NCBI RefSeq assembly: GCF_023702635.1
Contig: NZ_CP098455.1
Location: forward strand, 3,100,001 to 3,164,000
Reading direction: 5' to 3'
DNA: 64,000 nt
From: Spongiibacter taiwanensis
GTDB taxonomy: Bacteria > Pseudomonadota > Gammaproteobacteria > Pseudomonadales > Spongiibacteraceae
Under the pieces are notes generated by a model. The model was not told the origin of the DNA. It did no database searches and worked only from the letters and a program-made list of their open reading frames with translations. Positions 1 to 64,000 of the stretch are shown in pieces. The first letter of the stretch is position 1. Each line of letters starts with the position of its first letter. The position numbers were made by a program, and so were the translations under genes.

Positions 1-2277
1 AGCCAAGTGGGTGTGGCGCAGGAAGGCGGCGCGGCGCCCCAGAATGAAAAGCGCGCCAACCGAATGCTTGAAGAGGTGGTGGTAACGGCCCAGAAGCGAG
101 AGGAAAACCTCCAGGAAGTCCCCATCTCGATCAGTGCCTTTAGTCCGGCGAAACTGGATGCCTTTGGCATTGACGATATTCAGGATCTGGAGCGGATTAC
201 TCCCGGGCTCACCATTACCAATTCAGCGGGCTACAGCCTGGCGTACCTGCGCGGTGTTGGTACCGATGCCTTCCTTCCCGGTGCCGATTCCTCGGTGCCC
301 TTTTATATTGATGGGGTTGCGCTGATTGGTTCTCAAGGCAGCCAGGATACGCTGGGTAGAGTGGAGCGGGTCGAGGTGTTGAAAGGCCCCCAGGGGACGC
401 TATTTGGCCGCAATGCAACTGGTGGTGCAGTCAACATTATTACCCCCAACCCCTCAGATGAATTCACCGGTGATATAAAAGTTGAGCTGGCCGAATACGA
501 CGAGCAGAATGTCACCGCCTATATCAATGTGCCAATCGTCGACGGAGTTGCCATGTCGGTGGCGGCCTACGATACCCAGCGGGACAACTACATCAAAAAC
601 ACCGCTGGCCCAGTCATTGATATTTACTCCAAGGGCTGGCGGGCGAAACTGCGCTGGGACATTACCGACCGACTTGCCATTATGCTGTCTGCGTCAAATG
701 CGGAGACCAGCAACAACGCGGCCATCGCTTTCGAAAATACCTTACCCGCACCTCGTGTTGGCGGTGTCGCCTTAACACCAGCAGATCCCAAGGCCGACCG
801 GACGATTCAAAACGACGCCTTGTCTGGGGCGCAAAACGAACACGAGCTGTATTCTGCGACGCTGACCTGGAATACCGATTGGGTCGACTACAAGCTGATT
901 GTGTCTGATCAAACCCTGACTGCGCCGTTTATCCAGGCCGACTTTGATGCATCGGCATTGCCATTGGTGAATTTCTTCTCTGTCAGTCAGGTAGCGGAAC
1001 AGCAGACTGCGGAGCTGCAAATTTTGTCTAACGACGGCACTCCATGGAGCGACAAGCTGGAGTGGGTGGCAGGTTTGTATTACATCGAGGGTTTCGGTGG
1101 CTTTGATCCACTGGGATTGGATGTCGCAGCCGGGCTGCTGTCGGGCGATGATGCGCTGATTCCCATTGGCGACTTGTTGGCCGACGTGGGTGAGGTCATC
1201 GGCCTACCGGCGAATCCCGCCAACATTCGTATCCTCACTGGCGGCCTGCTCGATAGCCAATCCTTCTCAACTTACTTTCAGGGCACCTATGCCCTTGCGA
1301 CAAACCTGGATTTGACCCTGGGCTTACGCTACCAGGAGGAGACCCGGGTACTGAGAAAATCCCGGATGGGAATTGAAGCGGCTGACGGCAGCGAGTTTAT
1401 TCTGCGGGAAGACGATGTGCCGGATCTGACGGCCTATCAATGGTCGCCGCGTATCGCCCTGAGCTGGTTCCCTGGCGGCGGTGATACCCAGATCTACACC
1501 TCCATCGCCCGGGCCTACAAGAGCCCCACCTATAACACGGTAAACCTGACCGAAACACCGTCACCCGTGCAAGAGGAAACGGTGACCTCTGCGGAACTGG
1601 GTTTAAAGACCACCCTGTTTGATGGCGGACTGACCCTGAATACCGCGGTTTTCCACACCAAGCAGGAGGACTTGCTGACCGGGATTGTGGCGGTGACCTC
1701 GGGTGGTATCGTGAGCTACGACAATGCGGGTGAGGCGGAAATATCCGGCTGGGAGATGGACTTTCTGGCGGTGCCAATGCCGAAGTGGAATCCGGGCCTG
1801 GTAGTCACCGGTGCCGTGACCTACCTCGACACCGAGTACACAGACTATCCTGATGGCCGTGGCTTCGATGACGACACCGGGCTGGCCTTTGGTGACGGGT
1901 CCACCAACCTGTTGCCGCCCAGAGATTTCTCCGGCAATCGCATAGTGCGAACGCCGGAACTGACCTACACCATCGGTGTGAACCAGACGATCGATTTGGG
2001 CGCCGATCACGGTGTTGAGGTTGGTGCCGATGCTTACTATAACGACGGCTTTTTCTTTCTGCCCCAAAACTCTGACCTCTATGCCCGTGAGTCTTACACC
2101 TTGGTCAACGCCCGGGTGAGCTACTTCTACTACCCCTGGGACCTGCAGATTACCGCCTTCGGCGAAAACATCACCGATGTGGTCTACAACGAAGCGGTGT
2201 TTGTGGCGGACCTTGGTCGTAACCAAATACTCAATGCGCCGCCGGTTTATGGCTTGCGTCTCAACTGGACTTACTAA
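1..2277 (+). CDS. TonB-dependent receptor, 5' end outside the window
   Basis: Outer-membrane TonB-dependent receptor. The frame is open from base 1, and the first usable codon (GTG at 7) lies just before what looks like the end of a signal peptide (GVAQ), so the true start is upstream. What remains shows the TonB-box region LEEVVVTAQKREENLQEVPISI, a plug domain with DSSVPFYIDGVALI and RVEVLKGPQGTLFGRNATGGAVNI, then a beta-barrel ending in the aromatic C-terminus RLNWTY. This is the subfamily (compare 50953-53109) common in aquatic degraders for importing large or hydrophobic carbon compounds; it lacks the look of a siderophore receptor and I see no Fur box nearby. It is followed after 17 bp by an oxidoreductase gene, probably co-transcribed. 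Family is certain; substrate unknown. Confidence 0.93.
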   Translation, partial: SQVGVAQEGGAAPQNEKRANRMLEEVVVTAQKREENLQEVPISISAFSPAKLDAFGIDDIQDLERITPGLTITNSAGYSLAYLRGVGTDAFLPGADSSVPFYIDGVALIGSQGSQDTLGRVERVEVLKGPQGTLFGRNATGGAVNIITPNPSDEFTGDIKVELAEYDEQNVTAYINVPIVDGVAMSVAAYDTQRDNYIKNTAGPVIDIYSKGWRAKLRWDITDRLAIMLSASNAETSNNAAIAFENTLPAPRVGGVALTPADPKADRTIQNDALSGAQNEHELYSATLTWNTDWVDYKLIVSDQTLTAPFIQADFDASALPLVNFFSVSQVAEQQTAELQILSNDGTPWSDKLEWVAGLYYIEGFGGFDPLGLDVAAGLLSGDDALIPIGDLLADVGEVIGLPANPANIRILTGGLLDSQSFSTYFQGTYALATNLDLTLGLRYQEETRVLRKSRMGIEAADGSEFILREDDVPDLTAYQWSPRIALSWFPGGGDTQIYTSIARAYKSPTYNTVNLTETPSPVQEETVTSAELGLKTTLFDGGLTLNTAVFHTKQEDLLTGIVAVTSGGIVSYDNAGEAEISGWEMDFLAVPMPKWNPGLVVTGAVTYLDTEYTDYPDGRGFDDDTGLAFGDGSTNLLPPRDFSGNRIVRTPELTYTIGVNQTIDLGADHGVEVGADAYYNDGFFFLPQNSDLYARESYTLVNARVSYFYYPWDLQITAFGENITDVVYNEAVFVADLGRNQILNAPPVYGLRLNWTY

Positions 2278-2294
2278 TAAGAAGGAGAAAAGCA

Positions 2295-3419
2295 ATGGCG
2301 ACTCTTGCCAGAACAACACCCTATCGCATGGCAGTGTGGGGCCCCGGTGATGTGGGCTCGGTGTGTATTCGTGAAGCGCTGCGCCGGAACGATATGGAAG
2401 TAGTGGGTGCTTACGTATACAGCGAGCACAAAGACGGTAAGGACATCGGCGAACTGGTGGGCAAGGACCCAATCGGCGTGTACGCAACCCGTGATCTGGA
2501 TGCCTTTCTGGCGATTGACTGCGATGTGGTTTTGTACACCGCCCTGGATTTTCCCGGCGGCCCTGCCGAAGAGGATTTTCTGACTCTACTGCGGGCGGGC
2601 AAAGTGGTGGTGACGTCGTTGCCCTACACCTATCTCGCCTACCGCGACCCCAAATTCAAACAGGCTTTGGAAGAGGCAGCGGCCCAGGGCGGCGGCACCT
2701 TCTATGCCAGCGGTGTGAACCCCGACTTTATCGGCCACCGCTTTGTGCTGCTGCAAACCGGCCTGTCCAGCGAGGTCGAGAGCATAAAAATAGAAGAATA
2801 TTTTGACTGCGAAGACCAAGAAAATGCCACCACCCTGGGTATTATCGGCCTGGGTGGTGACCCCAACAAAGCCATGGATGAAACCAGCCCGGCGCTGTTC
2901 TACCAACGCCAGTACTGGTTCCAGATGATCCAGCATATGGCCGATTCCATGGGGGTTGAGCTGTCTCGCATAGAAGCGGCGAGTTATTCCGAGCCCGCGC
3001 CCCGGGATATCGCTGTGGACTGTATGACCATCAAGCAAGGCACCACCGGCAGTGTGGCCTATGAGTCCATTGGTTATGTGGGGGATACCCCCTTTATTAC
3101 CATGCGGGTGGGCTGGTATATGACGCCCCTGATGAAACCGGCCCATGTGAATCGGGAAACCGAGTGGATCATCACCATCGAAGGTCGCCCTTCGTCAAAA
3201 TGTGTGCTGGATCTGGCGCCAAGTTTCAACAGCGACATTAAAACCATTGAAGGTGACCCTGCCGCGCCGGGCTATTTCTCCTTTGCCGTATGTTTGCTGC
3301 AAGGTATTCCGGCGGCGGTAGCCCACGGCCCCGGTATTCGCCAAACTGATCTACCGCCGATTCACTGGCGCAAGGATATGCGCATGCGCACCGAGAGCAA
3401 CAAGCACTGGTACGATTAA
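2295..3419 (+). CDS. DapB-like NAD(P)-binding oxidoreductase
   Basis: A 374-residue protein with an N-terminal Rossmann fold (VWGPGDVG near residue 12, then VVGAYVYSEHKDGKDIGEL), of the dihydrodipicolinate-reductase-like group that includes 2,4-diaminopentanoate dehydrogenase and many uncharacterised catabolic dehydrogenases. The C-terminal half would form the substrate and dimerisation domain. A good ribosome site (GAAGGAG, 2280-2286) precedes the ATG. It follows the TonB receptor by 17 bp. A more divergent relative of the same superfamily lies at 6923-7960. It is not lysine-pathway DapB, which is about 270 residues. The fold is well supported; the reaction is not known. Confidence 0.8.
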   Translation: MATLARTTPYRMAVWGPGDVGSVCIREALRRNDMEVVGAYVYSEHKDGKDIGELVGKDPIGVYATRDLDAFLAIDCDVVLYTALDFPGGPAEEDFLTLLRAGKVVVTSLPYTYLAYRDPKFKQALEEAAAQGGGTFYASGVNPDFIGHRFVLLQTGLSSEVESIKIEEYFDCEDQENATTLGIIGLGGDPNKAMDETSPALFYQRQYWFQMIQHMADSMGVELSRIEAASYSEPAPRDIAVDCMTIKQGTTGSVAYESIGYVGDTPFITMRVGWYMTPLMKPAHVNRETEWIITIEGRPSSKCVLDLAPSFNSDIKTIEGDPAAPGYFSFAVCLLQGIPAAVAHGPGIRQTDLPPIHWRKDMRMRTESNKHWYD

Positions 3420-3527
3420 GGGCGTTTGCCTCACTATTGTGTAAGGGTTGGCGCGAGCCCAGCTTGGGGCATGCGCCACGCTATCTATACAGCAATCAGC
3501 TATTAAAAATCGGCGGGAAACTCTGAC

Positions 3528-4736
3528 ATGAGTGACGACCAGACCAAGGCAATGTTCCAGCGGGCCGCGGGTCTGGTGGAGACGGCGGAGATTCAGGCGG
3601 CCCTCAAAAAAGCCGAGATCCGCGTGCGGATGTTGGTGGGCAATGGTCCCGGCGAACAAGCCCTGGCCATGTTGCCCGCAGTGCTGGGCGAGTGGGCGCT
3701 GAACTATTCTCTCAAGGCGATTAATTCCGACCCCAATTATCCCGAGCTGCTGCCCTATATTTTCAGTGCGGGCTGTATCAATTGTGGAATTCTCCCTAAC
3801 CGGGGCTTTGGCGGCGACAACCCCGACACGCTGTACACCATTGCGCCGGTTGATCGCAGTGGTCACTTTGCCCTGAGCGGAACCTTACCAGCACCGGGGG
3901 TGGATGTATCGGTGCAAGTCTGCGGGGACGCTTCCCTGTCGACCCAGTTGGCGCTGTTTTCTCTTGCTGATTTTGCAACTGGCGATGGCCGGACCTTCTA
4001 CCTTGAACTGGGGCCAGCGGGCTCCGCGGTTGGCACTGCGGCGCTGCCCAGGGATGCCCGCTATCTGCTGATTCGGGAGACCTACTCGGATTGGCAGTCA
4101 GCGCCCGGGCGTTACCAGATTGAGCGCCTGAACCCGCCGGACGCACCGGCGATGACTGACAGTGAGATTCTGCAACGCGCCGTGCATTTCATCGTCAACG
4201 AAGTGTCCACCGCGTATGTCTGGTTGGCCATGACCGGACGTTTGCCCCCTAATTTTCTCAGTCCCGTCATCCCCACCGGCGATGTGGGCGGGATGAATAC
4301 CGCCTGGATCAGTATGGCGTCCTTGATCTTGGCACCTGACGAGGCCTTTGTACTGCGCATACCCAGCAATCAAAGCCCCTACCTGGGCGGCGTATTGATG
4401 GACTGGTGGCAGCGTTCATTGAATCCCGGCAATTCGCTGACCTCTCTCAACCTGGCTCAGCTGACGCAGAATGCGGAGGGCGAGCGTTGGATTGTGGTGT
4501 CCCACACCGATCCCGGGGTGGCCAACTGGCTCGATACTGGCGGGCTGGAGCAGACCAAGCTGATGGTCCGCTGGCAGGGCGGCGCCATGACTCAGGCACC
4601 GGAGATTTCGGGAGACATCGTCAAGCAAAGCGCCCTGGCCGAAATGATGGCGGGCACTGTTGATCCTATGGCTTCAAGCCAGCGCCAGATCCAGCTCGAT
4701 CAGCGCCGGGCGGACTACCTGACCCGGTTTGGGTAG
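3528..4736 (+). CDS. Uncharacterised protein, possibly DUF1254/DUF1214-like
   Basis: A 402-residue protein with no signal peptide or membrane segment that I can see. It has a motif around GFGGDNPDTLYTIAPVD and, later, RYLLIRETYSDW, which recall the DUF1254/DUF1214 proteins often found beside lipid and steroid catabolic genes; this assignment rests on motif resemblance only. Its function is unknown. It starts 108 bp after the DapB-like gene, with the same orientation, and ends 5 bp before the convergent TetR gene. Codon use and the uninterrupted frame make it a real gene. Confidence 0.65.
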   Translation: MSDDQTKAMFQRAAGLVETAEIQAALKKAEIRVRMLVGNGPGEQALAMLPAVLGEWALNYSLKAINSDPNYPELLPYIFSAGCINCGILPNRGFGGDNPDTLYTIAPVDRSGHFALSGTLPAPGVDVSVQVCGDASLSTQLALFSLADFATGDGRTFYLELGPAGSAVGTAALPRDARYLLIRETYSDWQSAPGRYQIERLNPPDAPAMTDSEILQRAVHFIVNEVSTAYVWLAMTGRLPPNFLSPVIPTGDVGGMNTAWISMASLILAPDEAFVLRIPSNQSPYLGGVLMDWWQRSLNPGNSLTSLNLAQLTQNAEGERWIVVSHTDPGVANWLDTGGLEQTKLMVRWQGGAMTQAPEISGDIVKQSALAEMMAGTVDPMASSQRQIQLDQRRADYLTRFG

Positions 4737-4741
4737 CACAT

Positions 4742-5365
4742 TTATTCAAAGGCATTGAGCAGAGCAGGAATCACCAGTTTACGCAGCATGGCGATATGGT
4801 GGGCCCGGGTTTCCTTCGGGCGAACCAGGGTCAAATAATGGTTGGTCAGCAGCCACTCCACAATCTCTTCATCACTGAGGGCCGGGTTGAGCTGCTGCTT
4901 TTGCCGGGCCTGGGCCAAGGGCTCTTGCCACAGGCGTTTGCCAAGGGCCATTAACTTGCCGTGGAGCAGGGAGCGGCGATCAAGAATGTGGGACTGAAAC
5001 CAGGGCGCCCCGGAGCCCAGCATCATGTCGTTGAGAATGGGGTTGTCATCCACCAGACCAATGGCGAGTACCACGCTGTCGGCCACCGCCTCGGCAAAGG
5101 CTTTGTCGCGGAGGGTGGGTGCCAATGCCTGGCTGACCGCATCATCGAACTCTCTTACATAGATAATGGCCAGCAACTCGTCCCGATTGTCGAAGGTGCG
5201 ATAGAGGGTTTGCCGAGACAGCGCCATATCGGCCGCCAGGGCCAGCATGGTGGTTTTTTTCATCCCGCGCTGGCAGATGGAATCCCGGGCAGCGGCGATC
5301 ACCGCTTGGCGCTGGGGTGACAGGGGCGTGTCTTCAAATTCTTTGGTAGTGGCGGGTGCCTGCAT
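4742..5365 (-). CDS. TetR/AcrR family transcriptional regulator
   Basis: A 207-residue repressor-type protein. The N-terminal helix-turn-helix is clear: AARDSICQRGMKKTTMLALAAD followed by MALSRQTLYRTFDNRDELL, the TetR signature. The ligand-binding C-terminal domain is variable. It is read away from the sulfotransferase gene at 5639; the 273-bp divergent space between them contains an inverted repeat (5474-5496) suited to a TetR dimer. Such genes usually repress their neighbours, so the sulfotransferase/DapB-like pair and perhaps itself are the likely targets. Ligand unknown. Confidence 0.88.
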   Translation of the reverse strand: MQAPATTKEFEDTPLSPQRQAVIAAARDSICQRGMKKTTMLALAADMALSRQTLYRTFDNRDELLAIIYVREFDDAVSQALAPTLRDKAFAEAVADSVVLAIGLVDDNPILNDMMLGSGAPWFQSHILDRRSLLHGKLMALGKRLWQEPLAQARQKQQLNPALSDEEIVEWLLTNHYLTLVRPKETRAHHIAMLRKLVIPALLNAFE

Positions 5366-5473
5366 AGGGGGGTGGCTGCCTGTGTTGCATTAGGGTGCTG
5401 CGCTAGCGCTGAGCTTAACACTCGGAGCTCAGTTTGGCCCTTGCATCGTTTTCATGCTGGGCATACACTCAGA

Positions 5474-5496
5474 GTTACAGATTTAAAAAGTGTAAC
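5474..5496. promoter_or_regulatory. Inverted repeat, candidate TetR operator
   Basis: GTTACA (5474-5479) and TGTAAC (5491-5496) form a perfect 6-bp inverted repeat around an 11-bp AT-rich spacer. It lies in the divergent region between the TetR gene (start 5365) and the sulfotransferase gene (start 5639). The position is right for an operator; binding is inference. Confidence 0.35.
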
Positions 5497-5638
5497 AGCT
5501 TGTATTATGGCTGCACCAGCCGAGTGGGCTTGCCCTGTCGGATCTGTCGCCGATACCGGGCGAGATCCCAGGGAACGTCATGACTACCTTAAGCCCGCAT
5601 CAAAACCTAAACCCGTGTCAAAATAAGAAGGGAACACG

Positions 5639-6910
5639 ATGAGCAATATCACCTCACAACGGCGAGAAAACTGGCGGCCGGCGCCGCGCCCTGAATGGGT
5701 TGAACGCATCAACGAAGAGGGTCGCTGGATGGACATTGGCGGGATTGTGCCGCTGGATGAACAGTCGCTACTCAATTCCGCCATGAAAGCTACCGGGCTC
5801 AGTGACTTTGGCCCGGATGACTGGCGTGAGCCTTTTCGGGTTTACATTAAGGCGCTGGAAGAAGAGGCGGAACTGAACCTGTTAGGGCGCATCCGCACCC
5901 GCTCGGAAATTCTGCAGTTTTTGTGTGCTCGCCTGCGTATTGAAGAGGAGTACAAGCGTCATCCGGAAATCGCTGACGAGGAAATTAAGCAGCCGATTGT
6001 GGTGATTGGTCAGGGGCGCTCGGGCACCTCTTTTATGCTCAATACTTTGGCAGCGGCGCCGAGTAATGGCGCGCTATCGACCTGGGAATCCATCTATCCC
6101 TGCCCACCGCCGGAGAAAGACAGCTATCACAGCGACCCCCGGGTAGAAGCGGGCCACCAGATTGCAGACCAGTGGAATCGGGTCACCCCGGAAATCGCCG
6201 CCATGCACGAGTTTGATGGTCGCATTCCAGAAGAGTGCTGCCATATCATGGCGATCAATTTCATGTCGGTGACCTGGCTCAATCTTCTGGGCCAGGTGCC
6301 CAGCTACATTCAGTACGCGCCCCAGATCGACTGGACCCAGTGTTATGCGTATCACAAGCGCATCCTGAAATTGCTGCAGTGGAAGAACCCACGAAAGCAC
6401 TGGGTACTGAAAGCACCCGAGCATTTGGACCACCTGACCGATCTGCTCAAGGTTTATCCCGATGCCTGTATCGTGTTGATGAACCGCGACCCCATCAAGG
6501 CGCTGGCTTCCAGCCTGAATTTGATAGGCACCGCCCAGTGGGCGCGCACCGACAACCCCCTGAGCAGTAATGCCTGGGATTTTATTATCAGCGCCGAAAC
6601 TTCGGCTAAACGCCTGGAATCCATCATTGATTTGATGGAGGGCGGGGTGGTGTCCAAGGAGCGGGTGCTCAACGTTCTTTACAAAGACTTGGTTGCCGAC
6701 CCCCTGAGCACCGTCGATAAGATCTACGATTACTTTGATTTACCCATGAGTGGGGAGGAGCGGGGAGTCATTGCCAAATACCTGGCGGATAACCCCCGGG
6801 AAAATCGCCCTCCCCATAAATTTGATATGGGCAGCGATGAACAGATCGCCCGGGAACGGGAGCTATTCAAGCGTTATCAGGATTACTTTCACATTCCAAA
6901 TGAAGTGTAG
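5639..6910 (+). CDS. Sulfotransferase-family protein
   Basis: A 423-residue protein with a P-loop for the 5'-phosphate of PAPS near residue 123 (VVIGQGRSGTSFMLNTLAAA). Further on come a second conserved block (LLQWKNPRKHWVLKAPEHL) and CIVLMNRDPIKALASSLNL, matching the 3'-phosphate site of sulfotransferase family 3-like bacterial proteins. These large bacterial members occur next to steroid and lipid degradation genes, and their acceptor is mostly unknown. The ATG at 5639 has AAGAAGGGAA just upstream. The DapB-like gene starts 12 bp after its stop, so the two are an operon. The TetR gene is divergent. Sulfation of an imported compound is a guess. Confidence 0.85.
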   Translation: MSNITSQRRENWRPAPRPEWVERINEEGRWMDIGGIVPLDEQSLLNSAMKATGLSDFGPDDWREPFRVYIKALEEEAELNLLGRIRTRSEILQFLCARLRIEEEYKRHPEIADEEIKQPIVVIGQGRSGTSFMLNTLAAAPSNGALSTWESIYPCPPPEKDSYHSDPRVEAGHQIADQWNRVTPEIAAMHEFDGRIPEECCHIMAINFMSVTWLNLLGQVPSYIQYAPQIDWTQCYAYHKRILKLLQWKNPRKHWVLKAPEHLDHLTDLLKVYPDACIVLMNRDPIKALASSLNLIGTAQWARTDNPLSSNAWDFIISAETSAKRLESIIDLMEGGVVSKERVLNVLYKDLVADPLSTVDKIYDYFDLPMSGEERGVIAKYLADNPRENRPPHKFDMGSDEQIARERELFKRYQDYFHIPNEV

Positions 6911-6922
6911 GGGGGCCGCGCT

Positions 6923-7960
6923 ATGAGCCAAGTCATGAACAACATCGCGAAAAACCCGGCACCGAAACTGCTTATTTACGGAACGGGAAAAGTGGGGCTG
7001 GCGGTGGTCCGTCTGGCCGACAAAAAAGGCTGGCCGGTGGTCGCCGCCTTTAATCGCGCGGGTGACAAAGTCGGTCAGGATATTGGCCAACTCGCCGGAC
7101 TCGACAAGCCCCTTGGGGTGCTCGTGCAGGATTGCGAGCAGGCCAGCTTTGGCCAGTTGGATGCCGATATCGCCATTGTTGCCAGCACCGATCGTCTGGC
7201 CACCAACTTGCCCGCCTACAAAAAACTCCTGGACGCCGGCTGCAATATTCTTTGCCACGGCACCGAGTCCTACTTTCCTCTGGCGACCAATGCCGAGGTG
7301 GCGGAGGAACTGAACGCCTATGCCACTGAGCGCGGCCTGACCTTCACTGGCGGTGGTATCTGGGATCTGTCCCGTATCTGGTCCGGCATCATGGCGGCGG
7401 GCCCCTGCACCGAGCTGCGCTCCCTCTATCACCAGAGCATTACCGATGGCGATGCCTGGGGAGAGGCCCTGGCCCAAGCGGTGGGTATTGGCTTTAGTGA
7501 AGCTGAGTTCAATGAAAAACTGGTCCAGCAGGCGGGCACGGCGGGGGGGCTCTACCCGAGTATTCCGCACCATGTTTTGACGGCGCTGGGCTATACCGTT
7601 ACCGAAACCAGTGAGCGACGTGAACCTGTGCTGCTAGACCACGCCATCTACAGCAATGCCCTGGGCCGGGAGGTGGCTGCAGGGGAGAGCGCGGGTACCC
7701 GGATTGTGGCAGAGGTGAAAACCGAAGAAGGTGTCACTGCCCGCGCCGACATCGAAGTGCGCCTGTTTGCGCCCGGTGAGGTGGAGCATATGACCTGGAA
7801 GGTCGATGGCGAACCGGAGTGTTCGGTGCGGGTGGAGAGAAAGGATTCCGCCTTTATGTCTGTAGCGAGCCTGTTTAATCGCATTCCCGATGTGATTAAT
7901 GCGCCGCCGGGTATTCAGCCCCTTTCCAGTCTGGGGCCGCTGCGCCACAGCGCCCTTTAA
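6923..7960 (+). CDS. DapB-like NAD(P)-binding protein
   Basis: A 345-residue protein with a Rossmann motif close to the N-terminus (LLIYGTGKVGLAVVRLA) followed by AFNRAGDKVGQDIGQLAG, the arrangement seen in dihydrodipicolinate-reductase-like proteins. It belongs to the same broad group as the protein at 2295-3419, but the two share little beyond the nucleotide-binding half. It starts 12 bp after the sulfotransferase gene and ends 71 bp before a convergent FAD-enzyme gene. Role unknown; an NAD(P)-dependent dehydrogenase or amine dehydrogenase is possible. Confidence 0.75.
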   Translation: MSQVMNNIAKNPAPKLLIYGTGKVGLAVVRLADKKGWPVVAAFNRAGDKVGQDIGQLAGLDKPLGVLVQDCEQASFGQLDADIAIVASTDRLATNLPAYKKLLDAGCNILCHGTESYFPLATNAEVAEELNAYATERGLTFTGGGIWDLSRIWSGIMAAGPCTELRSLYHQSITDGDAWGEALAQAVGIGFSEAEFNEKLVQQAGTAGGLYPSIPHHVLTALGYTVTETSERREPVLLDHAIYSNALGREVAAGESAGTRIVAEVKTEEGVTARADIEVRLFAPGEVEHMTWKVDGEPECSVRVERKDSAFMSVASLFNRIPDVINAPPGIQPLSSLGPLRHSAL

Positions 7961-8031
7961 TCTGGCTTATTCAGTGAACCTGGAAGGCCTCTCTTTCTTA
8001 TCGGGAGGAAAGGTCTGATATCGCAATTGGG

Positions 8032-9351
8032 TCAAATAGCCAGGTCCCTGATGAATTGCTCCGCACAGCGCTGGCCGCTGATGATGGCTCCCTCGATGCC
8101 TGCAGAAATGAATTCGCCGGCAAACTTGATTGGTCCCTCGCTGAAGTGATCTGCCACTTGCGCTAAAGCTTGATAGGTTCCCGCTGGCCGATGGTGATCA
8201 ACATAATCCCAATAATGCACATGGAAGGTTTCAATATCCTCGGGCGAGACATTTAAGTGGGAGGGAAGCCGGGCCGAAAGGGTTCGGGCGGCCAGATGGG
8301 CAACGGGTTCGTCGCTGAGATGACGGTGTCGAGAGGCCCAATCGGCGCTGAGGTGAATACACAGCAACCCCTTGTTTGCCGGTGCCCGATCGGCCGCTTT
8401 GTTGTGATCATAGATAAAGGCGACCACGTCCTCGCTTTCGCAGGAGGGTATCAGGCAAAAGCCGGCGCGACTATCTGGCTGTTGGGCCAGCCCGAGATGA
8501 ACGCTCACACTGGTCACCGGCTCCCGGGATTGTAGCCACTGCCATTGGGGAGAGTGCGTCTGCTGGGTGAGCGCGGCGGCTTGTGGCGCGGGCACCGCCA
8601 CAACACAGGCGTCGAAACGCTGCTGGGAACCCGCCACGGTCAGGGTGACTTGATTACCGTCCTGGCGGACCGACTCAACCGCGCTGTGGTACTGAATGTT
8701 CAGGGACTTGGCAATGGCCTGGCAGATCGCGCCCATTCCGCCTTCGACTTGAATTATGTCCGCACTGCTAAATATTCGCATCAGCCAGAGCAGGTCCACC
8801 CGTGAGGACACCTTGGCCGAGGTGAACATGTTCAGGCGAATCAGCGGGTCGGCGAGGTAATCCAGTATCTCTTTGCCGCAGCGCCGCGATACAAATTGTT
8901 GGCAGCTCTCACTGTCAAACTTGGCTAATCGGGCCATGCCATCGAAGCCGGACAGGCGCCAGGCGCGGGCTAACTCTGGAGCCAGGCCGAGGAGTCGCAG
9001 TTTGGCTGACAGTGACAGCGCGGGAGACAGTGCCGCCTTGGCAGGTTGCTTCAGGTCGAGTTCGTGCAGTGTGCCGTCTCGGACTAAGCCGATGGTGGAG
9101 CAGCCGGGCGATAGCAAGTGGTCGGCACCAACCTCTTTCAGCAGTGCCAGGGTTTGGTGGTAACTGCTGGCCAGGGTGGCGGCGCCGAGATCAAAGGTGT
9201 ACCCCTGTTGATGAATTGAGCGAGTGCGTCCGCCGGGTGCCTCTCCCTGTTCGAACACCGCTGTGGAAATGCCGCGCTGCTGCAGTTTGTAAGCGCAGGC
9301 CAAGCCGGCCGGGCCCGCGCCAACAATGGCAACGTGAGGATGTGCAGTCAT
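8032..9351 (-). CDS. FAD-dependent amine oxidase/protoporphyrinogen-oxidase-like protein
   Basis: A 439-residue flavoprotein. The dinucleotide-binding motif is at the N-terminus (HVAIVGAGPAGLACAYKLQ) with the second motif VFEQGEAPGGRTRSI that binds the FAD ribose. The C-terminus has the closing FAD motif (FAGEFISAGIEGAIISGQRCA). This is the NAD(P)-binding_8/amino_oxidase architecture, shared by amine oxidases, phytoene desaturases, HemY-like protoporphyrinogen oxidases and renalase-like proteins; I cannot choose among these. It is convergent with the DapB-like gene and divergent from the SnoaL-like gene at 9574. The 222-bp divergent gap includes a small repeat, TGTGT(9502)...ACACA(9516). Confidence 0.82.
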   Translation of the reverse strand: MTAHPHVAIVGAGPAGLACAYKLQQRGISTAVFEQGEAPGGRTRSIHQQGYTFDLGAATLASSYHQTLALLKEVGADHLLSPGCSTIGLVRDGTLHELDLKQPAKAALSPALSLSAKLRLLGLAPELARAWRLSGFDGMARLAKFDSESCQQFVSRRCGKEILDYLADPLIRLNMFTSAKVSSRVDLLWLMRIFSSADIIQVEGGMGAICQAIAKSLNIQYHSAVESVRQDGNQVTLTVAGSQQRFDACVVAVPAPQAAALTQQTHSPQWQWLQSREPVTSVSVHLGLAQQPDSRAGFCLIPSCESEDVVAFIYDHNKAADRAPANKGLLCIHLSADWASRHRHLSDEPVAHLAARTLSARLPSHLNVSPEDIETFHVHYWDYVDHHRPAGTYQALAQVADHFSEGPIKFAGEFISAGIEGAIISGQRCAEQFIRDLAI

Positions 9352-9573
9352 GGATAGGGCCTTTTTGATTTGGATTATGGCCCTCGCTCGCGCCTGAGCG
9401 CACTAAAATTCTCCAATAGCGGTAATCGCCTTGCCTTTTGGCCAATGGCCACTTTAATTCGTCGATACCGACGATTTCTCATACCGCCCCTGACTTGATG
9501 CTGTGTGTTGCACACATCGGTGAGTAGGCAGTTCCCGGGTCAGACTGAATAATAAAATCAGGGAGGTTGAACG

Positions 9574-9999
9574 TTGAGCATTGAACACAATAAGCAGCAG
9601 GCCGTCGCGCTTTTATCGGCCATCGAAAGTGGAATCGATATCCGCTCTTACTTTACCGATGATGCCCGCTGGCGGGTCGTTGAGGGTTGCCCGCTGAGTG
9701 GGGACTACGCCATTGCCGATTTGGTTTCTGCCATGGGCCGGGTATTTGGTTTGTATAAGTATCCGCCACGTTTCAGGATAGAGCACGTGACGGCGGAGGA
9801 AAATCGGGTGGCGATTTACTGCCGGTCCTCCTCCGAGCTGATCGACGGTAGTCCTGTCGATAATGAATACCACTTTCTGATGTTGTTTAAGGGTGGGCTC
9901 ATTGACGAAGTAAGGGAATTTTTAAATACCGCTCGGGTGATCGAGATCATGCCCAAGCTCGAGCGCTTGATGGCGTCAGCTCAGCATCGTGGGGAGTAA
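9574..9999 (+). CDS. SnoaL-like (NTF2-fold) protein
   Basis: A 141-residue protein of the cone-shaped SnoaL/NTF2-like fold, shown by the small size and the pattern of an early helix, ARWRVVEGCPLSGDYAIADLV, and a late beta sheet ending in EVREFLNTARVIEIM. Members include isomerases, dehydratases and hydrolases and also non-enzymatic binding proteins. The start is TTG at 9574, chosen because a strong ribosome site GGGAGG (9561-9566) lies 7 bp upstream. The SDR gene follows 4 bp after its stop, so the pair probably act on one substrate. Confidence 0.78.
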   Translation: MSIEHNKQQAVALLSAIESGIDIRSYFTDDARWRVVEGCPLSGDYAIADLVSAMGRVFGLYKYPPRFRIEHVTAEENRVAIYCRSSSELIDGSPVDNEYHFLMLFKGGLIDEVREFLNTARVIEIMPKLERLMASAQHRGE

Positions 10000-10003
10000 C
10001 ATT

Positions 10004-10744
10004 ATGCAGAATAGATTGGCGGGTAAGGTTGCTGTGGTGACCGGTGCTGCATCAGGCATTGGCGAAGCAATTTTGCGCTGTTTTCATGGTCAGGGAGCCC
10101 GGGTCGTCGCGGCCGATATCTCCGGGGGGCAGAATGCCCTGGCGGCAGAGCTGGGCGAGGGCTGTCTGCCTTTTCAGGTGGATGTGCGCGAAGCGGATCA
10201 GGTTGAAGCGATGATGGCGGCCGCGATGGAGACCTTCGGCGCGGTCAATATACTGTGCAACAACGCCGGGATTGAGGGCCGCTTGGTGCCGACTGCCGAT
10301 ACCGATCAGGCGGAGTTTGATAACCTACTGGCGGTGAATTGCCGGGGTGTGTTTTTGGGGATGCGTTATGCTTTGCCCCTGATGATTGCCGGGGGTGGTG
10401 GCTCGATTATCAATATCGCCTCGGCGGCAGGGATGATTGCCTTCCCCGGCATGGTTGGCTACTGCGCTTCCAAGGGGGCGGTGAGAATGATGACCAAGAC
10501 CGCGGCCGCGGAGTATGGCCGTCACGGCATTCGGGTCAATGCTATCTGCCCGGGTGTCATCGCCACGCCGCTGATTGCCCATATTGACGAGAACATCGTC
10601 GCGGCAGCCAAAGCCCACACCCCTGCCGGGCGCTTAGGCGAGGTAGAAGAGGTGGCCAACCTGGCTTTATATTTGGCCAGTGATGAGTCTCGTTTTGTTA
10701 CTGGTGCTGATATGCTGATTGATGGTGGCATGACGGCCCTGTAA
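10004..10744 (+). CDS. Short-chain dehydrogenase/reductase (SDR)
   Basis: A classical SDR of about 246 residues. Visible are the cofactor motif VVTGAASGIGEA, an NAD-type acidic residue in VVAADISG, the NNAGIEG structural motif, a catalytic Ser in IINIASAAG and Tyr/Lys in GYCASKGAV. ATG at 10004 is preferred to the upstream GTG at 9989 because GGGGAG (9991-9996) is properly spaced for it. It sits 4 bp after the SnoaL-like gene. Probably an alcohol/ketone oxidoreductase in the local catabolic set; substrate unknown. Confidence 0.88.
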   Translation: MQNRLAGKVAVVTGAASGIGEAILRCFHGQGARVVAADISGGQNALAAELGEGCLPFQVDVREADQVEAMMAAAMETFGAVNILCNNAGIEGRLVPTADTDQAEFDNLLAVNCRGVFLGMRYALPLMIAGGGGSIINIASAAGMIAFPGMVGYCASKGAVRMMTKTAAAEYGRHGIRVNAICPGVIATPLIAHIDENIVAAAKAHTPAGRLGEVEEVANLALYLASDESRFVTGADMLIDGGMTAL

Positions 10745-10838
10745 GTCAGAGCTGTGCTTCTCACCGGTAAACCCGTGGTAGCGACGCGCCGTTCTGCGCG
10801 CCGCAGGGATGATGGACAATCAGTGACTAAAAACAACA

Positions 10839-11774
10839 ATGAATAAAAAAACCAACCTCAATCAGTTGCGGATACTGGCCGTGCTGCTGCGCGAGCCAAA
10901 CCTGTCCAGGGCGGCAGAAATTTTGGGCTTATCGCAACCCACCCTCAGCTCGGCCCTCAAGCAATTGCGGGACGAGTTTGGCGACCCGCTGTTGGTGAGG
11001 ATCGGTAATAAGATGGAGATCACCGCAAAAGGTCGGAGCTTGGTGGAGCCCCTGGAAGATATTTTTGCTGCAGTGGATCAACTGTGGGGCTCCGATGTCA
11101 TTGAACCCCAGGACGTAAAGCGACACTTTCTGGTGGGGTGTACCGACTACGGTACGGCGATGCTTGCGGGCCCGCTTTACAACAAGCTCAAAGAACTGGC
11201 ACCAGGCATTACCGTGCAGTTTGTGGACGTGTCGGAGAGTCGCCGGCTGATCAATCGGGAGAATGAGCTGGATTTTTACCTGGTGCCAGATGCAATCTGT
11301 AACTCTCCCGCGTTTCAAGACTATAAGTACACGCCGCTGTTTGATGACCAAATGGTTTATTACGTTGGCGCGAATCATCCACTGGCGGATGAGCAGAATG
11401 TCTCTGAGCAAGCCTTGGAATCGATGCGCTTCATCACTTACAACCTGGGTGAAGAGCGGTCCTCCCAGCAAACCCGGCGCGCCCTGTCAGTGATGGAAAT
11501 GAACCGCAAGCGGGTGCTTCAGGTACAGCAATTCTCGCTGCTACCGATGTTGGCAGATGAGTGCGATGCGGTAGTGATACTACCAAATCGATTAGCGGAA
11601 AAACTGGCGGGCAGATTTGATGGGCAAATACTGGGGCCGATTAATCCGCCTATCCATTTTTCCTTCTGCCTGATGTGGGATGCCGTGCACCAGTCGGACA
11701 AAGTCCATGAATTGATACGTGATGCCTTTAAGTCACTCAAAGAGGCGGTGGCTAACGCTACGCCTTTTGGGTGA
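10839..11774 (+). CDS. LysR-family transcriptional regulator
   Basis: A 311-residue LysR-type regulator. The N-terminal winged helix is typical (LREPNLSRAAEILGLSQPTLSSALKQLRDEFGDPLLVR), followed by a periplasmic-binding-like effector domain. The HTH resembles the NodD/PcpR-type branch (LNQLRILAVLL start). It lies 94 bp after the SDR gene in the same direction, unlike the usual divergent layout of LysR genes, so its target is uncertain; the SnoaL-SDR pair is the nearest candidate. It ends 178 bp before the convergent TonB receptor gene. Confidence 0.9.
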   Translation: MNKKTNLNQLRILAVLLREPNLSRAAEILGLSQPTLSSALKQLRDEFGDPLLVRIGNKMEITAKGRSLVEPLEDIFAAVDQLWGSDVIEPQDVKRHFLVGCTDYGTAMLAGPLYNKLKELAPGITVQFVDVSESRRLINRENELDFYLVPDAICNSPAFQDYKYTPLFDDQMVYYVGANHPLADEQNVSEQALESMRFITYNLGEERSSQQTRRALSVMEMNRKRVLQVQQFSLLPMLADECDAVVILPNRLAEKLAGRFDGQILGPINPPIHFSFCLMWDAVHQSDKVHELIRDAFKSLKEAVANATPFG

Positions 11775-11916
11775 AAACGAATCGCCTAGCAATGAGTTAA
11801 CTTCGGCTCGTCGATTTGCATTTCCTGACTCAGTGATAAGTAGCCCGCTGGACAATGAGGGGCGGAAACGCTTTGAGAGTGTGATTGGTAGTTGTCGTCA
11901 CGAAGGCAGCAGAACA

Positions 11917-11940
11917 GTGAGCACGCGGGCGCGTGCTCAC
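11917..11940. terminator. Perfect 10-bp stem-loop between convergent genes
   Basis: GTGAGCACGC and GCGTGCTCAC form a perfect 10-bp stem around a GGGC loop. It sits 12 bp past the stop of the leftward TonB receptor gene and beyond the end of the LysR gene. Neither side has a T-run, so it may be a poor intrinsic terminator or an RNA-stabilising hairpin. Confidence 0.45.
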
Positions 11941-11952
11941 GTTTGCTTCAGT

Positions 11953-14031
11953 TTAGAACTGATAGGTGACGGACAGACGAATGTCTCTACCTGGTTCATA
12001 GTGGCCTACTACCATGCCGTAGCCAGGTACCTCAGAATAATCTCCAACACTGGAGTGATCCCGGTAGAGTTTATCAAAGGCATTGATAATCGACAGGTTG
12101 ATGGTCAGTGCATCGGTAGGCATCCACTGGGCAAAGAGATCGACGGTGGAGTAGGAGGGCTTTTCCAGGTTGTATAGTTCGTCGACGTAGTCTTTGTCGA
12201 GGTCCTGGTACAGGGTTTTGATATTGAGCTCTTCTACGTAGGTAAGGTTGGCGCCAAATTTCAGGTTGGCCATTGGCCGGTATTCCACGCCCAGGTTCCA
12301 GGTGTCACCGCGAGAGTTACCCAGGCCGTCAAACTCGTAGCCGCTAAGGTCAACCGCGCTGTAGTTGGCTGCGTACAGGCCTGCAGCGGGTTCCAGTTCG
12401 GAGTCTACCGTGGCGAAACCCGCATAGAACTCAAAGTCGTTCCACAAGTAGGCGATATCCAGTTCCAGGCCACGACTTTTCACTGTGCCGATATTCTCGA
12501 AGCGGGCGCTGTCCACGTCGTGTTCTAGGATGGTGTCGTCAATTTCTGATTGGAATACCGCCAGGCGAGCATCCAGACTGCCCACCCGGTAGCGCAGCGA
12601 CGATTCGATGTTGGCCACTTTTTCAGGCTTCAGATTAGGGTCAATCATCGGCTCGCTGCTGCGGTCATACAGGTAGGCGTCAAGGGTGAAACCGTCGCCG
12701 ATTTCTTTGCCGCGAGAGGCTTCGGCGTAGCCCAGGCCAAAGGTCCAGGCGTCGTTTATGTCGTACAGCAAGCCGGCGTTGATGCTGACTTCGGAGCTGT
12801 CTATGGCAATGGCTTCGTCGGTGATGGGGTCACCGTAGTAGTCCGGCAGGCGGATTTCCTGCTGGTAGTCATACTTGTCGTAGCGCAAGCCGTAGCTCAG
12901 CAAGAGCTGGGGGGTCACTTGCGAGTGTGCCTGGGCATAAATGCCGAGGACGTCACCATTTTCGCCATGATCTTCTTCAGGCTGAGGAATGGCGTAGCCG
13001 CTTTCCACCTGATCGTCCCGGTATTCCACCCCGTAAGTGAAACGGTGAATGCCCAAGCGGCTGGTGTTGCGGATATCAAAGCCGTAGCTTTCGATGGTGG
13101 CCAGAAAGTCAAAGCGACCGCCCCGGAAGGCTGATTCAGTGTCGTAGGCAGTCACTTCCAGGTTGATGGCCTCATTCAGGAACAGCCCGTAGTTGGCGGT
13201 CAGGGTTTCCCGTTTGGCTTCGCTGTCGAACAGATCGTTTCTTCCGGGCACGTAAACCCAGTTGGGGCGGGCAGTGAATCTGCCATCTTCATCTCTATCT
13301 TCATAACTGATGGACAGGCTTTGATTGTCGCTGATGTTGCCGCTGAGCTTAATAAAGCCCAGGGTCTGGTCGGCGCCTGAACCGTGAATATCATTGTTAT
13401 CGCCGTCTTTAGCGACGTTGCGCTCCAGATTGTTGTAGTAACCCACCAAGCCCCAGTCGTCGGTGAGGCGACCGTACAGGCTCAGGCTGTATTGCTCGCC
13501 GTCGTTGCTGAAGTTGCTGACTTTGACCTTGCCGCCAAATTTTTCGCCAGCTGCGAGAAGGTCGTTTGCAGATTTGGTTTTAAAGCGAATGGCGCCGCCA
13601 ATGGCCCCAAAGCCTGCGGTAGCTTCACCGGCACCGGCCTGAACGTCCACTTCTTTGAGCAGGGCAGGGTCAATGGTGACGCGGCCAATGTGGTGGTACA
13701 GGGTAGAGGTCTGCGGGGCGCCGTCCACGGTGACATTAATAAAGGCATCTTCCAGGCCGCGGATGTAAATTTTTTGGGCCACACCCACTGAGCCGCCTAC
13801 CGAAATGGAAGGGTCTTTCATGAAAACATCGCCCAGGTCATTGGCCTGAAAGTTTTCCAGCTCTTCGGCGGTAATCAGCGCGTTGGTGGCTTCACCCACC
13901 ACAATCATGGTCTCCAGCTGCTTGGGGCTCTCTTTGGCCGCTGGCTCGTTGGCCAGTGCGGACAGGCTACTGGCTGCCGCGATCATTGCCGCCAGTGGCG
14001 TGGTTTTGCCTAGTATCCTCATGTGGTTCAT
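11953..14031 (-). CDS. TonB-dependent siderophore receptor
   Basis: A 692-residue outer-membrane receptor for a ferric siderophore or heme. It has an N-terminal signal peptide (MIAAASSLSALANEPAAKES), a TonB-box region with QLETMIVVGEA, and a plug domain with KIYIRGLEDAFINVTVDGA and GFGAIGGAIRF. The large barrel ends in SVTYQF with a terminal Phe. A Fur box at 14056-14070 lies 25 bp upstream of its ATG, so it should be expressed in low iron. It stands next to a PfeRS-like two-component system and the petrobactin-type locus, making the ferrated product of that locus its most likely ligand. The ligand assignment is inference from position. Confidence 0.92.
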   Translation of the reverse strand: MNHMRILGKTTPLAAMIAAASSLSALANEPAAKESPKQLETMIVVGEATNALITAEELENFQANDLGDVFMKDPSISVGGSVGVAQKIYIRGLEDAFINVTVDGAPQTSTLYHHIGRVTIDPALLKEVDVQAGAGEATAGFGAIGGAIRFKTKSANDLLAAGEKFGGKVKVSNFSNDGEQYSLSLYGRLTDDWGLVGYYNNLERNVAKDGDNNDIHGSGADQTLGFIKLSGNISDNQSLSISYEDRDEDGRFTARPNWVYVPGRNDLFDSEAKRETLTANYGLFLNEAINLEVTAYDTESAFRGGRFDFLATIESYGFDIRNTSRLGIHRFTYGVEYRDDQVESGYAIPQPEEDHGENGDVLGIYAQAHSQVTPQLLLSYGLRYDKYDYQQEIRLPDYYGDPITDEAIAIDSSEVSINAGLLYDINDAWTFGLGYAEASRGKEIGDGFTLDAYLYDRSSEPMIDPNLKPEKVANIESSLRYRVGSLDARLAVFQSEIDDTILEHDVDSARFENIGTVKSRGLELDIAYLWNDFEFYAGFATVDSELEPAAGLYAANYSAVDLSGYEFDGLGNSRGDTWNLGVEYRPMANLKFGANLTYVEELNIKTLYQDLDKDYVDELYNLEKPSYSTVDLFAQWMPTDALTINLSIINAFDKLYRDHSSVGDYSEVPGYGMVVGHYEPGRDIRLSVTYQF

Positions 14032-14055
14032 ACCCTTTTCGTTAGATAAAATAAA

Positions 14056-14070
14056 TGAGAATTATACTCA
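14056..14070 (-). promoter_or_regulatory. Fur box upstream of the siderophore receptor
   Basis: TGAGAATTATACTCA matches the 7-1-7 Fur consensus TGATAATnATTATCA in 12 of 14 arm positions and is itself a 7-1-7 palindrome (TGAGAAT-T-ATACTCA) broken at only one pair; flanking bases extend it as AAA...TTT. It is 25 bp upstream of the receptor ATG, where Fur would block the promoter. Confidence 0.8.
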
Positions 14071-14141
14071 TTTGTGTTTGGGTAAAAAGGGACTTTGCAA
14101 TTGTTACATTTGGCGGGAGGGTGGGAGCGGAGTAGTTGTCG

Positions 14142-15485
14142 TTACTGATGAGGCAAGGTCACCGTCATTTGTAGTCCGCCCCGGGTCAGGTTGGTGGCGA
14201 CCAGACTGCCGCCGATGGCTTCCACCTGCCGGCGCGCCAGTGCCAGTCCTAGACCGAAGCCGCTGGTGTCGGCGTGGCGGGAGGCGTCGACCCGATAAAA
14301 GGGCTGAAAAATCGTATCCAGACTTTGCTCGGGTACTCCCGGCCCTCGATCGCTGATGCTAATGGTGTAGTGGGTGTCGCTTGCAGACAGGGCAACGGTG
14401 ACGGTGTCTCCCGCCGGGGTATAGCGCAGGGCGTTGCGGACGATGTTTTCCAGTGCCTGACCCAGGGCGCGGTGGTTGCTGTTGTCGATGGGGGCCTGAT
14501 CTGGCAATTGCATAAGGAGCTGGCGATCTGGAAATTCAAAACGGGCATCCTCTGCCAGCACGTCCAGCAAATCGACCAGATCCAGCGATTCTTGCTTCAG
14601 GGTGGGCCGTTCATTTTCCAGCCACGCCAGCGTGAGGGTGTCTACCACCAGCCGGCGGATATGTTGCGACTCCCGACTGATGCGAGCGATGTTGTCGGCA
14701 TTGTCGCCATCGGGCTGGAGTCGTTCGATGGCCATGTCCAGCCGGGTCAGCGGCGTGCGCAATTCGTGGGACAGGTCGGCGATAAGCTGGCGCTGACTGA
14801 TAATTAGCTCGCCGATGCGGGCGGCCATTTGGTCAAAGGTGTTGGCCAGTTCCGACATCTCATCACTGCGGTTGCCGAGCTTTTCCCGCACGCGCACGTT
14901 AAAGCGGCCCTCGCTGAAATGGCGGGTGGCCTGCTCCAGCTGACGCAGAGGCGACATGATGTGCCGGTAAAGCACGATGGAAAGCAGGGTTAGCAATATC
15001 ATGGGCAGAAGGACTTGCAGCGCGGCGCTGGCGTAGCCCCGGTATAGCCCGGGCCGCATTCGCTCGGGCAGAACGATGAGAAAGTGAAGGTGGCGATCGT
15101 GCTTGAAGGTGACCTCCATAATGGGGTTGTATTCGAAATGGAGGTGGATTTTCCAGTCGACGCTGCGGCCAAACCAGTACCCTTCATAAAACCGGTCGTT
15201 CAACTCGCTGCCGGCAACGCCCACCACTGCTGATTGAATCATCGCCGCCCAGGTGTCTTCTTCTGCCTTGAGCCTGTCCAGCCAGGTTTTCAGCGCCGCT
15301 TCGTCGCCCTTGAGATACAGTTGTTCGGCCTCGCGCCCCCACTGGGTAAGCTGATGCCGATCCTCATCAGCCAGAAAGCTCATGCCGTCTTCGGCGCGGG
15401 AGTTCAGGATGCTAATGGCGTAAAACAGCGCGACGGTGCCGGTGGCGATAATCAGGCACAGCTTCCACAGCAGCCGCCGGTTCAT
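14142..15485 (-). CDS. Sensor histidine kinase, PfeS/CpxA-like
   Basis: A 447-residue inner-membrane kinase. Order: TM1 (residues 5-27), periplasmic sensor (about 28-153), TM2 (155-173), HAMP linker (about 174-228), HisKA dimerisation domain with the phospho-accepting His240 in DLSHELRTPLTRLD, and an ATPase domain with N box (ENIVRNALRYTP), DRGPGVP and GFGLGLALARR. The small periplasmic domain and the position beside an iron receptor recall PfeS of Pseudomonas, which responds to ferric enterobactin in the periplasm. Its ATG lies in the last copy of a 17-bp tandem repeat that separates it from the regulator gene. It is read with the regulator and the PepSY genes. Confidence 0.9.
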   Translation of the reverse strand: MNRRLLWKLCLIIATGTVALFYAISILNSRAEDGMSFLADEDRHQLTQWGREAEQLYLKGDEAALKTWLDRLKAEEDTWAAMIQSAVVGVAGSELNDRFYEGYWFGRSVDWKIHLHFEYNPIMEVTFKHDRHLHFLIVLPERMRPGLYRGYASAALQVLLPMILLTLLSIVLYRHIMSPLRQLEQATRHFSEGRFNVRVREKLGNRSDEMSELANTFDQMAARIGELIISQRQLIADLSHELRTPLTRLDMAIERLQPDGDNADNIARISRESQHIRRLVVDTLTLAWLENERPTLKQESLDLVDLLDVLAEDARFEFPDRQLLMQLPDQAPIDNSNHRALGQALENIVRNALRYTPAGDTVTVALSASDTHYTISISDRGPGVPEQSLDTIFQPFYRVDASRHADTSGFGLGLALARRQVEAIGGSLVATNLTRGGLQMTVTLPHQ

Positions 15486-15577
15486 GACAGCACCCGCTTC
15501 ATGACAGCACTCGCTTCACGACAACACCCGCTTCATGACAACCCCTGCTTCATGACAACCCCCACTTCATGACAACA
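15481..15577 (-). repeat. 17-bp tandem repeat forming a chain of overlapping mini-ORFs
   Basis: Five full copies (15481-15497, 15498-15514, 15515-15531, 15532-15548, 15549-15565) and a 12-bp partial copy of a 17-bp unit, TTCATGACAGCACCCGC on the + strand. On the coding (minus) strand the regulator stop TGA overlaps an ATG (ATGA). That ATG opens a 6-codon ORF whose TGA overlaps the next start, and this repeats five times (starts at 15570, 15553, 15536, 15519 [GTG], 15502) until the last stop overlaps the kinase ATG at 15485. The encoded peptides are MKWGLS, MKQGLS, MKRVLS, (V/M)KRVLS and MKRVLS. A 21-nt mini-ORF minus a 4-nt overlap is exactly 17 nt, so the repeat length preserves the chain. 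Confidence 0.9.
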
Positions 15578-16265
15578 GGTAGCCTTTGCCATGCACGGTT
15601 TCCAGGCGTTCTCCGCGCCAGCCTGCTTCGGTCAGCTTTCGCCTGACTCTGCTCAGGTGCATATCCAGGCTGCGGTCATACGCACTGAAGGTGCGGTTGA
15701 GTACGGTCTGGTAGAGGTAGGCCTTACTGAGCACTTCGCCGCGCTGGGCCAATAAGGTCCACAAAAGTTTGAACTGAATGGGAGTCAATTCCAGTTCGAT
15801 GTTGTTAATGGCGACCCGTTGCCGCTGCTTGTCCAGTTGCAGGTTGTCCAGGCCTAACAGGCGCGGTTCGCTGAAGCTGGGGCTGGGCTGACAGCGGCGA
15901 AGCAGGGCTTCGATGCGCAACAGCAGCTCGGTGGTACTGAACGGTTTGGCCAGGTAGTCGTCGGCGCCTTCGGTAAAGCCGCGAATACGCTCCTCTTCTG
16001 CGCCCCGTGCGGTGAGCATAATCACCGGGGTGTTGCAGGTTTTGCGCAGAATGTTCAACACGGAGTAGCCATCTCTTTTGGGAAGCATGACATCCAGCAG
16101 TATCAACTGATGCTGGGCTCGAATGGCTTCTGACAGGCCGCTTTCGCCGTCGTAGCACTGGCTGACTTCATAGGTGTGCTCGCGCAGTCGATCGCCCAGT
16201 TGTTCGCTAAGGCTAACGTCGTCCTCAATAATAAGGATATGAGTATTGGCTTTGCTGGTGGGCAC
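15567..16265 (-). CDS. OmpR-family response regulator, PfeR-like
   Basis: A 232-residue two-component regulator. The receiver domain has the acidic pocket IIEDD (residues 12-16), phospho-acceptor Asp58 in LLDVMLPKRDGY and Lys107 in LAKPFS; the C-terminal winged helix has LTPIQFKLLWTLLAQRGEVLSKAYL and ends VHGKGYLLS. The frame stays open far upstream, but that part overlaps the DUF3325 gene. I choose GTG at 16265, which has CAGGAG 9 bp upstream and starts 2 bp after the DUF3325 stop, giving normal length. It pairs with the kinase at 14142-15485. Targets are probably the nearby receptor and siderophore genes, giving control by siderophore presence on top of Fur. Confidence 0.88.
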   Translation of the reverse strand: MPTSKANTHILIIEDDVSLSEQLGDRLREHTYEVSQCYDGESGLSEAIRAQHQLILLDVMLPKRDGYSVLNILRKTCNTPVIMLTARGAEEERIRGFTEGADDYLAKPFSTTELLLRIEALLRRCQPSPSFSEPRLLGLDNLQLDKQRQRVAINNIELELTPIQFKLLWTLLAQRGEVLSKAYLYQTVLNRTFSAYDRSLDMHLSRVRRKLTEAGWRGERLETVHGKGYLLS

Positions 16266-16267
16266 CG

Positions 16268-16600
16268 CTAAAAGCTCCTGTACACAAGATCGGCCATCCA
16301 GGCCACGAACGGCAATCCCATCAAGCACGGCATCACCCGTGGCAAGTGGTTGATGGTTAGGGTGATGCCGGTGGTGATCACCGGTAGCAGGGCCAGAATC
16401 CACACCGTGCCCAGCGTGGCGCCAGCGCGTTCGATGGCGATCCACAGCGCCAGGCCCAGAGCCGTCCAGCCCAGTAACAACAATAAGACTCGCCTGCTAG
16501 TGGGAACGAGAACCCAGGGCAGAACCCGTTTTGCGTGTCGGGACTGAGCGCAGCACAGCGCGCTCAAACCGCTGGTGAGCAGCGCGATAATCAGCGCCAC
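16268..16600 (-). CDS. DUF3325-like small membrane protein
   Basis: A 110-residue hydrophobic protein with about three membrane segments (residues 1-16, around 37-55 and 66-83). Size, hydropathy and position directly after a PepSY membrane protein fit the DUF3325 family, which accompanies siderophore reductive-release genes in Pseudomonas and relatives. It starts with GTG at 16600 and overlaps the upstream PepSY gene by 10 bp, indicating translational coupling. The molecular role is unknown; a subunit or helper of the PepSY protein is likely. Confidence 0.7.
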   Translation of the reverse strand: MALIIALLTSGLSALCCAQSRHAKRVLPWVLVPTSRRVLLLLLGWTALGLALWIAIERAGATLGTVWILALLPVITTGITLTINHLPRVMPCLMGLPFVAWMADLVYRSF

Positions 16601-18210
16601 GAGTTGTTCCCCTGGGGTGTGGCGGCGGTGTGTTTACGTTGACCAAATAGCTTGGCTCGGCGTTGTCCCGCGGCGGATGTGCGCAGGTGTTTGCCGGTGA
16701 AGGCGGCGCCCATTGCAACCGCAAGAAAAAAGAGGTCGGTGCCGACAAAGGTCCAGTCCCCTGCTGCAACACTGGATACCAGGCCGCGGTCGGTAGTCAG
16801 GGCGTTGATCAGCGGCAGCAGGCCATAGAGGGTCGCGGCGATAAAACACTGCTCCTGCCAAACCCGTTGGGCGGGGCGCACGAACCCGTGCAGGGTCAGG
16901 GCGGCCCAGGCGGCAAATAAGCAGTTAACTTCCAGCTCTGCGCGGCCTGCCAGATGGGTGGGAAGCAGGCGATTGGCCAGAAAATAACACGCAATGGCGG
17001 CAGGCAGGCCCATCAACGTGCCCGCATTCATGCCTTTTACCAGGCGAAGGCCCCGGGTTGGCGGCAGGTTTCGCTGGCGCTTTTGTTCCCACAGGATGCA
17101 GCCGGTGGCGATGATGCCGGCCAAAATCAATCCCGACAAGGCGTAGAGCCAGCGCAGGGGGAGTGAGGCAAACAGTCCCTCGTGCAGGCCTGTCAGCCAG
17201 TGGTAGGCGTTCAGGCCGGTGCGACTGGAGGTGTTTGCCGGTGGTATCCAGGCTCCCGTCATGCCGTTGTAGATCAGGGGGCTGTCGGCCTTGATGTCCC
17301 GTCCCTCAACGGGCGCAATGGTGATGCGTGCCTGAGCATCGCCCCGGTTGTCGATGCTGATATAGCGAATCTGATTGGCCCCCCAGTGGGCCTGGGCGTG
17401 GGCCAGCGGACGGTCGAGCGGAGTGGGTTGCGCAGATTGCCCGCTGGGGTGGGTGTGGGGCATTTCGTTAAATACATCGTGATACAGGCGTTCGCTGGCC
17501 GCGGCATCGCTACCGTAAAACGCGGGGATCAACGTAGGCAGGTAGGTAAAGGCAAAAAATGCCAGGGCGCTGTAGCTGATCATTAATTGAAAAGGCAGCG
17601 TGGTGACGCTGAGCAGGTTGTGAACATCCAGCCAGCTGCGCAGTTTCTTGCCGGGCCTGAAGGTGAAAAAGTCAGCGAAAATACGCCGATGGATGATTAC
17701 CCCACTGAGGGTGGCCAGGCACATCACCGCAGCGCAGATGCCAACCAACCAGTAGGCCAGGGTTTCGGGAAGGTAGTGCAGGCGCCAGTGCATCCGGTAG
17801 AGGGTCTGACTGCCAGCGGTGTCTCTAACCGGTAGCACTTCGCCGCTATTGGGGTCCAGCCAGGCGGTTTTCATACCCTGCTCTGGATGCTCCCAGGAAA
17901 TGCTGAGAAAGGGGTAGCGGGCCAGGGGGAAATCGATGCTCCAGTAGGTCGCTGCGCCAGCGTGCTGTTCAAGTTGCATGGTTGCCATATTGAGCCATGC
18001 CGCGGTGGCGCTGTCTTTTGGCCCCCCACCAGCGGGGGGCGCGGATTCAGCTGTGTGGTAGGTAGGGGCTTCCGGGCGCATCCAGTGGTCCAGTTCAGCA
18101 TCGAAGTAACCTGCCGTGCCGGTGAGCACAATAAAGTACATAAGCCAGCTCAACAGCAATCCCAGCCAGCTGTGAACCGGAGCGAGTCGTTGTCGAATGC
18201 GCTGACTCAT
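16591..18210 (-). CDS. PepSY-associated membrane protein (iron/siderophore reductase type)
   Basis: A 539-residue inner-membrane protein. It begins with a helix typical of PepSY_TM proteins (RLAPVHSWLGLLLSWLMYFIVLTGTAGYF, His near residue 13), followed by a periplasmic domain, further helices (around 135-155 and 200-220), a second periplasmic domain and a C-terminal helical bundle. Proteins of this type, such as FoxB and PiuB, take part in ferri-siderophore reduction or iron release at the inner membrane. It overlaps DUF3649 by 4 bp (ATGA) and DUF3325 by 10 bp. The block begins under a Fur box at 18541-18555. Confidence 0.85.
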   Translation of the reverse strand: MSQRIRQRLAPVHSWLGLLLSWLMYFIVLTGTAGYFDAELDHWMRPEAPTYHTAESAPPAGGGPKDSATAAWLNMATMQLEQHAGAATYWSIDFPLARYPFLSISWEHPEQGMKTAWLDPNSGEVLPVRDTAGSQTLYRMHWRLHYLPETLAYWLVGICAAVMCLATLSGVIIHRRIFADFFTFRPGKKLRSWLDVHNLLSVTTLPFQLMISYSALAFFAFTYLPTLIPAFYGSDAAASERLYHDVFNEMPHTHPSGQSAQPTPLDRPLAHAQAHWGANQIRYISIDNRGDAQARITIAPVEGRDIKADSPLIYNGMTGAWIPPANTSSRTGLNAYHWLTGLHEGLFASLPLRWLYALSGLILAGIIATGCILWEQKRQRNLPPTRGLRLVKGMNAGTLMGLPAAIACYFLANRLLPTHLAGRAELEVNCLFAAWAALTLHGFVRPAQRVWQEQCFIAATLYGLLPLINALTTDRGLVSSVAAGDWTFVGTDLFFLAVAMGAAFTGKHLRTSAAGQRRAKLFGQRKHTAATPQGNNSWR

Positions 18211-18503
18211 GCGCCGCCCCAGCTAAAGCCAAGTGCCTGGGTCAGCCCGGCATTGGTCAGGCAGATTGCAACCAGAATCCACGTCAGGTGAGCGGCGTTG
18301 GGGGTGGCAAAACACCACAGGCTGGTGCCGATAAAAACAGCCAGTCCAGCCATGGCGCCTATTAGGACGCTGTCTCCCAGGGGGAGATGTAACAACTGTA
18401 TCAGTGTCTGGCTAAGCAGAAGGGCAGCGCTAAGGGCGACAATGTAGGCCAATAGTGAGGCCATCAAAACGCGTGCTATCCAGTGATAGCGGGCCTGCTT
18501 CAT
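18207..18503 (-). CDS. DUF3649-like small membrane protein
   Basis: A 98-residue protein with three hydrophobic segments, of the DUF3649 (iron transporter accessory) type usually found just before PepSY and DUF3325 genes. I choose ATG at 18503 (MKQARYHWIARVL) rather than the much longer frame, whose extra N-terminus would run through the Fur box. Stop and next start overlap (ATGA). First gene of the leftward iron operon. Exact role unknown. Confidence 0.75.
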   Translation of the reverse strand: MKQARYHWIARVLMASLLAYIVALSAALLLSQTLIQLLHLPLGDSVLIGAMAGLAVFIGTSLWCFATPNAAHLTWILVAICLTNAGLTQALGFSWGGA

Positions 18504-18540
18504 GCGGTGGAAAACAATTACCTTCGATTTTGGGTGAAGA

Positions 18541-18555
18541 TGATAATCATTATTG
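18541..18555 (-). promoter_or_regulatory. Fur box for the leftward PepSY operon
   Basis: TGATAATCATTATTG differs from the 7-1-7 Fur consensus (TGATAATnATTATCA) only in the last two bases. It lies 38 bp upstream of the DUF3649 start at 18503, in the 337-bp divergent region shared with the arginine decarboxylase gene. Confidence 0.85.
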
Positions 18556-18708
18556 TTTGAGTGCGCAATCGGTCCTGCTATCGGGATTGGGGGCGCGTCA
18601 CCATCTGGCCCTCGTTCCGGTTTTTGCGTGTCCCTCACGGCGTAGGCATTCCGGAGGTTTTTTGGGGCGACCGTAACAAATGTAAATCTACTGCACTTTG
18701 CATAGACA

Positions 18709-18757
18709 TTGAGATCATAATTGCGCCAAATGATAATGTGGATGATAAGCATTATCA
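18709..18757 (+). promoter_or_regulatory. Promoter and Fur box of the polyamine-siderophore operon
   Basis: TGATAAGCATTATCA (18743-18757) is a near-perfect Fur box. A plausible sigma-70 promoter lies just upstream: TTGAGA (18709-18714), a 17-bp spacer, and GATAAT (18732-18737). The Fur site would cover the start of transcription. The first gene, arginine decarboxylase, begins about 85 bp downstream. The flanking TGATAAT at 18731-18737 may extend the site into a multi-dimer array. Confidence 0.8.
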
Positions 18758-18839
18758 TTTGAGTAATGATGACGATGGTGTCGGGGCCGTGCCGCAGGGT
18801 GTTGGCCTCAATCGGATTGGATTGAAGTGAGTAGAGTAG

Positions 18840-20828
18840 GTGATGACAGCAGCCCAGTACGGTGATTGGAATGTTCTCGCCGCCAAAGCGCGGTATGGCA
18901 TCAACGGGTGGGGAAACGGCTATTTCGATGTCAATGAACGGGGCGAAGTGGTGGTGCTTAACCCCCTTAACAAAGCGGCGCCGCCCCTGTCGCTGCTTGA
19001 TGTGATTGGCGGCCTGCGGGATCGGGAGTTACAGATGCCGGTGCTGCTGCGCATCGAAAATATCATTGATCAAAGTATTCGCCAGCTCAATGAGAGCTTT
19101 CGTGCCGCCATTGGCCGCGCGGAGTATCGGGGCGGCTATCAGGGGGTCTTCCCCATTAAGGTCAACCAGCAGGCGCAAATCGTTGAGGAAGTTGCCCAGT
19201 TTGGTGCCCAGTACGGGCATGGTTTTGAAGTGGGCAGCAAGCCCGAAATGATTGCCGCGCTGTCGTCCATGGCCCAGGGGGAGGGCCTGTTGATTTGCAA
19301 TGGTTACAAAGACCAGGAGTTTATCGACCTGAGTTTGCAGGCGGTCAAGCTGGGTATCCGCTGCTTTCTGGTGATTGAAAGTCCAGCGGAACTGCCAATT
19401 ATCATCGAGCGCAGCAAGGCCCTGGGTATCGCGCCTTTTATTGGCATTCGTGCCAAGGTGATCTCCACCATCGGCGGCTACTGGAATGCCACCAGCGGTG
19501 ATCGCAGCGTATTTGGCTTGTCGGCCAGTCAGATTATTCAGGTGGTCGATACGCTGCGGGCGAACAAAATGCTGGATTGCCTGCAGATGCTGCACTGCCA
19601 CCTCGGCTCCCAAATTCCCAATATCCGCGATGTGCGGGGCGGGGTGTCGGAGGCCTGCCGTTATTATGCAGACCTGTGCCGGGAAGGCGCGGCCATGGGT
19701 TATATCGATCTGGGCGGTGGGTTGGCGGTGGACTACACCGGGGCGCATTCCCAGGATGGCCAAAGCCGAAATTATTCCCTGCAGGAATACTGCGAGGACG
19801 TGGTGGATACCATCATGGCCACCCTCGACGGTTATGGTCTGGATCACCCCACCATTGTTACCGAGTCGGGCCGTGCCACGGTGGCCTACTCGTCGGTGCT
19901 GCTGTTCAACGTGGTGGATGTTGCCCGCTTTGAGGCCTTGCCCATTGCGGCGCCTGCGGAAGGCGAGCACGAGTTGATCCGCAATATGCGCGACATTCAG
20001 GATTACCTGCAACCCAAGCGGGTGCAGGAATGCTACAACGATGCGCACTTTTATCGGGACGAGGTCCGGGAGCTGTTCAAGCGCGGCCAGATTGGTCTGC
20101 GTATGCGGGCGGTGGCAGAGAACCTGTTTCTGGAAGTGCTCAGCCAGATCAAAGAAGTGCTGGCAGGCATGGAGCAGGTGCCCAGTGACCTGGAGAACCT
20201 GGAGGCCTCACTGGCGGATATTTACTACGGCAATTTCAGTTTGTTTCAGTCTTTGCCAGACAGCTGGGCCATTGACCAGCTGTTTCCCGTGATGCCCGTG
20301 CAGCGCCTGGACGAGTACCCGGATCGGCGTACGGTGCTGGCGGACATTACCTGCGACTGCGATGGCAAGATTGATCGCTTCGTGTCTGACCACGGCTTTG
20401 AAAGCACGCTGCCGGTGCACTCGCTGAATAGCGGTGAGGAATATTACCTGGGGGTGTTTCTGGTCGGGGCATACCAGGAAACCCTGGGCGATCTGCACAA
20501 CCTGTTCGGCGATACCAATGTGGTGAGCATTCGTCTGAACGAGGATTCCAGCTTTGAATTTGTAAAGGAGATCCAGGGCGACACCATCGCCGATGTGCTG
20601 GGTTACGTGGAATACCAAACCTGGGATCTGAAACTGCGCTACCGCAATCGGGTGGAGGCCGCGGTGAAGAGCGGCCGCATCAGCGCCCGAGAGCGCCAGG
20701 AAATGCTCAATACCTTTGATGCCAGCCTGCGGGGCTATACCTACTACGAAAAAGAGCATCAATCCCTGTTAAGCAGTGCGACTGCGGTCGCCGAGGGCCG
20801 GGCAGAGGCTGCACCGGTCTTGCTGTGA
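18840..20828 (+). CDS. speA: Biosynthetic arginine decarboxylase
   Basis: Decarboxylates arginine to agmatine using PLP. The 662 residues match the usual SpeA length (658 in E. coli). The PLP lysine is Lys107 in GVFPIKVNQQ; other conserved blocks are GFEVGSKPEM, HCHLGSQIPNI and DLGGGLAVDYTG, with the family's extra helical C-terminal domain. GTG at 18840 and ATG at 18843 are both possible starts; ATG is likelier. It is the first gene behind a Fur box, an unusual place for a housekeeping enzyme. The genes that carry agmatine on to putrescine (aguA, aguB) and spermidine lie 12-16 kb downstream in the same run, so its role here is to supply the polyamine part of a siderophore. Confidence 0.95.
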   Translation: MMTAAQYGDWNVLAAKARYGINGWGNGYFDVNERGEVVVLNPLNKAAPPLSLLDVIGGLRDRELQMPVLLRIENIIDQSIRQLNESFRAAIGRAEYRGGYQGVFPIKVNQQAQIVEEVAQFGAQYGHGFEVGSKPEMIAALSSMAQGEGLLICNGYKDQEFIDLSLQAVKLGIRCFLVIESPAELPIIIERSKALGIAPFIGIRAKVISTIGGYWNATSGDRSVFGLSASQIIQVVDTLRANKMLDCLQMLHCHLGSQIPNIRDVRGGVSEACRYYADLCREGAAMGYIDLGGGLAVDYTGAHSQDGQSRNYSLQEYCEDVVDTIMATLDGYGLDHPTIVTESGRATVAYSSVLLFNVVDVARFEALPIAAPAEGEHELIRNMRDIQDYLQPKRVQECYNDAHFYRDEVRELFKRGQIGLRMRAVAENLFLEVLSQIKEVLAGMEQVPSDLENLEASLADIYYGNFSLFQSLPDSWAIDQLFPVMPVQRLDEYPDRRTVLADITCDCDGKIDRFVSDHGFESTLPVHSLNSGEEYYLGVFLVGAYQETLGDLHNLFGDTNVVSIRLNEDSSFEFVKEIQGDTIADVLGYVEYQTWDLKLRYRNRVEAAVKSGRISARERQEMLNTFDASLRGYTYYEKEHQSLLSSATAVAEGRAEAAPVLL

Positions 20829-20863
20829 TCAAGAAATCTGTCAGGAAAATATAGGATCGTGTT

Positions 20864-22072
20864 GTGAAAAAAGTTGTGATTATTGGTGCCGGTGGCGTTG
20901 GTCAGGTGGTCGCCCACAAATGCGCCCAGTTGCCCCAGGTATTTGCTGAGATCGTTCTGGCCAGTCGTACCCTGTCCAAATGCCAGGCCATTGCTGCGCA
21001 GATAAAAACGAGTCTGGGGGTGGATATCGCTACCGCCCAGGTAGACGCCGATGTGGTGCCCGAGCTGGTGGCGCTGCTGCGGCGCGAGCAGCCCTTTATG
21101 GTGATCAATGTTGCACTGCCTTATCAGGATCTCAGCATTATGGATGCCTGTCTGGAGGCGGGGGTGCACTATCTGGATACCGCCAATTATGAGCCTCTGG
21201 ATACCGCAAAGTTTGAGTACAAATGGCAGTGGGCCTACCAAGAAAAATTCCAGCAGGCCGGTTTGATGGCACTGCTGGGCTCGGGCTTTGATCCCGGTGC
21301 CACCAACATGTTTACCGCTTATCTCGCCAAGCACTATTTTGATGAGATTCACGGCCTCGACATTATTGATGTTAACGGTGGCGACCACGGCTATCCCTTT
21401 GCCACCAATTTCAATCCTGAAATCAATATTCGGGAAGTCACCGCCGAGTGCCGTCACTGGGAGAACGGCGGCTTTGTTACCACGCCAGCCATGTCTCTGA
21501 AGCAGTCCTTTTCCTGCCCTGAAGGGGTGGGCACCTATAATATTTACCGCATGTACCACGAAGAGCTGGAGTCCCTCACCACCCACTTCCCCAGCTTGAA
21601 AAAGGCCCAGTTCTGGATGAGCTTTGGCGACAGTTATCTCAAGCATCTGGAGGTGCTGGGCAATGTGGGCATGACGGGCATCGCACCGGTGGAATTCAAC
21701 GGTGTGGACATTGTCCCCATTCAGTTTCTGAAAAAACTGCTTCCCGATCCCTCCACCCTGGGGCCGCGAACCCAGGGCAAGACCTGTATTGGCTGCGTGG
21801 TGAGCGGGGTTAAAAATGGCAAAGCGCGGCGGGTCTATCTCTACAATATTAAGGACCACCAGGACTGCTACCGAGAAGTGCAGTCCCAGGCCATCTCCTA
21901 CACCACCGGGGTGCCAGCCATGATCGGCGCCAAAATGATGATGGAGGGCAAGTGGATGCAGGCGGGGGTGTGGAATATGGAGCAGTTGGACCCCGACCCC
22001 TTTATGGTGGACATGAACGAGCACGGCCTGCCCTGGACGGTGGTTGAAGAGCCCGACTTCGACCTGCTGTGA
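20864..22072 (+). CDS. Carboxy(nor)spermidine dehydrogenase, copy 1
   Basis: A 402-residue enzyme of the saccharopine-dehydrogenase-like family. The Rossmann motif is at the N-terminus (VVIIGAGGVGQVVAHKCAQ), followed by NVALPYQDLSIMDACLEAGVHYLD and GSGFDPGATNMF, characteristic of carboxynorspermidine synthase. These enzymes reductively couple aspartate semialdehyde to putrescine or 1,3-diaminopropane with NADPH. It starts with GTG, 35 bp after speA. A second copy lies at 33605-34879, next to the decarboxylase. Because the putrescine route is encoded here, carboxyspermidine is the more likely product; a carboxyaminopropylagmatine dehydrogenase is an alternative because speA is its direct neighbour. 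Confidence 0.88.
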   Translation: MKKVVIIGAGGVGQVVAHKCAQLPQVFAEIVLASRTLSKCQAIAAQIKTSLGVDIATAQVDADVVPELVALLRREQPFMVINVALPYQDLSIMDACLEAGVHYLDTANYEPLDTAKFEYKWQWAYQEKFQQAGLMALLGSGFDPGATNMFTAYLAKHYFDEIHGLDIIDVNGGDHGYPFATNFNPEINIREVTAECRHWENGGFVTTPAMSLKQSFSCPEGVGTYNIYRMYHEELESLTTHFPSLKKAQFWMSFGDSYLKHLEVLGNVGMTGIAPVEFNGVDIVPIQFLKKLLPDPSTLGPRTQGKTCIGCVVSGVKNGKARRVYLYNIKDHQDCYREVQSQAISYTTGVPAMIGAKMMMEGKWMQAGVWNMEQLDPDPFMVDMNEHGLPWTVVEEPDFDLL

Positions 22073-22872
22073 TGCCATTGTTGTATTTTGGTGGCCGCCA
22101 TAGATGCGGCCCGGCCTTGGCTGCTGCTTGCCTGCCCTGGCTGCTGTTGTCGCCGGGCGCAGGGGCTGAGGAGCTTGAGGATGCGGCCTCACAAGCCTGG
22201 TCCAGCACGGCGCTGAGTGTGCTGCATGGCAAGGCCGAAGTGGTGTCGGACGAGGCTGTTTGGAATTACCGCCTCGAACACCTGAGCAGCGATCACCGGG
22301 GCATGGTGTTTGTGCTACTGGAGCACCTGCGGGATAACCGGGACTATGAAGAATCTTACATGGAGCTGGTGGGGCGCTTGAGTCTGGGCAATCTCAGCGG
22401 GCGCAAGCTGAGTGTTGGTCCGGTAAGTGATGTGCATCTGGCATTCACTGAAGAGCTGGGCCGGGCGCCGGACTATGATTTTAATAACCATCTGTATGGC
22501 CTCGGCCTGGATATTGCGGTTCCCGGTCTGGATTATTTTCAGACCAATGTTTTTTATGCCGACAATGAATACGGTCAGGCAGATGTGCGTTTGGAGTTGG
22601 TCTACGGCCGGGTATTCGAGCTGGGCAATCAGGTGCTGATTATCGACGGTCTGGCGGATTGGTCTTCTGCCGAGGCGGATAAGGCGGCCAGTTTTCGGTT
22701 TAATCCCCAGCTGCGAATGGACGTGGGCCGCTGGTGGGGCTTGCCGCCGCGATCTATCGAAGCCGGTATTGAGTACTCCTGGTGGCACAACAAATACGGG
22801 CTGAAGAATATTGCCGGGCTCGACACGGATGAGAGTGCGGTCAGCCTGTTATTGATGGTGTATCTGCAATGA
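22072..22872 (+). CDS. Putative outer-membrane barrel protein (Tsx/DUF5020-like)
   Basis: A 266-residue exported protein: signal peptide (ALAAACLPWLLLSPGAGAEE) followed by alternating hydrophobic and polar strands with many aromatic residues, such as NHLYGLGLDIAVPGLDYFQTNV and RSIEAGIEYSWWHNKYG, typical of small outer-membrane barrels. It recalls nucleoside-specific Tsx/OmpK-type channels, but I am not sure. The ATG overlaps the previous stop (TGATG) and the phosphopantetheinyl transferase ATG overlaps its own end, so it is firmly inside the operon. This is not a standard part of petrobactin loci; a role in siderophore export or uptake across the outer membrane is a guess. Confidence 0.6.
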   Translation: MPLLYFGGRHRCGPALAAACLPWLLLSPGAGAEELEDAASQAWSSTALSVLHGKAEVVSDEAVWNYRLEHLSSDHRGMVFVLLEHLRDNRDYEESYMELVGRLSLGNLSGRKLSVGPVSDVHLAFTEELGRAPDYDFNNHLYGLGLDIAVPGLDYFQTNVFYADNEYGQADVRLELVYGRVFELGNQVLIIDGLADWSSAEADKAASFRFNPQLRMDVGRWWGLPPRSIEAGIEYSWWHNKYGLKNIAGLDTDESAVSLLLMVYLQ

Positions 22873-23645
22873 GGGGCAAGTTGGCGCTGTGGTGCCTCCC
22901 TGACGACGCTGAACTGGAAGCCTATCGCCATTGGCTTGGTGAGGAAGAGCAAGTGCGCCATGCGGGCTATGGCGATCCGCCGCGGCAGAGACAGTATTTG
23001 CGCGGGCGCGTATTGCTGCGGGCCGTGTTGTCGTACTACGCGCCGGGGGTGGCGCCCGCTGATTGGGTTGTTTCCGCAGACGAGCACGGCAAGCCTGCGC
23101 TGGCGCCCGCGCCGCTATCGCCGTGTCCGCAGTTTAATCTGTCCCACAGTCGCGGGCTGACGGTACTGGCGGTCAGTTTTTGCGGCCCGGTGGGGGTCGA
23201 TGTGGAGTGGGATCACAACCCGGCGCTGACCGAACAGCTGGCCCGGCATTACTTTAGTGCGGCGGAGCACGCGGCGCTGCAGCAGCTGCCCCAGGCGCGG
23301 CAACAGCAGCGAGTGGTCGAGTTGTGGACTTTGAAGGAGGCCTTTCTCAAGGCTCAGGGCCTGGGGCTGCGTCTGCCTTTGCGCCGCTGCAGTTTTGCCT
23401 TTGATGATCCGGGGGGCGTGGTGCGATGTGCTGACCCCGCACCCGGCCTGGCCGCCCACCGTCTCTGGCTGCTGCGCCCACAAGCCGATTATCAGGTGGC
23501 GCTGGTGCTGGCCAATGAGGGCGAGACCGTGCCCTGTGACATAGAGCAGCATCGTTTGATGCCAGCGGCGCTGGTCAACATGAATGCCCTGGAAGGCCGG
23601 CGCCAGCTTACGATTAACCCGGCAATTTTGAGAGAGTCTTTATGA
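22869..23645 (+). CDS. 4'-phosphopantetheinyl transferase (Sfp type)
   Basis: Transfers phosphopantetheine from CoA to carrier proteins. The 258-residue sequence has the Sfp-type motifs: FNLSHS (89-94), GVDVEWD (109-115, metal-binding acids) and WTLKEAFLKAQGLGL (153-167). It starts by overlapping the previous gene by 4 bp and ends by overlapping the MATE gene by 4 bp. Its obvious client is the aryl-carrier domain at 30195 (Ser40 of the AsbD-AsbE fusion), the only carrier domain in the window. The standard Bacillus asb operon does not include such a gene. Confidence 0.93.
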   Translation: MRGKLALWCLPDDAELEAYRHWLGEEEQVRHAGYGDPPRQRQYLRGRVLLRAVLSYYAPGVAPADWVVSADEHGKPALAPAPLSPCPQFNLSHSRGLTVLAVSFCGPVGVDVEWDHNPALTEQLARHYFSAAEHAALQQLPQARQQQRVVELWTLKEAFLKAQGLGLRLPLRRCSFAFDDPGGVVRCADPAPGLAAHRLWLLRPQADYQVALVLANEGETVPCDIEQHRLMPAALVNMNALEGRRQLTINPAILRESL

Positions 23646-24997
23646 GTTCCGAGCCGGTCAAGGGCCCTGATCAGGGGGCTGTCATACCGACATTTTTTCG
23701 CTACGTGATCCCATCCACCCTGAGCTTGCTGGCAATCTCTACCGCGAGCGTGGTTGACGGCTTCTTTGTTGGCAACTTTCTGGGCACCGATGCGCTGGCG
23801 GCGGTCAATCTGCTGATGCCGTATTTTTCGCTGCTGTTTGGCATTGCGTTGATGCTGGCCGTCGGCGGTTCGGTCAAGGCCAGTATCTGTATTGGCAAGC
23901 AGGAGCACGCGGCGGCCTCTCAGGTATTCAGCCAGGTGTTGCTGGTGGTGTTGGCACTGAATCTTGCGGTGATTCCCGTCGCGCTGTGGTTTCGTGACGC
24001 CTTGTTTGCCGGGCTGGGGGGGGATGCCAGCCTGTTCCCGTTGATGGGGGAATATTTCACTATTCTCTGCGTGGCCATGGTGGTGCAGCTATGTGGTTTG
24101 GTGCTGTATTACTTTATTCGCGCCGACAACCATCCCGAGGTGGGGATGCAGGCCCTGTTGTTGGGCGCGGGCCTGAACATTGTGCTGGACGCGCTGTTTA
24201 TTTATGTTTTTGAGTGGGGAATTCAGGGGGCGGCGCTGGCAACCCTGAGCTCACAAACGGTCCAGTTGCTGTATTTGCTGAGGTATTTTCGCTCCGGCAA
24301 TAATCAGCTCCACTTTGTCTGGCCCCGCATGGATTGGCGGCAGTTGGCGTTTAGCGCCTTTAACGGCTTTTCCGAGTTTATCAATGAAATTTCCATCGGC
24401 ATTGTGATTCTGGTGTTTCACTGGATTATCAATCGCCACAGTGGCGCAGAGGGCATTGCGGCCTTTAGTGTGGTGAACTACCTGATTTTCGTCAGTCTGA
24501 TGGTCTACTACGGCATTGTCGACGCCATGCACGTGCTGCTGGGACAGAACTTTGGTGCCGGTCTGATGCACAGGGTCGTCGGCTTTATGAATATTGCCGG
24601 CCTTTGTATTGCCTCGCTGAGTGTGGCAATGGTGATTTTTTTGCACGTGTTCCAGGGCGGGATTGTGACTTTTTTTCTGGAGGAGGGGGCCGAGCAGGCC
24701 GAGCGACTCACCCGGCAATTTGTCGGCATGATCTGGCCCATATTTTTGTTTAATGGCTTTAATGTACTGATCTGCGCTTATCTCACCTCGGTGGAGAAGG
24801 CGCTGCACTCCAGTGTTATCGCGCTGTCGAGATCACTGGTGTTGCCAATTGCGCTGGTGGTGGGCATGAGTCTGCTGCTGCCGGGCGGACAGTTTATCTA
24901 CGCCATTCCCATTGCTGAAGGTCTGACCTTCTTGCTGGCCCTGGCCTTGTTTTTGGCCGCCAGGCCCTCCCAGTTGCGGCTCCAGCCGAGCGCGTAA
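23642..24997 (+). CDS. MATE-family efflux transporter
   Basis: A 451-residue inner-membrane protein with about 12 hydrophobic segments. The MatE signatures show near the start (FFRYVIPSTLSLLAISTASVVDGFFVGNFLGTDALAAVNLLMP) and again in the second half. These antiporters export organic cations and other small molecules. It is coupled to the phosphopantetheinyl transferase (4-bp overlap) and followed by a Fur-controlled promoter for asbA. Its place inside the locus makes it the best candidate for exporting the newly made siderophore to the periplasm. This is inferred from context only. Confidence 0.88.
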   Translation: MSSEPVKGPDQGAVIPTFFRYVIPSTLSLLAISTASVVDGFFVGNFLGTDALAAVNLLMPYFSLLFGIALMLAVGGSVKASICIGKQEHAAASQVFSQVLLVVLALNLAVIPVALWFRDALFAGLGGDASLFPLMGEYFTILCVAMVVQLCGLVLYYFIRADNHPEVGMQALLLGAGLNIVLDALFIYVFEWGIQGAALATLSSQTVQLLYLLRYFRSGNNQLHFVWPRMDWRQLAFSAFNGFSEFINEISIGIVILVFHWIINRHSGAEGIAAFSVVNYLIFVSLMVYYGIVDAMHVLLGQNFGAGLMHRVVGFMNIAGLCIASLSVAMVIFLHVFQGGIVTFFLEEGAEQAERLTRQFVGMIWPIFLFNGFNVLICAYLTSVEKALHSSVIALSRSLVLPIALVVGMSLLLPGGQFIYAIPIAEGLTFLLALALFLAARPSQLRLQPSA

Positions 24998-25058
24998 ACG
25001 CCATTTCTCCAATCAATTTGCTCAGGGGTGAGTGTAACAAGTGTAAATTGAATACTAA

Positions 25059-25079
25059 TGCGAATCATTATCATATAAT
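25059..25079 (+). promoter_or_regulatory. Internal Fur-regulated promoter before asbA
   Basis: TGCGAATCATTATCA (25059-25073) has one perfect half of the Fur consensus (ATTATCA) and a fair other half. A perfect -10 hexamer TATAAT (25074-25079) follows at once, 40 bp before the asbA ATG. This gives the siderophore assembly genes their own iron-controlled start, separate from the speA promoter. Confidence 0.72.
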
Positions 25080-25118
25080 TTCGTATTCAGATTTTATTGA
25101 GACTTGTTGGGCGCGTTC

Positions 25119-26999
25119 ATGTTACTCACTCCCAGGGCAATTGCAGAAGACGCTTCTTTTCACGCCTTTATCAATGGCTACCTCCGCGAAGTGGACGGCG
25201 GTCACTGGGAGGTCAGTGAACTCTGGTGTTCCCGGCATGCGGTGCCGCGCTGGTTGCGAAATACCTTGCAGGGCCGGGAATTGCTGGCCTTGGCCTTGCC
25301 CGCACAGGGCATGCAGCTGGTGCTGGATGTGGCGTATCGCTCGCAGGTAGGGCGCCATCATTTTTATGCGGCCTTCCTGCGCCACAATCACGATATGGCG
25401 CAATGGCAAGCGGCGGAGCCGCTGTATCTGCTCATTAACCTAGTGCGTGAGGTCTACCTCTGCCAGACCGGCGCGGCTCATCGTGGGGCGAGCTTTACCG
25501 GCGATGCGATCAAGTGTAACGAGGTGGAGCTGTTGTCCCGCCTGCTGGACAGTTACCAGTTGATGACCCGCTATCTGGAAACGCGGCTCAGCGATCCCGC
25601 CCTGGCCAGCATTGATTTCATCGATTCTGAGCAGGCCCTGTTGTTTGGCCATTGGCTGAACCCCACGCCCAAGAGCAAGCAGGGCATGGCCTTTTGGCAG
25701 CAGGCCCACTACAGCCCCGAGCTGCGCGGCGAGTTCAAGCTGCACTATTTTTCTGTGGCCCCGTCGCTGGTGAAAGAGGGTTCTGTATTGCCTCAAGCCA
25801 CCAGCGCGGTGTTGTTGGCGGAGCTGAACCGGGTCGAGGCAGTAACCCTTCCCAAGGGGCATGTGTTGATTCCGGTTCACCCTTTACAAGCGCATTTTCT
25901 GCTGCTGCAGGATTGGGTGCGCTCGTTGCTGGCAGAGGGCTTGATGAGTTATCTGGGTGAGCGCGGCGCCCCCTACACCGCAACCTCTTCCGTACGCACG
26001 GTATTTCGCAACGATGCCGAGTGGATGCTGAAGTTTTCCATTCCGGTGCGCATCACCAATTCCCTGCGCAATAACAAGCGCGACGAGCTGGAAGACGGTA
26101 TGGCGGTGGAGCGCTATTTGCGCAAGTCGGGCTTTCTCGATGCCAACCCCCAGTTCGGTCTGGTTGATGATCCTGGCTACATCTGTGTGCAGCGCCCCGG
26201 CGCCGAAGACGAGGCCTCGGGTTTTGAGGTGGTGCTGAGGCGCAATTGCTTCGCTGGCGACAAGGGGCAGGGAGTGTGCTCGGTGTTGGCGCTTGCCCAG
26301 GCGCCCTACGATGCCACTCTGGCCAGCGGCGGTACCAGCCTGCTTAAAAAAATCATTCTGGGCCTGGCTGAGGACGAAGGGCGGCCCCGGCGAGCGGTGG
26401 CGCTGGACTGGTTTGACGCCTACTGGCGCTGCGCCATTGAGTCGCTGATTCTGCTCTACGACCGCTATGGCATTGCCCTGGAGGCCCACCAGCAAAACAG
26501 CCTGTTGGAGGTTTCCGGAGGCTACCCCAGTCGCTATTACTATCGGGACAATCAGGGTTTTTATCTGTCTCGCCAGTATCAGGACACCCTCTATGAAATC
26601 GACGACATGCTCACCATGTCGGAGATGTTCTACCAGGACGACAAGATTTTTTCCGCCATTGCCTACTATGTCTTTATCAATCAACTGTTTGCCGTGATTT
26701 ACCGCCTGGGTGCGGATGGGCTGGTGGATGAGCCCAGCCTGCTGGCCCAGTGTCGCCGCCACCTGCATGGGCTGCAGGAACGAATGACCGGCGTGGGGCG
26801 GGACTTTATTCGCTTCTTGCTGACCAGCCCCCAACTGTCCTCCAAGACCAATTTTCTGGCCCGCATCAATGATATTGACGAACTCCATGACGGAATGGAA
26901 CACGCGGTCTATGCCCCCGTCGACAACCCCCTGTATGTCGCCGCCGAGGCGGATTGCGGCTACCGCTGGCAAGAAAAGGAAGACTGTCATGTTGCATAG
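25119..26999 (+). CDS. asbA: NIS siderophore synthetase, AsbA-like (IucA/IucC family)
   Basis: An ATP-dependent NRPS-independent siderophore synthetase of 626 residues that should join citrate to the polyamine amine. Family features seen: ATSSVRTVFR and KFSIPVRITNSLRNNKRDE in the middle, HPLQAHFLL before them, and GIALEAHQQNSLLEV in the C-terminal FhuF-like part. The start is ATG 25119 (an upstream in-frame TTG is possible). It overlaps the second synthetase gene by 11 bp. Naming it AsbA (citrate-spermidine ligase) and the next AsbB follows the order in Bacillus; which does which step cannot be proved from sequence alone. Confidence 0.88.
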   Translation: MLLTPRAIAEDASFHAFINGYLREVDGGHWEVSELWCSRHAVPRWLRNTLQGRELLALALPAQGMQLVLDVAYRSQVGRHHFYAAFLRHNHDMAQWQAAEPLYLLINLVREVYLCQTGAAHRGASFTGDAIKCNEVELLSRLLDSYQLMTRYLETRLSDPALASIDFIDSEQALLFGHWLNPTPKSKQGMAFWQQAHYSPELRGEFKLHYFSVAPSLVKEGSVLPQATSAVLLAELNRVEAVTLPKGHVLIPVHPLQAHFLLLQDWVRSLLAEGLMSYLGERGAPYTATSSVRTVFRNDAEWMLKFSIPVRITNSLRNNKRDELEDGMAVERYLRKSGFLDANPQFGLVDDPGYICVQRPGAEDEASGFEVVLRRNCFAGDKGQGVCSVLALAQAPYDATLASGGTSLLKKIILGLAEDEGRPRRAVALDWFDAYWRCAIESLILLYDRYGIALEAHQQNSLLEVSGGYPSRYYYRDNQGFYLSRQYQDTLYEIDDMLTMSEMFYQDDKIFSAIAYYVFINQLFAVIYRLGADGLVDEPSLLAQCRRHLHGLQERMTGVGRDFIRFLLTSPQLSSKTNFLARINDIDELHDGMEHAVYAPVDNPLYVAAEADCGYRWQEKEDCHVA

Positions 27000-28890
27000 C
27001 ACGGTGTTGGCAGCCGCTGACCTGGCCAAGGGGGTGCATGCCCTGGCATGCGCGGACCTCAAGCCCTACCTCGCCCTGCGCGACGGTGTGGATGACAGCG
27101 AGCGGCGGGTACTGCGGCAATTGACCGAAGCGCTGCTGTTTGAAGGCATTGTGGCGTTTCAGCAGATTCCCCTGGCCGAGGCGGGGATTGCCAGCGATGG
27201 TGTTAACCCGGTGTATGACTGCGCACTGCTGTTTGAACTGTCGGGATGCCGTTTTCGCTGCATCGGCAGTCGCCGGGTGTTTGATCGCATTCGTATTGCC
27301 AGCGGCTCTGTCGCCTGTGAGACGGACGCGGGCTTTCGCGAAGCGGGCCTGTTGGATCTGCTCGGCAAGCTGGAAATGGATGCGGGGGCGCGGCAGCGGG
27401 TACTGGGTGAGTTATCGCAAACCATCGCGCTGTGCCGGTGGAATGCCGACAATCTCAGCCATCATCTCAGCCCCAGGCGGGGGCTCGGGTTTCAGGCCCT
27501 CGAATCCGCCATCACCGAGGGCCACCTTTATCACCCTAGTTTCAAGACCCGCAGTGGCTTTTCGCTGGCAGATCATTGCCGCTATGGCCCCGAGGCAGGG
27601 CTGCCCTTTCAGTTGATGTGGCTGGCGGTGAAGAAGCACAAGCTGGAATCCTGTTTGAACGGCGACATGCTGGATTTCTGGCGCCGGGAAGTTGGCGATG
27701 GGCTGGTGAATGTGCTCGGCCAGCGGCTGGCCAAAGCCGGTGGTGACTGGCAGGGGTTTGCCCTGCTGCCGGTACACCCCTGGCAATGGCGATCAGTACA
27801 GGAGCAAGGCGCGGCAGCTGCCCTGGCGCAGGGTGATCTGCTGTTTTTAGGGGAGGGCGGCGATTACTACCAGCCCAGCCAGTCGCTGCGCACCCTGGTG
27901 AATGTGTCTCATCCTGAAAAGGCCAATATCAAGATTCCCCTGAACGTGGTGTGCACTTCATCGCACCGCAATTTGCAGGATCACTTTGTCTGTACCGCGC
28001 CGGCGGTGTCGGCCTGGTTGCAAGGCATTGTGGCGGGTGATGCCTATTTGCAGGGCGGCGATACCCCCGTCTTGCTCAGTGAGTATGCCGGATTGCTCTA
28101 CCAGCCCAGCGAGGCCGAGCGGGAGCTGGGTATGGAGGGACTGCTGGGTGTCATTTTTCGAGAAAGCGTGCTCGCCAAATTGACGGAAGGGCAGAGCGCG
28201 CTGCCCTTTACCGCGCTGATGCTGGTGGAATCCGATGGTCAGCCCTTTATCGCGCCCTGGCTCGAGCGCTACGGCGTGCAGGCCTGGGTGGACCGTCTGC
28301 TGGCGGTGATGCTGCTGCCCATCTGGCACCTGCTCTGTCACCACGGTATTGCGTTCGAGGCCCATGCCCAGAATCTGGTGCTGATTCACCGGGACGGCTG
28401 GCCGGAAAAAATTGTGCTGCGGGACTTCCATGAAGATACCGAGTTTGTGGCGGACTTTCTCGCCGAGGGGGTCGCGCCCTTGCAGCTCTCTGACATCGAT
28501 CCCTACTTTGACAGCATTCCTCTGGACGAGGGGTTCAGCATGGCCTCGGTCGATGCCCTGCGGGAGCTGTTTATGGATACGGTCTATGTGTTCAACCTGG
28601 CGGACCTGTCCTTTCTGCTGGCGCGCGACTGCGGTTACAGCGAGGCGCAGTTCTGGGAGCAAGTGTGCCAACAGCTGGGCCGCTACCGGGCATCCGGAGT
28701 TACTGCCGCTGAGCGAATAGATGCCCTCGGCACCGAGCATGCGCACATCATTGTTGAATCCCTGCTGAAGAAAAAGATTCTGGATGGTGGGGTATTGGAT
28801 TACTACGAGCACCGCGTGAGTAACGCCTTGCATCGCCCTGAGGAAAGAATCGTCCCTGAGGAAAGACAGGAAAGCTATGTTCTACGTTGA
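26989..28890 (+). CDS. asbB: NIS siderophore synthetase, AsbB-like (IucA/IucC family)
   Basis: A second IucA/IucC-type synthetase of 633 residues, expected to add the second spermidine (or 3,4-dihydroxybenzoyl-spermidine) arm to the citrate core. Seen: GHLYHPSFKTRSGFS near residue 160, LLPVHPWQW, SLRTLVNVSHPEKANIKIPLN and GIAFEAHAQNLVLIHRD. ATG 26989 has AAGGA upstream and lies inside the end of asbA; the longer frame back to 26869 has no family sequence. It overlaps asbC by 14 bp. Tandem type A/type C synthetases followed by an aryl-activating enzyme are specific to petrobactin-like loci. Confidence 0.88.
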   Translation: MLHSTVLAAADLAKGVHALACADLKPYLALRDGVDDSERRVLRQLTEALLFEGIVAFQQIPLAEAGIASDGVNPVYDCALLFELSGCRFRCIGSRRVFDRIRIASGSVACETDAGFREAGLLDLLGKLEMDAGARQRVLGELSQTIALCRWNADNLSHHLSPRRGLGFQALESAITEGHLYHPSFKTRSGFSLADHCRYGPEAGLPFQLMWLAVKKHKLESCLNGDMLDFWRREVGDGLVNVLGQRLAKAGGDWQGFALLPVHPWQWRSVQEQGAAAALAQGDLLFLGEGGDYYQPSQSLRTLVNVSHPEKANIKIPLNVVCTSSHRNLQDHFVCTAPAVSAWLQGIVAGDAYLQGGDTPVLLSEYAGLLYQPSEAERELGMEGLLGVIFRESVLAKLTEGQSALPFTALMLVESDGQPFIAPWLERYGVQAWVDRLLAVMLLPIWHLLCHHGIAFEAHAQNLVLIHRDGWPEKIVLRDFHEDTEFVADFLAEGVAPLQLSDIDPYFDSIPLDEGFSMASVDALRELFMDTVYVFNLADLSFLLARDCGYSEAQFWEQVCQQLGRYRASGVTAAERIDALGTEHAHIIVESLLKKKILDGGVLDYYEHRVSNALHRPEERIVPEERQESYVLR

Positions 28891-30145
28891 TGACAACTAT
28901 TGTGACCGCGACGCGGTTGCGGCGTGGCAGCGGGCCTTTGCCGAGCATGCCATTCTTGGCGACTGTCGCGGGCGGCGCTTTGCGGCCTGTATTGGCGATG
29001 CGGCTCTGTGGCTGTCTCTGTGCCTGTACTTGCGAGAACGTGGGGGCTCGGTGTTTCCGCTTCCGGTGGACACACCCGCCGAGGCGGCGCGACATCGGGC
29101 ACGGCAAAGCCGCAGCCATTATTTGTTGCTGGGCACGACCCTTGATGAGGTGCTGGCCAATATCGAGGTCATTGCCGAGGATGTTGCCGAGGGCGAGGCA
29201 GATACCGAGGCGGTACTGGTGCAAATGAGTTCCGGCACTACCGGCGCACCCAAGGTCATTGAGCGCAGCTGGGCAAGTATTGAGCGGGAAATTCAAAGCT
29301 ACGTGGGCCACTTCCCTGAAGCCAATGCCATGACGCCAGTGGTGGCGTGCCCGGTGAGCCATTCCTACGGCCTGATCTGCGGCTTTTTGGTGGCGCTGGC
29401 ACGGGGTCTTGAGCCCGTCATTGTGCAAAACCTCAACCCCAAGTTCATTTTGCGCAAGCTCCACGAGGCCAACGCACCGCTGCTGTATTGCTCACCGGCA
29501 TTGATAACCGCCGTGACCATGATGGCCAGCCCCGACCAACCCCTCCATGCGGTGATGACCTCGGGCACCCAGCTTCAGGCCCAGTGGTTTGGTCAGATCG
29601 GCAACAAAGTGGAGCGGCTCTATCAACAATACGGCTGCTCGGAAGTGGGCTGCATTTCGCTAGGGGGAGACCTGAGCGCGCTGGATGATGTGGGCCGGCC
29701 ACTGCCCCACCTGCGGGTGGAGGCGGGAGCCGGACCGCTGGCACCGGCGGAAATTCGGGTTACCGATACCAGTGGCAAACGAATTGAGACCCGGGATTCC
29801 GGCTATCTGGATGACGAGGGCCGTCTGCATTTTCTGTCCCGCCTGGACGACATGATCAATGTAGGTGGGCTGAACGTGTATCCGGCCGAGGTTGAAGACG
29901 TCGTGCTGGCCATGGACGAGATCACCGATGCGGTGGTGTACAAGCGCAGTCAGGGCTTTGGCAATGATCAGGTCTGCCTGAATTACGTTGCCAGCGAGGC
30001 GGTCGCGCCAGAAGGAATCCGGCGGTGGTGCCGACAGCATTTGTCTGCCCATCAGGTGCCGATTGTGATTCGCCGGGTGGAATCGATTCAACGTCTGGCC
30101 AACGGCAAAATCAGTCGCAAGGCCTTGAGCGAGGCCTTCGCTTAG
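28877..30145 (+). CDS. asbC: 3,4-dihydroxybenzoate-AMP ligase, AsbC-like
   Basis: A 422-residue member of the ANL adenylating family, at the short end of the range, like AsbC. Motifs: SSGTTGAPKVIERS (P-loop), YQQYGCSEVGCIS, SGYLDDEGRLHFLSRLDDMINVGGLNVYPAEVED and the C-terminal lysine in RLANGKISRKAL. AsbC activates 3,4-dihydroxybenzoate and loads it on the AsbD carrier. Here the carrier is the next gene, 49 bp on. The substrate is inferred from the neighbouring AsbF; 2,3-dihydroxybenzoate would need entABC-type genes, which are absent here. Confidence 0.88.
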   Translation: MFYVDDNYCDRDAVAAWQRAFAEHAILGDCRGRRFAACIGDAALWLSLCLYLRERGGSVFPLPVDTPAEAARHRARQSRSHYLLLGTTLDEVLANIEVIAEDVAEGEADTEAVLVQMSSGTTGAPKVIERSWASIEREIQSYVGHFPEANAMTPVVACPVSHSYGLICGFLVALARGLEPVIVQNLNPKFILRKLHEANAPLLYCSPALITAVTMMASPDQPLHAVMTSGTQLQAQWFGQIGNKVERLYQQYGCSEVGCISLGGDLSALDDVGRPLPHLRVEAGAGPLAPAEIRVTDTSGKRIETRDSGYLDDEGRLHFLSRLDDMINVGGLNVYPAEVEDVVLAMDEITDAVVYKRSQGFGNDQVCLNYVASEAVAPEGIRRWCRQHLSAHQVPIVIRRVESIQRLANGKISRKALSEAFA

Positions 30146-30194
30146 CGATTCCTTTCCACAAGACGTCACCAATTTCAGTGTTTAGAGAGAGTGT

Positions 30195-31484
30195 ATGACA
30201 AGGCAAGAAATTATCGACGCCATGTTCAGGGTGTTGAGCGAAAAAATTAAACCCTCGGGGCTGGAGCGCTTTCAAAGTGATGCCCGGCTGCTGGAGGACT
30301 TGGGACTGGACTCGTCCCAGGTGTTGCAGATGTTGATGTTCCTGGAACTGGATAACGGTCTGGATATGCCCGAAGACGCCTTGATGAACAAGGACTTTGA
30401 AACGGTGCGCAGTGTTGCCCAGATTATGTATGAGGCCCAAGACCTCCCAAAGGTCGAGAAGGGTCTTGAAGTCTATGAAGACCTCAAGATCCATTGCGTC
30501 GCCAGCTGCTTATCCGAAATCGTCAAACGCAATCCTGCCCTGGATCACCGCATTTTGTACTTTGCTGTGTGGGATGCCCAGGTCTGCGTGAATGATCGCT
30601 ACGTGCTTTCCTATCACGACGACAACATCAAACACGACTTTTTCTTTGACTGGTACGAAAAGCTCTACGGCATGAGGGTGATGTCCTGGTACGACCGGGG
30701 TGCCAGCAAGGATGAAAATATCGCCAAACTATGTTCGTTAGTCAGTCAGCGCCGCCCCGGACAACACATCATGGTGATGCTGGACATGCATCATTTGCCC
30801 GAGCGGGTGAACGAGTTTAATAAAGACCCGTTTCCCCATTACGTGATGCTCGGCCCCACCCATGACTCTGATTTGTGGTTTATGTATGACCCGGATTACC
30901 GCTGGGAGGGTGTGCTGCGCCGTGAACGAATCCTCGAGGCGGTGCGGCAACCCAGCGTAGCCGGAGGCTATTTCTTCTCGGACCGGGACGCGCAGCCGTC
31001 GCGGCCAGAGCAGGTCAGTGCCTACTTCGATGTGAGCGTAAAGCTCGATCACAATCCGGTCACCGATGCCATCCGCAGCGTGGTTCAGGCCCATGTGGAG
31101 GGGCTTGATAAAACCGGCCAGCCGCTACCCCTGGACAACCTGATGAAGGCAGTGGAAGAAGTGCCGGTGATGTCGCCGCGCAAGTATGCCTATGAGCATG
31201 GCTTTGCCTTTTTCTGGCGCGAGCTGGGCCTGGATGAGGCGGAGTTTGACCAATGGTGCGATGTGATCGATGAGCTGGCCAAAACCTACAAACTTATCCA
31301 GTACCAGGCCATGAAGCTGTCCGCCACCCGGGACCTGCGCCTGGCTGACAAGATTTTCACATTGCTTGATCAGCAGGATCAGCGGGAGTTCACCCTTAAA
31401 AAACGCCTGTGCGAGGTTAAGCAGCACTGGTATACCGCTGCCCAGTCAGCATCCACCCGAGAAGCGCCGATAGGAGTCGAGTAA
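30195..31484 (+). CDS. Fused aryl carrier protein and arylamide transferase, AsbD-AsbE
   Basis: One 429-residue frame covers two proteins that are separate in Bacillus. Residues 1 to about 80 are an acyl-carrier domain with the phosphopantetheine site Ser40 in LGLDSSQVLQM. From about 90 to 420 the sequence resembles AsbE (DUF6005-like; HCVASCLSEIVKRNP, HYVMLGPTHDSDLWFMYDPDYRWEG), which moves the 3,4-dihydroxybenzoyl group from the carrier to a spermidine amine. No stop or restart separates them. Ends in TAATG overlap with asbF. The Cys pair at the start of the second half (HCVASC) may include the catalytic nucleophile; that is a guess. Confidence 0.82.
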   Translation: MTRQEIIDAMFRVLSEKIKPSGLERFQSDARLLEDLGLDSSQVLQMLMFLELDNGLDMPEDALMNKDFETVRSVAQIMYEAQDLPKVEKGLEVYEDLKIHCVASCLSEIVKRNPALDHRILYFAVWDAQVCVNDRYVLSYHDDNIKHDFFFDWYEKLYGMRVMSWYDRGASKDENIAKLCSLVSQRRPGQHIMVMLDMHHLPERVNEFNKDPFPHYVMLGPTHDSDLWFMYDPDYRWEGVLRRERILEAVRQPSVAGGYFFSDRDAQPSRPEQVSAYFDVSVKLDHNPVTDAIRSVVQAHVEGLDKTGQPLPLDNLMKAVEEVPVMSPRKYAYEHGFAFFWRELGLDEAEFDQWCDVIDELAKTYKLIQYQAMKLSATRDLRLADKIFTLLDQQDQREFTLKKRLCEVKQHWYTAAQSASTREAPIGVE

Positions 31485-32362
31485 TGCATCTTTCAACCTG
31501 CACCATCACCTTCCGGCATCAGCTCATTTCCCTTGGCCAAATTGCCAATTGGGCAAAATGTAATGGTTTTGATGCCATTGAACTGTGGGGCGTGCACGCC
31601 AAAAACATCAAGAATTTCCCGGACTACGATCGGGATTGGCTGGCCTCGCTGGGGTTGTCGGTGTCCATGGTCAGCGACTACTTGCCCCTGGATGGAGACC
31701 CCAAACGGGCCCTGGACAGCACCGCCGAGCTCTGCCGTCTCACCCAAGAGTGGGGTGCTAAAAAATTGCGCACGTTTTCCGGCGGTAAGGGCAGTGCGGC
31801 GGTCGGCCCGGAAGAGCGCCGCCAGTGGACCCAACGCCTCAAACAATTGTGCGCCGTTGCCCAGGACCACGGATTGCAGATGGTGGTGGAAACCCATCCC
31901 AATACCCTGGCGGATACCCTGGCGTCGACGCTGCAGCTGATTGACGAGGTTGATCACCCGGCGCTGAAAATTAACTACGACGTTATTCATGTTTGGGAAA
32001 TGGGCAGTGATCCCGTTGAAGTATTTCCTCTTCTGGCGCCCCTGATTGTGCATATGCATTTCAAAAATGTCAGTGACCGCCGACTGCTGGATATTTTCGC
32101 ACCCGGCAATGTGTATGCCCCGGCCGGGGTTCGAGACGGCATGACACCTTTGTTTGAGGGAGCCTATGACTATCGGGGTTTCCTGAATTTTCTGCTGAAT
32201 CAGTACCCCGAGCAATGGCAAAAAATGGATGCCTCCCTGGAGTGGTTTGGTCACGAGGCCTTCGCCACCCTGAAGCAAGACCTGGAATCGATCATGCAAT
32301 TGCAGCTCGCCGTGAATGAAGGGCGCATTGATTCCAACCAGACGCTGGCCAGCATTGTTTAA
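31484..32362 (+). CDS. asbF: 3-dehydroshikimate dehydratase, AsbF-like
   Basis: A 292-residue TIM-barrel protein of the xylose-isomerase-like AP endonuclease 2 fold. It converts 3-dehydroshikimate to 3,4-dihydroxybenzoate (protocatechuate), the catechol of petrobactin. Visible: early FDAIELWGVHAKN, metal-site residues in MVVETHPNTLADT, LKINYDVIHVW and VHMHFKNVSD. Length is close to Bacillus AsbF (about 280). Its ATG overlaps the asbD-asbE stop by one base. Presence of this gene is the main reason to predict a 3,4-catecholate and not a 2,3-catecholate. Confidence 0.88.
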   Translation: MHLSTCTITFRHQLISLGQIANWAKCNGFDAIELWGVHAKNIKNFPDYDRDWLASLGLSVSMVSDYLPLDGDPKRALDSTAELCRLTQEWGAKKLRTFSGGKGSAAVGPEERRQWTQRLKQLCAVAQDHGLQMVVETHPNTLADTLASTLQLIDEVDHPALKINYDVIHVWEMGSDPVEVFPLLAPLIVHMHFKNVSDRRLLDIFAPGNVYAPAGVRDGMTPLFEGAYDYRGFLNFLLNQYPEQWQKMDASLEWFGHEAFATLKQDLESIMQLQLAVNEGRIDSNQTLASIV

Positions 32363-32377
32363 AAGGAAGCCGTGGGA

Positions 32378-33511
32378 ATGACGACCCCCTATTATTTGAT
32401 TGACGAAAGTCGCATGCAAAAAGCCATGGAGCGGATTCGCTATGTGGAGCAGCACAGTGGCGCCAAATCCGTGCTGGCGCTGAAGTGCTTTTCAACCTGG
32501 TGTGCCTTTGATTTTATGCGGCCCTACCTGGCTGGGACCACCAGCAGCAGCCTGTATGAAGCGCGCCTGGGCAACGAGAAATTTGGCGGCGAAACCCACG
32601 GCTACAGTGTGGCCTACAGCGACGATGAAATTGATGAGGTGGTTCGCTGTTGCGACAAGGTGATTTTCAACTCCCTGAGCCAATTCGAACGTTTCAAAGA
32701 CCGTGCGCAATTGGTCTCCCGCGGCTTGCGACTCAACCCCCGCATTGGCTACTCAGGCTATCAACTCAGTAACACCGTTTGCCAGTATTCCCGGTTGGGT
32801 GTAACGGCTGACAAGTTGCCCGCCGATATCGGTGAGCAGATTGATGGCGTGATGCTGCACATGAACTGCGAGAACCACGACTTCACTGACCTGTGTCGGC
32901 AGATAAACGAGATCGAGCGCCAGTTCGGCTGGTTGTTGCCACAGCTGTCCTGGCTGAGTCTGGGCGGTGGCGTGGCTTTTACCTCAGACGGCTATCCGCT
33001 GCACGAATTCTCCAATCGCTTGGCTGAACTGGCAGAAAAATACCGTTTGCAGGTCTATTTGGAGCCCGGCGAGGCCTCGGTCACCCAGTCCACGTCCCTG
33101 GTGGTATCGGTATTGGACATTGTCGATAACGGCCTGCCCACCCTGATTGTCGATGCCGGGGTGGAGACCCACCTGCTCGATGTTCTGGTGTATCGCTTTG
33201 CCCCCGCGCTGGCGGGGGCAACCCCGCTGGAAGACGGTGAGGTGGAAGATGCCGTGGCCTCTGGCAAGCCGGTTTACCGGGTCAGCGGTCGCACCTGTCT
33301 GGCCGGTGACGTGTTTGGCACCTATGTTTTCGAACAGCCGGTTGCCCTGGGGCAAACCCTGAGCTTCACCGATGTCGCCAGTTATTCCATGGTCAAGAAG
33401 AATTTTTTCAATGGCATTCGCATGCCGAGCATTCATTACAAAAACCTCAACGGCGAAACCCGGATCGTTCGGGAGTTTGCCTATGAGGATTTTCGAGACT
33501 TCCTGTCTTGA
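32378..33511 (+). CDS. nspC: Carboxy(nor)spermidine decarboxylase
   Basis: A PLP enzyme of the alanine racemase-fold decarboxylases, 377 residues. The PLP lysine is Lys36 in VLALKCFSTW; the family's glycine-rich phosphate site is in LSLGGGVAFTSDGYPLHEF, and the second-subunit catalytic Cys is in RTCLAGDVFG. It removes the carboxyl of carboxyspermidine or carboxynorspermidine, giving spermidine or norspermidine. ATG 32378 is chosen over GTG 32372. It follows asbF by 15 bp and precedes a dehydrogenase of the same pathway, so the two last steps of spermidine synthesis sit inside the siderophore operon. Confidence 0.92.
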   Translation: MTTPYYLIDESRMQKAMERIRYVEQHSGAKSVLALKCFSTWCAFDFMRPYLAGTTSSSLYEARLGNEKFGGETHGYSVAYSDDEIDEVVRCCDKVIFNSLSQFERFKDRAQLVSRGLRLNPRIGYSGYQLSNTVCQYSRLGVTADKLPADIGEQIDGVMLHMNCENHDFTDLCRQINEIERQFGWLLPQLSWLSLGGGVAFTSDGYPLHEFSNRLAELAEKYRLQVYLEPGEASVTQSTSLVVSVLDIVDNGLPTLIVDAGVETHLLDVLVYRFAPALAGATPLEDGEVEDAVASGKPVYRVSGRTCLAGDVFGTYVFEQPVALGQTLSFTDVASYSMVKKNFFNGIRMPSIHYKNLNGETRIVREFAYEDFRDFLS

Positions 33512-33604
33512 TACACGCACCGGCCCAGGCCGATGCGCTAACGCGGACGCGATCATGCGGTCCGGTGAACACGCAATTGCTCATTAGATGTTGTGGGGTT
33601 GATC

Positions 33605-34879
33605 ATGAAAAAAAATGTTCTTGTTATTGGAGCCGGCGCGGTGGGCGCCGTGGTTGCCCATAAATGTGCCCAGCGCAGCGATGTTTTTGCTTCACTTTGT
33701 ATCGCATCGAAAAATATCAGTAAGTGTCACGCCATTGTGGCGTCGGTTTCTGACAAGGCCTATCGCCATCAGGCTGAGTTTGGGCTTTCTGCCAAGGCGG
33801 TGCAGGCCGATGATTTACCGTCCCTGGTCGCGCTGATCGAAGAATGCCGCGCCGACATCGTCATCAATGTCTGCACCGCCTTTGTGAATATGACCATTCT
33901 GGATGCCTGTCTGGCCACCCAAACCGCCTACATCGATACCGCCGTCCACGAGGATTACCACGTGATGAACGCGCCTTATCCCTGGTATGCCAACTTCGAG
34001 TGGAAGAAAAAAGCGGCCTGTGTCGAGCAGGGGGTAACCGCCATTTTGGGCTGCGGCTTTGATCCGGGGGTGGTCAACGCCTACTGTGCCTACGCCCAGC
34101 GTCACGAGTTTGACAGTATCGACAGCATCGACATCATGGATGTAAACGACGGTGACCACGGGCGTTTCTTCTCCACCAACTTTGATCCTGAAATCAATTT
34201 GCGGGAGATCATTGAGGATGCCGGTTGTCTTGAAGATGGAGAGTGGCGCAGCTACCCCCACCATAGCCGTTCCATGCGTTACAACTTTCCGGTGGTGGGG
34301 GAGCATCCCCTGTACCTGATGGGGCACGACGAGGTGCACTCGCTGTCGGTGAACATTGAGGGCGTTAAAACCGTGCGCTTTTGGATGGGCTTTGGCGAGC
34401 ACTACCTCAACTGTCTGAACGTGTTTGAAAAGGTGGGCCTGCTCAATCACGAAAAGGTTACCACCAGTGACGGCCAGAACGTGGTGCCCCTGCATGTGCT
34501 GAAAGCCTGCCTGCCCGACCCCGGAACCCTGGCGGCGAACTACCGGGGTAAAACCTGCATTGGTACCCTGATCAAGGGGCATAAGGACGGCCAGGAAAAA
34601 GAGCTGTTTGTTTACAATATCTGCGACCATCAGGAGACCTTTGCTGATGTGGGCTCGCAAGCGATTGCCTTTACTGCCGGGGTGCCACCGGTGGCGGCGG
34701 CGGTGTTGGTGGCCACCGGCGACTGGGATGTGAAGGGCATGGTCAATGTGGAAGAGCTGGACCCACTGCCATTTTTCCGGGAGCTGGCTGCGATGGGCTT
34801 GTCCACCGAGAAGTGCGAACCGGGTGAGATTCCCGAGCAAGACCTGGAACCCCAAGTGATGGCGGTGGCGTCGTCATGA
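33605..34879 (+). CDS. Carboxy(nor)spermidine dehydrogenase, copy 2
   Basis: A 424-residue paralogue of the protein at 20864-22072. Shared blocks: VLVIGAGAVGAVVAHKCAQRSDVFA, NMTILDACLATQTAYIDTA, GCGFDPGVVNAYCAY, DVNDGDHGRFFSTNFDPEINLREI and GKTCIGTLIKGHKDG. It differs in an insertion near residues 45-60 and in the substrate loop after NVCTAFVN. It sits between nspC and aguA. Two copies in one operon suggest different amine acceptors (putrescine and another diamine or agmatine), or simple gene dosage. Reaction inferred from family: NADPH-dependent condensation with aspartate semialdehyde. Confidence 0.87.
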   Translation: MKKNVLVIGAGAVGAVVAHKCAQRSDVFASLCIASKNISKCHAIVASVSDKAYRHQAEFGLSAKAVQADDLPSLVALIEECRADIVINVCTAFVNMTILDACLATQTAYIDTAVHEDYHVMNAPYPWYANFEWKKKAACVEQGVTAILGCGFDPGVVNAYCAYAQRHEFDSIDSIDIMDVNDGDHGRFFSTNFDPEINLREIIEDAGCLEDGEWRSYPHHSRSMRYNFPVVGEHPLYLMGHDEVHSLSVNIEGVKTVRFWMGFGEHYLNCLNVFEKVGLLNHEKVTTSDGQNVVPLHVLKACLPDPGTLAANYRGKTCIGTLIKGHKDGQEKELFVYNICDHQETFADVGSQAIAFTAGVPPVAAAVLVATGDWDVKGMVNVEELDPLPFFRELAAMGLSTEKCEPGEIPEQDLEPQVMAVASS

Positions 34880-34916
34880 AATTATGCCAGCGGCGGCGCT
34901 GCCGAGGGCGGGGCTA

Positions 34917-35963
34917 ATGGGCGCGGCAATGCATTATCTGCCGCCGGAATGGTATGTTCAGGATACCGTGATACTCAGCTGGCCCCATGCTGACACGGAT
35001 TGGGCCGCCATGCTGAGTGAGGTGGAAGCGGTATATACCGCCGTTGCCGGTGCCATACTCAAGGTGCAGGGGGTGTTGGTCTTGTGCCATGACCAGGAGC
35101 TGGAGCAGCGGGTACGCCGCTTGCTGGCAGAGCCCGGTGCAGTGCCACAAAACCTGTTAACCGCGGTGGTGCCCTACAACGATACCTGGGTGCGGGACTA
35201 CGGCCCCCTTACCGTGGTCGATGCCCAGGGGCGCTGCCGGGCGCTGGACTTTACCTTTACAGGCTGGGGCGGCAAATACGATGGCGGTCTCGATAACGCG
35301 GTGAACCGGACACTGTTGCCCCGGCCAATGTTCGCCGCAGGCTATCAATCGGCGGGCCTGGTGTTGGAGGGCGGCGGCGTTGATGTCGATGGCAATGGAC
35401 ATTTACTGACCACCTCCCGGTGTCTGGAAAATAGCAATCGCAACCCCCAACTCAGCCGGGCGCAAATTGAAGCGTGTCTACGCGGCGCATTTGGCATTCA
35501 TACGGTTTTCTGGCTTGAGCATGGTCATCTCGAAGGCGATGACACCGACGCTCATATCGACACGCTGGCGCGGTTTGCGCCCAATAGCACCATTGTTTAT
35601 ACCGCCTGTGACGACCCGAGCGACAGTCATTATAAAGAGTTGCTCAATATGGCTGCCGAATTGAAGGCCCTGCGCCGACAAGACGGAAAGGCATTCAGGC
35701 TGCTGGCATTACCGTGGCCAACCGCCTGCTACAACAGGGCGGGGGAACGCCTGCCTGCCAGCTATGCCAATTTTCTGGTGATTAACGGCGCGGTGCTAGT
35801 GCCAACCTACCGTCAGCGAGAGAATGATGCCAGGGCGCTCAGTTGTGTGGGGGAGGCCTTTCCGGATCACCGCATTATCGGCATGGATTGCCTGCCCCTG
35901 ATTCATCAGTTTGGCAGTTTGCACTGCATCAGCATGCAGGTGCCCAGAGGGTTTTTGAAGTGA
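34917..35963 (+). CDS. aguA: Agmatine deiminase
   Basis: Converts agmatine to N-carbamoylputrescine. About 348 residues, of the PAD/guanidine-modifying fold. Seen: PPEWYVQDTVILSWPH, TWVRDYGPLTVVD (substrate Asp), LEGGGVDVDGNGHLLTT, EHGHLEGDDTDAHIDTLARF (catalytic His) and the catalytic Cys in FGSLHCISMQ near the C-terminus. Starts at 34884, 34917 and 34929 are possible; 34917 has a purine-rich stretch upstream and 34929 (MHYLPPEW) fits family N-termini best. The next gene, 10 bp on, encodes the following enzyme. Together with speA it completes agmatine to putrescine. Confidence 0.92.
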   Translation: MGAAMHYLPPEWYVQDTVILSWPHADTDWAAMLSEVEAVYTAVAGAILKVQGVLVLCHDQELEQRVRRLLAEPGAVPQNLLTAVVPYNDTWVRDYGPLTVVDAQGRCRALDFTFTGWGGKYDGGLDNAVNRTLLPRPMFAAGYQSAGLVLEGGGVDVDGNGHLLTTSRCLENSNRNPQLSRAQIEACLRGAFGIHTVFWLEHGHLEGDDTDAHIDTLARFAPNSTIVYTACDDPSDSHYKELLNMAAELKALRRQDGKAFRLLALPWPTACYNRAGERLPASYANFLVINGAVLVPTYRQRENDARALSCVGEAFPDHRIIGMDCLPLIHQFGSLHCISMQVPRGFLK

Positions 35964-35973
35964 GTGCTGTTTT

Positions 35974-36879
35974 ATGAGTCGTGTCGTAAAGGTCGCGCTG
36001 ATTCAACAAACCGTTGGACTGAATAGCGAGGAGAATTTTCGGCGCAGCCTGGGGGCGGTGACCGAGGCGGCCGTCGGCGGGGCAAAACTGGTGGTGCTGC
36101 AAGAGCTACACCGCTCCCGGTATTTCTGTCAGCAGCAGGATGTAAATGGCTTCGATCTGGCCGAAACCATTCCCGGCCCCTCCACCCGCGCGCTGGCCGA
36201 GCTCGCCGCAGAGCACGAGGTGGTGATAGTGAGCTCGTTGTTTGAAAAACGCACGGCCGGGCTCTATCACAACACGGCTGTGGTGCTCGACAGTGATGGC
36301 ACTATCGCCGGGCGTTACCGAAAAATGCACATACCGGATGATCCGGGGTTCTACGAGAAATTCTATTTCAGTCCGGGTGATCTGGGTTTTGAGCCTATAC
36401 AGACCCGCTTGGGCAAGCTGGGCGTGCTGGTGTGTTGGGATCAGTGGTTCCCTGAGGCGGCCCGGCTGATGACCCTGGCGGGGGCGGAGTTGCTGATCTA
36501 TCCCACGGCTATTGGCTGGGACCCTACTGATGATGTCGCTGAGAAGAAGCGTCAGATTGACGCTTGGATCATCAGTCAGCGAGCCCACGCAGTGGCCAAT
36601 GGCCTGCCGGTACTGAGCTGCAACCGAGTGGGTTTTGAGCCCGATCCGGGCCCGAATGGTGACAACAGCAGAGCGGGGGCGGGGATAGGCTTTTGGGGCA
36701 ACAGCTTTGTTGCCGGGCCTCAGGGAGAACTGCTTGCCCAGGCGTCAACCGAGGATGAGCATATACTCTTCGCCGATGTTGATCTGGGCCGCAGCGAAAC
36801 CGTGCGCCGAATCTGGCCCTATCTGCGTGACCGGCGTGTGGATTCTTACGCCGACTTACAGAAACTGTTCCGGGACTAA
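35974..36879 (+). CDS. aguB: N-carbamoylputrescine amidase
   Basis: Hydrolyses N-carbamoylputrescine to putrescine, CO2 and ammonia. The 301-residue nitrilase-fold protein shows the full Glu-Lys-Cys triad: Glu44 in LQELHRSRYF, Lys117 in YRKMHIPDD and Cys154 in LVCWDQWFPE. The RSRYFCQ and DDPGFYEKFYF stretches are typical of AguB. It follows aguA by 10 bp. The window therefore has arginine to putrescine in three steps (speA, aguA, aguB), all under the same Fur-controlled run. Confidence 0.95.
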   Translation: MSRVVKVALIQQTVGLNSEENFRRSLGAVTEAAVGGAKLVVLQELHRSRYFCQQQDVNGFDLAETIPGPSTRALAELAAEHEVVIVSSLFEKRTAGLYHNTAVVLDSDGTIAGRYRKMHIPDDPGFYEKFYFSPGDLGFEPIQTRLGKLGVLVCWDQWFPEAARLMTLAGAELLIYPTAIGWDPTDDVAEKKRQIDAWIISQRAHAVANGLPVLSCNRVGFEPDPGPNGDNSRAGAGIGFWGNSFVAGPQGELLAQASTEDEHILFADVDLGRSETVRRIWPYLRDRRVDSYADLQKLFRD

Positions 36880-36915
36880 AGGGTATTAGGCCCACATTAC
36901 CTGACAGGATTTTAC

Positions 36916-37719
36916 ATGGCTAAATCTGACCTACGTTGTTTATCGGTGATCAGCTCTGAGCGCCTAACACCCAACATGCAGAGAATGGTATTGGGTGGGG
37001 CGGATCTGGAAGACTTTCCAGCTGATCAGGCAAGCGGCTATATCAAATTGGTGTTTCCGCTGGTGCAGGGGGAGCCCCTGCCCAGCCCCGACGAAATTGA
37101 CAACGGCGCACCGGTCCAGCTGCGGACATACACGGTAAGGGCCTTTGATCCAATTGCCCCAGCGTTGACCCTGGACCTGGTGTTACACGGCGGTGTCGCC
37201 TGCGGTGGTCCCGCTTCCCGGTGGGCTGAAACCGCCCGGGTTGGGGACAATATGCCCATCTATGGGCCCGGCCCGAAAAAGCTGGTAGACATGACCGCAG
37301 ACTGGTTTTTACTGGCGGGGGACATGACTGCTTTGCCCGCGTTGAGCTGTAATCTGGAGCAAATGCCAGGTGACGCCCAAGGCTACGCGGTCATCGAGAT
37401 TAACAGTGATGATGACCGCCAAGCCCTGAGCAAACCCCCGGGTATCGAGCTGGTGTGGGTGGTCAATTCCGCCCCTGATACAGAAAACACAATGCTGGCC
37501 GATGCGGTGCGAAATCTACCCTGGCGTGAGGGCAGACCGTCTATCTGGGCTGCCTGTGAGTTCAGCAACATGCGTTTGCTGCGCAGCTATTTCAAGAAAG
37601 AACGTCTGGTTTCCCGCAACGACCTTTATGTCAGTAGCTACTGGAAAGCGGGGCACTCAGAAGACGAGCATAAAGTTGCCAAGCAACGAGATGCTCTCGC
37701 CCACGCCGCTGAAGAATAA
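36916..37719 (+). CDS. Siderophore-interacting protein (ferric-siderophore reductase)
   Basis: A cytoplasmic flavin-dependent reductase of 267 residues, of the SIP (ViuB/YqjH) family, which frees iron from imported ferric siderophores. The FAD motif RTYTVR (70-75) is present; the NAD(P)H half has WFLLAGDMTALPALSCNLEQM and WAACEFSNMRLLRSYFKKER, ending with the conserved YWKAGHSEDEHKVAKQ. It follows aguB by 36 bp. A dedicated reductase fits a high-affinity chelate such as petrobactin. The PepSY block on the other side of the locus may provide a second, periplasmic route. Confidence 0.92.
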   Translation: MAKSDLRCLSVISSERLTPNMQRMVLGGADLEDFPADQASGYIKLVFPLVQGEPLPSPDEIDNGAPVQLRTYTVRAFDPIAPALTLDLVLHGGVACGGPASRWAETARVGDNMPIYGPGPKKLVDMTADWFLLAGDMTALPALSCNLEQMPGDAQGYAVIEINSDDDRQALSKPPGIELVWVVNSAPDTENTMLADAVRNLPWREGRPSIWAACEFSNMRLLRSYFKKERLVSRNDLYVSSYWKAGHSEDEHKVAKQRDALAHAAEE

Positions 37720-37747
37720 AAAAATGGCCATAGAAGGAGATTTAGCA

Positions 37748-38206
37748 ATGTCTGCGGTGATTGAAAACTCGTCGTCAGCGGGGTCGGGCATAAACCTGAA
37801 AAATCTGGTTAAGCGATCCTCCCGCGGTGGGCGCAGCTCTCTTCTCTATCAACAACAAATTGTGGAAATCCTTTCTGAGGTGGCGGGCTTTATCTCAGTG
37901 CCGCAAATTCATTATCAAGTTTGCAAACGCGGAAAGAAGCCCTCCATCACCACGATATACCGAAATGTCCGCCGACTGGAAGAGGCTGGAGTGTTGGAGT
38001 ATCGCCGCTTTCAGGGGCAAAAGGGGGTTTTTGCCTTGGCGCAAGTTGCCGCAGTGCGAGACCATCTCATCTCGGTCGATACAGGTGAAGTCGAGACCCT
38101 GGAGGGCGAGGCCATCGAACGCTTGAAGTGCGAAATTGCCCACGCCAAAGGGGTCAGTCCCGAAAGCTGTCACATCGAATTTTATATCAACCCGAACCTT
38201 GCCTAA
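37748..38206 (+). CDS. Fur-family-like regulator with degenerate metal sites
   Basis: A 152-residue winged-helix protein. The Fur fold is recognisable: IVEILSEVAGFISVPQIHYQV, the recognition helix SITTIYRNVRRLEEAGVLE, and RDHLISVDTGEVETLEGEAIERL in place of the usual HHDHLIC..CG..EF.D..IE. Two of the His (V103, R104) and both Cys (S109, T112) of the metal region are replaced, so normal Fe/Zn binding is doubtful. ATG 37748 is chosen because GAAGGAG (37733-37739) is 8 bp upstream; the frame opens earlier, but only as overlap with the SIP gene. Last gene of the operon; a local regulator or a metal-blind relative of Fur. Confidence 0.75.
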   Translation: MSAVIENSSSAGSGINLKNLVKRSSRGGRSSLLYQQQIVEILSEVAGFISVPQIHYQVCKRGKKPSITTIYRNVRRLEEAGVLEYRRFQGQKGVFALAQVAAVRDHLISVDTGEVETLEGEAIERLKCEIAHAKGVSPESCHIEFYINPNLA

Positions 38207-38382
38207 GGGGTAATTGAGCGGCGGGTCTCACCGTACAGTGTCGTGCGGCGCCGTTGTTCATTTATCTTCCTCGAGCGCGGCAGCGGTCTGTAGAGTGGTG
38301 AGTTTTTGCCGGCGAAATCGCAGCGCTGCTCCGCGGAAAAGTGAATTTCCCTGGGCTTGTCGAAGGGATTTTTGTTTTTGTC

Positions 38383-38459
38383 TGGTCGGAATGAGAGGAT
38401 TCGAACCTCCGACCCCTGCCTCCCGAAGGCAGTGCTCTACCAAGCTGAGCTACATTCCG
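38383..38459 (-). tRNA. tRNA-Pro (anticodon CGG)
   Basis: A complete 77-nt tRNA on the minus strand. The acceptor stem pairs CGGAATG with CATTCCG, the D-arm has TAGCTCAG...GGTAGAGC, the anticodon stem is CTGCC/GGCAG around a TTCGGGA loop (anticodon CGG, reads CCG), the T-arm contains GGTTCGAATCC, and CCA is encoded at the 3' end. It separates the siderophore locus from the aromatic cluster. Confidence 0.96.
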
Positions 38460-38717
38460 ATGTCCCGCAGATTTTGGGCGCACAAATATAGCAAAGCCCT
38501 GATTTTGCCTCAACCGTTGCTGGGCCGGCTTACTGGTCCTGTGCTGCGTGGTTGTTTAGGGGGGGAGAGGGTGCGCGGCCGTTGCTCGTTGAAGAGGATA
38601 TTGTTTTAACCCGGTTTATTGGTGAAACAGCCTCGCTGGCGAGCAGTTTTCTACTGGTATCCGCAACACTCCCGGATGAATTTGCCGATAATACTGTTAT
38701 GATGTGAATAGTTAATA

Positions 38718-38729
38718 ATTACGTGTAAT
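38718..38729. promoter_or_regulatory. Small inverted repeat before the MarR gene
   Basis: ATTAC-GT-GTAAT lies 22 bp before the MarR ATG at 38752, in an AT-rich stretch. MarR proteins usually repress themselves through short palindromes at such positions. The arms are only 5 bp, so this could be chance. Confidence 0.28.
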
Positions 38730-38751
38730 AGCAGTTGGGCTAGGTGAGAAA

Positions 38752-39270
38752 ATGGCTGAAAAGCAAGGCAGTTCGAAGGGCTACGATGTGGCGCTTTCAA
38801 ATGACTTCCAGATTTCAGATGAGGATCTAAAGCTTCGCTTTGGCTTTTTGATTCACGATGCTGCGAGAATGCGGCGGACAGTGATTGATGAAGTATTCAA
38901 GCCACTCCGGGTGACCCGCTCCCAGGCCTGGGCGCTGGCGTTTTTATCGCGTCGCGATGGTTTAACCCAATCTGATCTCGCTGATGATATGAGTTTGGGG
39001 AAGGTTACGCTCAGCGGGCTGATTGATCGGCTTGAGGATGTCGGTATGGTCGAGCGCCGGCCTGACCCCTCAGATCGGCGTATCAAGCGCATCTTTATTA
39101 CTAAAGAGGGGCGTCGGGTGATTAAGGAGATGCGCCAGCTTACGCTAGAGTGTAATGACAAAATGCTGGAAGGTCTCGATGCGCAGGAGGTTTTCAACAC
39201 GGTAGAGACCCTGCGCAAATTGAATCGTAATTTGAAAGCATTGAAAGCCCGCACGGTGTCGCGTGATTAA
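38752..39270 (+). CDS. MarR-family transcriptional regulator
   Basis: A 172-residue winged-helix regulator. Signature: QAWALAFLSRRDGLTQSDLADDMSLGKVTLSGLIDRLEDVGMVERRPDPSDRRIKRIFITKEGR. This is the MarR DNA-binding wing; dimer helices flank it on both sides. It stands 419 bp upstream of, and in the same direction as, the p-cumate-like operon, which has a good promoter at 39571-39599 with an inverted repeat between -35 and -10. A catabolite-sensing repressor of that operon is the natural reading. A TetR gene at the other end of the operon is the competing candidate. Confidence 0.9.
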   Translation: MAEKQGSSKGYDVALSNDFQISDEDLKLRFGFLIHDAARMRRTVIDEVFKPLRVTRSQAWALAFLSRRDGLTQSDLADDMSLGKVTLSGLIDRLEDVGMVERRPDPSDRRIKRIFITKEGRRVIKEMRQLTLECNDKMLEGLDAQEVFNTVETLRKLNRNLKALKARTVSRD

Positions 39271-39688
39271 TACTGGCCTCGGCCTTTCTGGGAGCGGCTA
39301 TGCTGTCGCGCCCGTTGTTGTTACCCTCTGCCAGCTCACCCAAGTTTCGCGATTGGTTCACCTTTAGGGCAGTTGTGTAAGTAAGCTGGGTTCTGGTAAA
39401 ACGAGGTCTCAAATGCTTGGCGCGGTTGCGCAAGCGGTTCGGGAAGGGGTGGTTAATTGCATCTGGATAGTGCGACCACCTTGATTGAATAATGATAACT
39501 ATCTGAATCTAAATATTTTTGATTTCTTCAGGTCTTGAGTGGTGTCGATCTGACTTTGTTGCTGTGGCTATTGACGTAAAAGTTTAAGTAACTTACGATG
39601 CGTCTACACTGTATGTTTATCGCTTTGGGGGCTTGTTCGCCCATTGGCGTCGGCCTACAAAAATTCTAATTCCTGTAGGAAGCAGCAC
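39271..39688 (+). promoter_or_regulatory. 418-bp regulatory region with sigma-70 promoter (39571-39599)
   Basis: No gene is seen here. TTGACG (39571-39576), a 17-bp spacer and TACGAT (39594-39599) make a good sigma-70 promoter about 90 bp before the extradiol dioxygenase ATG. Inside it AAGTT (39580-39584) and AACTT (39590-39594) form an inverted repeat, well placed for a repressor. The left part of the region, after the MarR stop, shows nothing that I recognise. Confidence 0.6.
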
Positions 39689-40597
39689 ATGAGCATTCCT
39701 TTTTTATATCGGCGCCTGGCCTATGTCGCGCTGAACGTGACTAATCTGCAGCGTTCGGTAGAGTTCTATCGGGACATGATGGGGTTGGAGCTGTCCACCT
39801 TTGAAGAGGGCCGATTTGCGGCGCTGCGCTGCGATACTCATATTATGAGTCTGGCGCTGTATCAGTCGAGCGCGCCGGGGCTGCGTCGAGTGGCTTTTCA
39901 GGTGGCTAGCCCGGCGGATTTGAGAGTGGCCAAGGCGCACTTTCAGGAGCGGGGTTTGGAGCTTTGGGATGTATCCAAGGCGGAGCGTGACGAACTGAAG
40001 CTGGGTAATGCATTTCGGGTTTTCGAGCCCAACACCGGCGTGACCTTCGAGATGATCGACGATATTCTCGAGCCCGGTTCGCCCTATGTTCCCTCTCTTG
40101 CAAAAATTCAGCGCCTTGGTCACGTAGTGTTTCGCACCACCAAGCTGGACGCCTGCTGGCAGGCTTTGGAAGAAAACTTCGGCCTGCTGTCCTCGGATTA
40201 TGTTCCGGATAAAGCGGTATGGGCACGCTGCTTCCCCAACCCCCTTCACCACAGCATTGCCTTGGTCGGCAGTGATCAGGACGGGCTGCACCACGTTAAC
40301 TTTATGGTCAGCGAGATTGATGACATTGGTCGGGCGCGCAATCGTCTGCTTGATGCCGGGGTCGATATTGTATTTGGTCCGGGTCGCCATAAGCCCTCGG
40401 GCAGTGTGTTTCTCTACTTCCTGGACCCAGATGGCATGACGGCCGAATTTAGTTTTGGGATGGAAGAGTTCCCCGCAGAGGGGGCGCGTCAACCGCGCAT
40501 GCTAGCCAATACCCTGCAAACTATGGACTTGTGGGGTGGGCGACCCAAGCCAGAGTTTAGTAGCAAGGGCGAAATCGCAGGCCCTGACAGATCATGA
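39689..40597 (+). CDS. Extradiol ring-cleavage dioxygenase (CmtC-like, VOC family)
   Basis: A type I extradiol dioxygenase of 302 residues made of two VOC domains. The metal ligands of the C-terminal domain are visible: His145 (RLGHVVFR), His202 (GLHHVNFMV) and Glu253 (MTAEFSFG). The start ATG 39689 has AGGAAG 6 bp upstream; the upstream in-frame ATG has no family sequence. In the p-cumate pathway CmtC cleaves 2,3-dihydroxy-p-cumate between C3 and C4; the gene set around it supports this or a closely related 2,3-dihydroxybenzoate-type substrate. Overlaps the SDR gene by 4 bp. Confidence 0.85.
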   Translation: MSIPFLYRRLAYVALNVTNLQRSVEFYRDMMGLELSTFEEGRFAALRCDTHIMSLALYQSSAPGLRRVAFQVASPADLRVAKAHFQERGLELWDVSKAERDELKLGNAFRVFEPNTGVTFEMIDDILEPGSPYVPSLAKIQRLGHVVFRTTKLDACWQALEENFGLLSSDYVPDKAVWARCFPNPLHHSIALVGSDQDGLHHVNFMVSEIDDIGRARNRLLDAGVDIVFGPGRHKPSGSVFLYFLDPDGMTAEFSFGMEEFPAEGARQPRMLANTLQTMDLWGGRPKPEFSSKGEIAGPDRS

Positions 40598-41349
40598 GTG
40601 TTGAATTGGCTGACCGTTTGGCTGTCGTTACTGGCGCCTGCAGCGATATTGGCCGGGGCATTGCCTTTGCCCTGGCTGAAAAAGGGGCGAGTCTGTTATT
40701 GGCCGATCTGGATGAGGCGAAGTTGGCTGGGCTAGCCGACGAGTTTTTTGGTATTGGCTTGACGGTAGCCACTTGCGCTGGCGACTTGTCCAAGCAGGAT
40801 GATGTCGCCGGGTTGATGGCTCAGGCGGAGGCGCTCGGGGGAGTCGATATCCTCGTTAACAATGCGGGTGGTGGGATCATTAAGCCCTTTCTCGATCACA
40901 CCCCCGAGACCCTGGCGGCGACGGTTGATCGCAATTTATGGACCGCCCTGTGGTGCTGTTGGTATGCGATTCCTCAGATGCGGGACAAGCAATTTGGTCG
41001 AATCATCAATATTGGCGCCGACTCCGTGCGCAATGGTCTGGCCGCCCACGCTGCCTATAACGCGGCCAAGGGCGGTGTGCATGGCATGACGACGGGGCTG
41101 GCAAGAGAATTTGCGCCGGACAATATTACCGTTAATACGGTTGCTCCCTGCGCCGTGCAGACGGCAATTCTGAATGAGTTTCTGGAGAAAGATCCGGAAA
41201 CCGCAGCAAAATTTTTACAGGTTATCCCGGTTGGACGCGCCGCCAAGGTAAGCGAGGTCGCTTCGATGGTGACTTACTTGGCTGGTGAAGATGCGGCCTT
41301 TGTCACTGGTCAGGTGATCAGTGTCAATGGCGGCAGCACCATGTTGTAA
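40594..41349 (+). CDS. SDR, probable cis-dihydrodiol dehydrogenase (CmtB-like)
   Basis: A 251-residue short-chain dehydrogenase. Cofactor motif VVTGACSDIGRGIA, Asp in LLADLDEAK (NAD preference), NNAGGGI, catalytic Ser in GADSVRNG and Tyr/Lys in YNAAKGGV. Between an extradiol dioxygenase and a Rieske ferredoxin, the expected job is to rearomatise the cis-dihydrodiol made by the ring-hydroxylating dioxygenase, giving the catechol with NADH. The start overlaps the dioxygenase stop (ATGA). As with all SDRs, the substrate comes from context. Confidence 0.85.
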   Translation: MSVELADRLAVVTGACSDIGRGIAFALAEKGASLLLADLDEAKLAGLADEFFGIGLTVATCAGDLSKQDDVAGLMAQAEALGGVDILVNNAGGGIIKPFLDHTPETLAATVDRNLWTALWCCWYAIPQMRDKQFGRIINIGADSVRNGLAAHAAYNAAKGGVHGMTTGLAREFAPDNITVNTVAPCAVQTAILNEFLEKDPETAAKFLQVIPVGRAAKVSEVASMVTYLAGEDAAFVTGQVISVNGGSTML

Positions 41350-41361
41350 GCGGAGAAGTTA

Positions 41362-41727
41362 ATGACTAGCGATGTAATAGCAAGCACCGAAACTGAGTGG
41401 GCACTGCTGTGCGACCTGCCCGAGTTGGATGAGGGAGAAATCGCCACGGCCAAGCACCCGGGTGGTTTGGATCTGGCAATTTACCAGGTGGAAGGCGAGT
41501 ATTTTGTGACCTCTGATCGCTGCACCCACGGCGCGGCCTCCCTCTACGACGAGGGTGAGTTAAACGGCTATGTCGTGGAGTGTGCCTGGCACAACGGTAC
41601 CTTTGATATTCGCACCGGCGCAGCCTTGACCATGCCCTGTCGCACGCCACTGCGCAGCTTTGATACCCGAGTTGACGACGGCAAGCTGTATATCAACCCC
41701 AAACCTCGGCGTTTTCAGCAAAGCTAA
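41362..41727 (+). CDS. Rieske [2Fe-2S] ferredoxin of a ring-hydroxylating dioxygenase
   Basis: A 121-residue Rieske ferredoxin that passes electrons to the terminal oxygenase. Cluster ligands: Cys54 and His56 (DRCTHGAASL), Cys74 and His77 (VECAWHNGTFD). Length is typical for the free-standing ferredoxins of three-component dioxygenases. It lies 12 bp after the SDR gene. Its partner oxygenase subunits are at 45318 and 46577. No reductase gene is found inside the operon; the flavin/2Fe-2S reductase at 61698 is the nearest candidate. Confidence 0.93.
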   Translation: MTSDVIASTETEWALLCDLPELDEGEIATAKHPGGLDLAIYQVEGEYFVTSDRCTHGAASLYDEGELNGYVVECAWHNGTFDIRTGAALTMPCRTPLRSFDTRVDDGKLYINPKPRRFQQS

Positions 41728-41760
41728 CGCCCATAAGAAAATGATTCTGGAGAGACAAAC

Positions 41761-42591
41761 GTGACCACAACGAACCCCGAAATTGGAAAACGTGCCGAAC
41801 TGCGCAGCGGCTATGGTGCGAACTACCTCGAGTCTGGCAGTCGCGAAAACCCCACGGTGATCCTCCTGCATGGCTCTGGCCCCGGTGTGACCGGTTATGC
41901 CAACTGGCGCTTGTTAATGCCCCAGCTGGAGTCCCAGTTTCATGTGTTGGCGCCCGACGTTGTGGGTTTCGGTTATACCGATCACCCCGAGGGCTTCGTT
42001 TACAACATGGACAACTGGCTTACCTTTATGTGCGACTTTATGGATGCCGTCGATGTGCAGAAGGCCCACTTTGTCGGTAACTCCTTCGGCGGCGCACTGA
42101 GCCTGGCGATGGCCGCCCAACATCCCGATCGCGTAGAGCGGGTGGTGATGATGGGGGCTGCCGGTGTTCGCTTTGAAATGACCGAAGGCCTGCGCGAAGT
42201 CTGGGGCTATACCCCGTCGGTAGAGAATATGCGCAGCCTGATGTCGATTTTTGCCTACCGTCAGGACCTGGTAAGCGACGAAATTATCAAGTCGCGGTAC
42301 GAGGCAAGTATTCGCCCGGGTTATCAGGAAGCCTACTCCCAACTATTCCCGGAGCCAATGCAGGAAAAGCTTGATGGTTTGGCAACGCCGGAAGAGGTGA
42401 TCAAGACCATTCCCCACAAAGTGCTTTTGGTTCACGGTCGCGAAGACGTGATTGTGCCGATGGAGAATTCGGTACGCGGCCACAAACTACTGAAGAACTC
42501 TGAGCTGCATATTTTTGGTGAGTGCGGTCATTGGACTCAGGTCGAAAAACCCAATGAATTTGCCACCTTGGTGCGCAATTTCCTGAGTTGA
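41761..42591 (+). CDS. Meta-cleavage product hydrolase (CmtE/BphD-like)
   Basis: A 276-residue alpha/beta hydrolase. Nucleophile Ser108 in FVGNSFGGAL, acid in LLVHGREDVIVP, His in FGECGHWTQVEKP, and an oxyanion HGSGPG (37-42) typical of carbon-carbon hydrolases of meta pathways. It splits the decarboxylated ring-cleavage product to 2-hydroxypenta-2,4-dienoate and a short acid (isobutyrate if the substrate is p-cumate). It starts with GTG at 41761 behind GGAGAG. Next genes process the dienoate. Confidence 0.9.
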   Translation: MTTTNPEIGKRAELRSGYGANYLESGSRENPTVILLHGSGPGVTGYANWRLLMPQLESQFHVLAPDVVGFGYTDHPEGFVYNMDNWLTFMCDFMDAVDVQKAHFVGNSFGGALSLAMAAQHPDRVERVVMMGAAGVRFEMTEGLREVWGYTPSVENMRSLMSIFAYRQDLVSDEIIKSRYEASIRPGYQEAYSQLFPEPMQEKLDGLATPEEVIKTIPHKVLLVHGREDVIVPMENSVRGHKLLKNSELHIFGECGHWTQVEKPNEFATLVRNFLS

Positions 42592-42629
42592 AATCTGAGC
42601 AATTAACAGCCTCGTTAGATAGGTGATCT

Positions 42630-43526
42630 ATGAGTAAGAAAATGCGGGCAGCCATCATCGGCTCGGGCAATATCGGCACCGATCTGCTGATAAAAATGTT
42701 GCGCTCTGAATGGGTCGAGCCGGTGTGGATGGTGGGAATTGATCCCGAGTCTGAAGGCCTGCAACGCGCTGCGGACTTGGGCGTAAAGACCTGCGCGGAG
42801 GGGGTCGATGGCATTCTGCCTTATGTGGAGAGCGATCAAATCCAATTAGCCTTTGATGCGACCTCAGCCTATGTTCATGCGGAAAACAGCCGCAAGCTGA
42901 CCGAGCTGGGTGTCACCATGATCGACCTGACCCCGGCTGCAATTGGTCCCTACTGTATTCCGCCGGTTAACCTGCAATCGTTACTCGCCGACGCTCACCA
43001 AAATGTCAATATGGTGACCTGCGGTGGTCAGGCGACCATTCCAATGGTAGCCGCGGTATCGCGAGTACAACCGGTGAAATACGGCGAAATTGTCGCTACC
43101 GTGTCCTCGCGCTCGATTGGCCCAGGCACCCGAATGAATATTGATGAATTCACCCGCACCACTGCCGGCGCGGTAGAGAAAGTGGGTGGCGCGGAGAAAG
43201 GCAAGGCGATCATCATCATTAACCCTGCTGAGCCGCCACTGATCATGCGCGACACCATTCATTGCCTGGTGGAAGGTGAGCCGAAGCAGGCTGAAATTGA
43301 GGCCTCGGTCACGGCAATGCTAGAAGAGGTTCAGCGTTATGTGCCCGGCTACAAGCTGGTCAATGGCCCCGTGTTTGACGGTAATCGGGTATCGGTATTT
43401 ATGGAAGTGGAAGGTCTGGGTGACTACCTGCCCAAGTATGCAGGGAACCTGGATATTATGACCGCGGCGGCCTTGCGTACCGCCGAGGTGATCGCCGAAC
43501 GCGAACATCAGTCCGTTGCAGTTTAA
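42630..43526 (+). CDS. mhpF: Acetaldehyde dehydrogenase (acetylating)
   Basis: Converts acetaldehyde and CoA to acetyl-CoA with NAD, the last step of the meta pathway lower branch. 298 residues; NAD motif GSGNIG (11-16), catalytic Cys131 in [11 protein letters not shown], and [20 protein letters not shown], all characteristic of DmpF/MhpF. It forms a channelling complex with the aldolase encoded 15 bp downstream, and the gene order (dehydrogenase then aldolase) is the usual one. Confidence 0.96.
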
Positions 43527-43540
43527 CCCGGAGAGCATTC

Positions 43541-44569
43541 ATGACCACTAATCGCAAGATCAAACTTCACGACATGAGCCTCCGTGACGGCATGCATTCG
43601 AAGCGCCATCAGATCAGTATCGATGAGATGGTGGCTATCTCCAAAGGGCTGGATGAGGCGGGTATGCCGCTGATTGAAGTCACCCACGGCGACGGCCTGG
43701 GTGGGGAGTCGCTTAACTACGGATTTGCAGCCCACTCTGATGAAGACTACCTGTCTGCGGTGGTACCTGAGATGAAACAGGCCAAGATCTCCGCACTGCT
43801 GTTGCCGGGCATTGGCACCGTCGACCACCTGCGCATGGCCCAGCGCTGTGGCGTAAGCACCATTCGTGTGGCGACGCATTGCACCGAGGCTGATGTATCC
43901 CAGCAGCATATCGCCTTTGCGGCAAAGGAAGGCCTCGACACCGTCGGCTTTTTGATGATGGCTCATATGGTGTCGGCGGAAAAGCTACTTGAGCAGGCTA
44001 AATTGATGGTCAGCTACGGCGCCAACTGTGTGTACTGCACCGACTCAGCCGGCTATATGCTGCCTGCCGAGGTGACCGAAAAAATTACCACTTTGCGTCA
44101 GGCCTTTCCCGCAGAAGTGGAAATCGGTTTCCACGGCCACCACAACTTGGCGATGGGGGTGGCGAATTCGATTGCGGCTATTCAGGCCGGCGCTGCGCGC
44201 ATTGACGGCTCCGCAGCGGGCCTTGGTGCCGGCGCCGGCAACACCCCGCTGGAAGTATTGCTGGCGGTGATGAACCGTATGGATATGGAAACCGGCATCG
44301 ATCTGTTCAAGTTGATGGATGTGGCAGAAGATCTGGTGGTGCCGATGATGGACCACCCCATTCGTATCGACCGGGACGCGCTGACCCTCGGCTATGCCGG
44401 TGTTTACAGTTCCTTCCTGCTGTTTGCCAAGCGTGCCGAGAAACGCTACGGCGTCTCTGCCCGGGATCTCTTGGTCGAGTTGGGTCGCCGTGGCACGGTG
44501 GGTGGTCAGGAAGATATGATCGAGGACTTGGCGCTGACCATGTCGAAGCAAAAGACCATGGTGTCCTAG
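43541..44569 (+). CDS. dmpG: 4-hydroxy-2-oxovalerate aldolase
   Basis: Splits 4-hydroxy-2-oxovalerate to pyruvate and acetaldehyde. 342 residues, DRE-TIM barrel: [10 protein letters not shown] near residue 15 (Arg15, metal Asp16), [27 protein letters not shown] (metal His) and the C-terminal communication domain that binds the acetaldehyde dehydrogenase. It is adjacent to that gene (14 bp). The acetaldehyde would pass by a tunnel to MhpF, as in the Pseudomonas DmpFG complex. Confidence 0.96.
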
Positions 44570-44572
44570 GCA

Positions 44573-45262
44573 ATGACAGAATCGAGTAGCGCTCAGTTTC
44601 ATCGCAAGCTGCGTATGGCGGCCAGAGCCCTTGGCCGGGCGGGGCTGGTTCATGCCTTTGGCCATTGCAGTATGCTCGACAGCGCGGAGTCGTTCTGGGT
44701 TTGTGCAGCCCAACCCATGGGTTGTATCCCGGTGGATGAACCCAACAGTCAGGTACCGGTAGAGGGTCCTTTGCCAGAGGGGATTTTGGGCGAAGTGCGG
44801 ATTCATCAGGCGATTTATCAGCGTCGCCCCGAGGTGAGGGCCGTTTGCCGAATTATGTCACCGGCGGTGATGGCCCTGTCTACGCAGGGCCTAACGCCCC
44901 AGTGTCGTCATGGGCTGAGTGCTTATTTTGCCAATGACATTCCGCTGTGGCAGGACCCGCGTTTATTGCGCAACGATGAAGCTGCCCAGGCACTGGGTGA
45001 CATGTTGGGAAATCGCGTGGCGCTGGTGATGCGGGGCAATGGCGCAGTGGTGGCCGCCGAGTCAATTGAAGAAGCCATTAGCTATGCTTGGTTTCTCGAG
45101 GATACGGCGCGTCTAGAGTTAGCTGTCAGGTCGGCAGGGTTTGCACCAGACCAAGGTTTGCTGAGCGAGGATGAAGTGCGGGATCGGCAAGTCAAAACTG
45201 GAAATGTATTTGGTCGAATGTGGCAGTTTCTTACCCACGAAGACCCCGAGGCAGCCCTTTAA
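44573..45262 (+). CDS. Class II aldolase-fold protein, CmtD-like decarboxylase
   Basis: A 229-residue class II aldolase/adducin-fold protein. In the p-cumate pathway CmtD, of this fold, decarboxylates the carboxylated ring-cleavage product before hydrolysis, and the rest of the pathway is present here, so that role is likely. The family's metal His pair is replaced: where HxH is expected the sequence is CRI (Cys92, Ile94), and the later HG is NG (Asn156); Glu74 remains. His27 and His31 (HAFGHCSM) are present. So zinc is either bound differently or absent. It starts 3 bp after dmpG. Confidence 0.78.
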   Translation: MTESSSAQFHRKLRMAARALGRAGLVHAFGHCSMLDSAESFWVCAAQPMGCIPVDEPNSQVPVEGPLPEGILGEVRIHQAIYQRRPEVRAVCRIMSPAVMALSTQGLTPQCRHGLSAYFANDIPLWQDPRLLRNDEAAQALGDMLGNRVALVMRGNGAVVAAESIEEAISYAWFLEDTARLELAVRSAGFAPDQGLLSEDEVRDRQVKTGNVFGRMWQFLTHEDPEAAL

Positions 45263-45317
45263 TAACGGATAATTGGTTGCAGTTGTCCATCAAATAACGA
45301 ACAGAAGAGGTGGAAAG

Positions 45318-46574
45318 GTGAATACTCCCTACATCATTGACGATCAAGAAGGTGGCCGCTTTAAAGTGGCGCGCAACACCTTCACAAGTCAGGAAGTTTT
45401 TGAGCAGGAACGCGATCGCATTTTCCAAAATTGCTGGCTATATCTCGGGCATGAGTCGGAACTGAGTAAGCCGGGGGATTTTGTCGCCCGCTCGGTGGCT
45501 GGGCAGAACCTGTTGTTTGTTAAGGGACGGGATGGGGTCATTCGCGCCCTGTTCAATGTTTGCCCCCACCGCGGTGCTACCGTTTGCCGTGAGAAAAAGG
45601 GTAATTCAAAAAGCTTCCAATGCATGTATCACGGCTGGGTATTTAAAAACACCGGCGAGATTGCGCACCTGTCTGGTGAGCCAGCGTATGAAGACAATTT
45701 TAAGGACGACGGCAACTGCGATCTTCGCCACGTTCCCCATTTTGATCAGTATGCGGGTTTCTATTTTGTCGCTTTTAAGAAAGAGATAGAGCCACTGGCT
45801 GACTATCTTGCCGGTGCTAAAGAGTATTTGGATATTGTTGCCAATCAGTCTGCCGCCGGGATGGAGATTATCGGTGGTACCCAGGAGTATTCCATCGGCG
45901 CCAACTGGAAACTGCTGGTTGAAAACAGCGTTGATGGCTACCACGCGGAAGCTACCCACGCGACCTACCTCGACTACTTGATGAACACTAATGGCAGTCT
46001 GACGGCGACGCGTCTGGCCGGTAAAGGGCATGATCTTGGTAATGGTCATGCGGTAATCGAGTATAGCGCGCCCTGGGGCCGGCCCATCGCCCAATGGATT
46101 CCAATGTGGGGTGAGACAGGCAAGGCCGAACTGGACCGTGTTTATGCCGAGCTGGTAGAGCGCCTGGGCGAAGACAAAGCCAAGCAGATGGCCACGCTCA
46201 ATCGCAATATGATTATTTTCCCGAACCTAGTGATCAACGACATTATGGCGATCACTGTGCGGACGTTCTACCCCACTGCCCCTAACGAAATGATGGTCAA
46301 TGGCTTTGCTCTTGGCGTGATCGACGAAAGTGATTGGCGTCGGGAATACCGTCTGTCCAACTTTCTGGAGTTTATCGGTCCAGGGGGATTTGCCACCCCG
46401 GATGATGTTGAAGCATTGGAGCAATGTCAGCGTGGCTTTCAGTCGGCGGCTAATGTGCCGTGGAATGATATTTCAAAGGGAATGAAGGCGAAAACGCCAT
46501 CCTTTGATGATGAGGTTCAGATGCGTGCTTTCTGGCGAGAATGGAATCGCCGAATGACATCGGAGGAGGGCTGA
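45318..46574 (+). CDS. Aromatic ring-hydroxylating dioxygenase, alpha subunit (CmtAb-like)
   Basis: The catalytic subunit of a Rieske non-heme iron dioxygenase, 418 residues. Rieske ligands: Cys82 and His84 (VCPHRGA), Cys102 and His105 (CMYHGW). Mononuclear iron site: His209 and His214 with bridging Asp206 (DGYHAEATH). GTG 45318 is chosen because AGAGG is 7 bp upstream and because the family sequence starts there. It should install two hydroxyls on an aromatic acid such as p-cumate. Two bp before the beta-subunit gene. Confidence 0.92.
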
Positions 46575-46576
46575 TC

Positions 46577-47089
46577 ATGAGTAACGAAAACGCAATGGCT
46601 GAGCTGCTTCGTTTTTACCGTGTACAACAGTTGCTGTTCAAAGAGGCGAGCTTGCTGGACGCCTGGCAGCTACAGGAGTGGTTGGCATTGTTTACCGACG
46701 ATGGCAGCTATTTTGTACCGCCAACGGATGTGCCCGCCGAGGAAGCCGATCCGGCAAAGCATCTCTACTACATCGCGGACAACCATGACCGGCTTACGGA
46801 GCGAGTGATTCGGCTGGATAAAAAGACTTGTCACTCTGAGTACCCAAGATCAAAGGTTCAGCGCCTGGTGAGCAATATCCTGATTGATGATGTTGCCGCC
46901 GACGGCACCATTACTGTTAAGGCTGCGTTCACCGTTTATCGCTCCAAAAATGGTATCACCGATACGTTTATGGGCAATTATGTTTACGTGCTCAAGGAGC
47001 AGGGCGACGAGCTGAAGATATCGAGAAAGACCTGTAACCTGGCCCTCAACGGTCTGCGCCCTCAGGCTAAGATCAGTATCATTCTCTAA
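46577..47089 (+). CDS. Aromatic ring-hydroxylating dioxygenase, beta subunit (CmtAc-like)
   Basis: A 170-residue small subunit with the SnoaL-like cone fold. Typical stretches: LDAWQLQEWLALFTDDGSYFVP, YYIADNHDRLTERVIRL and a C-terminal sheet ending LNGLRPQAKISIIL. It stabilises the alpha3beta3 oxygenase and has no cofactor. ATG 46577 has a strong site GGAGGAGGG (46562-46570), so the longer frame that overlaps the alpha gene is rejected. Confidence 0.92.
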   Translation: MSNENAMAELLRFYRVQQLLFKEASLLDAWQLQEWLALFTDDGSYFVPPTDVPAEEADPAKHLYYIADNHDRLTERVIRLDKKTCHSEYPRSKVQRLVSNILIDDVAADGTITVKAAFTVYRSKNGITDTFMGNYVYVLKEQGDELKISRKTCNLALNGLRPQAKISIIL

Positions 47090-47107
47090 GGGGATAACAA
47101 GTTAACC

Positions 47108-47887
47108 ATGCAAGATCAGCAGATTCAGGAAATCAGCGTGGAGCTGTATCAAGCCCTGCGCAGTGGCAAGGCGGTACCGCCATTAACCGATCGCTACCCC
47201 GAGTTGAGTATTGACGACGCCTACGCGGTCTCTCTCGCGTTATTGGAAATGCGCAAGGCCGATGGCGAAGTGCTGATTGGCAAGAAAATTGGTGTTACCA
47301 GCGAAGCCGTGCAGAACATGCTTAAAGTGGGTCAGCCTGATTTCGGGTTTTTGACCGACCGCATGATCGGCGAAGGGAAAATCTCCCTTGATGGCATGAT
47401 CGCCCCCCGGGCGGAGGGAGAAATCGCCTTTCTGCTCTCTGCAGACTTGAAGGGGCCGGGGGTCACCGAGGCCGACGTGCTGGCAGCGACCGAAGCGGTG
47501 ATGCCCTGCTTTGAGATTGTCGATTCCCGCATTGCGGATTGGAAGATCAAAATTCAGGACACCGTCGCCGACAACGCCTCCTGCGGCCTGTTTGCCATTA
47601 ATCGCGATGATATGAAAGACCCGACTAAAGTCGACTTGGTCGGTTGTGAGATGGTGGTGTATAAAAACGGCGAGTTTCTGAGTCGAGGCCTGGGATCGGC
47701 TGCGCTGGGGAATCCCTTAACCTGCGTAGCTTGGCTCGCCAATACTCTTGGCGAGTACGGGATCAGTTTGAATAAGGGCGATATTATTTTGTCAGGGTCT
47801 CTCGTTCCGCTGGAGAACGTGGTGCCCGGCGATAAGATGTCGCTGGAAATTAGCGGGATTGGTTCTCTCTCCATCGAGTTCGTGTAG
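47108..47887 (+). CDS. 2-hydroxypenta-2,4-dienoate hydratase (CmtG/MhpD-like)
   Basis: A 259-residue member of the hydratase/decarboxylase family. It adds water to 2-hydroxypenta-2,4-dienoate to make 4-hydroxy-2-oxovalerate. Seen: GKKIGVTSEAVQ, GEIAFLLSADL, the metal-site Glu residues around PRAEGEIAF and FEIVDSRIADWK, and LGNPLTCVAWLANTL. The closely related 4-oxalocrotonate decarboxylase cannot be fully excluded, but the hydrolase route here needs the hydratase and no tautomerase or semialdehyde dehydrogenase is present. Confidence 0.9.
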   Translation: MQDQQIQEISVELYQALRSGKAVPPLTDRYPELSIDDAYAVSLALLEMRKADGEVLIGKKIGVTSEAVQNMLKVGQPDFGFLTDRMIGEGKISLDGMIAPRAEGEIAFLLSADLKGPGVTEADVLAATEAVMPCFEIVDSRIADWKIKIQDTVADNASCGLFAINRDDMKDPTKVDLVGCEMVVYKNGEFLSRGLGSAALGNPLTCVAWLANTLGEYGISLNKGDIILSGSLVPLENVVPGDKMSLEISGIGSLSIEFV

Positions 47888-47909
47888 TTCCCAGCAGAAG
47901 GAATATAGT

Positions 47910-49760
47910 ATGGATCAACAGGAAAATATTCGTCGTTGGCGCGACGCCGCGGACGCAATCGACTGGTTTAGTAAGCCCACCGTCACCCTGGACGAGAGTG
48001 CTGCTCCCCTGTACCGCTGGTTTAGTGATGGCATTTGTAATACCAGTTATAACAGTCTCGATCGCCATGTTGCCGCGGGCAACGGTGATCGCACGGCGTT
48101 GATTTACGACAGCCCGGTAACTGACACCGTAGAACATATCAGCTATCAGGCTCTGCTGGATCGGGTATCTCGCTTTGCCGGCGCACTGAAAGGTTTGGGG
48201 GTGGGCAAAGGCGACCGGGTGGTGATTTATATGCCGATGGTACCGGAAGCCGCGGTGGCCATGCAGGCATGTGCGCGGATCGGTGCGGTGCACTCAGTGG
48301 TATTCGGCGGATTTGCGGCAAATGAGCTTGCATCCCGGATCGATGATTGCGAAGCCAAAGTGGTTATTTCGGCGTCCTGCGGTATTGAGCCAGGCCGGTT
48401 GGTTGCCTACAAACCCCTGCTCGATGAAGCCATTAACTACTGCAAACACAAACCCGAGAAATGCATCATCCTACAGCGGCCCCAACTCGCTGCGGAAATG
48501 ACGGACGGGCGCGACCTGGATTGGGCCGAGGTTGAAGCGGCGGGCACGCCAACAGAATGCGAGCCTCTGGCTGCGACAGATCCCCTGTATATCATCTACA
48601 CCTCGGGTACTACCGGGGCGCCGAAGGGTGTGTTGCGGGACAACGGTAGCCACATGGTGGCCATGAACTGGAGTCTGGAGAATATCTACGGCATCGATCC
48701 CGGCGATGTATTTTGGGCGGCCTCGGATATTGGCTGGGTCGTCGGCCATTCCTACATTGTTTACGGCCCCCTGATTCGTGGCGCCACCGCTATTATGTTC
48801 GAGGGTAAACCGGTGGGTACGCCGGATGCCTTTACCTATTGGCGCTTGATTGAGCGGCATAAGGTTAAAGCGATGTTTACGGCGCCCACGGCAATCCGCG
48901 CGATCAAGCAGCAAGACCCGGAAGGGAAGGGGCCGGACGGCTTTGACCTTTCGAGCTTGCAGAATCTGTTTCTGGCAGGGGAGCGCGCTGACCCCGATAC
49001 CATTCACTGGGCGGAAAAGCAGCTGAATATTCCTGTTATTGATCACTGGTGGCAAACCGAGCTGGGCTGGCCGGCGGTTGCCAACTGTGCAGGGCTGGGT
49101 CTGTTTCCGGTGAAGTACGGTTCATCAGGTAAATGTGTGCCGGGTTTTGATGTGGTGGTACTGGATGAGGCTGGCAAAGAGATGGCCGCGGGCGAAATGG
49201 GCGCGTTGGCGATCCGCCTGCCCCTGCCGCCGGGAACACTGCCGAGTCTGTATAAGAACGATCAGGGGTTTGTCGAAAAGTATCTCAGTGAGCATCCTGG
49301 GTTTTACAATGCGGGCGATGCCGGATTTATCGATGAAGACGGTTACGTGCACATCATGAGCCGCACGGATGACGTGATCAATGTTGCCGGCCACCGTTTG
49401 TCTACCGGTCGCATGGAAGAGGTGCTGGCATCGCTAAAGGATGTTGCTGAGTGTGCAGTGTTTGGCGTAAACGACGACATGAAGGGGCAGGTGCCCTTAG
49501 GGCTGCTGGTGCTGAATGCCGGTGTCGAACGTGACGATGCGGATGTTGCAGAAGAAGCTATTGCCCATGTCCGTAAAGAGGTGGGGCCGGTGGCCTTCTT
49601 TAAGCGAGCGGTTGTCGTGAAACGTCTGCCGAAAACTCGTTCTGGCAAAATCCTACGCGCGACCTTGCAGAAAATCGCCAACGGCGAATCTTATAAAATT
49701 CCTGCAACCATTGATGATCCTGCTATTTTGGAAGAGATCAAAGCCAAGCTGTTTCCTTAG
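47910..49760 (+). CDS. Short-chain acyl-CoA synthetase (PrpE-like)
   Basis: A 616-residue acetyl/propionyl-CoA synthetase-type ligase. Motifs: IYTSGTTGAPKGVLRDNGSH (P-loop), WWQTELGWPA, MSRTDDVINVAGHRLSTG and the regulated lysine in TRSGKILR. It starts at ATG 47910 with AGAAGGA upstream, 22 bp after the hydratase. Many propionyl-CoA ligases have this form. At the end of a meta pathway the sensible substrate is the short branched acid set free by the hydrolase (isobutyrate for p-cumate); propionate is the other option. Confidence 0.88.
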   Translation: MDQQENIRRWRDAADAIDWFSKPTVTLDESAAPLYRWFSDGICNTSYNSLDRHVAAGNGDRTALIYDSPVTDTVEHISYQALLDRVSRFAGALKGLGVGKGDRVVIYMPMVPEAAVAMQACARIGAVHSVVFGGFAANELASRIDDCEAKVVISASCGIEPGRLVAYKPLLDEAINYCKHKPEKCIILQRPQLAAEMTDGRDLDWAEVEAAGTPTECEPLAATDPLYIIYTSGTTGAPKGVLRDNGSHMVAMNWSLENIYGIDPGDVFWAASDIGWVVGHSYIVYGPLIRGATAIMFEGKPVGTPDAFTYWRLIERHKVKAMFTAPTAIRAIKQQDPEGKGPDGFDLSSLQNLFLAGERADPDTIHWAEKQLNIPVIDHWWQTELGWPAVANCAGLGLFPVKYGSSGKCVPGFDVVVLDEAGKEMAAGEMGALAIRLPLPPGTLPSLYKNDQGFVEKYLSEHPGFYNAGDAGFIDEDGYVHIMSRTDDVINVAGHRLSTGRMEEVLASLKDVAECAVFGVNDDMKGQVPLGLLVLNAGVERDDADVAEEAIAHVRKEVGPVAFFKRAVVVKRLPKTRSGKILRATLQKIANGESYKIPATIDDPAILEEIKAKLFP

Positions 49761-49771
49761 TAGCAACAGCG

Positions 49772-49801
49772 CTGGCTGACAGCGTTACTGCTGTCAGTCG
49801 G
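49772..49801. terminator. Stem-loop between convergent genes
   Basis: CTGACAGC (49776-49783) and GCTGTCAG (49790-49797) make a perfect 8-bp stem with loop GTTACT, extendable by weaker pairs. It lies just after the acyl-CoA ligase and over the stop of the convergent TetR gene. No strong T-run follows, so termination is plausible, not certain. Confidence 0.5.
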
Positions 49802-50408
49802 CTTTGATCTGCGCTGCCAGCGTTTTCCAGGTGGCCATCATTTTGTCATAGGTGGCCATATTGTCGGTGATCAGCAATTTGATCGCGTAGCCTCTCACCA
49901 GACAGAAAGTCATTTGTAAGGTGTCTTCAGCGGCGTCTGCGTTCCAGCCTAAGTCGATTAGCTTTCTGATCCAGGCTTTTTCAACCGCGCTGCGGCTGTT
50001 CAAGGCCAGCTTGATCTGTTGCTCCCGCAACTCCTCATTTTTTCCGCCAGCTATCAGTATGTCGAGTGCTACCATAAAAAACTCCGAGAGGTAGAAGTCC
50101 TCCGCATCTTTAATGGCGGCCTCGACGGGGTCCTCGTCGGCAGAGAAAGCGGCGATGTTTTTAATGAAAATTTGTTGGGAGCGCTCGTAGGCGTACTCCA
50201 TCGCGGCTAACGTTAGATCGTTTTTCGTAGGGTAGTGATGTAACTGGGCGCCCTGGGATACCCCCGCTTTTTTGGCGACGGCTGAGGTTCTGAAGTTGGC
50301 AAATCCGTTATCGCGAATAACTTCGAAGGCGGCCTTTGATAGCCGCTCTCGCATAATTGCTGTGCGTTCCGCCTGGGGGACGCGGGTTTTCTTTTTTTCT
50401 ACTGTCAA
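49794..50408 (-). CDS. TetR-family transcriptional regulator
   Basis: A 204-residue repressor-type regulator. HTH: LSKAAFEVIRDNGFANFRTSAVAKKAGVSQGAQLHHYPTKNDLTLAA, a clear TetR_N with the C-terminal domain ending VRGYAIKLLITDNMATYDKM. It is convergent with the p-cumate-like operon and divergent from the TonB receptor gene at 50953. CymR, the p-cumate repressor of Pseudomonas, is also a TetR protein, so this gene is a candidate regulator of either side. The usual CymR operator sequence was not seen. A weak repeat GTCA(50460)...TGAC(50474) lies upstream. Confidence 0.88.
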   Translation of the reverse strand: MTVEKKKTRVPQAERTAIMRERLSKAAFEVIRDNGFANFRTSAVAKKAGVSQGAQLHHYPTKNDLTLAAMEYAYERSQQIFIKNIAAFSADEDPVEAAIKDAEDFYLSEFFMVALDILIAGGKNEELREQQIKLALNSRSAVEKAWIRKLIDLGWNADAAEDTLQMTFCLVRGYAIKLLITDNMATYDKMMATWKTLAAQIKAD

Positions 50409-50952
50409 AATCGCTGCCTCTGGTGCAGTGGAACGTGTTGGCGAATGGTTCGCGCTAATGTCAAATTATATGACGACAGTGATTTTCAATCGACTATTGC
50501 AGATCCACATTTGGTATTAATTACTTCTCGGTGATGGATACCTTGAGTCCTGGGTAACTTGGCCTAGACTGCAATTTGAAGGCAGGTTTTAGCGGGTTTT
50601 TTGTTGACGCCTATGGGCGGAGAAAATACTATCTTGAGTGTCAGTCAGTGAAAATAATGCATACTTGGCTGAGTGAGTAGTAGTGATTTTTTTGTTGCTA
50701 GTTTTCGATGTCAACGCTTGTATTGATAGTTAAAAATTATAAGTTTAGCCAGCTGGCTGGATCATAAGATTCGAGTTTGCAGTGACATAGTGGCGGGGTG
50801 TTTTTTTGTATTGCCCCTTTTATTGGCAACCTAAAGCAGTCGATTGAGCAGCACTTAATATGCGCCGCGGTGGGCGTGTCAAGGTTCTCACTGCCTTGGC
50901 CGATCCCTCCAGGTAGCTAAATGACATGCGAACGTGTATTCAGGAGAGAAAA
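50409..50952. other. 544-bp divergent intergenic region
   Basis: No gene is supported. It is AT-rich next to the coding sequence. It holds a perfect 12-bp palindrome AGCCAGCTGGCT (50747-50758) and, near 50460-50474, GTCA...TGAC around AATTATA. Promoters for the TetR gene and the TonB receptor must lie here; I cannot fix them. The ribosome site AGGAG (50942-50946) serves the receptor. Confidence 0.55.
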
Positions 50953-53109
50953 ATGACGTCTAGGAAATTTCGCGGTGTTCCTTTACCACTGGTGTCAGCC
51001 ATTGCGGCTGCGGGGACAATGCTCGTAAGCAATTCGGCTGTGGCGCAGCTGGAGGAGGTTGTCGTGACCGCCCAGAAGCGTTCGGAGAGCGCCCAAGAGG
51101 TACCAATCGCTATTACGGCGGTGACGGAATTGGCGTTGGAAAAATCCGGGATTACCGGCAGTGATGAGTTATCGATGGTAGTGCCAAACCTGCAATTCAG
51201 TCGGCAGCTGGCGTCGGCAACCCCATTTATTCGCGGCGTGGGTACCAAGAACTCCTCCGCCGGTGAAGAAAGCAGTGTCTCAACCTACGTGGACGGGGTT
51301 TATTACTCTTCCATGGTTGCCTCGATTATGGAATTTAACAACATCGAGCGCATCGAAGTGCTGCGCGGTCCGCAGGGTACCTTGTTTGGCCGTAACGCTA
51401 CCGGTGGTTTGATTCACGTCATCACCAAAGACCCGCAATTTGAGACTGAAGGCAAGATTAAAGCGGGTTACGGCAGTTACAACACATACAAATTCGGTGG
51501 CTATGCGACTACCGGGTTGTCTGAGAAGGTGGCTGGCGATATCTCTGTGCTTTATACCAAGCGCGAGGACGGTTACGGTGATAACCGGTTTACCGGCAAC
51601 CCGCGGGAACGTCCCGGCGAAGAGGATCGTTCAATTCGCTCCAAGCTGCTGTTTGATATGAGTGAGCAGACCTCCATTCTCGCATCGGCACTTTACGCAA
51701 CTCGGGAAAGCGATGTGGGTATCGCCCGGCAGCCGGCCAAAGGGAGTAACGCCAATTTTGGCGCCGCCTACACCGGTGATTTTCAAGATATCAACTCCGA
51801 CTGGACACCGCTGGCAGAGGCGGACCAGCGTAGCTATTCGTTGAAGGTGACCCATGCCTTTGAGGGCGCAGAGTTAATCGCCACTACGGGCTACAATGAT
51901 ATTAATTCCTTCCTGTTGCTGGACCAGGACAGTGGTCCTGCGCACGTGGTTAACTTTCTGGTGCGCGAGCGCAGCGAGCAATTTTCTCAGGAATTTCAAT
52001 TAAGCTCGACCGGTGCAGGGCCGTTCCAATGGACGGCCGGTGTCTATTATATGGCGGCACTGTCGCAGAATGATCCCACCCAAACGACCTCTGCCAATCC
52101 GGCCTTCAACGTGACCATGGATACTGAGCAGGAGACCGAGTCGCAGGCTATCTATGGTCAGGTGAGTTACGACTTTAGCGACGCGACCAAGGTGACATTG
52201 GGGCTGCGCTGGACCCTGGATGAGCGGGAGTTCAGTGGCCGTACCACCAATACGATCTCCGGCGCGCCGGTAAACCCGGCTGAACCGTACCTGGAGGAGG
52301 AAGAGTCCTGGGAGGAGCCGACTTGGCGACTGGGGGTTGACCACCAGCTGAATGACGAAGTATTGGTCTACGCCTACCATGCCCGTGGCTTCAAGAGCGG
52401 TGTGTTCAATACGCTGACCAATAACGGTGCGATTCCTGACCCGGTTGATCCGGAAATTCTGGATGCTTATGAAATCGGTTTGAAGGGGGATTTCCTCAAC
52501 AACAGCCTGCGGGTGAATACTGCTATCTTCTTCTACGAGTTTGAAAACCTACAACTGCAGCAAATCAATGCTGGCTCCATCTTCCTGTTCAATGTGGGTG
52601 ATTCCGAAATGCAGGGGGCCGAAGTCGAAACCACCTATTTCGTGACGGAAAATCTCGACCTGAATCTTTCGGTTGCCTACCTGGATACCGAGTATGTTGA
52701 GTTTCCCGACGGGCCGATCATTTCGCCAAACCCTGCAGGCCCAGGCAACGTGACCACCTCTGGCGACTTAGCGGGTAACGAAATGACCCGGGCTCCTGAG
52801 TTCACCTACAGCCTGAGTGCAAACTATCGCCAGCAGACTGGGATGGGCGAGCTGAGCTACAACATCGCCTATTATTACAACGATGGATTCTTCTGGGAGC
52901 CAGATAATCGTACTGAGCAGGATTCCTACGATGTGCTGAATGCCGAGATTGCCTTTACCACAAAGGATGAGAACTGGCGCTTCAGAATTTTCGGCCGGAA
53001 CTTGTTGGACTCTGAGTATTCCTATTACTCCCAGCAAAGCTCCTTCGGCGATTTTGTCTCAGCAGCACCACCACGGACCTACGGTGTGGAAGTCGAGTAT
53101 CGCTTTTAG
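50953..53109 (+). CDS. TonB-dependent receptor
   Basis: A full-length receptor of 718 residues. Signal peptide (LPLVSAIAAAGTMLVSNSAVA, cleavage before QLEE), TonB-box region LEEVVVTAQKR, plug with GVGTKNSSAGEESSVSTYVDGVYY and VLRGPQGTLFGRNATGG, then the barrel ending VEVEYRF. ATG 50953 has AGGAG 6 bp upstream. It is closely similar in layout to the receptor at the left edge of the window. No Fur box is seen, so uptake of an organic substrate for the downstream catabolic genes is more likely than iron. Substrate unknown. Confidence 0.94.
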   Translation: MTSRKFRGVPLPLVSAIAAAGTMLVSNSAVAQLEEVVVTAQKRSESAQEVPIAITAVTELALEKSGITGSDELSMVVPNLQFSRQLASATPFIRGVGTKNSSAGEESSVSTYVDGVYYSSMVASIMEFNNIERIEVLRGPQGTLFGRNATGGLIHVITKDPQFETEGKIKAGYGSYNTYKFGGYATTGLSEKVAGDISVLYTKREDGYGDNRFTGNPRERPGEEDRSIRSKLLFDMSEQTSILASALYATRESDVGIARQPAKGSNANFGAAYTGDFQDINSDWTPLAEADQRSYSLKVTHAFEGAELIATTGYNDINSFLLLDQDSGPAHVVNFLVRERSEQFSQEFQLSSTGAGPFQWTAGVYYMAALSQNDPTQTTSANPAFNVTMDTEQETESQAIYGQVSYDFSDATKVTLGLRWTLDEREFSGRTTNTISGAPVNPAEPYLEEEESWEEPTWRLGVDHQLNDEVLVYAYHARGFKSGVFNTLTNNGAIPDPVDPEILDAYEIGLKGDFLNNSLRVNTAIFFYEFENLQLQQINAGSIFLFNVGDSEMQGAEVETTYFVTENLDLNLSVAYLDTEYVEFPDGPIISPNPAGPGNVTTSGDLAGNEMTRAPEFTYSLSANYRQQTGMGELSYNIAYYYNDGFFWEPDNRTEQDSYDVLNAEIAFTTKDENWRFRIFGRNLLDSEYSYYSQQSSFGDFVSAAPPRTYGVEVEYRF

Positions 53110-53223
53110 GTCGCGGTGCGTTCACACTGGGTGGCGTCAGCCCCCCGGTGTGAGCTAGCGATTGACAAAGGCGCTTTCCCCCGGCATCTTGTTGTCGAAA
53201 ATAACGACTTTACTGAGGTTGGA

Positions 53224-53940
53224 ATGCACCACTTGGCAACTGAATTTGAGCAATCTGCCCAGGAGCTGATGTTTCGCGCCGGCGCGGAGAGTTTTTGCCT
53301 GGTGATGTTCCATGCCGACCGCCAGCAAGGGGCGGTCAATTTTCTCAGTTATGCTGGAATGAGTTCTAAGGTTCGCCGAGACTACACTTCGAGTTTGTGG
53401 CAACACGATCCCTTTCTGCTTTCGGTAAAAGACCCAGAAGCAAAAGCAGGGCCCTTCGTTCGGGAACGGCGTGAACTGGAAGATAAGGCGGTCGCCCGAC
53501 CCTACTGGCATTTTATTGATCAAATTGGTTACGGCGATATTATCGCCTCCATACACCCCTTTACCCCTGAAATTCACTTGATCGGCGCGATGATGGGCCT
53601 CCGGCGAGACGGGGGTGCCCGCCGTGATGGTGCGTTATTGGCCCTCGATTCCCTGGTAGCGCAGAGCGGACGCACCATCCTTAACGAAAGCCTCATGCGC
53701 CTGTTTCCTGCGGTGGGGCAGGGAAGTAGCGATCAGAGCGCAGCGTTGTTGAATCTGACACGCCGTGAAGAAGAGGTGGTACTCGCCCTGCGTGAGGGCA
53801 AAAGCAACAAGCAGATTGCCGACCAGCTCGCGCTTTCCGAGTTTACGGTGCAGAATCATTTTAAGCGCTTGTTTCGCAAGTTCGATGTGCGAAATCGCAC
53901 CGAGCTGCTGAGTAAAATCCAGTCTATGGCATTGATTTAA
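53224..53940 (+). CDS. LuxR-type helix-turn-helix regulator
   Basis: A 238-residue regulator. The C-terminal GerE domain is clear: LTRREEEVVLALREGKSNKQIADQLALSEFTVQNHFKRLFRKFDVRNRTELL. The N-terminal part shows no receiver domain and no recognisable autoinducer-binding sequence, so it may sense a small catabolite. ATG 53224 with GAGG upstream is preferred to the longer frame. It follows the TonB receptor by 114 bp and may control it and the unknown genes that follow. Confidence 0.85.
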   Translation: MHHLATEFEQSAQELMFRAGAESFCLVMFHADRQQGAVNFLSYAGMSSKVRRDYTSSLWQHDPFLLSVKDPEAKAGPFVRERRELEDKAVARPYWHFIDQIGYGDIIASIHPFTPEIHLIGAMMGLRRDGGARRDGALLALDSLVAQSGRTILNESLMRLFPAVGQGSSDQSAALLNLTRREEEVVLALREGKSNKQIADQLALSEFTVQNHFKRLFRKFDVRNRTELLSKIQSMALI

Positions 53941-54062
53941 TTAAAAAATACTCTCTCTCCCTCTGTCTAGCTGTTTTTGGTCTATTGTGTAATTTCCCGC
54001 CGCTGTTAGCCTTGTCATCCTATATCCGAAAATAAAGCTCGGTTGTTAATAAGGATGATCTG

Positions 54063-55007
54063 ATGAACCGTCGATATACCACAGACATTATTGCCCTCGA
54101 CCCCGTCCACGATAATCGCCATAAACTGGAATCTGGACCTTTTGCCCGCGAGTCCCTTGCCTACCTTCTGCAATTGCCGGAAGAGGGGATTGGTGGAATT
54201 GTCTACACCTGGGTCAACGGCCAGGGCCTGGCGGGCTGCGCTGTTACCTTGTTTGGCCCCGGCATCGGGCCTGAGCCCCTGGTTGACAAACTGGACGGGA
54301 TTTCCGTGCCGGAGGACATGGACTTCTTTGACTGGCGCGTGGAGCGTCTGCATTTGAAGCTGGGTGAGCTACTGAAAACAGCACACATCCACTACAAGTC
54401 GGATGATTTTGAAATCGATTTCACCTTCACTGCCACCCAGCCCGCCTACGCCTACAGCTCCCATAAGGATGGCTGTCCCCAGTGGATTGCCCACGACCGC
54501 TTCGAGCAGCAAGGTGTACAGTCCGGGCATATTGTTATCAAAGGTCGGAGAATTCCCCTGCGGGGTTATACCCAGCGCGACCACTCCTGGGGTACCCGTG
54601 ACTGGGGCGTAAACCAGCATTGGAAATGGATTCACGCCTCCGCAGGCCCGGAATTGAGCGTGCATTTCTGGAAGCTCGAGTCCATGGGGCAGACCTTACT
54701 CCGGGGCTATGTCGACAAAGACGGCCACATTGCTCAGGTCACTGATGTGGATGTGGAGTTCGCCATGAATGATGACATGACCACCCGGGTGGTGAATGCC
54801 GATATTGTCGATTCCGCTGGCCGAATTACGCGCTTTCAGGGGGTGCCCTTCGCTACCTTCTACCTCAGCCCTGACCCAATGATTACCCTGTTTGAGTCAC
54901 CCATTACCGCACATATTGATGGTCAGCCGGGTGGCGGTTGCTGTGAGGTCATGTGGACCAACAGTCTGCTGGATTACGTTCGTGGCAAAAAGGAGAGTGC
55001 GTCGTGA
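54063..55007 (+). CDS. Uncharacterised lipocalin-like protein (DUF7064/7065-like)
   Basis: A 314-residue cytoplasmic protein, beta-rich. The motif RDHSWGTRDWGVNQHWKWIHA in the middle is typical of the family of AttH/CrtC-like double-lipocalin proteins now listed under DUF7064/7065. Members sit beside acyl-CoA and phosphotransferase-like genes in degraders of terpenoids and steroids, with unknown function. GTG of the next gene overlaps its stop (GTGA), showing coupling with the APH-like gene. A binding protein or isomerase for a hydrophobic molecule is possible. Confidence 0.65.
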   Translation: MNRRYTTDIIALDPVHDNRHKLESGPFARESLAYLLQLPEEGIGGIVYTWVNGQGLAGCAVTLFGPGIGPEPLVDKLDGISVPEDMDFFDWRVERLHLKLGELLKTAHIHYKSDDFEIDFTFTATQPAYAYSSHKDGCPQWIAHDRFEQQGVQSGHIVIKGRRIPLRGYTQRDHSWGTRDWGVNQHWKWIHASAGPELSVHFWKLESMGQTLLRGYVDKDGHIAQVTDVDVEFAMNDDMTTRVVNADIVDSAGRITRFQGVPFATFYLSPDPMITLFESPITAHIDGQPGGGCCEVMWTNSLLDYVRGKKESAS

Positions 55008-56158
55008 GTGCCCTTAGTTCAGCGCATCGGCACACCCGGGGTGTCGATGTAGAGCCCAGTATTGTCGATATGCTCGATGGTGCGTTGGCCCAGCGTGAAA
55101 AGCCGGCCTATTCCTCGGTATCTGAGGCGGAGCTCGAGCCCCGGGTTATCGCCTTTCTAGAAAACCAGGGGGTGAAGTCGCCCAAGATTGTTGGTCTCAA
55201 GCGCATGGGCGGCGGTGCATCCAAGGAGCAGTTTGTTTTTGAGCTGCAGTGCGATGGCGCCGATCCCCAAAAGTGCGTATTGCGCCTCGACCCGCTGGAA
55301 AGTGCCGTGGTCTCGGATCGGCGCAAAGAATTCTCGGTAATGCAGAGGATGCTCAACGTGCTCCCGGTGCCGCCGGTACTGTGGGCCGACTTTGATGGCG
55401 AGCAGCTCGGACGTCCTGCGCTAATCACCGGCTTTATCGGGGGAATTACCAAACCCGCGACGGATTCCGGGAATGTCTCTGGCCTGGGTACGTTGATGCC
55501 CGAGGCCTACCGCGAACCGCTGTCCAAACAATTCATGAAGTACCTTGAAGCAATGCACGCCGTGCCGGTCGATTTCGATACCGAGGTATTTCAGGTCCCC
55601 AATCAGGACCCCTTTCAGGCCGCGCGTTGGCAGGTGAACTGGTGGACCAGCGCCTGGCGAGACGATGCTTCAGAGGGCTCCCCGCTAATGGGGCTTGCCG
55701 AGCGCTGGATGCGTGACAATCTTCCCGAAACCGGGGATTTGGTGGTAGTGCATGCCGACTACCGCACTGGCAATTACCTGTTCGATGATGCCAGCAAAGA
55801 GATCACCACCATTCTCGATTGGGAGCTGGCCCATATCGGTGACTTTCATGAGGATCTCGCCTGGATCATCTGTCACAAAGGGGTGACCGACGAGGGGCAG
55901 GTGATGGCCTCAGGGCTGATGACACCCGAGGAGCTGTGCCAGCGCTATACCGAGATGACCGGTCGGGAGGTCAACCAGAAGGCCCTGCATTTTTATCGCG
56001 TGCTGAGCGTTTACAAGTGTGTGGTCATTTGCCTGGCAACCTCTGCCCAAACGGCGGGCCGTAAGCACAGCCATCAGGATATTTTATTGAGCTGGCTGAC
56101 CTCGGCTGGCCACGCATTTTCTGCAGAATTGGCTGCCTTGCTGGAGGAATCCCTATGA
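55004..56158 (+). CDS. APH-like phosphotransferase family protein
   Basis: A 384-residue protein of the aminoglycoside-phosphotransferase/choline-kinase fold. Seen: GGGASKEQFVFEL (nucleotide loop), VVHADYRTGNYLFDD (catalytic Asp, Asn) and TILDWELAHIGDFHEDLAWI (metal Asp). These are the proteins linked to acyl-CoA dehydrogenase genes (like the N-terminal part of ACAD10/11), which phosphorylate hydroxyacyl-CoA so that it can be eliminated to an enoyl-CoA. Start GTG 55004 overlaps the previous stop, with AGGAG 8 bp upstream. Antibiotic resistance is not suggested by the context. Confidence 0.85.
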   Translation: MSALSSAHRHTRGVDVEPSIVDMLDGALAQREKPAYSSVSEAELEPRVIAFLENQGVKSPKIVGLKRMGGGASKEQFVFELQCDGADPQKCVLRLDPLESAVVSDRRKEFSVMQRMLNVLPVPPVLWADFDGEQLGRPALITGFIGGITKPATDSGNVSGLGTLMPEAYREPLSKQFMKYLEAMHAVPVDFDTEVFQVPNQDPFQAARWQVNWWTSAWRDDASEGSPLMGLAERWMRDNLPETGDLVVVHADYRTGNYLFDDASKEITTILDWELAHIGDFHEDLAWIICHKGVTDEGQVMASGLMTPEELCQRYTEMTGREVNQKALHFYRVLSVYKCVVICLATSAQTAGRKHSHQDILLSWLTSAGHAFSAELAALLEESL

Positions 56159-56634
56159 ACCCCTCGAACCAATTGCGTCTGGCGACCATGATTCGTGCAA
56201 TCCAGGAGAGCATCATGCCCGCGATTCGGGACGATGCACCATTGGCCAAAGAGCAAGTGGGCCTGCTCATGGGGCATTTGGCCGCCATGATGCAACAGGA
56301 CGGTCAGGAGCATGCTGTGGTGGCCCGGGAATGGCAGCTTATGTCGGACTTGGCGGCGAAGCTGCTCGATGCGGCCGCGGGTGACGCGGCGCTGGCGGAA
56401 AGTGCTGAGGCCACTCGCAATGTCCTGGCGGCGACGGATGCCTCGGCCCTGAGCTTTGCGGTGGAGGCCATGCTAGCCAATACCGAGGCGAGCGAGTCCT
56501 TTAAGACAGCGTCTGCCAAGCTTGCGATGACTTATGCTAAAGCCCACACCAATTTGGGGCGTGCCTGGTTTATGCCGATGGGCTTTGATGGTCCGTCTGC
56601 GGGCCTGCCTTCGGTCAAAGAACAGCTCGGCTAA
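56155..56634 (+). CDS. Small uncharacterised helical protein
   Basis: A 159-residue, alanine-rich, mainly helical protein with no signal peptide. I do not recognise a family with confidence; small proteins of this sort often follow APH-like genes in catabolic operons. It overlaps the APH-like gene by 4 bp (ATGA), so it is almost certainly co-translated. A strong hairpin terminator follows at 56655-56692, closing the operon that starts at the TonB receptor or the LuxR gene. Confidence 0.7.
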   Translation: MNPSNQLRLATMIRAIQESIMPAIRDDAPLAKEQVGLLMGHLAAMMQQDGQEHAVVAREWQLMSDLAAKLLDAAAGDAALAESAEATRNVLAATDASALSFAVEAMLANTEASESFKTASAKLAMTYAKAHTNLGRAWFMPMGFDGPSAGLPSVKEQLG

Positions 56635-56654
56635 CCTGATTGCCTTTTAACGCC

Positions 56655-56692
56655 CACAAAAAGCCCGGCATATTTGGCCGGGCTTTTTTGTG
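56655..56692. terminator. Bidirectional rho-independent terminator
   Basis: GCCCGGC (56663-56669), loop ATATTTG, GCCGGGC (56677-56683), flanked by an A-run on the left and a T-run (56684-56689) on the right. It serves the rightward operon ending at 56634 and the leftward thiolase gene ending at 56717. Confidence 0.92.
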
Positions 56693-56716
56693 GCTAGGCG
56701 TGAGAGAAAACGAAGC

Positions 56717-57949
56717 TTACGCCTCAGTATTCTCAATCAGCAGAGCAGAACCCTGACCGCCACCAACACAGGCAGAGGCGATGCCGTAGCGGATGCCGCG
56801 ACGCTTCATCTCTTTTGCCAGAGTGGTGGTGCAGCGAACACCCGTTGCTGCCAGTGGGTGACCGTAGGCCGTGGCGCCACCGTTAACGTTCAGTTTCGCC
56901 AGGTCGATGTCCAGCTCTCTGGCAACCGCCAAACACTGGGCAGAAAACGCCTCATTCACTTCAAACAGGCCGATGTCGCTCAGGTTCAGGCCGGTGGCTT
57001 CCAGCATATCTTTGATGGCTGGTACGGGGCCGATACCCATTACATGGGGGTCAACAGCCGCTGCGGCAGAGGCAACGATGCGGGCCAGGGGCTGAACGCT
57101 GCGCTTGTCAGCGTAGGCTTTGCTGGCAACGATGGCCGCGGCAGCGCCGTCGACGATACCGGAGCTGTTGCCGCCGGTTTGTACGCCGTCTTTGGCAAAA
57201 GAGGGGCGAAGCTTCGCCAGGGTTTCTTTTGTTGTGGGGCGAACGTGCTCGTCAGTATTGAAGCTTTCGACGCCACGGGGCAGTTTGAACTGCTTGGTTT
57301 TCAGGCCTTCGCACTCAAAGGTCTGATTGGTGAGGGTCAAAATTTCGTCGCTCAATACGCCGGATTTCTGGGCGGCCAGCGCGCGCTCAAAGCTTTCATA
57401 GGCGAAAGCGTCGACTTCTTCCCGGCTCAGGTTGTAGCGTTTGGCCAGGTTTTCTGCGGTGCAGCCCATAGGGATATCGGCGGCAGCGTCGTACAGCAGT
57501 TCCATTAGGTAATCGCGAAAATCCACCTGACCGAGCTTGAAGCCGCCTCGAGCAGTGAAGTTACACATGGGCATGCGGGACATGGATTCGGCGCCAACGC
57601 AGACCATGGCATCTGCTTTGTTCAGCTGGCGATAGTCGGCGGCGTGGGCAATCAACTCAAAGCCGGAGCCACACAGGCGCTGCAACATCAGCGCAGGCAT
57701 GCGTTGTGGCAGGCCGGAATACAGGCCGATGTGGCGGGGCAGGTACCCGGCATCAAAGTCTGAAGGCGCCAGGTTGGCGGCAAACAGGCAGTCAAAATCT
57801 TCGGTGTCGTAATTGCCTGTGGCGAGCAGGCCTTTTACCGCAGCGATGCCCAGATCGGTGGCAGAAATCTGGGACAAGGTGCCGTTGAGGGAGCCAAAAC
57901 CGGTGCGGCGACCATCGATCAACCACGCGTCATCATAAGTTGTTGCCAT
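56717..57949 (-). CDS. Thiolase (acetyl-CoA acyltransferase)
   Basis: A 410-residue thiolase for the last step of beta-oxidation. Nucleophilic Cys in MLQRLCGSGFELIAHAA (near residue 93), His in GGATAYGHPLAATGVR, and the second Cys in SACVGGGQGSALLIE. Length is close to FadA/FadI-type enzymes. It is the last of a leftward set (SDR, enoyl-CoA hydratase, acyl-CoA ligase, thiolase), but a terminator at 58021-58052 separates it from the ligase, so it probably has its own promoter in the gap 57950-58020. Confidence 0.93.
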   Translation of the reverse strand: MATTYDDAWLIDGRRTGFGSLNGTLSQISATDLGIAAVKGLLATGNYDTEDFDCLFAANLAPSDFDAGYLPRHIGLYSGLPQRMPALMLQRLCGSGFELIAHAADYRQLNKADAMVCVGAESMSRMPMCNFTARGGFKLGQVDFRDYLMELLYDAAADIPMGCTAENLAKRYNLSREEVDAFAYESFERALAAQKSGVLSDEILTLTNQTFECEGLKTKQFKLPRGVESFNTDEHVRPTTKETLAKLRPSFAKDGVQTGGNSSGIVDGAAAAIVASKAYADKRSVQPLARIVASAAAAVDPHVMGIGPVPAIKDMLEATGLNLSDIGLFEVNEAFSAQCLAVARELDIDLAKLNVNGGATAYGHPLAATGVRCTTTLAKEMKRRGIRYGIASACVGGGQGSALLIENTEA

Positions 57950-58020
57950 GTTACTCTCCTGTGCTTGCTGCGACCGATAACGTCATCTTTTCGAGGCGTT
58001 ATTGTAATTCGGTTGCAACG

Positions 58021-58052
58021 AAAAAAAAGCCAGTACGATGGCGTACTGGCTT
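58021..58052 (-). terminator. Rho-independent terminator after the acyl-CoA ligase
   Basis: AAGCCAGTACG (58027-58037), loop ATGG, CGTACTGGCTT (58042-58052): a perfect 11-bp stem. On the minus strand it is followed by a run of T (complement of the A-run from about 58019 to 58028). It ends the SDR-hydratase-ligase transcript. Confidence 0.92.
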
Positions 58053-58075
58053 AAATGTCAAAACCTCAGTGCAAA

Positions 58076-59647
58076 TCAGCCGACACCGCGCTCGACGTTT
58101 TCCCAGTAAGGGGCGCGCAGGTCCTTTTTGGAGACTTTGCCGGCGCCGGTGCGAGGGAAGTCAGCAACAAATTCCACGCTCTTCGGGCATTTGTACTGGG
58201 CCAGGCGTTGCTTGCTGAAGTTGATCAGATCTTCGGGGTCCGGGTTGGTGCCGGGCTTGGGAATGACCAGTGCCTTGACCTCTTCGCCCCATTTCTCGCT
58301 GGGCACACCGATAATGGCGACGGCAGCAACGTCGGGGTGGAGGGATAAACAGTTCTCAACTTCGGACGAGTATATGTTCTCGCCGCCGGAGACGATCATG
58401 TCCTTGGCCCGGTCCACTATGTACAGGTAACCGGCGTCGTCAAAGTAACCCACATCACCAGTGCGGTACCAGCCGTTATCAAACACCTCGGCCCAGGCAT
58501 CGGGCTTGTTCCAGTAGCCTTTGGTGATAGAGGGCAGGCGCGCCAGCATTTCGCCGGGTTCGTTGGCGCCCAAGGCGTTGCCCTTGCCGTCGACGACCTT
58601 AATTTCCATCAGCGGCAGCGGTTTGCCACAGGAAGTCAGGCGCTTCTCGTTGGCCAGGTCGTGATCGTCCGGGCGCAGGAGGGTAATCGCGCCGCCGGAT
58701 TCGGTTGAACCGTAGAACTGCATAAAGCGACAGGGGATTTTTTCCATCGCTCGCTTGAGCAGACCCATAGCGATGGGGGAGCCAGCGTACATGATTTCCC
58801 GAATGCTGCTGAAGTCGGTGTTGGGTGTTTCTGGGTTTTCCAGCAGCATCTGAATCATCACTGGTGCTAGGCCTGCCAGTGTTGGGCGCTGGGTGTTAAT
58901 CAGTTGCAACACCTCGTTGGGGTCGAAGCGGGAAGCCACAACGATGGTGGCGCCGTTGTACATTGCCTGCATTGACAGCCCCAGGCCAAGGAGGTGGAAG
59001 CTGGGTACACAGAACAGGTACCGGTCGTTGTGATCCCAGGTGTAGGCGGGTTCCAGGTGCTCGCACAAACGCTGGAGCATGATGCCGCCGTTGGTCATCT
59101 GCACGCCCTTGGGCAGGCCGGTGGTGCCGGAGGTGTAAATCTGCCATGCGGTGTCGTCTAGTGCCGTGGGGGCCATCGGGTCCTCGGAGGAGGCTTCTGC
59201 GTACCATTGCCACAGCGGGTTTTCGTCACCTTTGCCCAGCTTTACGTCCACCGAATCAATGGTGCGGCCGAGTTCTTTTTGCGCGCCTTCCCACAGGGGG
59301 GCGAAGGTGTCTTCGATGAGAACCAGTTTGGGGTCGGCATCAGACACGATCAGCGCAACCTCAGCGGCAGCCAAACGCCAGTTCATGGGGATGAATACCG
59401 CATTGAGTTTGGCGCAGGCGTAGATAGTGATGAAGTAATCGTCTGCGTTGCCTGCGTAGTACAGCACCCGGTCGCCGGCGCCGACACCGGCAGCGGCCAT
59501 TTGGTTGGCCATCTGACTGGACTTGCTGTCCATCTCCAGCCAGGTCAATTCCCGGCCGGCAAAGTAGGTGGCAATTTCGCCACCATGATTTCTAGCGTTG
59601 TAACGAACAATGTCAGCAACGTTTTTTATTTCTGGGTATGCCCACAT
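58076..59647 (-). CDS. Fatty-acid/aryl-CoA ligase (AMP-binding)
   Basis: A 523-residue ANL-family ligase. Motifs: IYTSGTTGLPKGVQMTNGG (P-loop), MQFYGSTESGGAIT, GWYRTGDVGYFDDAGYLYIVDRAKDMIVSGGENIYSSEVEN and the C-terminal lysine in PRTGAGKVSKKDLR. It activates a carboxylic acid to its CoA thioester, the entry to the adjacent beta-oxidation enzymes. It resembles long-chain and cyclic-acid ligases of the FadD3/FadD17 sort, but the substrate is open. 27 bp after the hydratase gene, same operon. Confidence 0.9.
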   Translation of the reverse strand: MWAYPEIKNVADIVRYNARNHGGEIATYFAGRELTWLEMDSKSSQMANQMAAAGVGAGDRVLYYAGNADDYFITIYACAKLNAVFIPMNWRLAAAEVALIVSDADPKLVLIEDTFAPLWEGAQKELGRTIDSVDVKLGKGDENPLWQWYAEASSEDPMAPTALDDTAWQIYTSGTTGLPKGVQMTNGGIMLQRLCEHLEPAYTWDHNDRYLFCVPSFHLLGLGLSMQAMYNGATIVVASRFDPNEVLQLINTQRPTLAGLAPVMIQMLLENPETPNTDFSSIREIMYAGSPIAMGLLKRAMEKIPCRFMQFYGSTESGGAITLLRPDDHDLANEKRLTSCGKPLPLMEIKVVDGKGNALGANEPGEMLARLPSITKGYWNKPDAWAEVFDNGWYRTGDVGYFDDAGYLYIVDRAKDMIVSGGENIYSSEVENCLSLHPDVAAVAIIGVPSEKWGEEVKALVIPKPGTNPDPEDLINFSKQRLAQYKCPKSVEFVADFPRTGAGKVSKKDLRAPYWENVERGVG

Positions 59648-59674
59648 AGCAATATCGTCCTCAATACGGTCTTA

Positions 59675-60466
59675 TTACTTATAGTTAAACACGGGTTTTT
59701 GTTTGCTTGCTACTGCAAGAACCGCTTCCCATGTGTCATCGGTGCGGGTGCACTCAGTTAGCGCTCGGGATTCCATCTCCAGCTGGGTTTCCAGCGGTGT
59801 GTTCAGAGATTCCAGCATCAATCGCTTGTACTGACCAATGGTGAAAGTGGGGCCAGCGGCCAGTTCTTTGGCAAGCTTTTCTGTTGCTGCGTCGAGCTCG
59901 TCGGAGGGGTGGATCTCGCTGACCAGGCCGTATTCCAGGCCTTGTTCGGCAGTCCAGGTCTCATTGCGTGCGAAGAACGAGAACGCTTTGCGAACACCGA
60001 CCCGGCGCGGCAAAAAGTAGGAGTTGCCGCAGTCGCAGGAGAAGCCGATACCGGCAAAGGCGCCGTAGAACTTGGCGTTGGGGCCGACCATCAGAAAATC
60101 CGCAGCGGCGGCAAAGGCGATACTGCCGCCTGCCATAAGCGCATCAGCCTTGACGATAAATGGCGCGTCCATCCGCGACAGGCGCGATACACCCATGTGC
60201 ATGTTGCCAGTTGCCATCTTAATGAAAGGCGGCAAGTCGGTGCGGTCACCTTTGGTGAAGGTTTTGAGGTCGCCACCGACGCTGAAAAAACGACCTTCCG
60301 CATCCATAACCACGGCGCGAATTTCAGGGTTGCTGTCGCACTCGGTTGCCAGGTAGTTAAATTCTTCAGTGAAGCGGGCATCGAAGGGGTTGCCGCGATC
60401 ACCCTGTGCCAGGGTGATATAGGCGACATTGTCCTCAATGCGAAACTTGAATGATTGCAGTTCCAT
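59675..60466 (-). CDS. Enoyl-CoA hydratase/isomerase family protein
   Basis: A 263-residue crotonase-fold protein. The oxyanion-hole stretches are seen: GGDLKTFTKGDR and, further, ADALMAGGSIAFAAAADFLMVGPNAKF, followed by GIGFSCDCGNSYFLPRRVGVRKA. In place of the usual second catalytic Glu the region has CDCGNSYFLP, so it could be an isomerase or another crotonase, not a standard hydratase. It lies between the SDR and the ligase, 36 and 27 bp apart. Role: processing of an acyl-CoA intermediate. Confidence 0.85.
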   Translation of the reverse strand: MELQSFKFRIEDNVAYITLAQGDRGNPFDARFTEEFNYLATECDSNPEIRAVVMDAEGRFFSVGGDLKTFTKGDRTDLPPFIKMATGNMHMGVSRLSRMDAPFIVKADALMAGGSIAFAAAADFLMVGPNAKFYGAFAGIGFSCDCGNSYFLPRRVGVRKAFSFFARNETWTAEQGLEYGLVSEIHPSDELDAATEKLAKELAAGPTFTIGQYKRLMLESLNTPLETQLEMESRALTECTRTDDTWEAVLAVASKQKPVFNYK

Positions 60467-60502
60467 TAGTGTTCTCCAGGTAGCTACAGCTGAAGCGTCG
60501 GA

Positions 60503-61384
60503 TTAACCGACGCTACGCTGGGATTTTTCTTTTTCGGCGGAGGCCTTGATGGATTCGCGAATATCCTGCCAATCCTGGTCGCTCAGGTCAGTCAGGCTGG
60601 CGAAAGTGCTGGGCGCGGCCAGGTGGTGGCCACCGTCAATGGCAATGGTTTCGCCAGTGAGGTAGGCGCAGCCGTCCGCCTGCAGGAAAATCATCAGATT
60701 TTGCAGCTCGGGCATATCGCCGTAGCGGCCCATGGGTACGCTGGCAGAGTCAGTCGCGCCAGAGGATTTGCCAGTTGGGTTGAGTTTGTCCCAAGCGCCT
60801 TCAGTGGGGAAGGGGCCGGGCGCAACCGCGTTCAGGCGAATGCCGTATTTTCCCCACTCGACGGCCAGTGATTTGGTCATGGAGTCGATAGCCGTTTTTG
60901 ACATGGCTGAGGGCACAACGTAGGCCGAGCCAGTAAATACCCAGGTAACCAGGTTGCTGACGATGCTGCCGGTCAGGCCGGCTTCAATCCAGCGCTTGCC
61001 CACGGCCAGGGTTGTCATGAAGGCGCCGTCCATCACGGTGGAGCGGATGGCTTCATAGCCGCGGGGTGACAGGGTTTTAGTGGGGGCGATGAAGTTGGCG
61101 GCGGCGTTATTGATCAAGCCGGTCAACGGGCCTTCGGCGAAAATGGAATCGATCATCTCGTCGATCGAATCGGCTGAGCGGATGTCGCAGGTGCGATAGT
61201 GAATCTTGCCGGGGTTAATGGCGTCGAGCTCCTGGCAGGTCTCCTGCAAAACGCTTTCCCGGCGACCGCAGATGTACACTTCTGCGCCGCAGGTCAGGAA
61301 ACCTTTGCTAATTTCCTTGCCGAGACCAGTTCCGCCGCCGGTAACCAGAATTCTCTTATTTTCTAGGGTAGTAGGACTGAACAT
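60503..61384 (-). CDS. SDR, 2,4-dienoyl-CoA reductase-like
   Basis: A 293-residue short-chain dehydrogenase. Cofactor motif VTGGGTGLGKEISKGF, NNAAANFI, and an active-site region SAYVVPSAMSKTAIDSMTKSLAVEWGKYGIR. The usual YxxxK is SxxxK here, as in the mitochondrial/peroxisomal 2,4-dienoyl-CoA reductases, whose sequence around VVPSA..K is very similar. It would reduce an unsaturated acyl-CoA with NADPH. First gene of the leftward set; the promoter lies in the gap to 61698, which has an inverted repeat. Confidence 0.85.
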   Translation of the reverse strand: MFSPTTLENKRILVTGGGTGLGKEISKGFLTCGAEVYICGRRESVLQETCQELDAINPGKIHYRTCDIRSADSIDEMIDSIFAEGPLTGLINNAAANFIAPTKTLSPRGYEAIRSTVMDGAFMTTLAVGKRWIEAGLTGSIVSNLVTWVFTGSAYVVPSAMSKTAIDSMTKSLAVEWGKYGIRLNAVAPGPFPTEGAWDKLNPTGKSSGATDSASVPMGRYGDMPELQNLMIFLQADGCAYLTGETIAIDGGHHLAAPSTFASLTDLSDQDWQDIRESIKASAEKEKSQRSVG

Positions 61385-61697
61385 GTGTCACCTCAAATAA
61401 TCGCGTGTGATTGGAACGTTGCTCTCGGCGTTAATGCCGCATAAATAGTACGTGTGCGAAATGAATTAGTAAACATCAATTACTATTTGAGAGGTCGGCC
61501 TTTACCTGCGGGGTAGGCCGGTCGATAAATTCTGATATACACTTTTGTGCTGGCGTCGGCCTTCCCTTGTAGTGGTGCATTCGAACGCTCGAGAAGATAG
61601 GGCTTGCCGTGCTTGACTTTGAAAGTACGCATGCTTAATTTATCGATTTATAACTAAAAATGAATCTCCCGTTCGGGGGTGGTTTCCAGGAGTTCCA
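61385..61697. promoter_or_regulatory. 313-bp divergent promoter region with inverted repeat
   Basis: No gene is seen. TAGTAA (61467-61472) and TTACTA (61480-61485) form a perfect 6-7-6 inverted repeat about 85 bp upstream of the leftward SDR start, in AT-rich sequence. It could bind a TetR-type regulator of the beta-oxidation genes; no such regulator is in the immediate neighbourhood. The CCAGGAG at 61686-61692 is the ribosome site of the reductase gene. Confidence 0.45.
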
Positions 61698-62765
61698 GTG
61701 GCGTTATTTTCCTTTCTCAAGCCTTCCAACAAGAAGGTTACCATAGAACCTGCAGGTGTGAGTTTTGAAGTCAAGCCCGGTCAGTCGATCCTTGAGGCGG
61801 GTTTGTCAGCCGGTTACGCCATGCCCCACAGCTGCACAGTGGGTACCTGCGGCACCTGCAAATGCAAGCTAAGTGATGGTCGGGTGCGCGAGCTGACCAA
61901 TTTTGCTTATGTGCTCGAGGCGGAAGAACTGCAAAGCGATATTATTCTGACCTGCCAGGCTGCAGCGAAGTCTGATGTCACGTTGAATATTCCCGGTTTT
62001 GAGCTGAAGCACTTGACCCCGCCGGAGGACTTCAAAGGCAAAATTATCGCCACTGAAGACCTTACCCACGACACCAAAAAGGTCACCATTGCCTTGGATC
62101 GGCCGATGCATTTTGATGCTGGACAGTATGTTCAGGTGCATCACAACGACATCTACGGTGCGCGTTCCTATTCCTTTGCCATGCCCCCTGCGGAAGAGGG
62201 TTGCCGCGAGATCGAATTGTTTATCCGCCAGGTGCCCGGTGGTGAGTTCACCGGCAAACTGTTTGCCAATGAGCTTGAACAGGCGGAAGTTGGCATCCAC
62301 GGTCCGGCGGGTAACTTCTGGCTGCGCGACGGCCGCGGCCCGATTATCTGTGTGGGTGGTGGCAGTGGACTGGCGCCGATCGTCAGTTTGCTAGAGCATG
62401 CGGCGAAGTCAGATCATGGTCGCCCTTGTGTGATGTTTTTCGGCGCCCGGACCCAGGACGATCTGTACTGCCTTGAGCGAATCAACCAGATTGCCGAAAA
62501 GTGGGATGGTGCTTTCCAGTTTGTGCCGGTGCTCTCCCATGAGCCGGAGGACAGTGATTGGAAGGGGTTGCGCGGCTTTGTGAATACCGCTATCGAGGGG
62601 GCTGCTGGTCAGTATCTGTCCTCTGAAACGCAGGTGTACCTGTGTGGGCCGCCGCCAATGATCGACGCAGTGACCGAGACAGTGCTGGCCCTGGGTATTG
62701 AAGAGGGCAACATCCATGCAGATAAATTCCTGGATGCCAGTCACGGTATTTCGCGTCAAGATTAA
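61698..62765 (+). CDS. [2Fe-2S] ferredoxin/FAD NAD(P)H reductase
   Basis: A 355-residue electron-transfer protein. The N-terminal plant-type ferredoxin domain has the cluster Cys in HSCTVGTCGTCKCKL and a fourth in ILTCQA; the middle FAD domain has RSYSFAMPP; the NAD domain has GGGSGLAPIVSLLE and CGPPPMID near the C-terminus. Such reductases drive oxygenases (ring-hydroxylating dioxygenases, alkane, xylene or phenol monooxygenases). It starts at GTG 61698. No oxygenase is adjacent in the window, so it may serve the Rieske dioxygenase at 45318 or a partner outside the right edge. Confidence 0.93.
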   Translation: MALFSFLKPSNKKVTIEPAGVSFEVKPGQSILEAGLSAGYAMPHSCTVGTCGTCKCKLSDGRVRELTNFAYVLEAEELQSDIILTCQAAAKSDVTLNIPGFELKHLTPPEDFKGKIIATEDLTHDTKKVTIALDRPMHFDAGQYVQVHHNDIYGARSYSFAMPPAEEGCREIELFIRQVPGGEFTGKLFANELEQAEVGIHGPAGNFWLRDGRGPIICVGGGSGLAPIVSLLEHAAKSDHGRPCVMFFGARTQDDLYCLERINQIAEKWDGAFQFVPVLSHEPEDSDWKGLRGFVNTAIEGAAGQYLSSETQVYLCGPPPMIDAVTETVLALGIEEGNIHADKFLDASHGISRQD

Positions 62766-62980
62766 GCCCTGCAGGCTGTTGGTGTAAGAGAGGTTGGTTT
62801 CAATGGAGCGCGGGCCAGGCCAGTGCTCGAAGACGTCCGATGCTGGGGTGGGAAGGGGATGTGCCTGTCTCAGTTCGGACGCGAAGAATAAAGCAATAAA
62901 GTCATTTATCGAGGATGGTTGCCGGTTGGGCGAGTTGTCCTTTCATTTTCGCGAGCTAAAGACATAGTAGGGATTCCATT

Positions 62981-64000
62981 ATGCAAATTACTGCCGCTGT
63001 TACCCGCGAAGCGGGTGCCGATTTTAAAATTGAGCAACTGGAGATTGAAGATCCTCGTGATAATGAGGTTCTGGTGCGCATCGTTGGCGTCGGCGTTTGC
63101 CACACGGATATCGCGGCCCGCGATCAGCAGGTTCCCGCGGGTCTGCCCATCGTATTGGGGCACGAGGGGTCTGGCGTAGTAGAAAAGGTGGGTGCCAAAG
63201 TCACTTCGGTAAAACCCGGTGATCACGTGGTGCTGTCTTACACCTTCTGCGAGCAATGTTCTCCCTGCGAGCATGATCACGAGAACTACTGCCAGCAGTT
63301 TGGCATGCTGAATTTCGCCGGTGTTCGCGGTGATGGCAGTAAGGCGCTGAAAGGCGAAGGTGGTGAGATTGGTAGCCACTTCTTTGGTCAGTCTTCTTTC
63401 GGTAGCTACGCGCTGGCCTATGAAAACAATGTTGTAAAAGTTCGCAATGACGCGCCTTTGGAATTGCTCGGACCGCTGGGCTGCGGCATCCAGACGGGTG
63501 CGGGTACATTCATGCGCTCATTTGCCTGCGAAGCGGGTTCGGCGGTAGCGGTTGCCGGTGGCGGCGCGGTGGGTTTGGCTGCGGTCTTGGGCGCAGTGGC
63601 GCAGGGTTGCGGCACTATTATCGTTATTGAACCCCACGCCAATCGTCGTGAGCTGGCCAAGGAAGTGGGTGCTACCCATGTGATTGATCCCATGGCGGGC
63701 AATGTCGCTGAGCAAATTCGCGGCATCGTTCCCAATGGCGTGAACTATGCGCTGGATACCACGGGCAAGAACGTCGTGGTTCAGGGCCTGGTAGCTTCGA
63801 TGGCAGCTGGCGGCAGCATCGGTATTGTCGGCGTGCCCGGCAGTGAGGACGACGCCACGCTGAAACTGGATGTGCTGAGCATGCTGCTGTTGGGCATCAA
63901 CGTGAAAGGGATCTGCGAGGGCGATGCCAGCCCGGCGGAGTTTATTCCGGTGATGGTCGACCTGTACATGGAGGGCAAATTCCCCTTCGATAAGCTGTGC
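62981..64000 (+). CDS. Zinc-dependent aryl/allylic-alcohol dehydrogenase, 3' end outside the window
   Basis: An NAD-dependent medium-chain alcohol dehydrogenase; 340 codons are visible and the frame is open at base 64000, so about 25-30 residues are missing compared with the usual 366. Catalytic zinc ligands are in GVCHTD and LGHEGSG; structural zinc Cys are in SYTFCEQCSPCEHDHENYC; the Rossmann motif is AVAGGGAVGLAA. It resembles benzyl-alcohol and geraniol-type dehydrogenases (XylB-like). It follows the reductase gene by 215 bp. With an oxygenase reductase beside it, oxidation of a hydroxylated methyl group is a reasonable idea. Confidence 0.9.
   Translation, partial: MQITAAVTREAGADFKIEQLEIEDPRDNEVLVRIVGVGVCHTDIAARDQQVPAGLPIVLGHEGSGVVEKVGAKVTSVKPGDHVVLSYTFCEQCSPCEHDHENYCQQFGMLNFAGVRGDGSKALKGEGGEIGSHFFGQSSFGSYALAYENNVVKVRNDAPLELLGPLGCGIQTGAGTFMRSFACEAGSAVAVAGGGAVGLAAVLGAVAQGCGTIIVIEPHANRRELAKEVGATHVIDPMAGNVAEQIRGIVPNGVNYALDTTGKNVVVQGLVASMAAGGSIGIVGVPGSEDDATLKLDVLSMLLLGINVKGICEGDASPAEFIPVMVDLYMEGKFPFDKLC

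Follow-up and report, generated by a model that had tools for sequence, protein, structure and literature searches.

Translational coupling between neighbouring genes is strongest when stop and start are -4 to +3 nt apart, and most studies find little of it beyond 30–40 nt (PMC12548453). In the case of upstream ORFs (uORFs) and leader minicistrons, the translation of a short ORF feeds a downstream start (PMC12548453). The repeats called MIRUs carry an ORF that is coupled to its neighbour by a -4 nt overlap and occur in tandem copies; three such copies of 77 bp are found at the senX3-regX3 junction of M. tuberculosis H37Rv, and the copies differ between strains (PMC12548453, PMC4213456). No description of a ladder of 17-nt units was found in the literature searched, in which few subscription journals were covered. 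Here we describe such an array at the junction of a response regulator gene with its kinase gene and compare it with similar arrays at other operon junctions.

The array lies in a window of 64,000 nt, the whole stretch of DNA that was analysed, from Spongiibacter taiwanensis, and its features are on the minus strand. A response regulator gene that is OmpR/CpxR-like and starts with GTG (15567..16265; Pfam Response_reg and Trans_reg_C) is followed by the gene of a sensor histidine kinase (14142..15485, ATG at 15485; HK_sensor, HAMP, HisKA and HATPase_c), both taken from the ORF list and assigned through Pfam. The regulator ends in ...GYLLS, and its TGA (15569-15567) overlaps the start of the first of five 21-nt ORFs that fill the space between the regulator stop and the kinase ATG with a 4-nt overlap at each step: mini-ORF 1 (15550..15570, ATG, MKWGLS), mini-ORF 2 (15533..15553, ATG, MKQGLS), mini-ORF 3 (15516..15536, ATG, MKRVLS), mini-ORF 4 (15499..15519, GTG, (V)KRVLS) and mini-ORF 5 (15482..15502, ATG, MKRVLS), the TGA of the last overlapping the kinase ATG. 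Each of these stops is a TGA inside an RTGA, the RTG of which is the start codon of the following ORF, and RTGA is present at all six steps. Thus the chain of five six-codon ORFs with 4-nt overlaps, proposed in the first-pass annotation, is borne out by the minus-strand sequence and by TRF, which reports a 17-bp unit in 5.9 copies at 15477-15577 with 86% matches. Together with a pattern search of the genome itself, this gives six in-phase 17-mer copies centred on the stop/start overlap (15477..15578, consensus STGYTGTCRTGAASYRR), the copy nearest the regulator being CTGTTGTCATGAAGTGG and the one nearest the kinase GTGCTGTCATGAACCGG. Sets of three RTGA in a 17-nt register number five in the window, where shuffles predict 0.04. 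The genome is a single contig of 3.71 Mb in which the array occupies one locus; elsewhere in it the 17-mer was not found above the reversed-pattern control, scattered one-mismatch matches being at the control level. The copies differ at several positions by substitution, and these few substitutions all preserve the ladder, for which a rough hand estimate gives a chance of about one in nine without selection.

A receiver and winged-helix regulator beside a HAMP/HisKA/HATPase kinase places the pair, by Pfam, among OmpR-family two-component systems. The best NCBIfam match of the regulator is CpxR, at 176 bits with a cut-off of 341, and the kinase scores 203 against 486 and 235 against 800 bits with the CpxA models, both below the curated cut-off; an assignment as CpxR/CpxA equivalogs was rejected, since all NCBIfam scores fall below the curated cut-offs. 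Within 11953-18210, two ORFs of 539 and 110 codons, neither with an NCBIfam match, come ahead of the two-component genes, and a TonB-dependent receptor that is nearest to heme receptors (below cut-off) comes after them. No ortholog of the kinase was found in 17 other genomes of the genus or in three other genomes of the family, and no relative in the viral contigs searched. As 17 other species of the genus lack the kinase, the regulator/kinase pair may have been acquired in this species or lost elsewhere.

An order-wide search recovered kinase orthologs within the order of S. taiwanensis. Twenty-one orthologous regulator/kinase pairs with a kinase identity of at least 43% were compared (L032-L052), and in 19 of them a single ATGA or GTGA overlap lies at the same site, the exceptions being L038 and L039. 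The window therefore carries five extra 17-mer copies, and its array is best read, from this comparison of sequences, as one copy of an ancestral RTGA overlap to which five in-phase copies were added. An expansion of an ancestral ATGA overlap had been suggested at first pass, and the orthologous junctions agree with it. The junction in L038 (G026) is also expanded; it holds two mini-ORFs that start with TTG, and the kinase is preceded by a GAGGAG SD. Its two-mini-ORF chain was set aside as a ladder, as random sequence of equal length gives such a chain in about 10% of cases.

Arrays of this kind recur at other operon junctions. When one genome per species was scanned for runs of five RTGA spaced 17 nt apart, at least 119 loci came up; among the matches listed, 19 arrays connect a pair of open frames that are each 90 codons or longer. 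Both partners were confirmed by Pfam for panB/panC in Mesorhizobium muleiense, for a deaminase/PNP pair in M. kowhaii, in which the deaminase is a cytidine deaminase, and for hydantoinase A/B, two ABC2 permeases and ispDF/pgpA; they were confirmed also for the L122 pair, yet the units of this array are only 49% alike. Eleven identical 17-nt GTGA units lie between a glycerophosphotransferase-like ORF and a 338-codon ORF in Streptacidiphilus sp. 4-A2 (L103, about 2866-3056), and twelve identical 17-nt GTGA units in Geomonas oryzae S43 (L070, 5306-5513) are not between two long ORFs. Among the arrays of the window's order, one besides the window's own lies at a junction of two genes confirmed by Pfam, a HAD hydrolase and an S4-domain protein, with seven mini-ORFs. 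Order-wide counts of 17-nt RTGA arrays (12 of 391 genomes) hardly exceed those of the reversed control (9 genomes), so enrichment is claimed for Mesorhizobium only. In viral contigs, where periods of 13, 14, 16, 17, 19 and 20 nt were compared, ladder-compatible periods were at junctions in 9 of 256 cases and other periods in 4 of 228, a difference that is not significant, with too few junction arrays to separate the periods.

How such arrays change can be seen in 146 genomes of one genus, taken as Mesorhizobium because two of its members, G787 and G775, agree at 100% over the query with the named loci L064 and L092. At panB/panC, one overlap is present in most of the genomes read, and 1, 2, 3 or 4 extra 17-nt units are present in a group of species, with all chains closed. 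At deaminase/PNP, which was read in 130 genomes, there are 0 units in 39, 1 in 44, 2 in 25, 3 in 16 and 4-7 in the rest, and at least 43 changes of unit number are required on the flank tree, compared with about 70 with shuffled labels. These series, of 0-4 and 0-7 units, fit the expectation, raised at first pass, that copy number would change between relatives as slippage predicts. Some deaminase/PNP units are 16, 18 or 20 nt long and some cores are lost, and the chain reaches, or reads in frame into, the downstream start in 128 of the 130 genomes, arriving at the ATG at -4 (116 genomes), +1 (7), -1 (2) or +6 (1), or by in-frame read-in (2); the chain is absent from the two genomes that have ATAG. 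A random deletion would break the chain in about 42% of cases, a substitution in about 4% and an insertion in about 1%. Since random substitutions and insertions rarely break it, chain survival alone is weak to modest evidence that the chain is kept. The stronger part of the evidence is an approximately five-fold contrast in divergence within the units: among internal deaminase/PNP units, off-consensus sites make up 10 of 280 in the ATGA core (3.6%) and 167 of 910 in the spacer (18.4%). These are related sequences, and the Fisher value of 2e-11 for this contrast ignores their shared descent. By parsimony, the last unit needs 1.0 steps per column in the core and 4.1 in the spacer. Among spacer positions, a GG pair located 5 nt ahead of the next ATG is alone in being conserved as well as the core. 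Unit number turns over readily, presumably by slippage, while the chain stays. In one member of the deaminase/PNP series (L894), four ATGA units of 15 nt are present, a period of 0 mod 3 that leads to an N-terminal extension and not to a ladder.

The first-pass annotation held that a 17-nt period is precisely what such a chain needs; the period is sufficient but not required, as any period of 2 mod 3 closes the chain. It follows that 17 nt is favoured for a reason other than closure. Four RTGA at 17 nt were found in 35 Mesorhizobium genomes, with about 52 matches against about 16 in a reversed-letter control (about three-fold), while four-RTGA arrays were found in 7 genomes at 20 nt and in 8 at 19 nt. 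About two thirds of the 30 17-nt loci that were read are junctions, belonging to about nine gene-pair families that include a second response regulator/kinase pair (L935, L944), rpiR/pfkB, rlu/rsmD, surE/pcm and permease pairs. None of the 19-nt arrays read in the genus is at a junction, and a 20-nt-period ATGA array between two ORFs (L954) is the only junction ladder of that period found there. L935 and L944 carry an independent 17-nt ladder with three mini-ORFs that leads from a response regulator to a histidine kinase, in the same gene order as in the window, and their units have no SD-like run. Most units at junctions do have one, 3-8 nt before the next start, and the units of other junctions have in common only RTGA and, mostly, this run. 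It is possible that 17 nt is about the shortest unit that accommodates RTGA, an SD-like run and a spacer, and that this is the reason for the period.

Taken together, these observations make it probable, as far as sequence comparison can tell, that the array arose by tandem expansion in situ and that the resulting ladder relays termination-reinitiation from the regulator to the kinase, which the earlier annotation had also seen in it and which is supported as the likely mode. In this lineage, tandem duplication would have turned a 17-bp stretch with the ancestral ATGA overlap at its centre into six copies. As 17 is 2 mod 3 and no in-frame stop lies within the unit, each extra copy forms a six-codon ORF that ends in the overlapping start of the next copy. 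Having terminated on the regulator, a ribosome or 30S subunit could then reinitiate at -4 nt six times and so come to the kinase ATG; if there were no ladder, some 80 nt would separate the regulator stop from the kinase start, a distance over which coupling would normally be weak or absent. Each unit of the array also brings an SD-like G-run a few nucleotides before the next start and could thus serve as a nearly self-contained reinitiation cassette, and copy number would shift, presumably by slippage, with the stop/start chain retained. We infer that ribosomes use the ladder at the window junction and that coupling is what is kept, and the mini-ORFs probably have no product of their own. More tentative is a general, hitherto undescribed class of evolvable relays: in many bacteria, 17-nt cassettes of RTGA, SD-like run and spacer would multiply on the spot where operon genes are coupled, with a period set by ribosome geometry, a fast copy turnover and a downstream stoichiometry that follows copy number. 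This wider picture is possible, but less likely than not.

The array could instead be a neutral slippage repeat that expanded by chance, with mini-ORFs that are incidental and a kinase that is initiated de novo from the SD-like G-run of the last unit. The kinase might initiate alone in this way, its SD-like energy of -7.6 kcal/mol being at the strong end of the range in orthologues (-2.9 to -8.3); closure needs only a 2 mod 3 period, as one in three duplications would have, and unit number is unstable. Such a repeat does not predict the five-fold lower divergence of the ATGA core than of the spacer within the same units, nor does it predict that 17-nt arrays in Mesorhizobium gather where genes meet, and we regard it as rather unlikely. 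It is less likely still that the array is the attenuator or rheostat proposed at first pass, in which a fixed fraction of ribosomes is lost per reinitiation, so that the kinase:regulator ratio depends on unit number and can be adjusted by slippage. The wide variation of copy number between related species would suit this idea, and so would the fact that a cell usually requires less of a kinase than of its regulator. Against it, 0-4 units are tolerated by close relatives before panC, a pantothenate enzyme, which makes a heavy loss per step unlikely there, and most units carry an SD-like G-run and may be entry points, in which case more units could raise or lower output.

Two further accounts have little to recommend them. 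The unit holds a TCATGA palindrome and a CTGTCAT motif, the latter resembling PhoB-type half-sites, and the junction transcript folds slightly better than shuffles (z -1.96), so the array might be a DNA or RNA element of iterated binding sites at 17-bp spacing. We consider this very improbable, as the units at other junctions are without these motifs, RTGA and mostly the SD-like run being what is common to them, and 17 bp differs from the 11-bp spacing of PhoB repeats. Tandem repeats are prone to assembly error, but an artefact of that kind is scarcely credible here, because the copies carry differing substitutions, the genome is a single contig, and independent ladders of the same design are present in many genomes.

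If the relay is real, the ladder would preserve termination-reinitiation during a tandem extension that would otherwise break coupling across the gap, and such ladders would show how an operon junction can lengthen without losing its stop/start chain. The 0 to 7 steps at one junction offer a natural series for the fraction of ribosomes that reinitiate at an ATGA overlap, and the same series bears on whether one ribosome reinitiates repeatedly. Slippage could, as a possible route, tune the balance of two operon products, including a regulator and its kinase. Ladders would also account for a class of short intergenic tandem repeats overlooked by annotation.

At each step, the ladder uses the -4 nt ATGA overlap that is standard among gene pairs with termination-reinitiation (ATGA, TGATG) and is seen at the orthologous junctions (PMC6728339); known pairs have one step between two genes, but the window has six, through mini-ORFs. 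With uORFs and leader minicistrons the mini-ORFs share the short feeding ORF; they differ in being chained in tandem from one operon gene to the next and, in the Mesorhizobium series, in their variable number. Tandem arrangement and unstable copy number are also traits of intergenic VNTR minisatellites, the instability being seen at two Mesorhizobium junctions; unlike such minisatellites, the Mesorhizobium junction keeps frame, overlap and spacing across copies and species. MIRUs at senX3-regX3 resemble the array most in outline, as a short tandem repeat between two-component genes with an ORF that overlaps by -4 nt, and the 77-bp unit is 2 mod 3, as is the 17-nt unit. MIRU units are some 46-101 bp in size. 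They are thus longer, and they lie in many genomic places, apparently mobile and inserted from elsewhere, while the window unit is of 17 bp, confined to a single locus and arisen in place. The window ORFs overlap the stop and start of their neighbours by 4 nt, as in a MIRU, but dispersed genomic copies are absent, and classification as a MIRU was rejected on unit length and dispersal. The closest precedent is nonetheless the ATGA-coupled MIRU repeats that stand in tandem at senX3-regX3.
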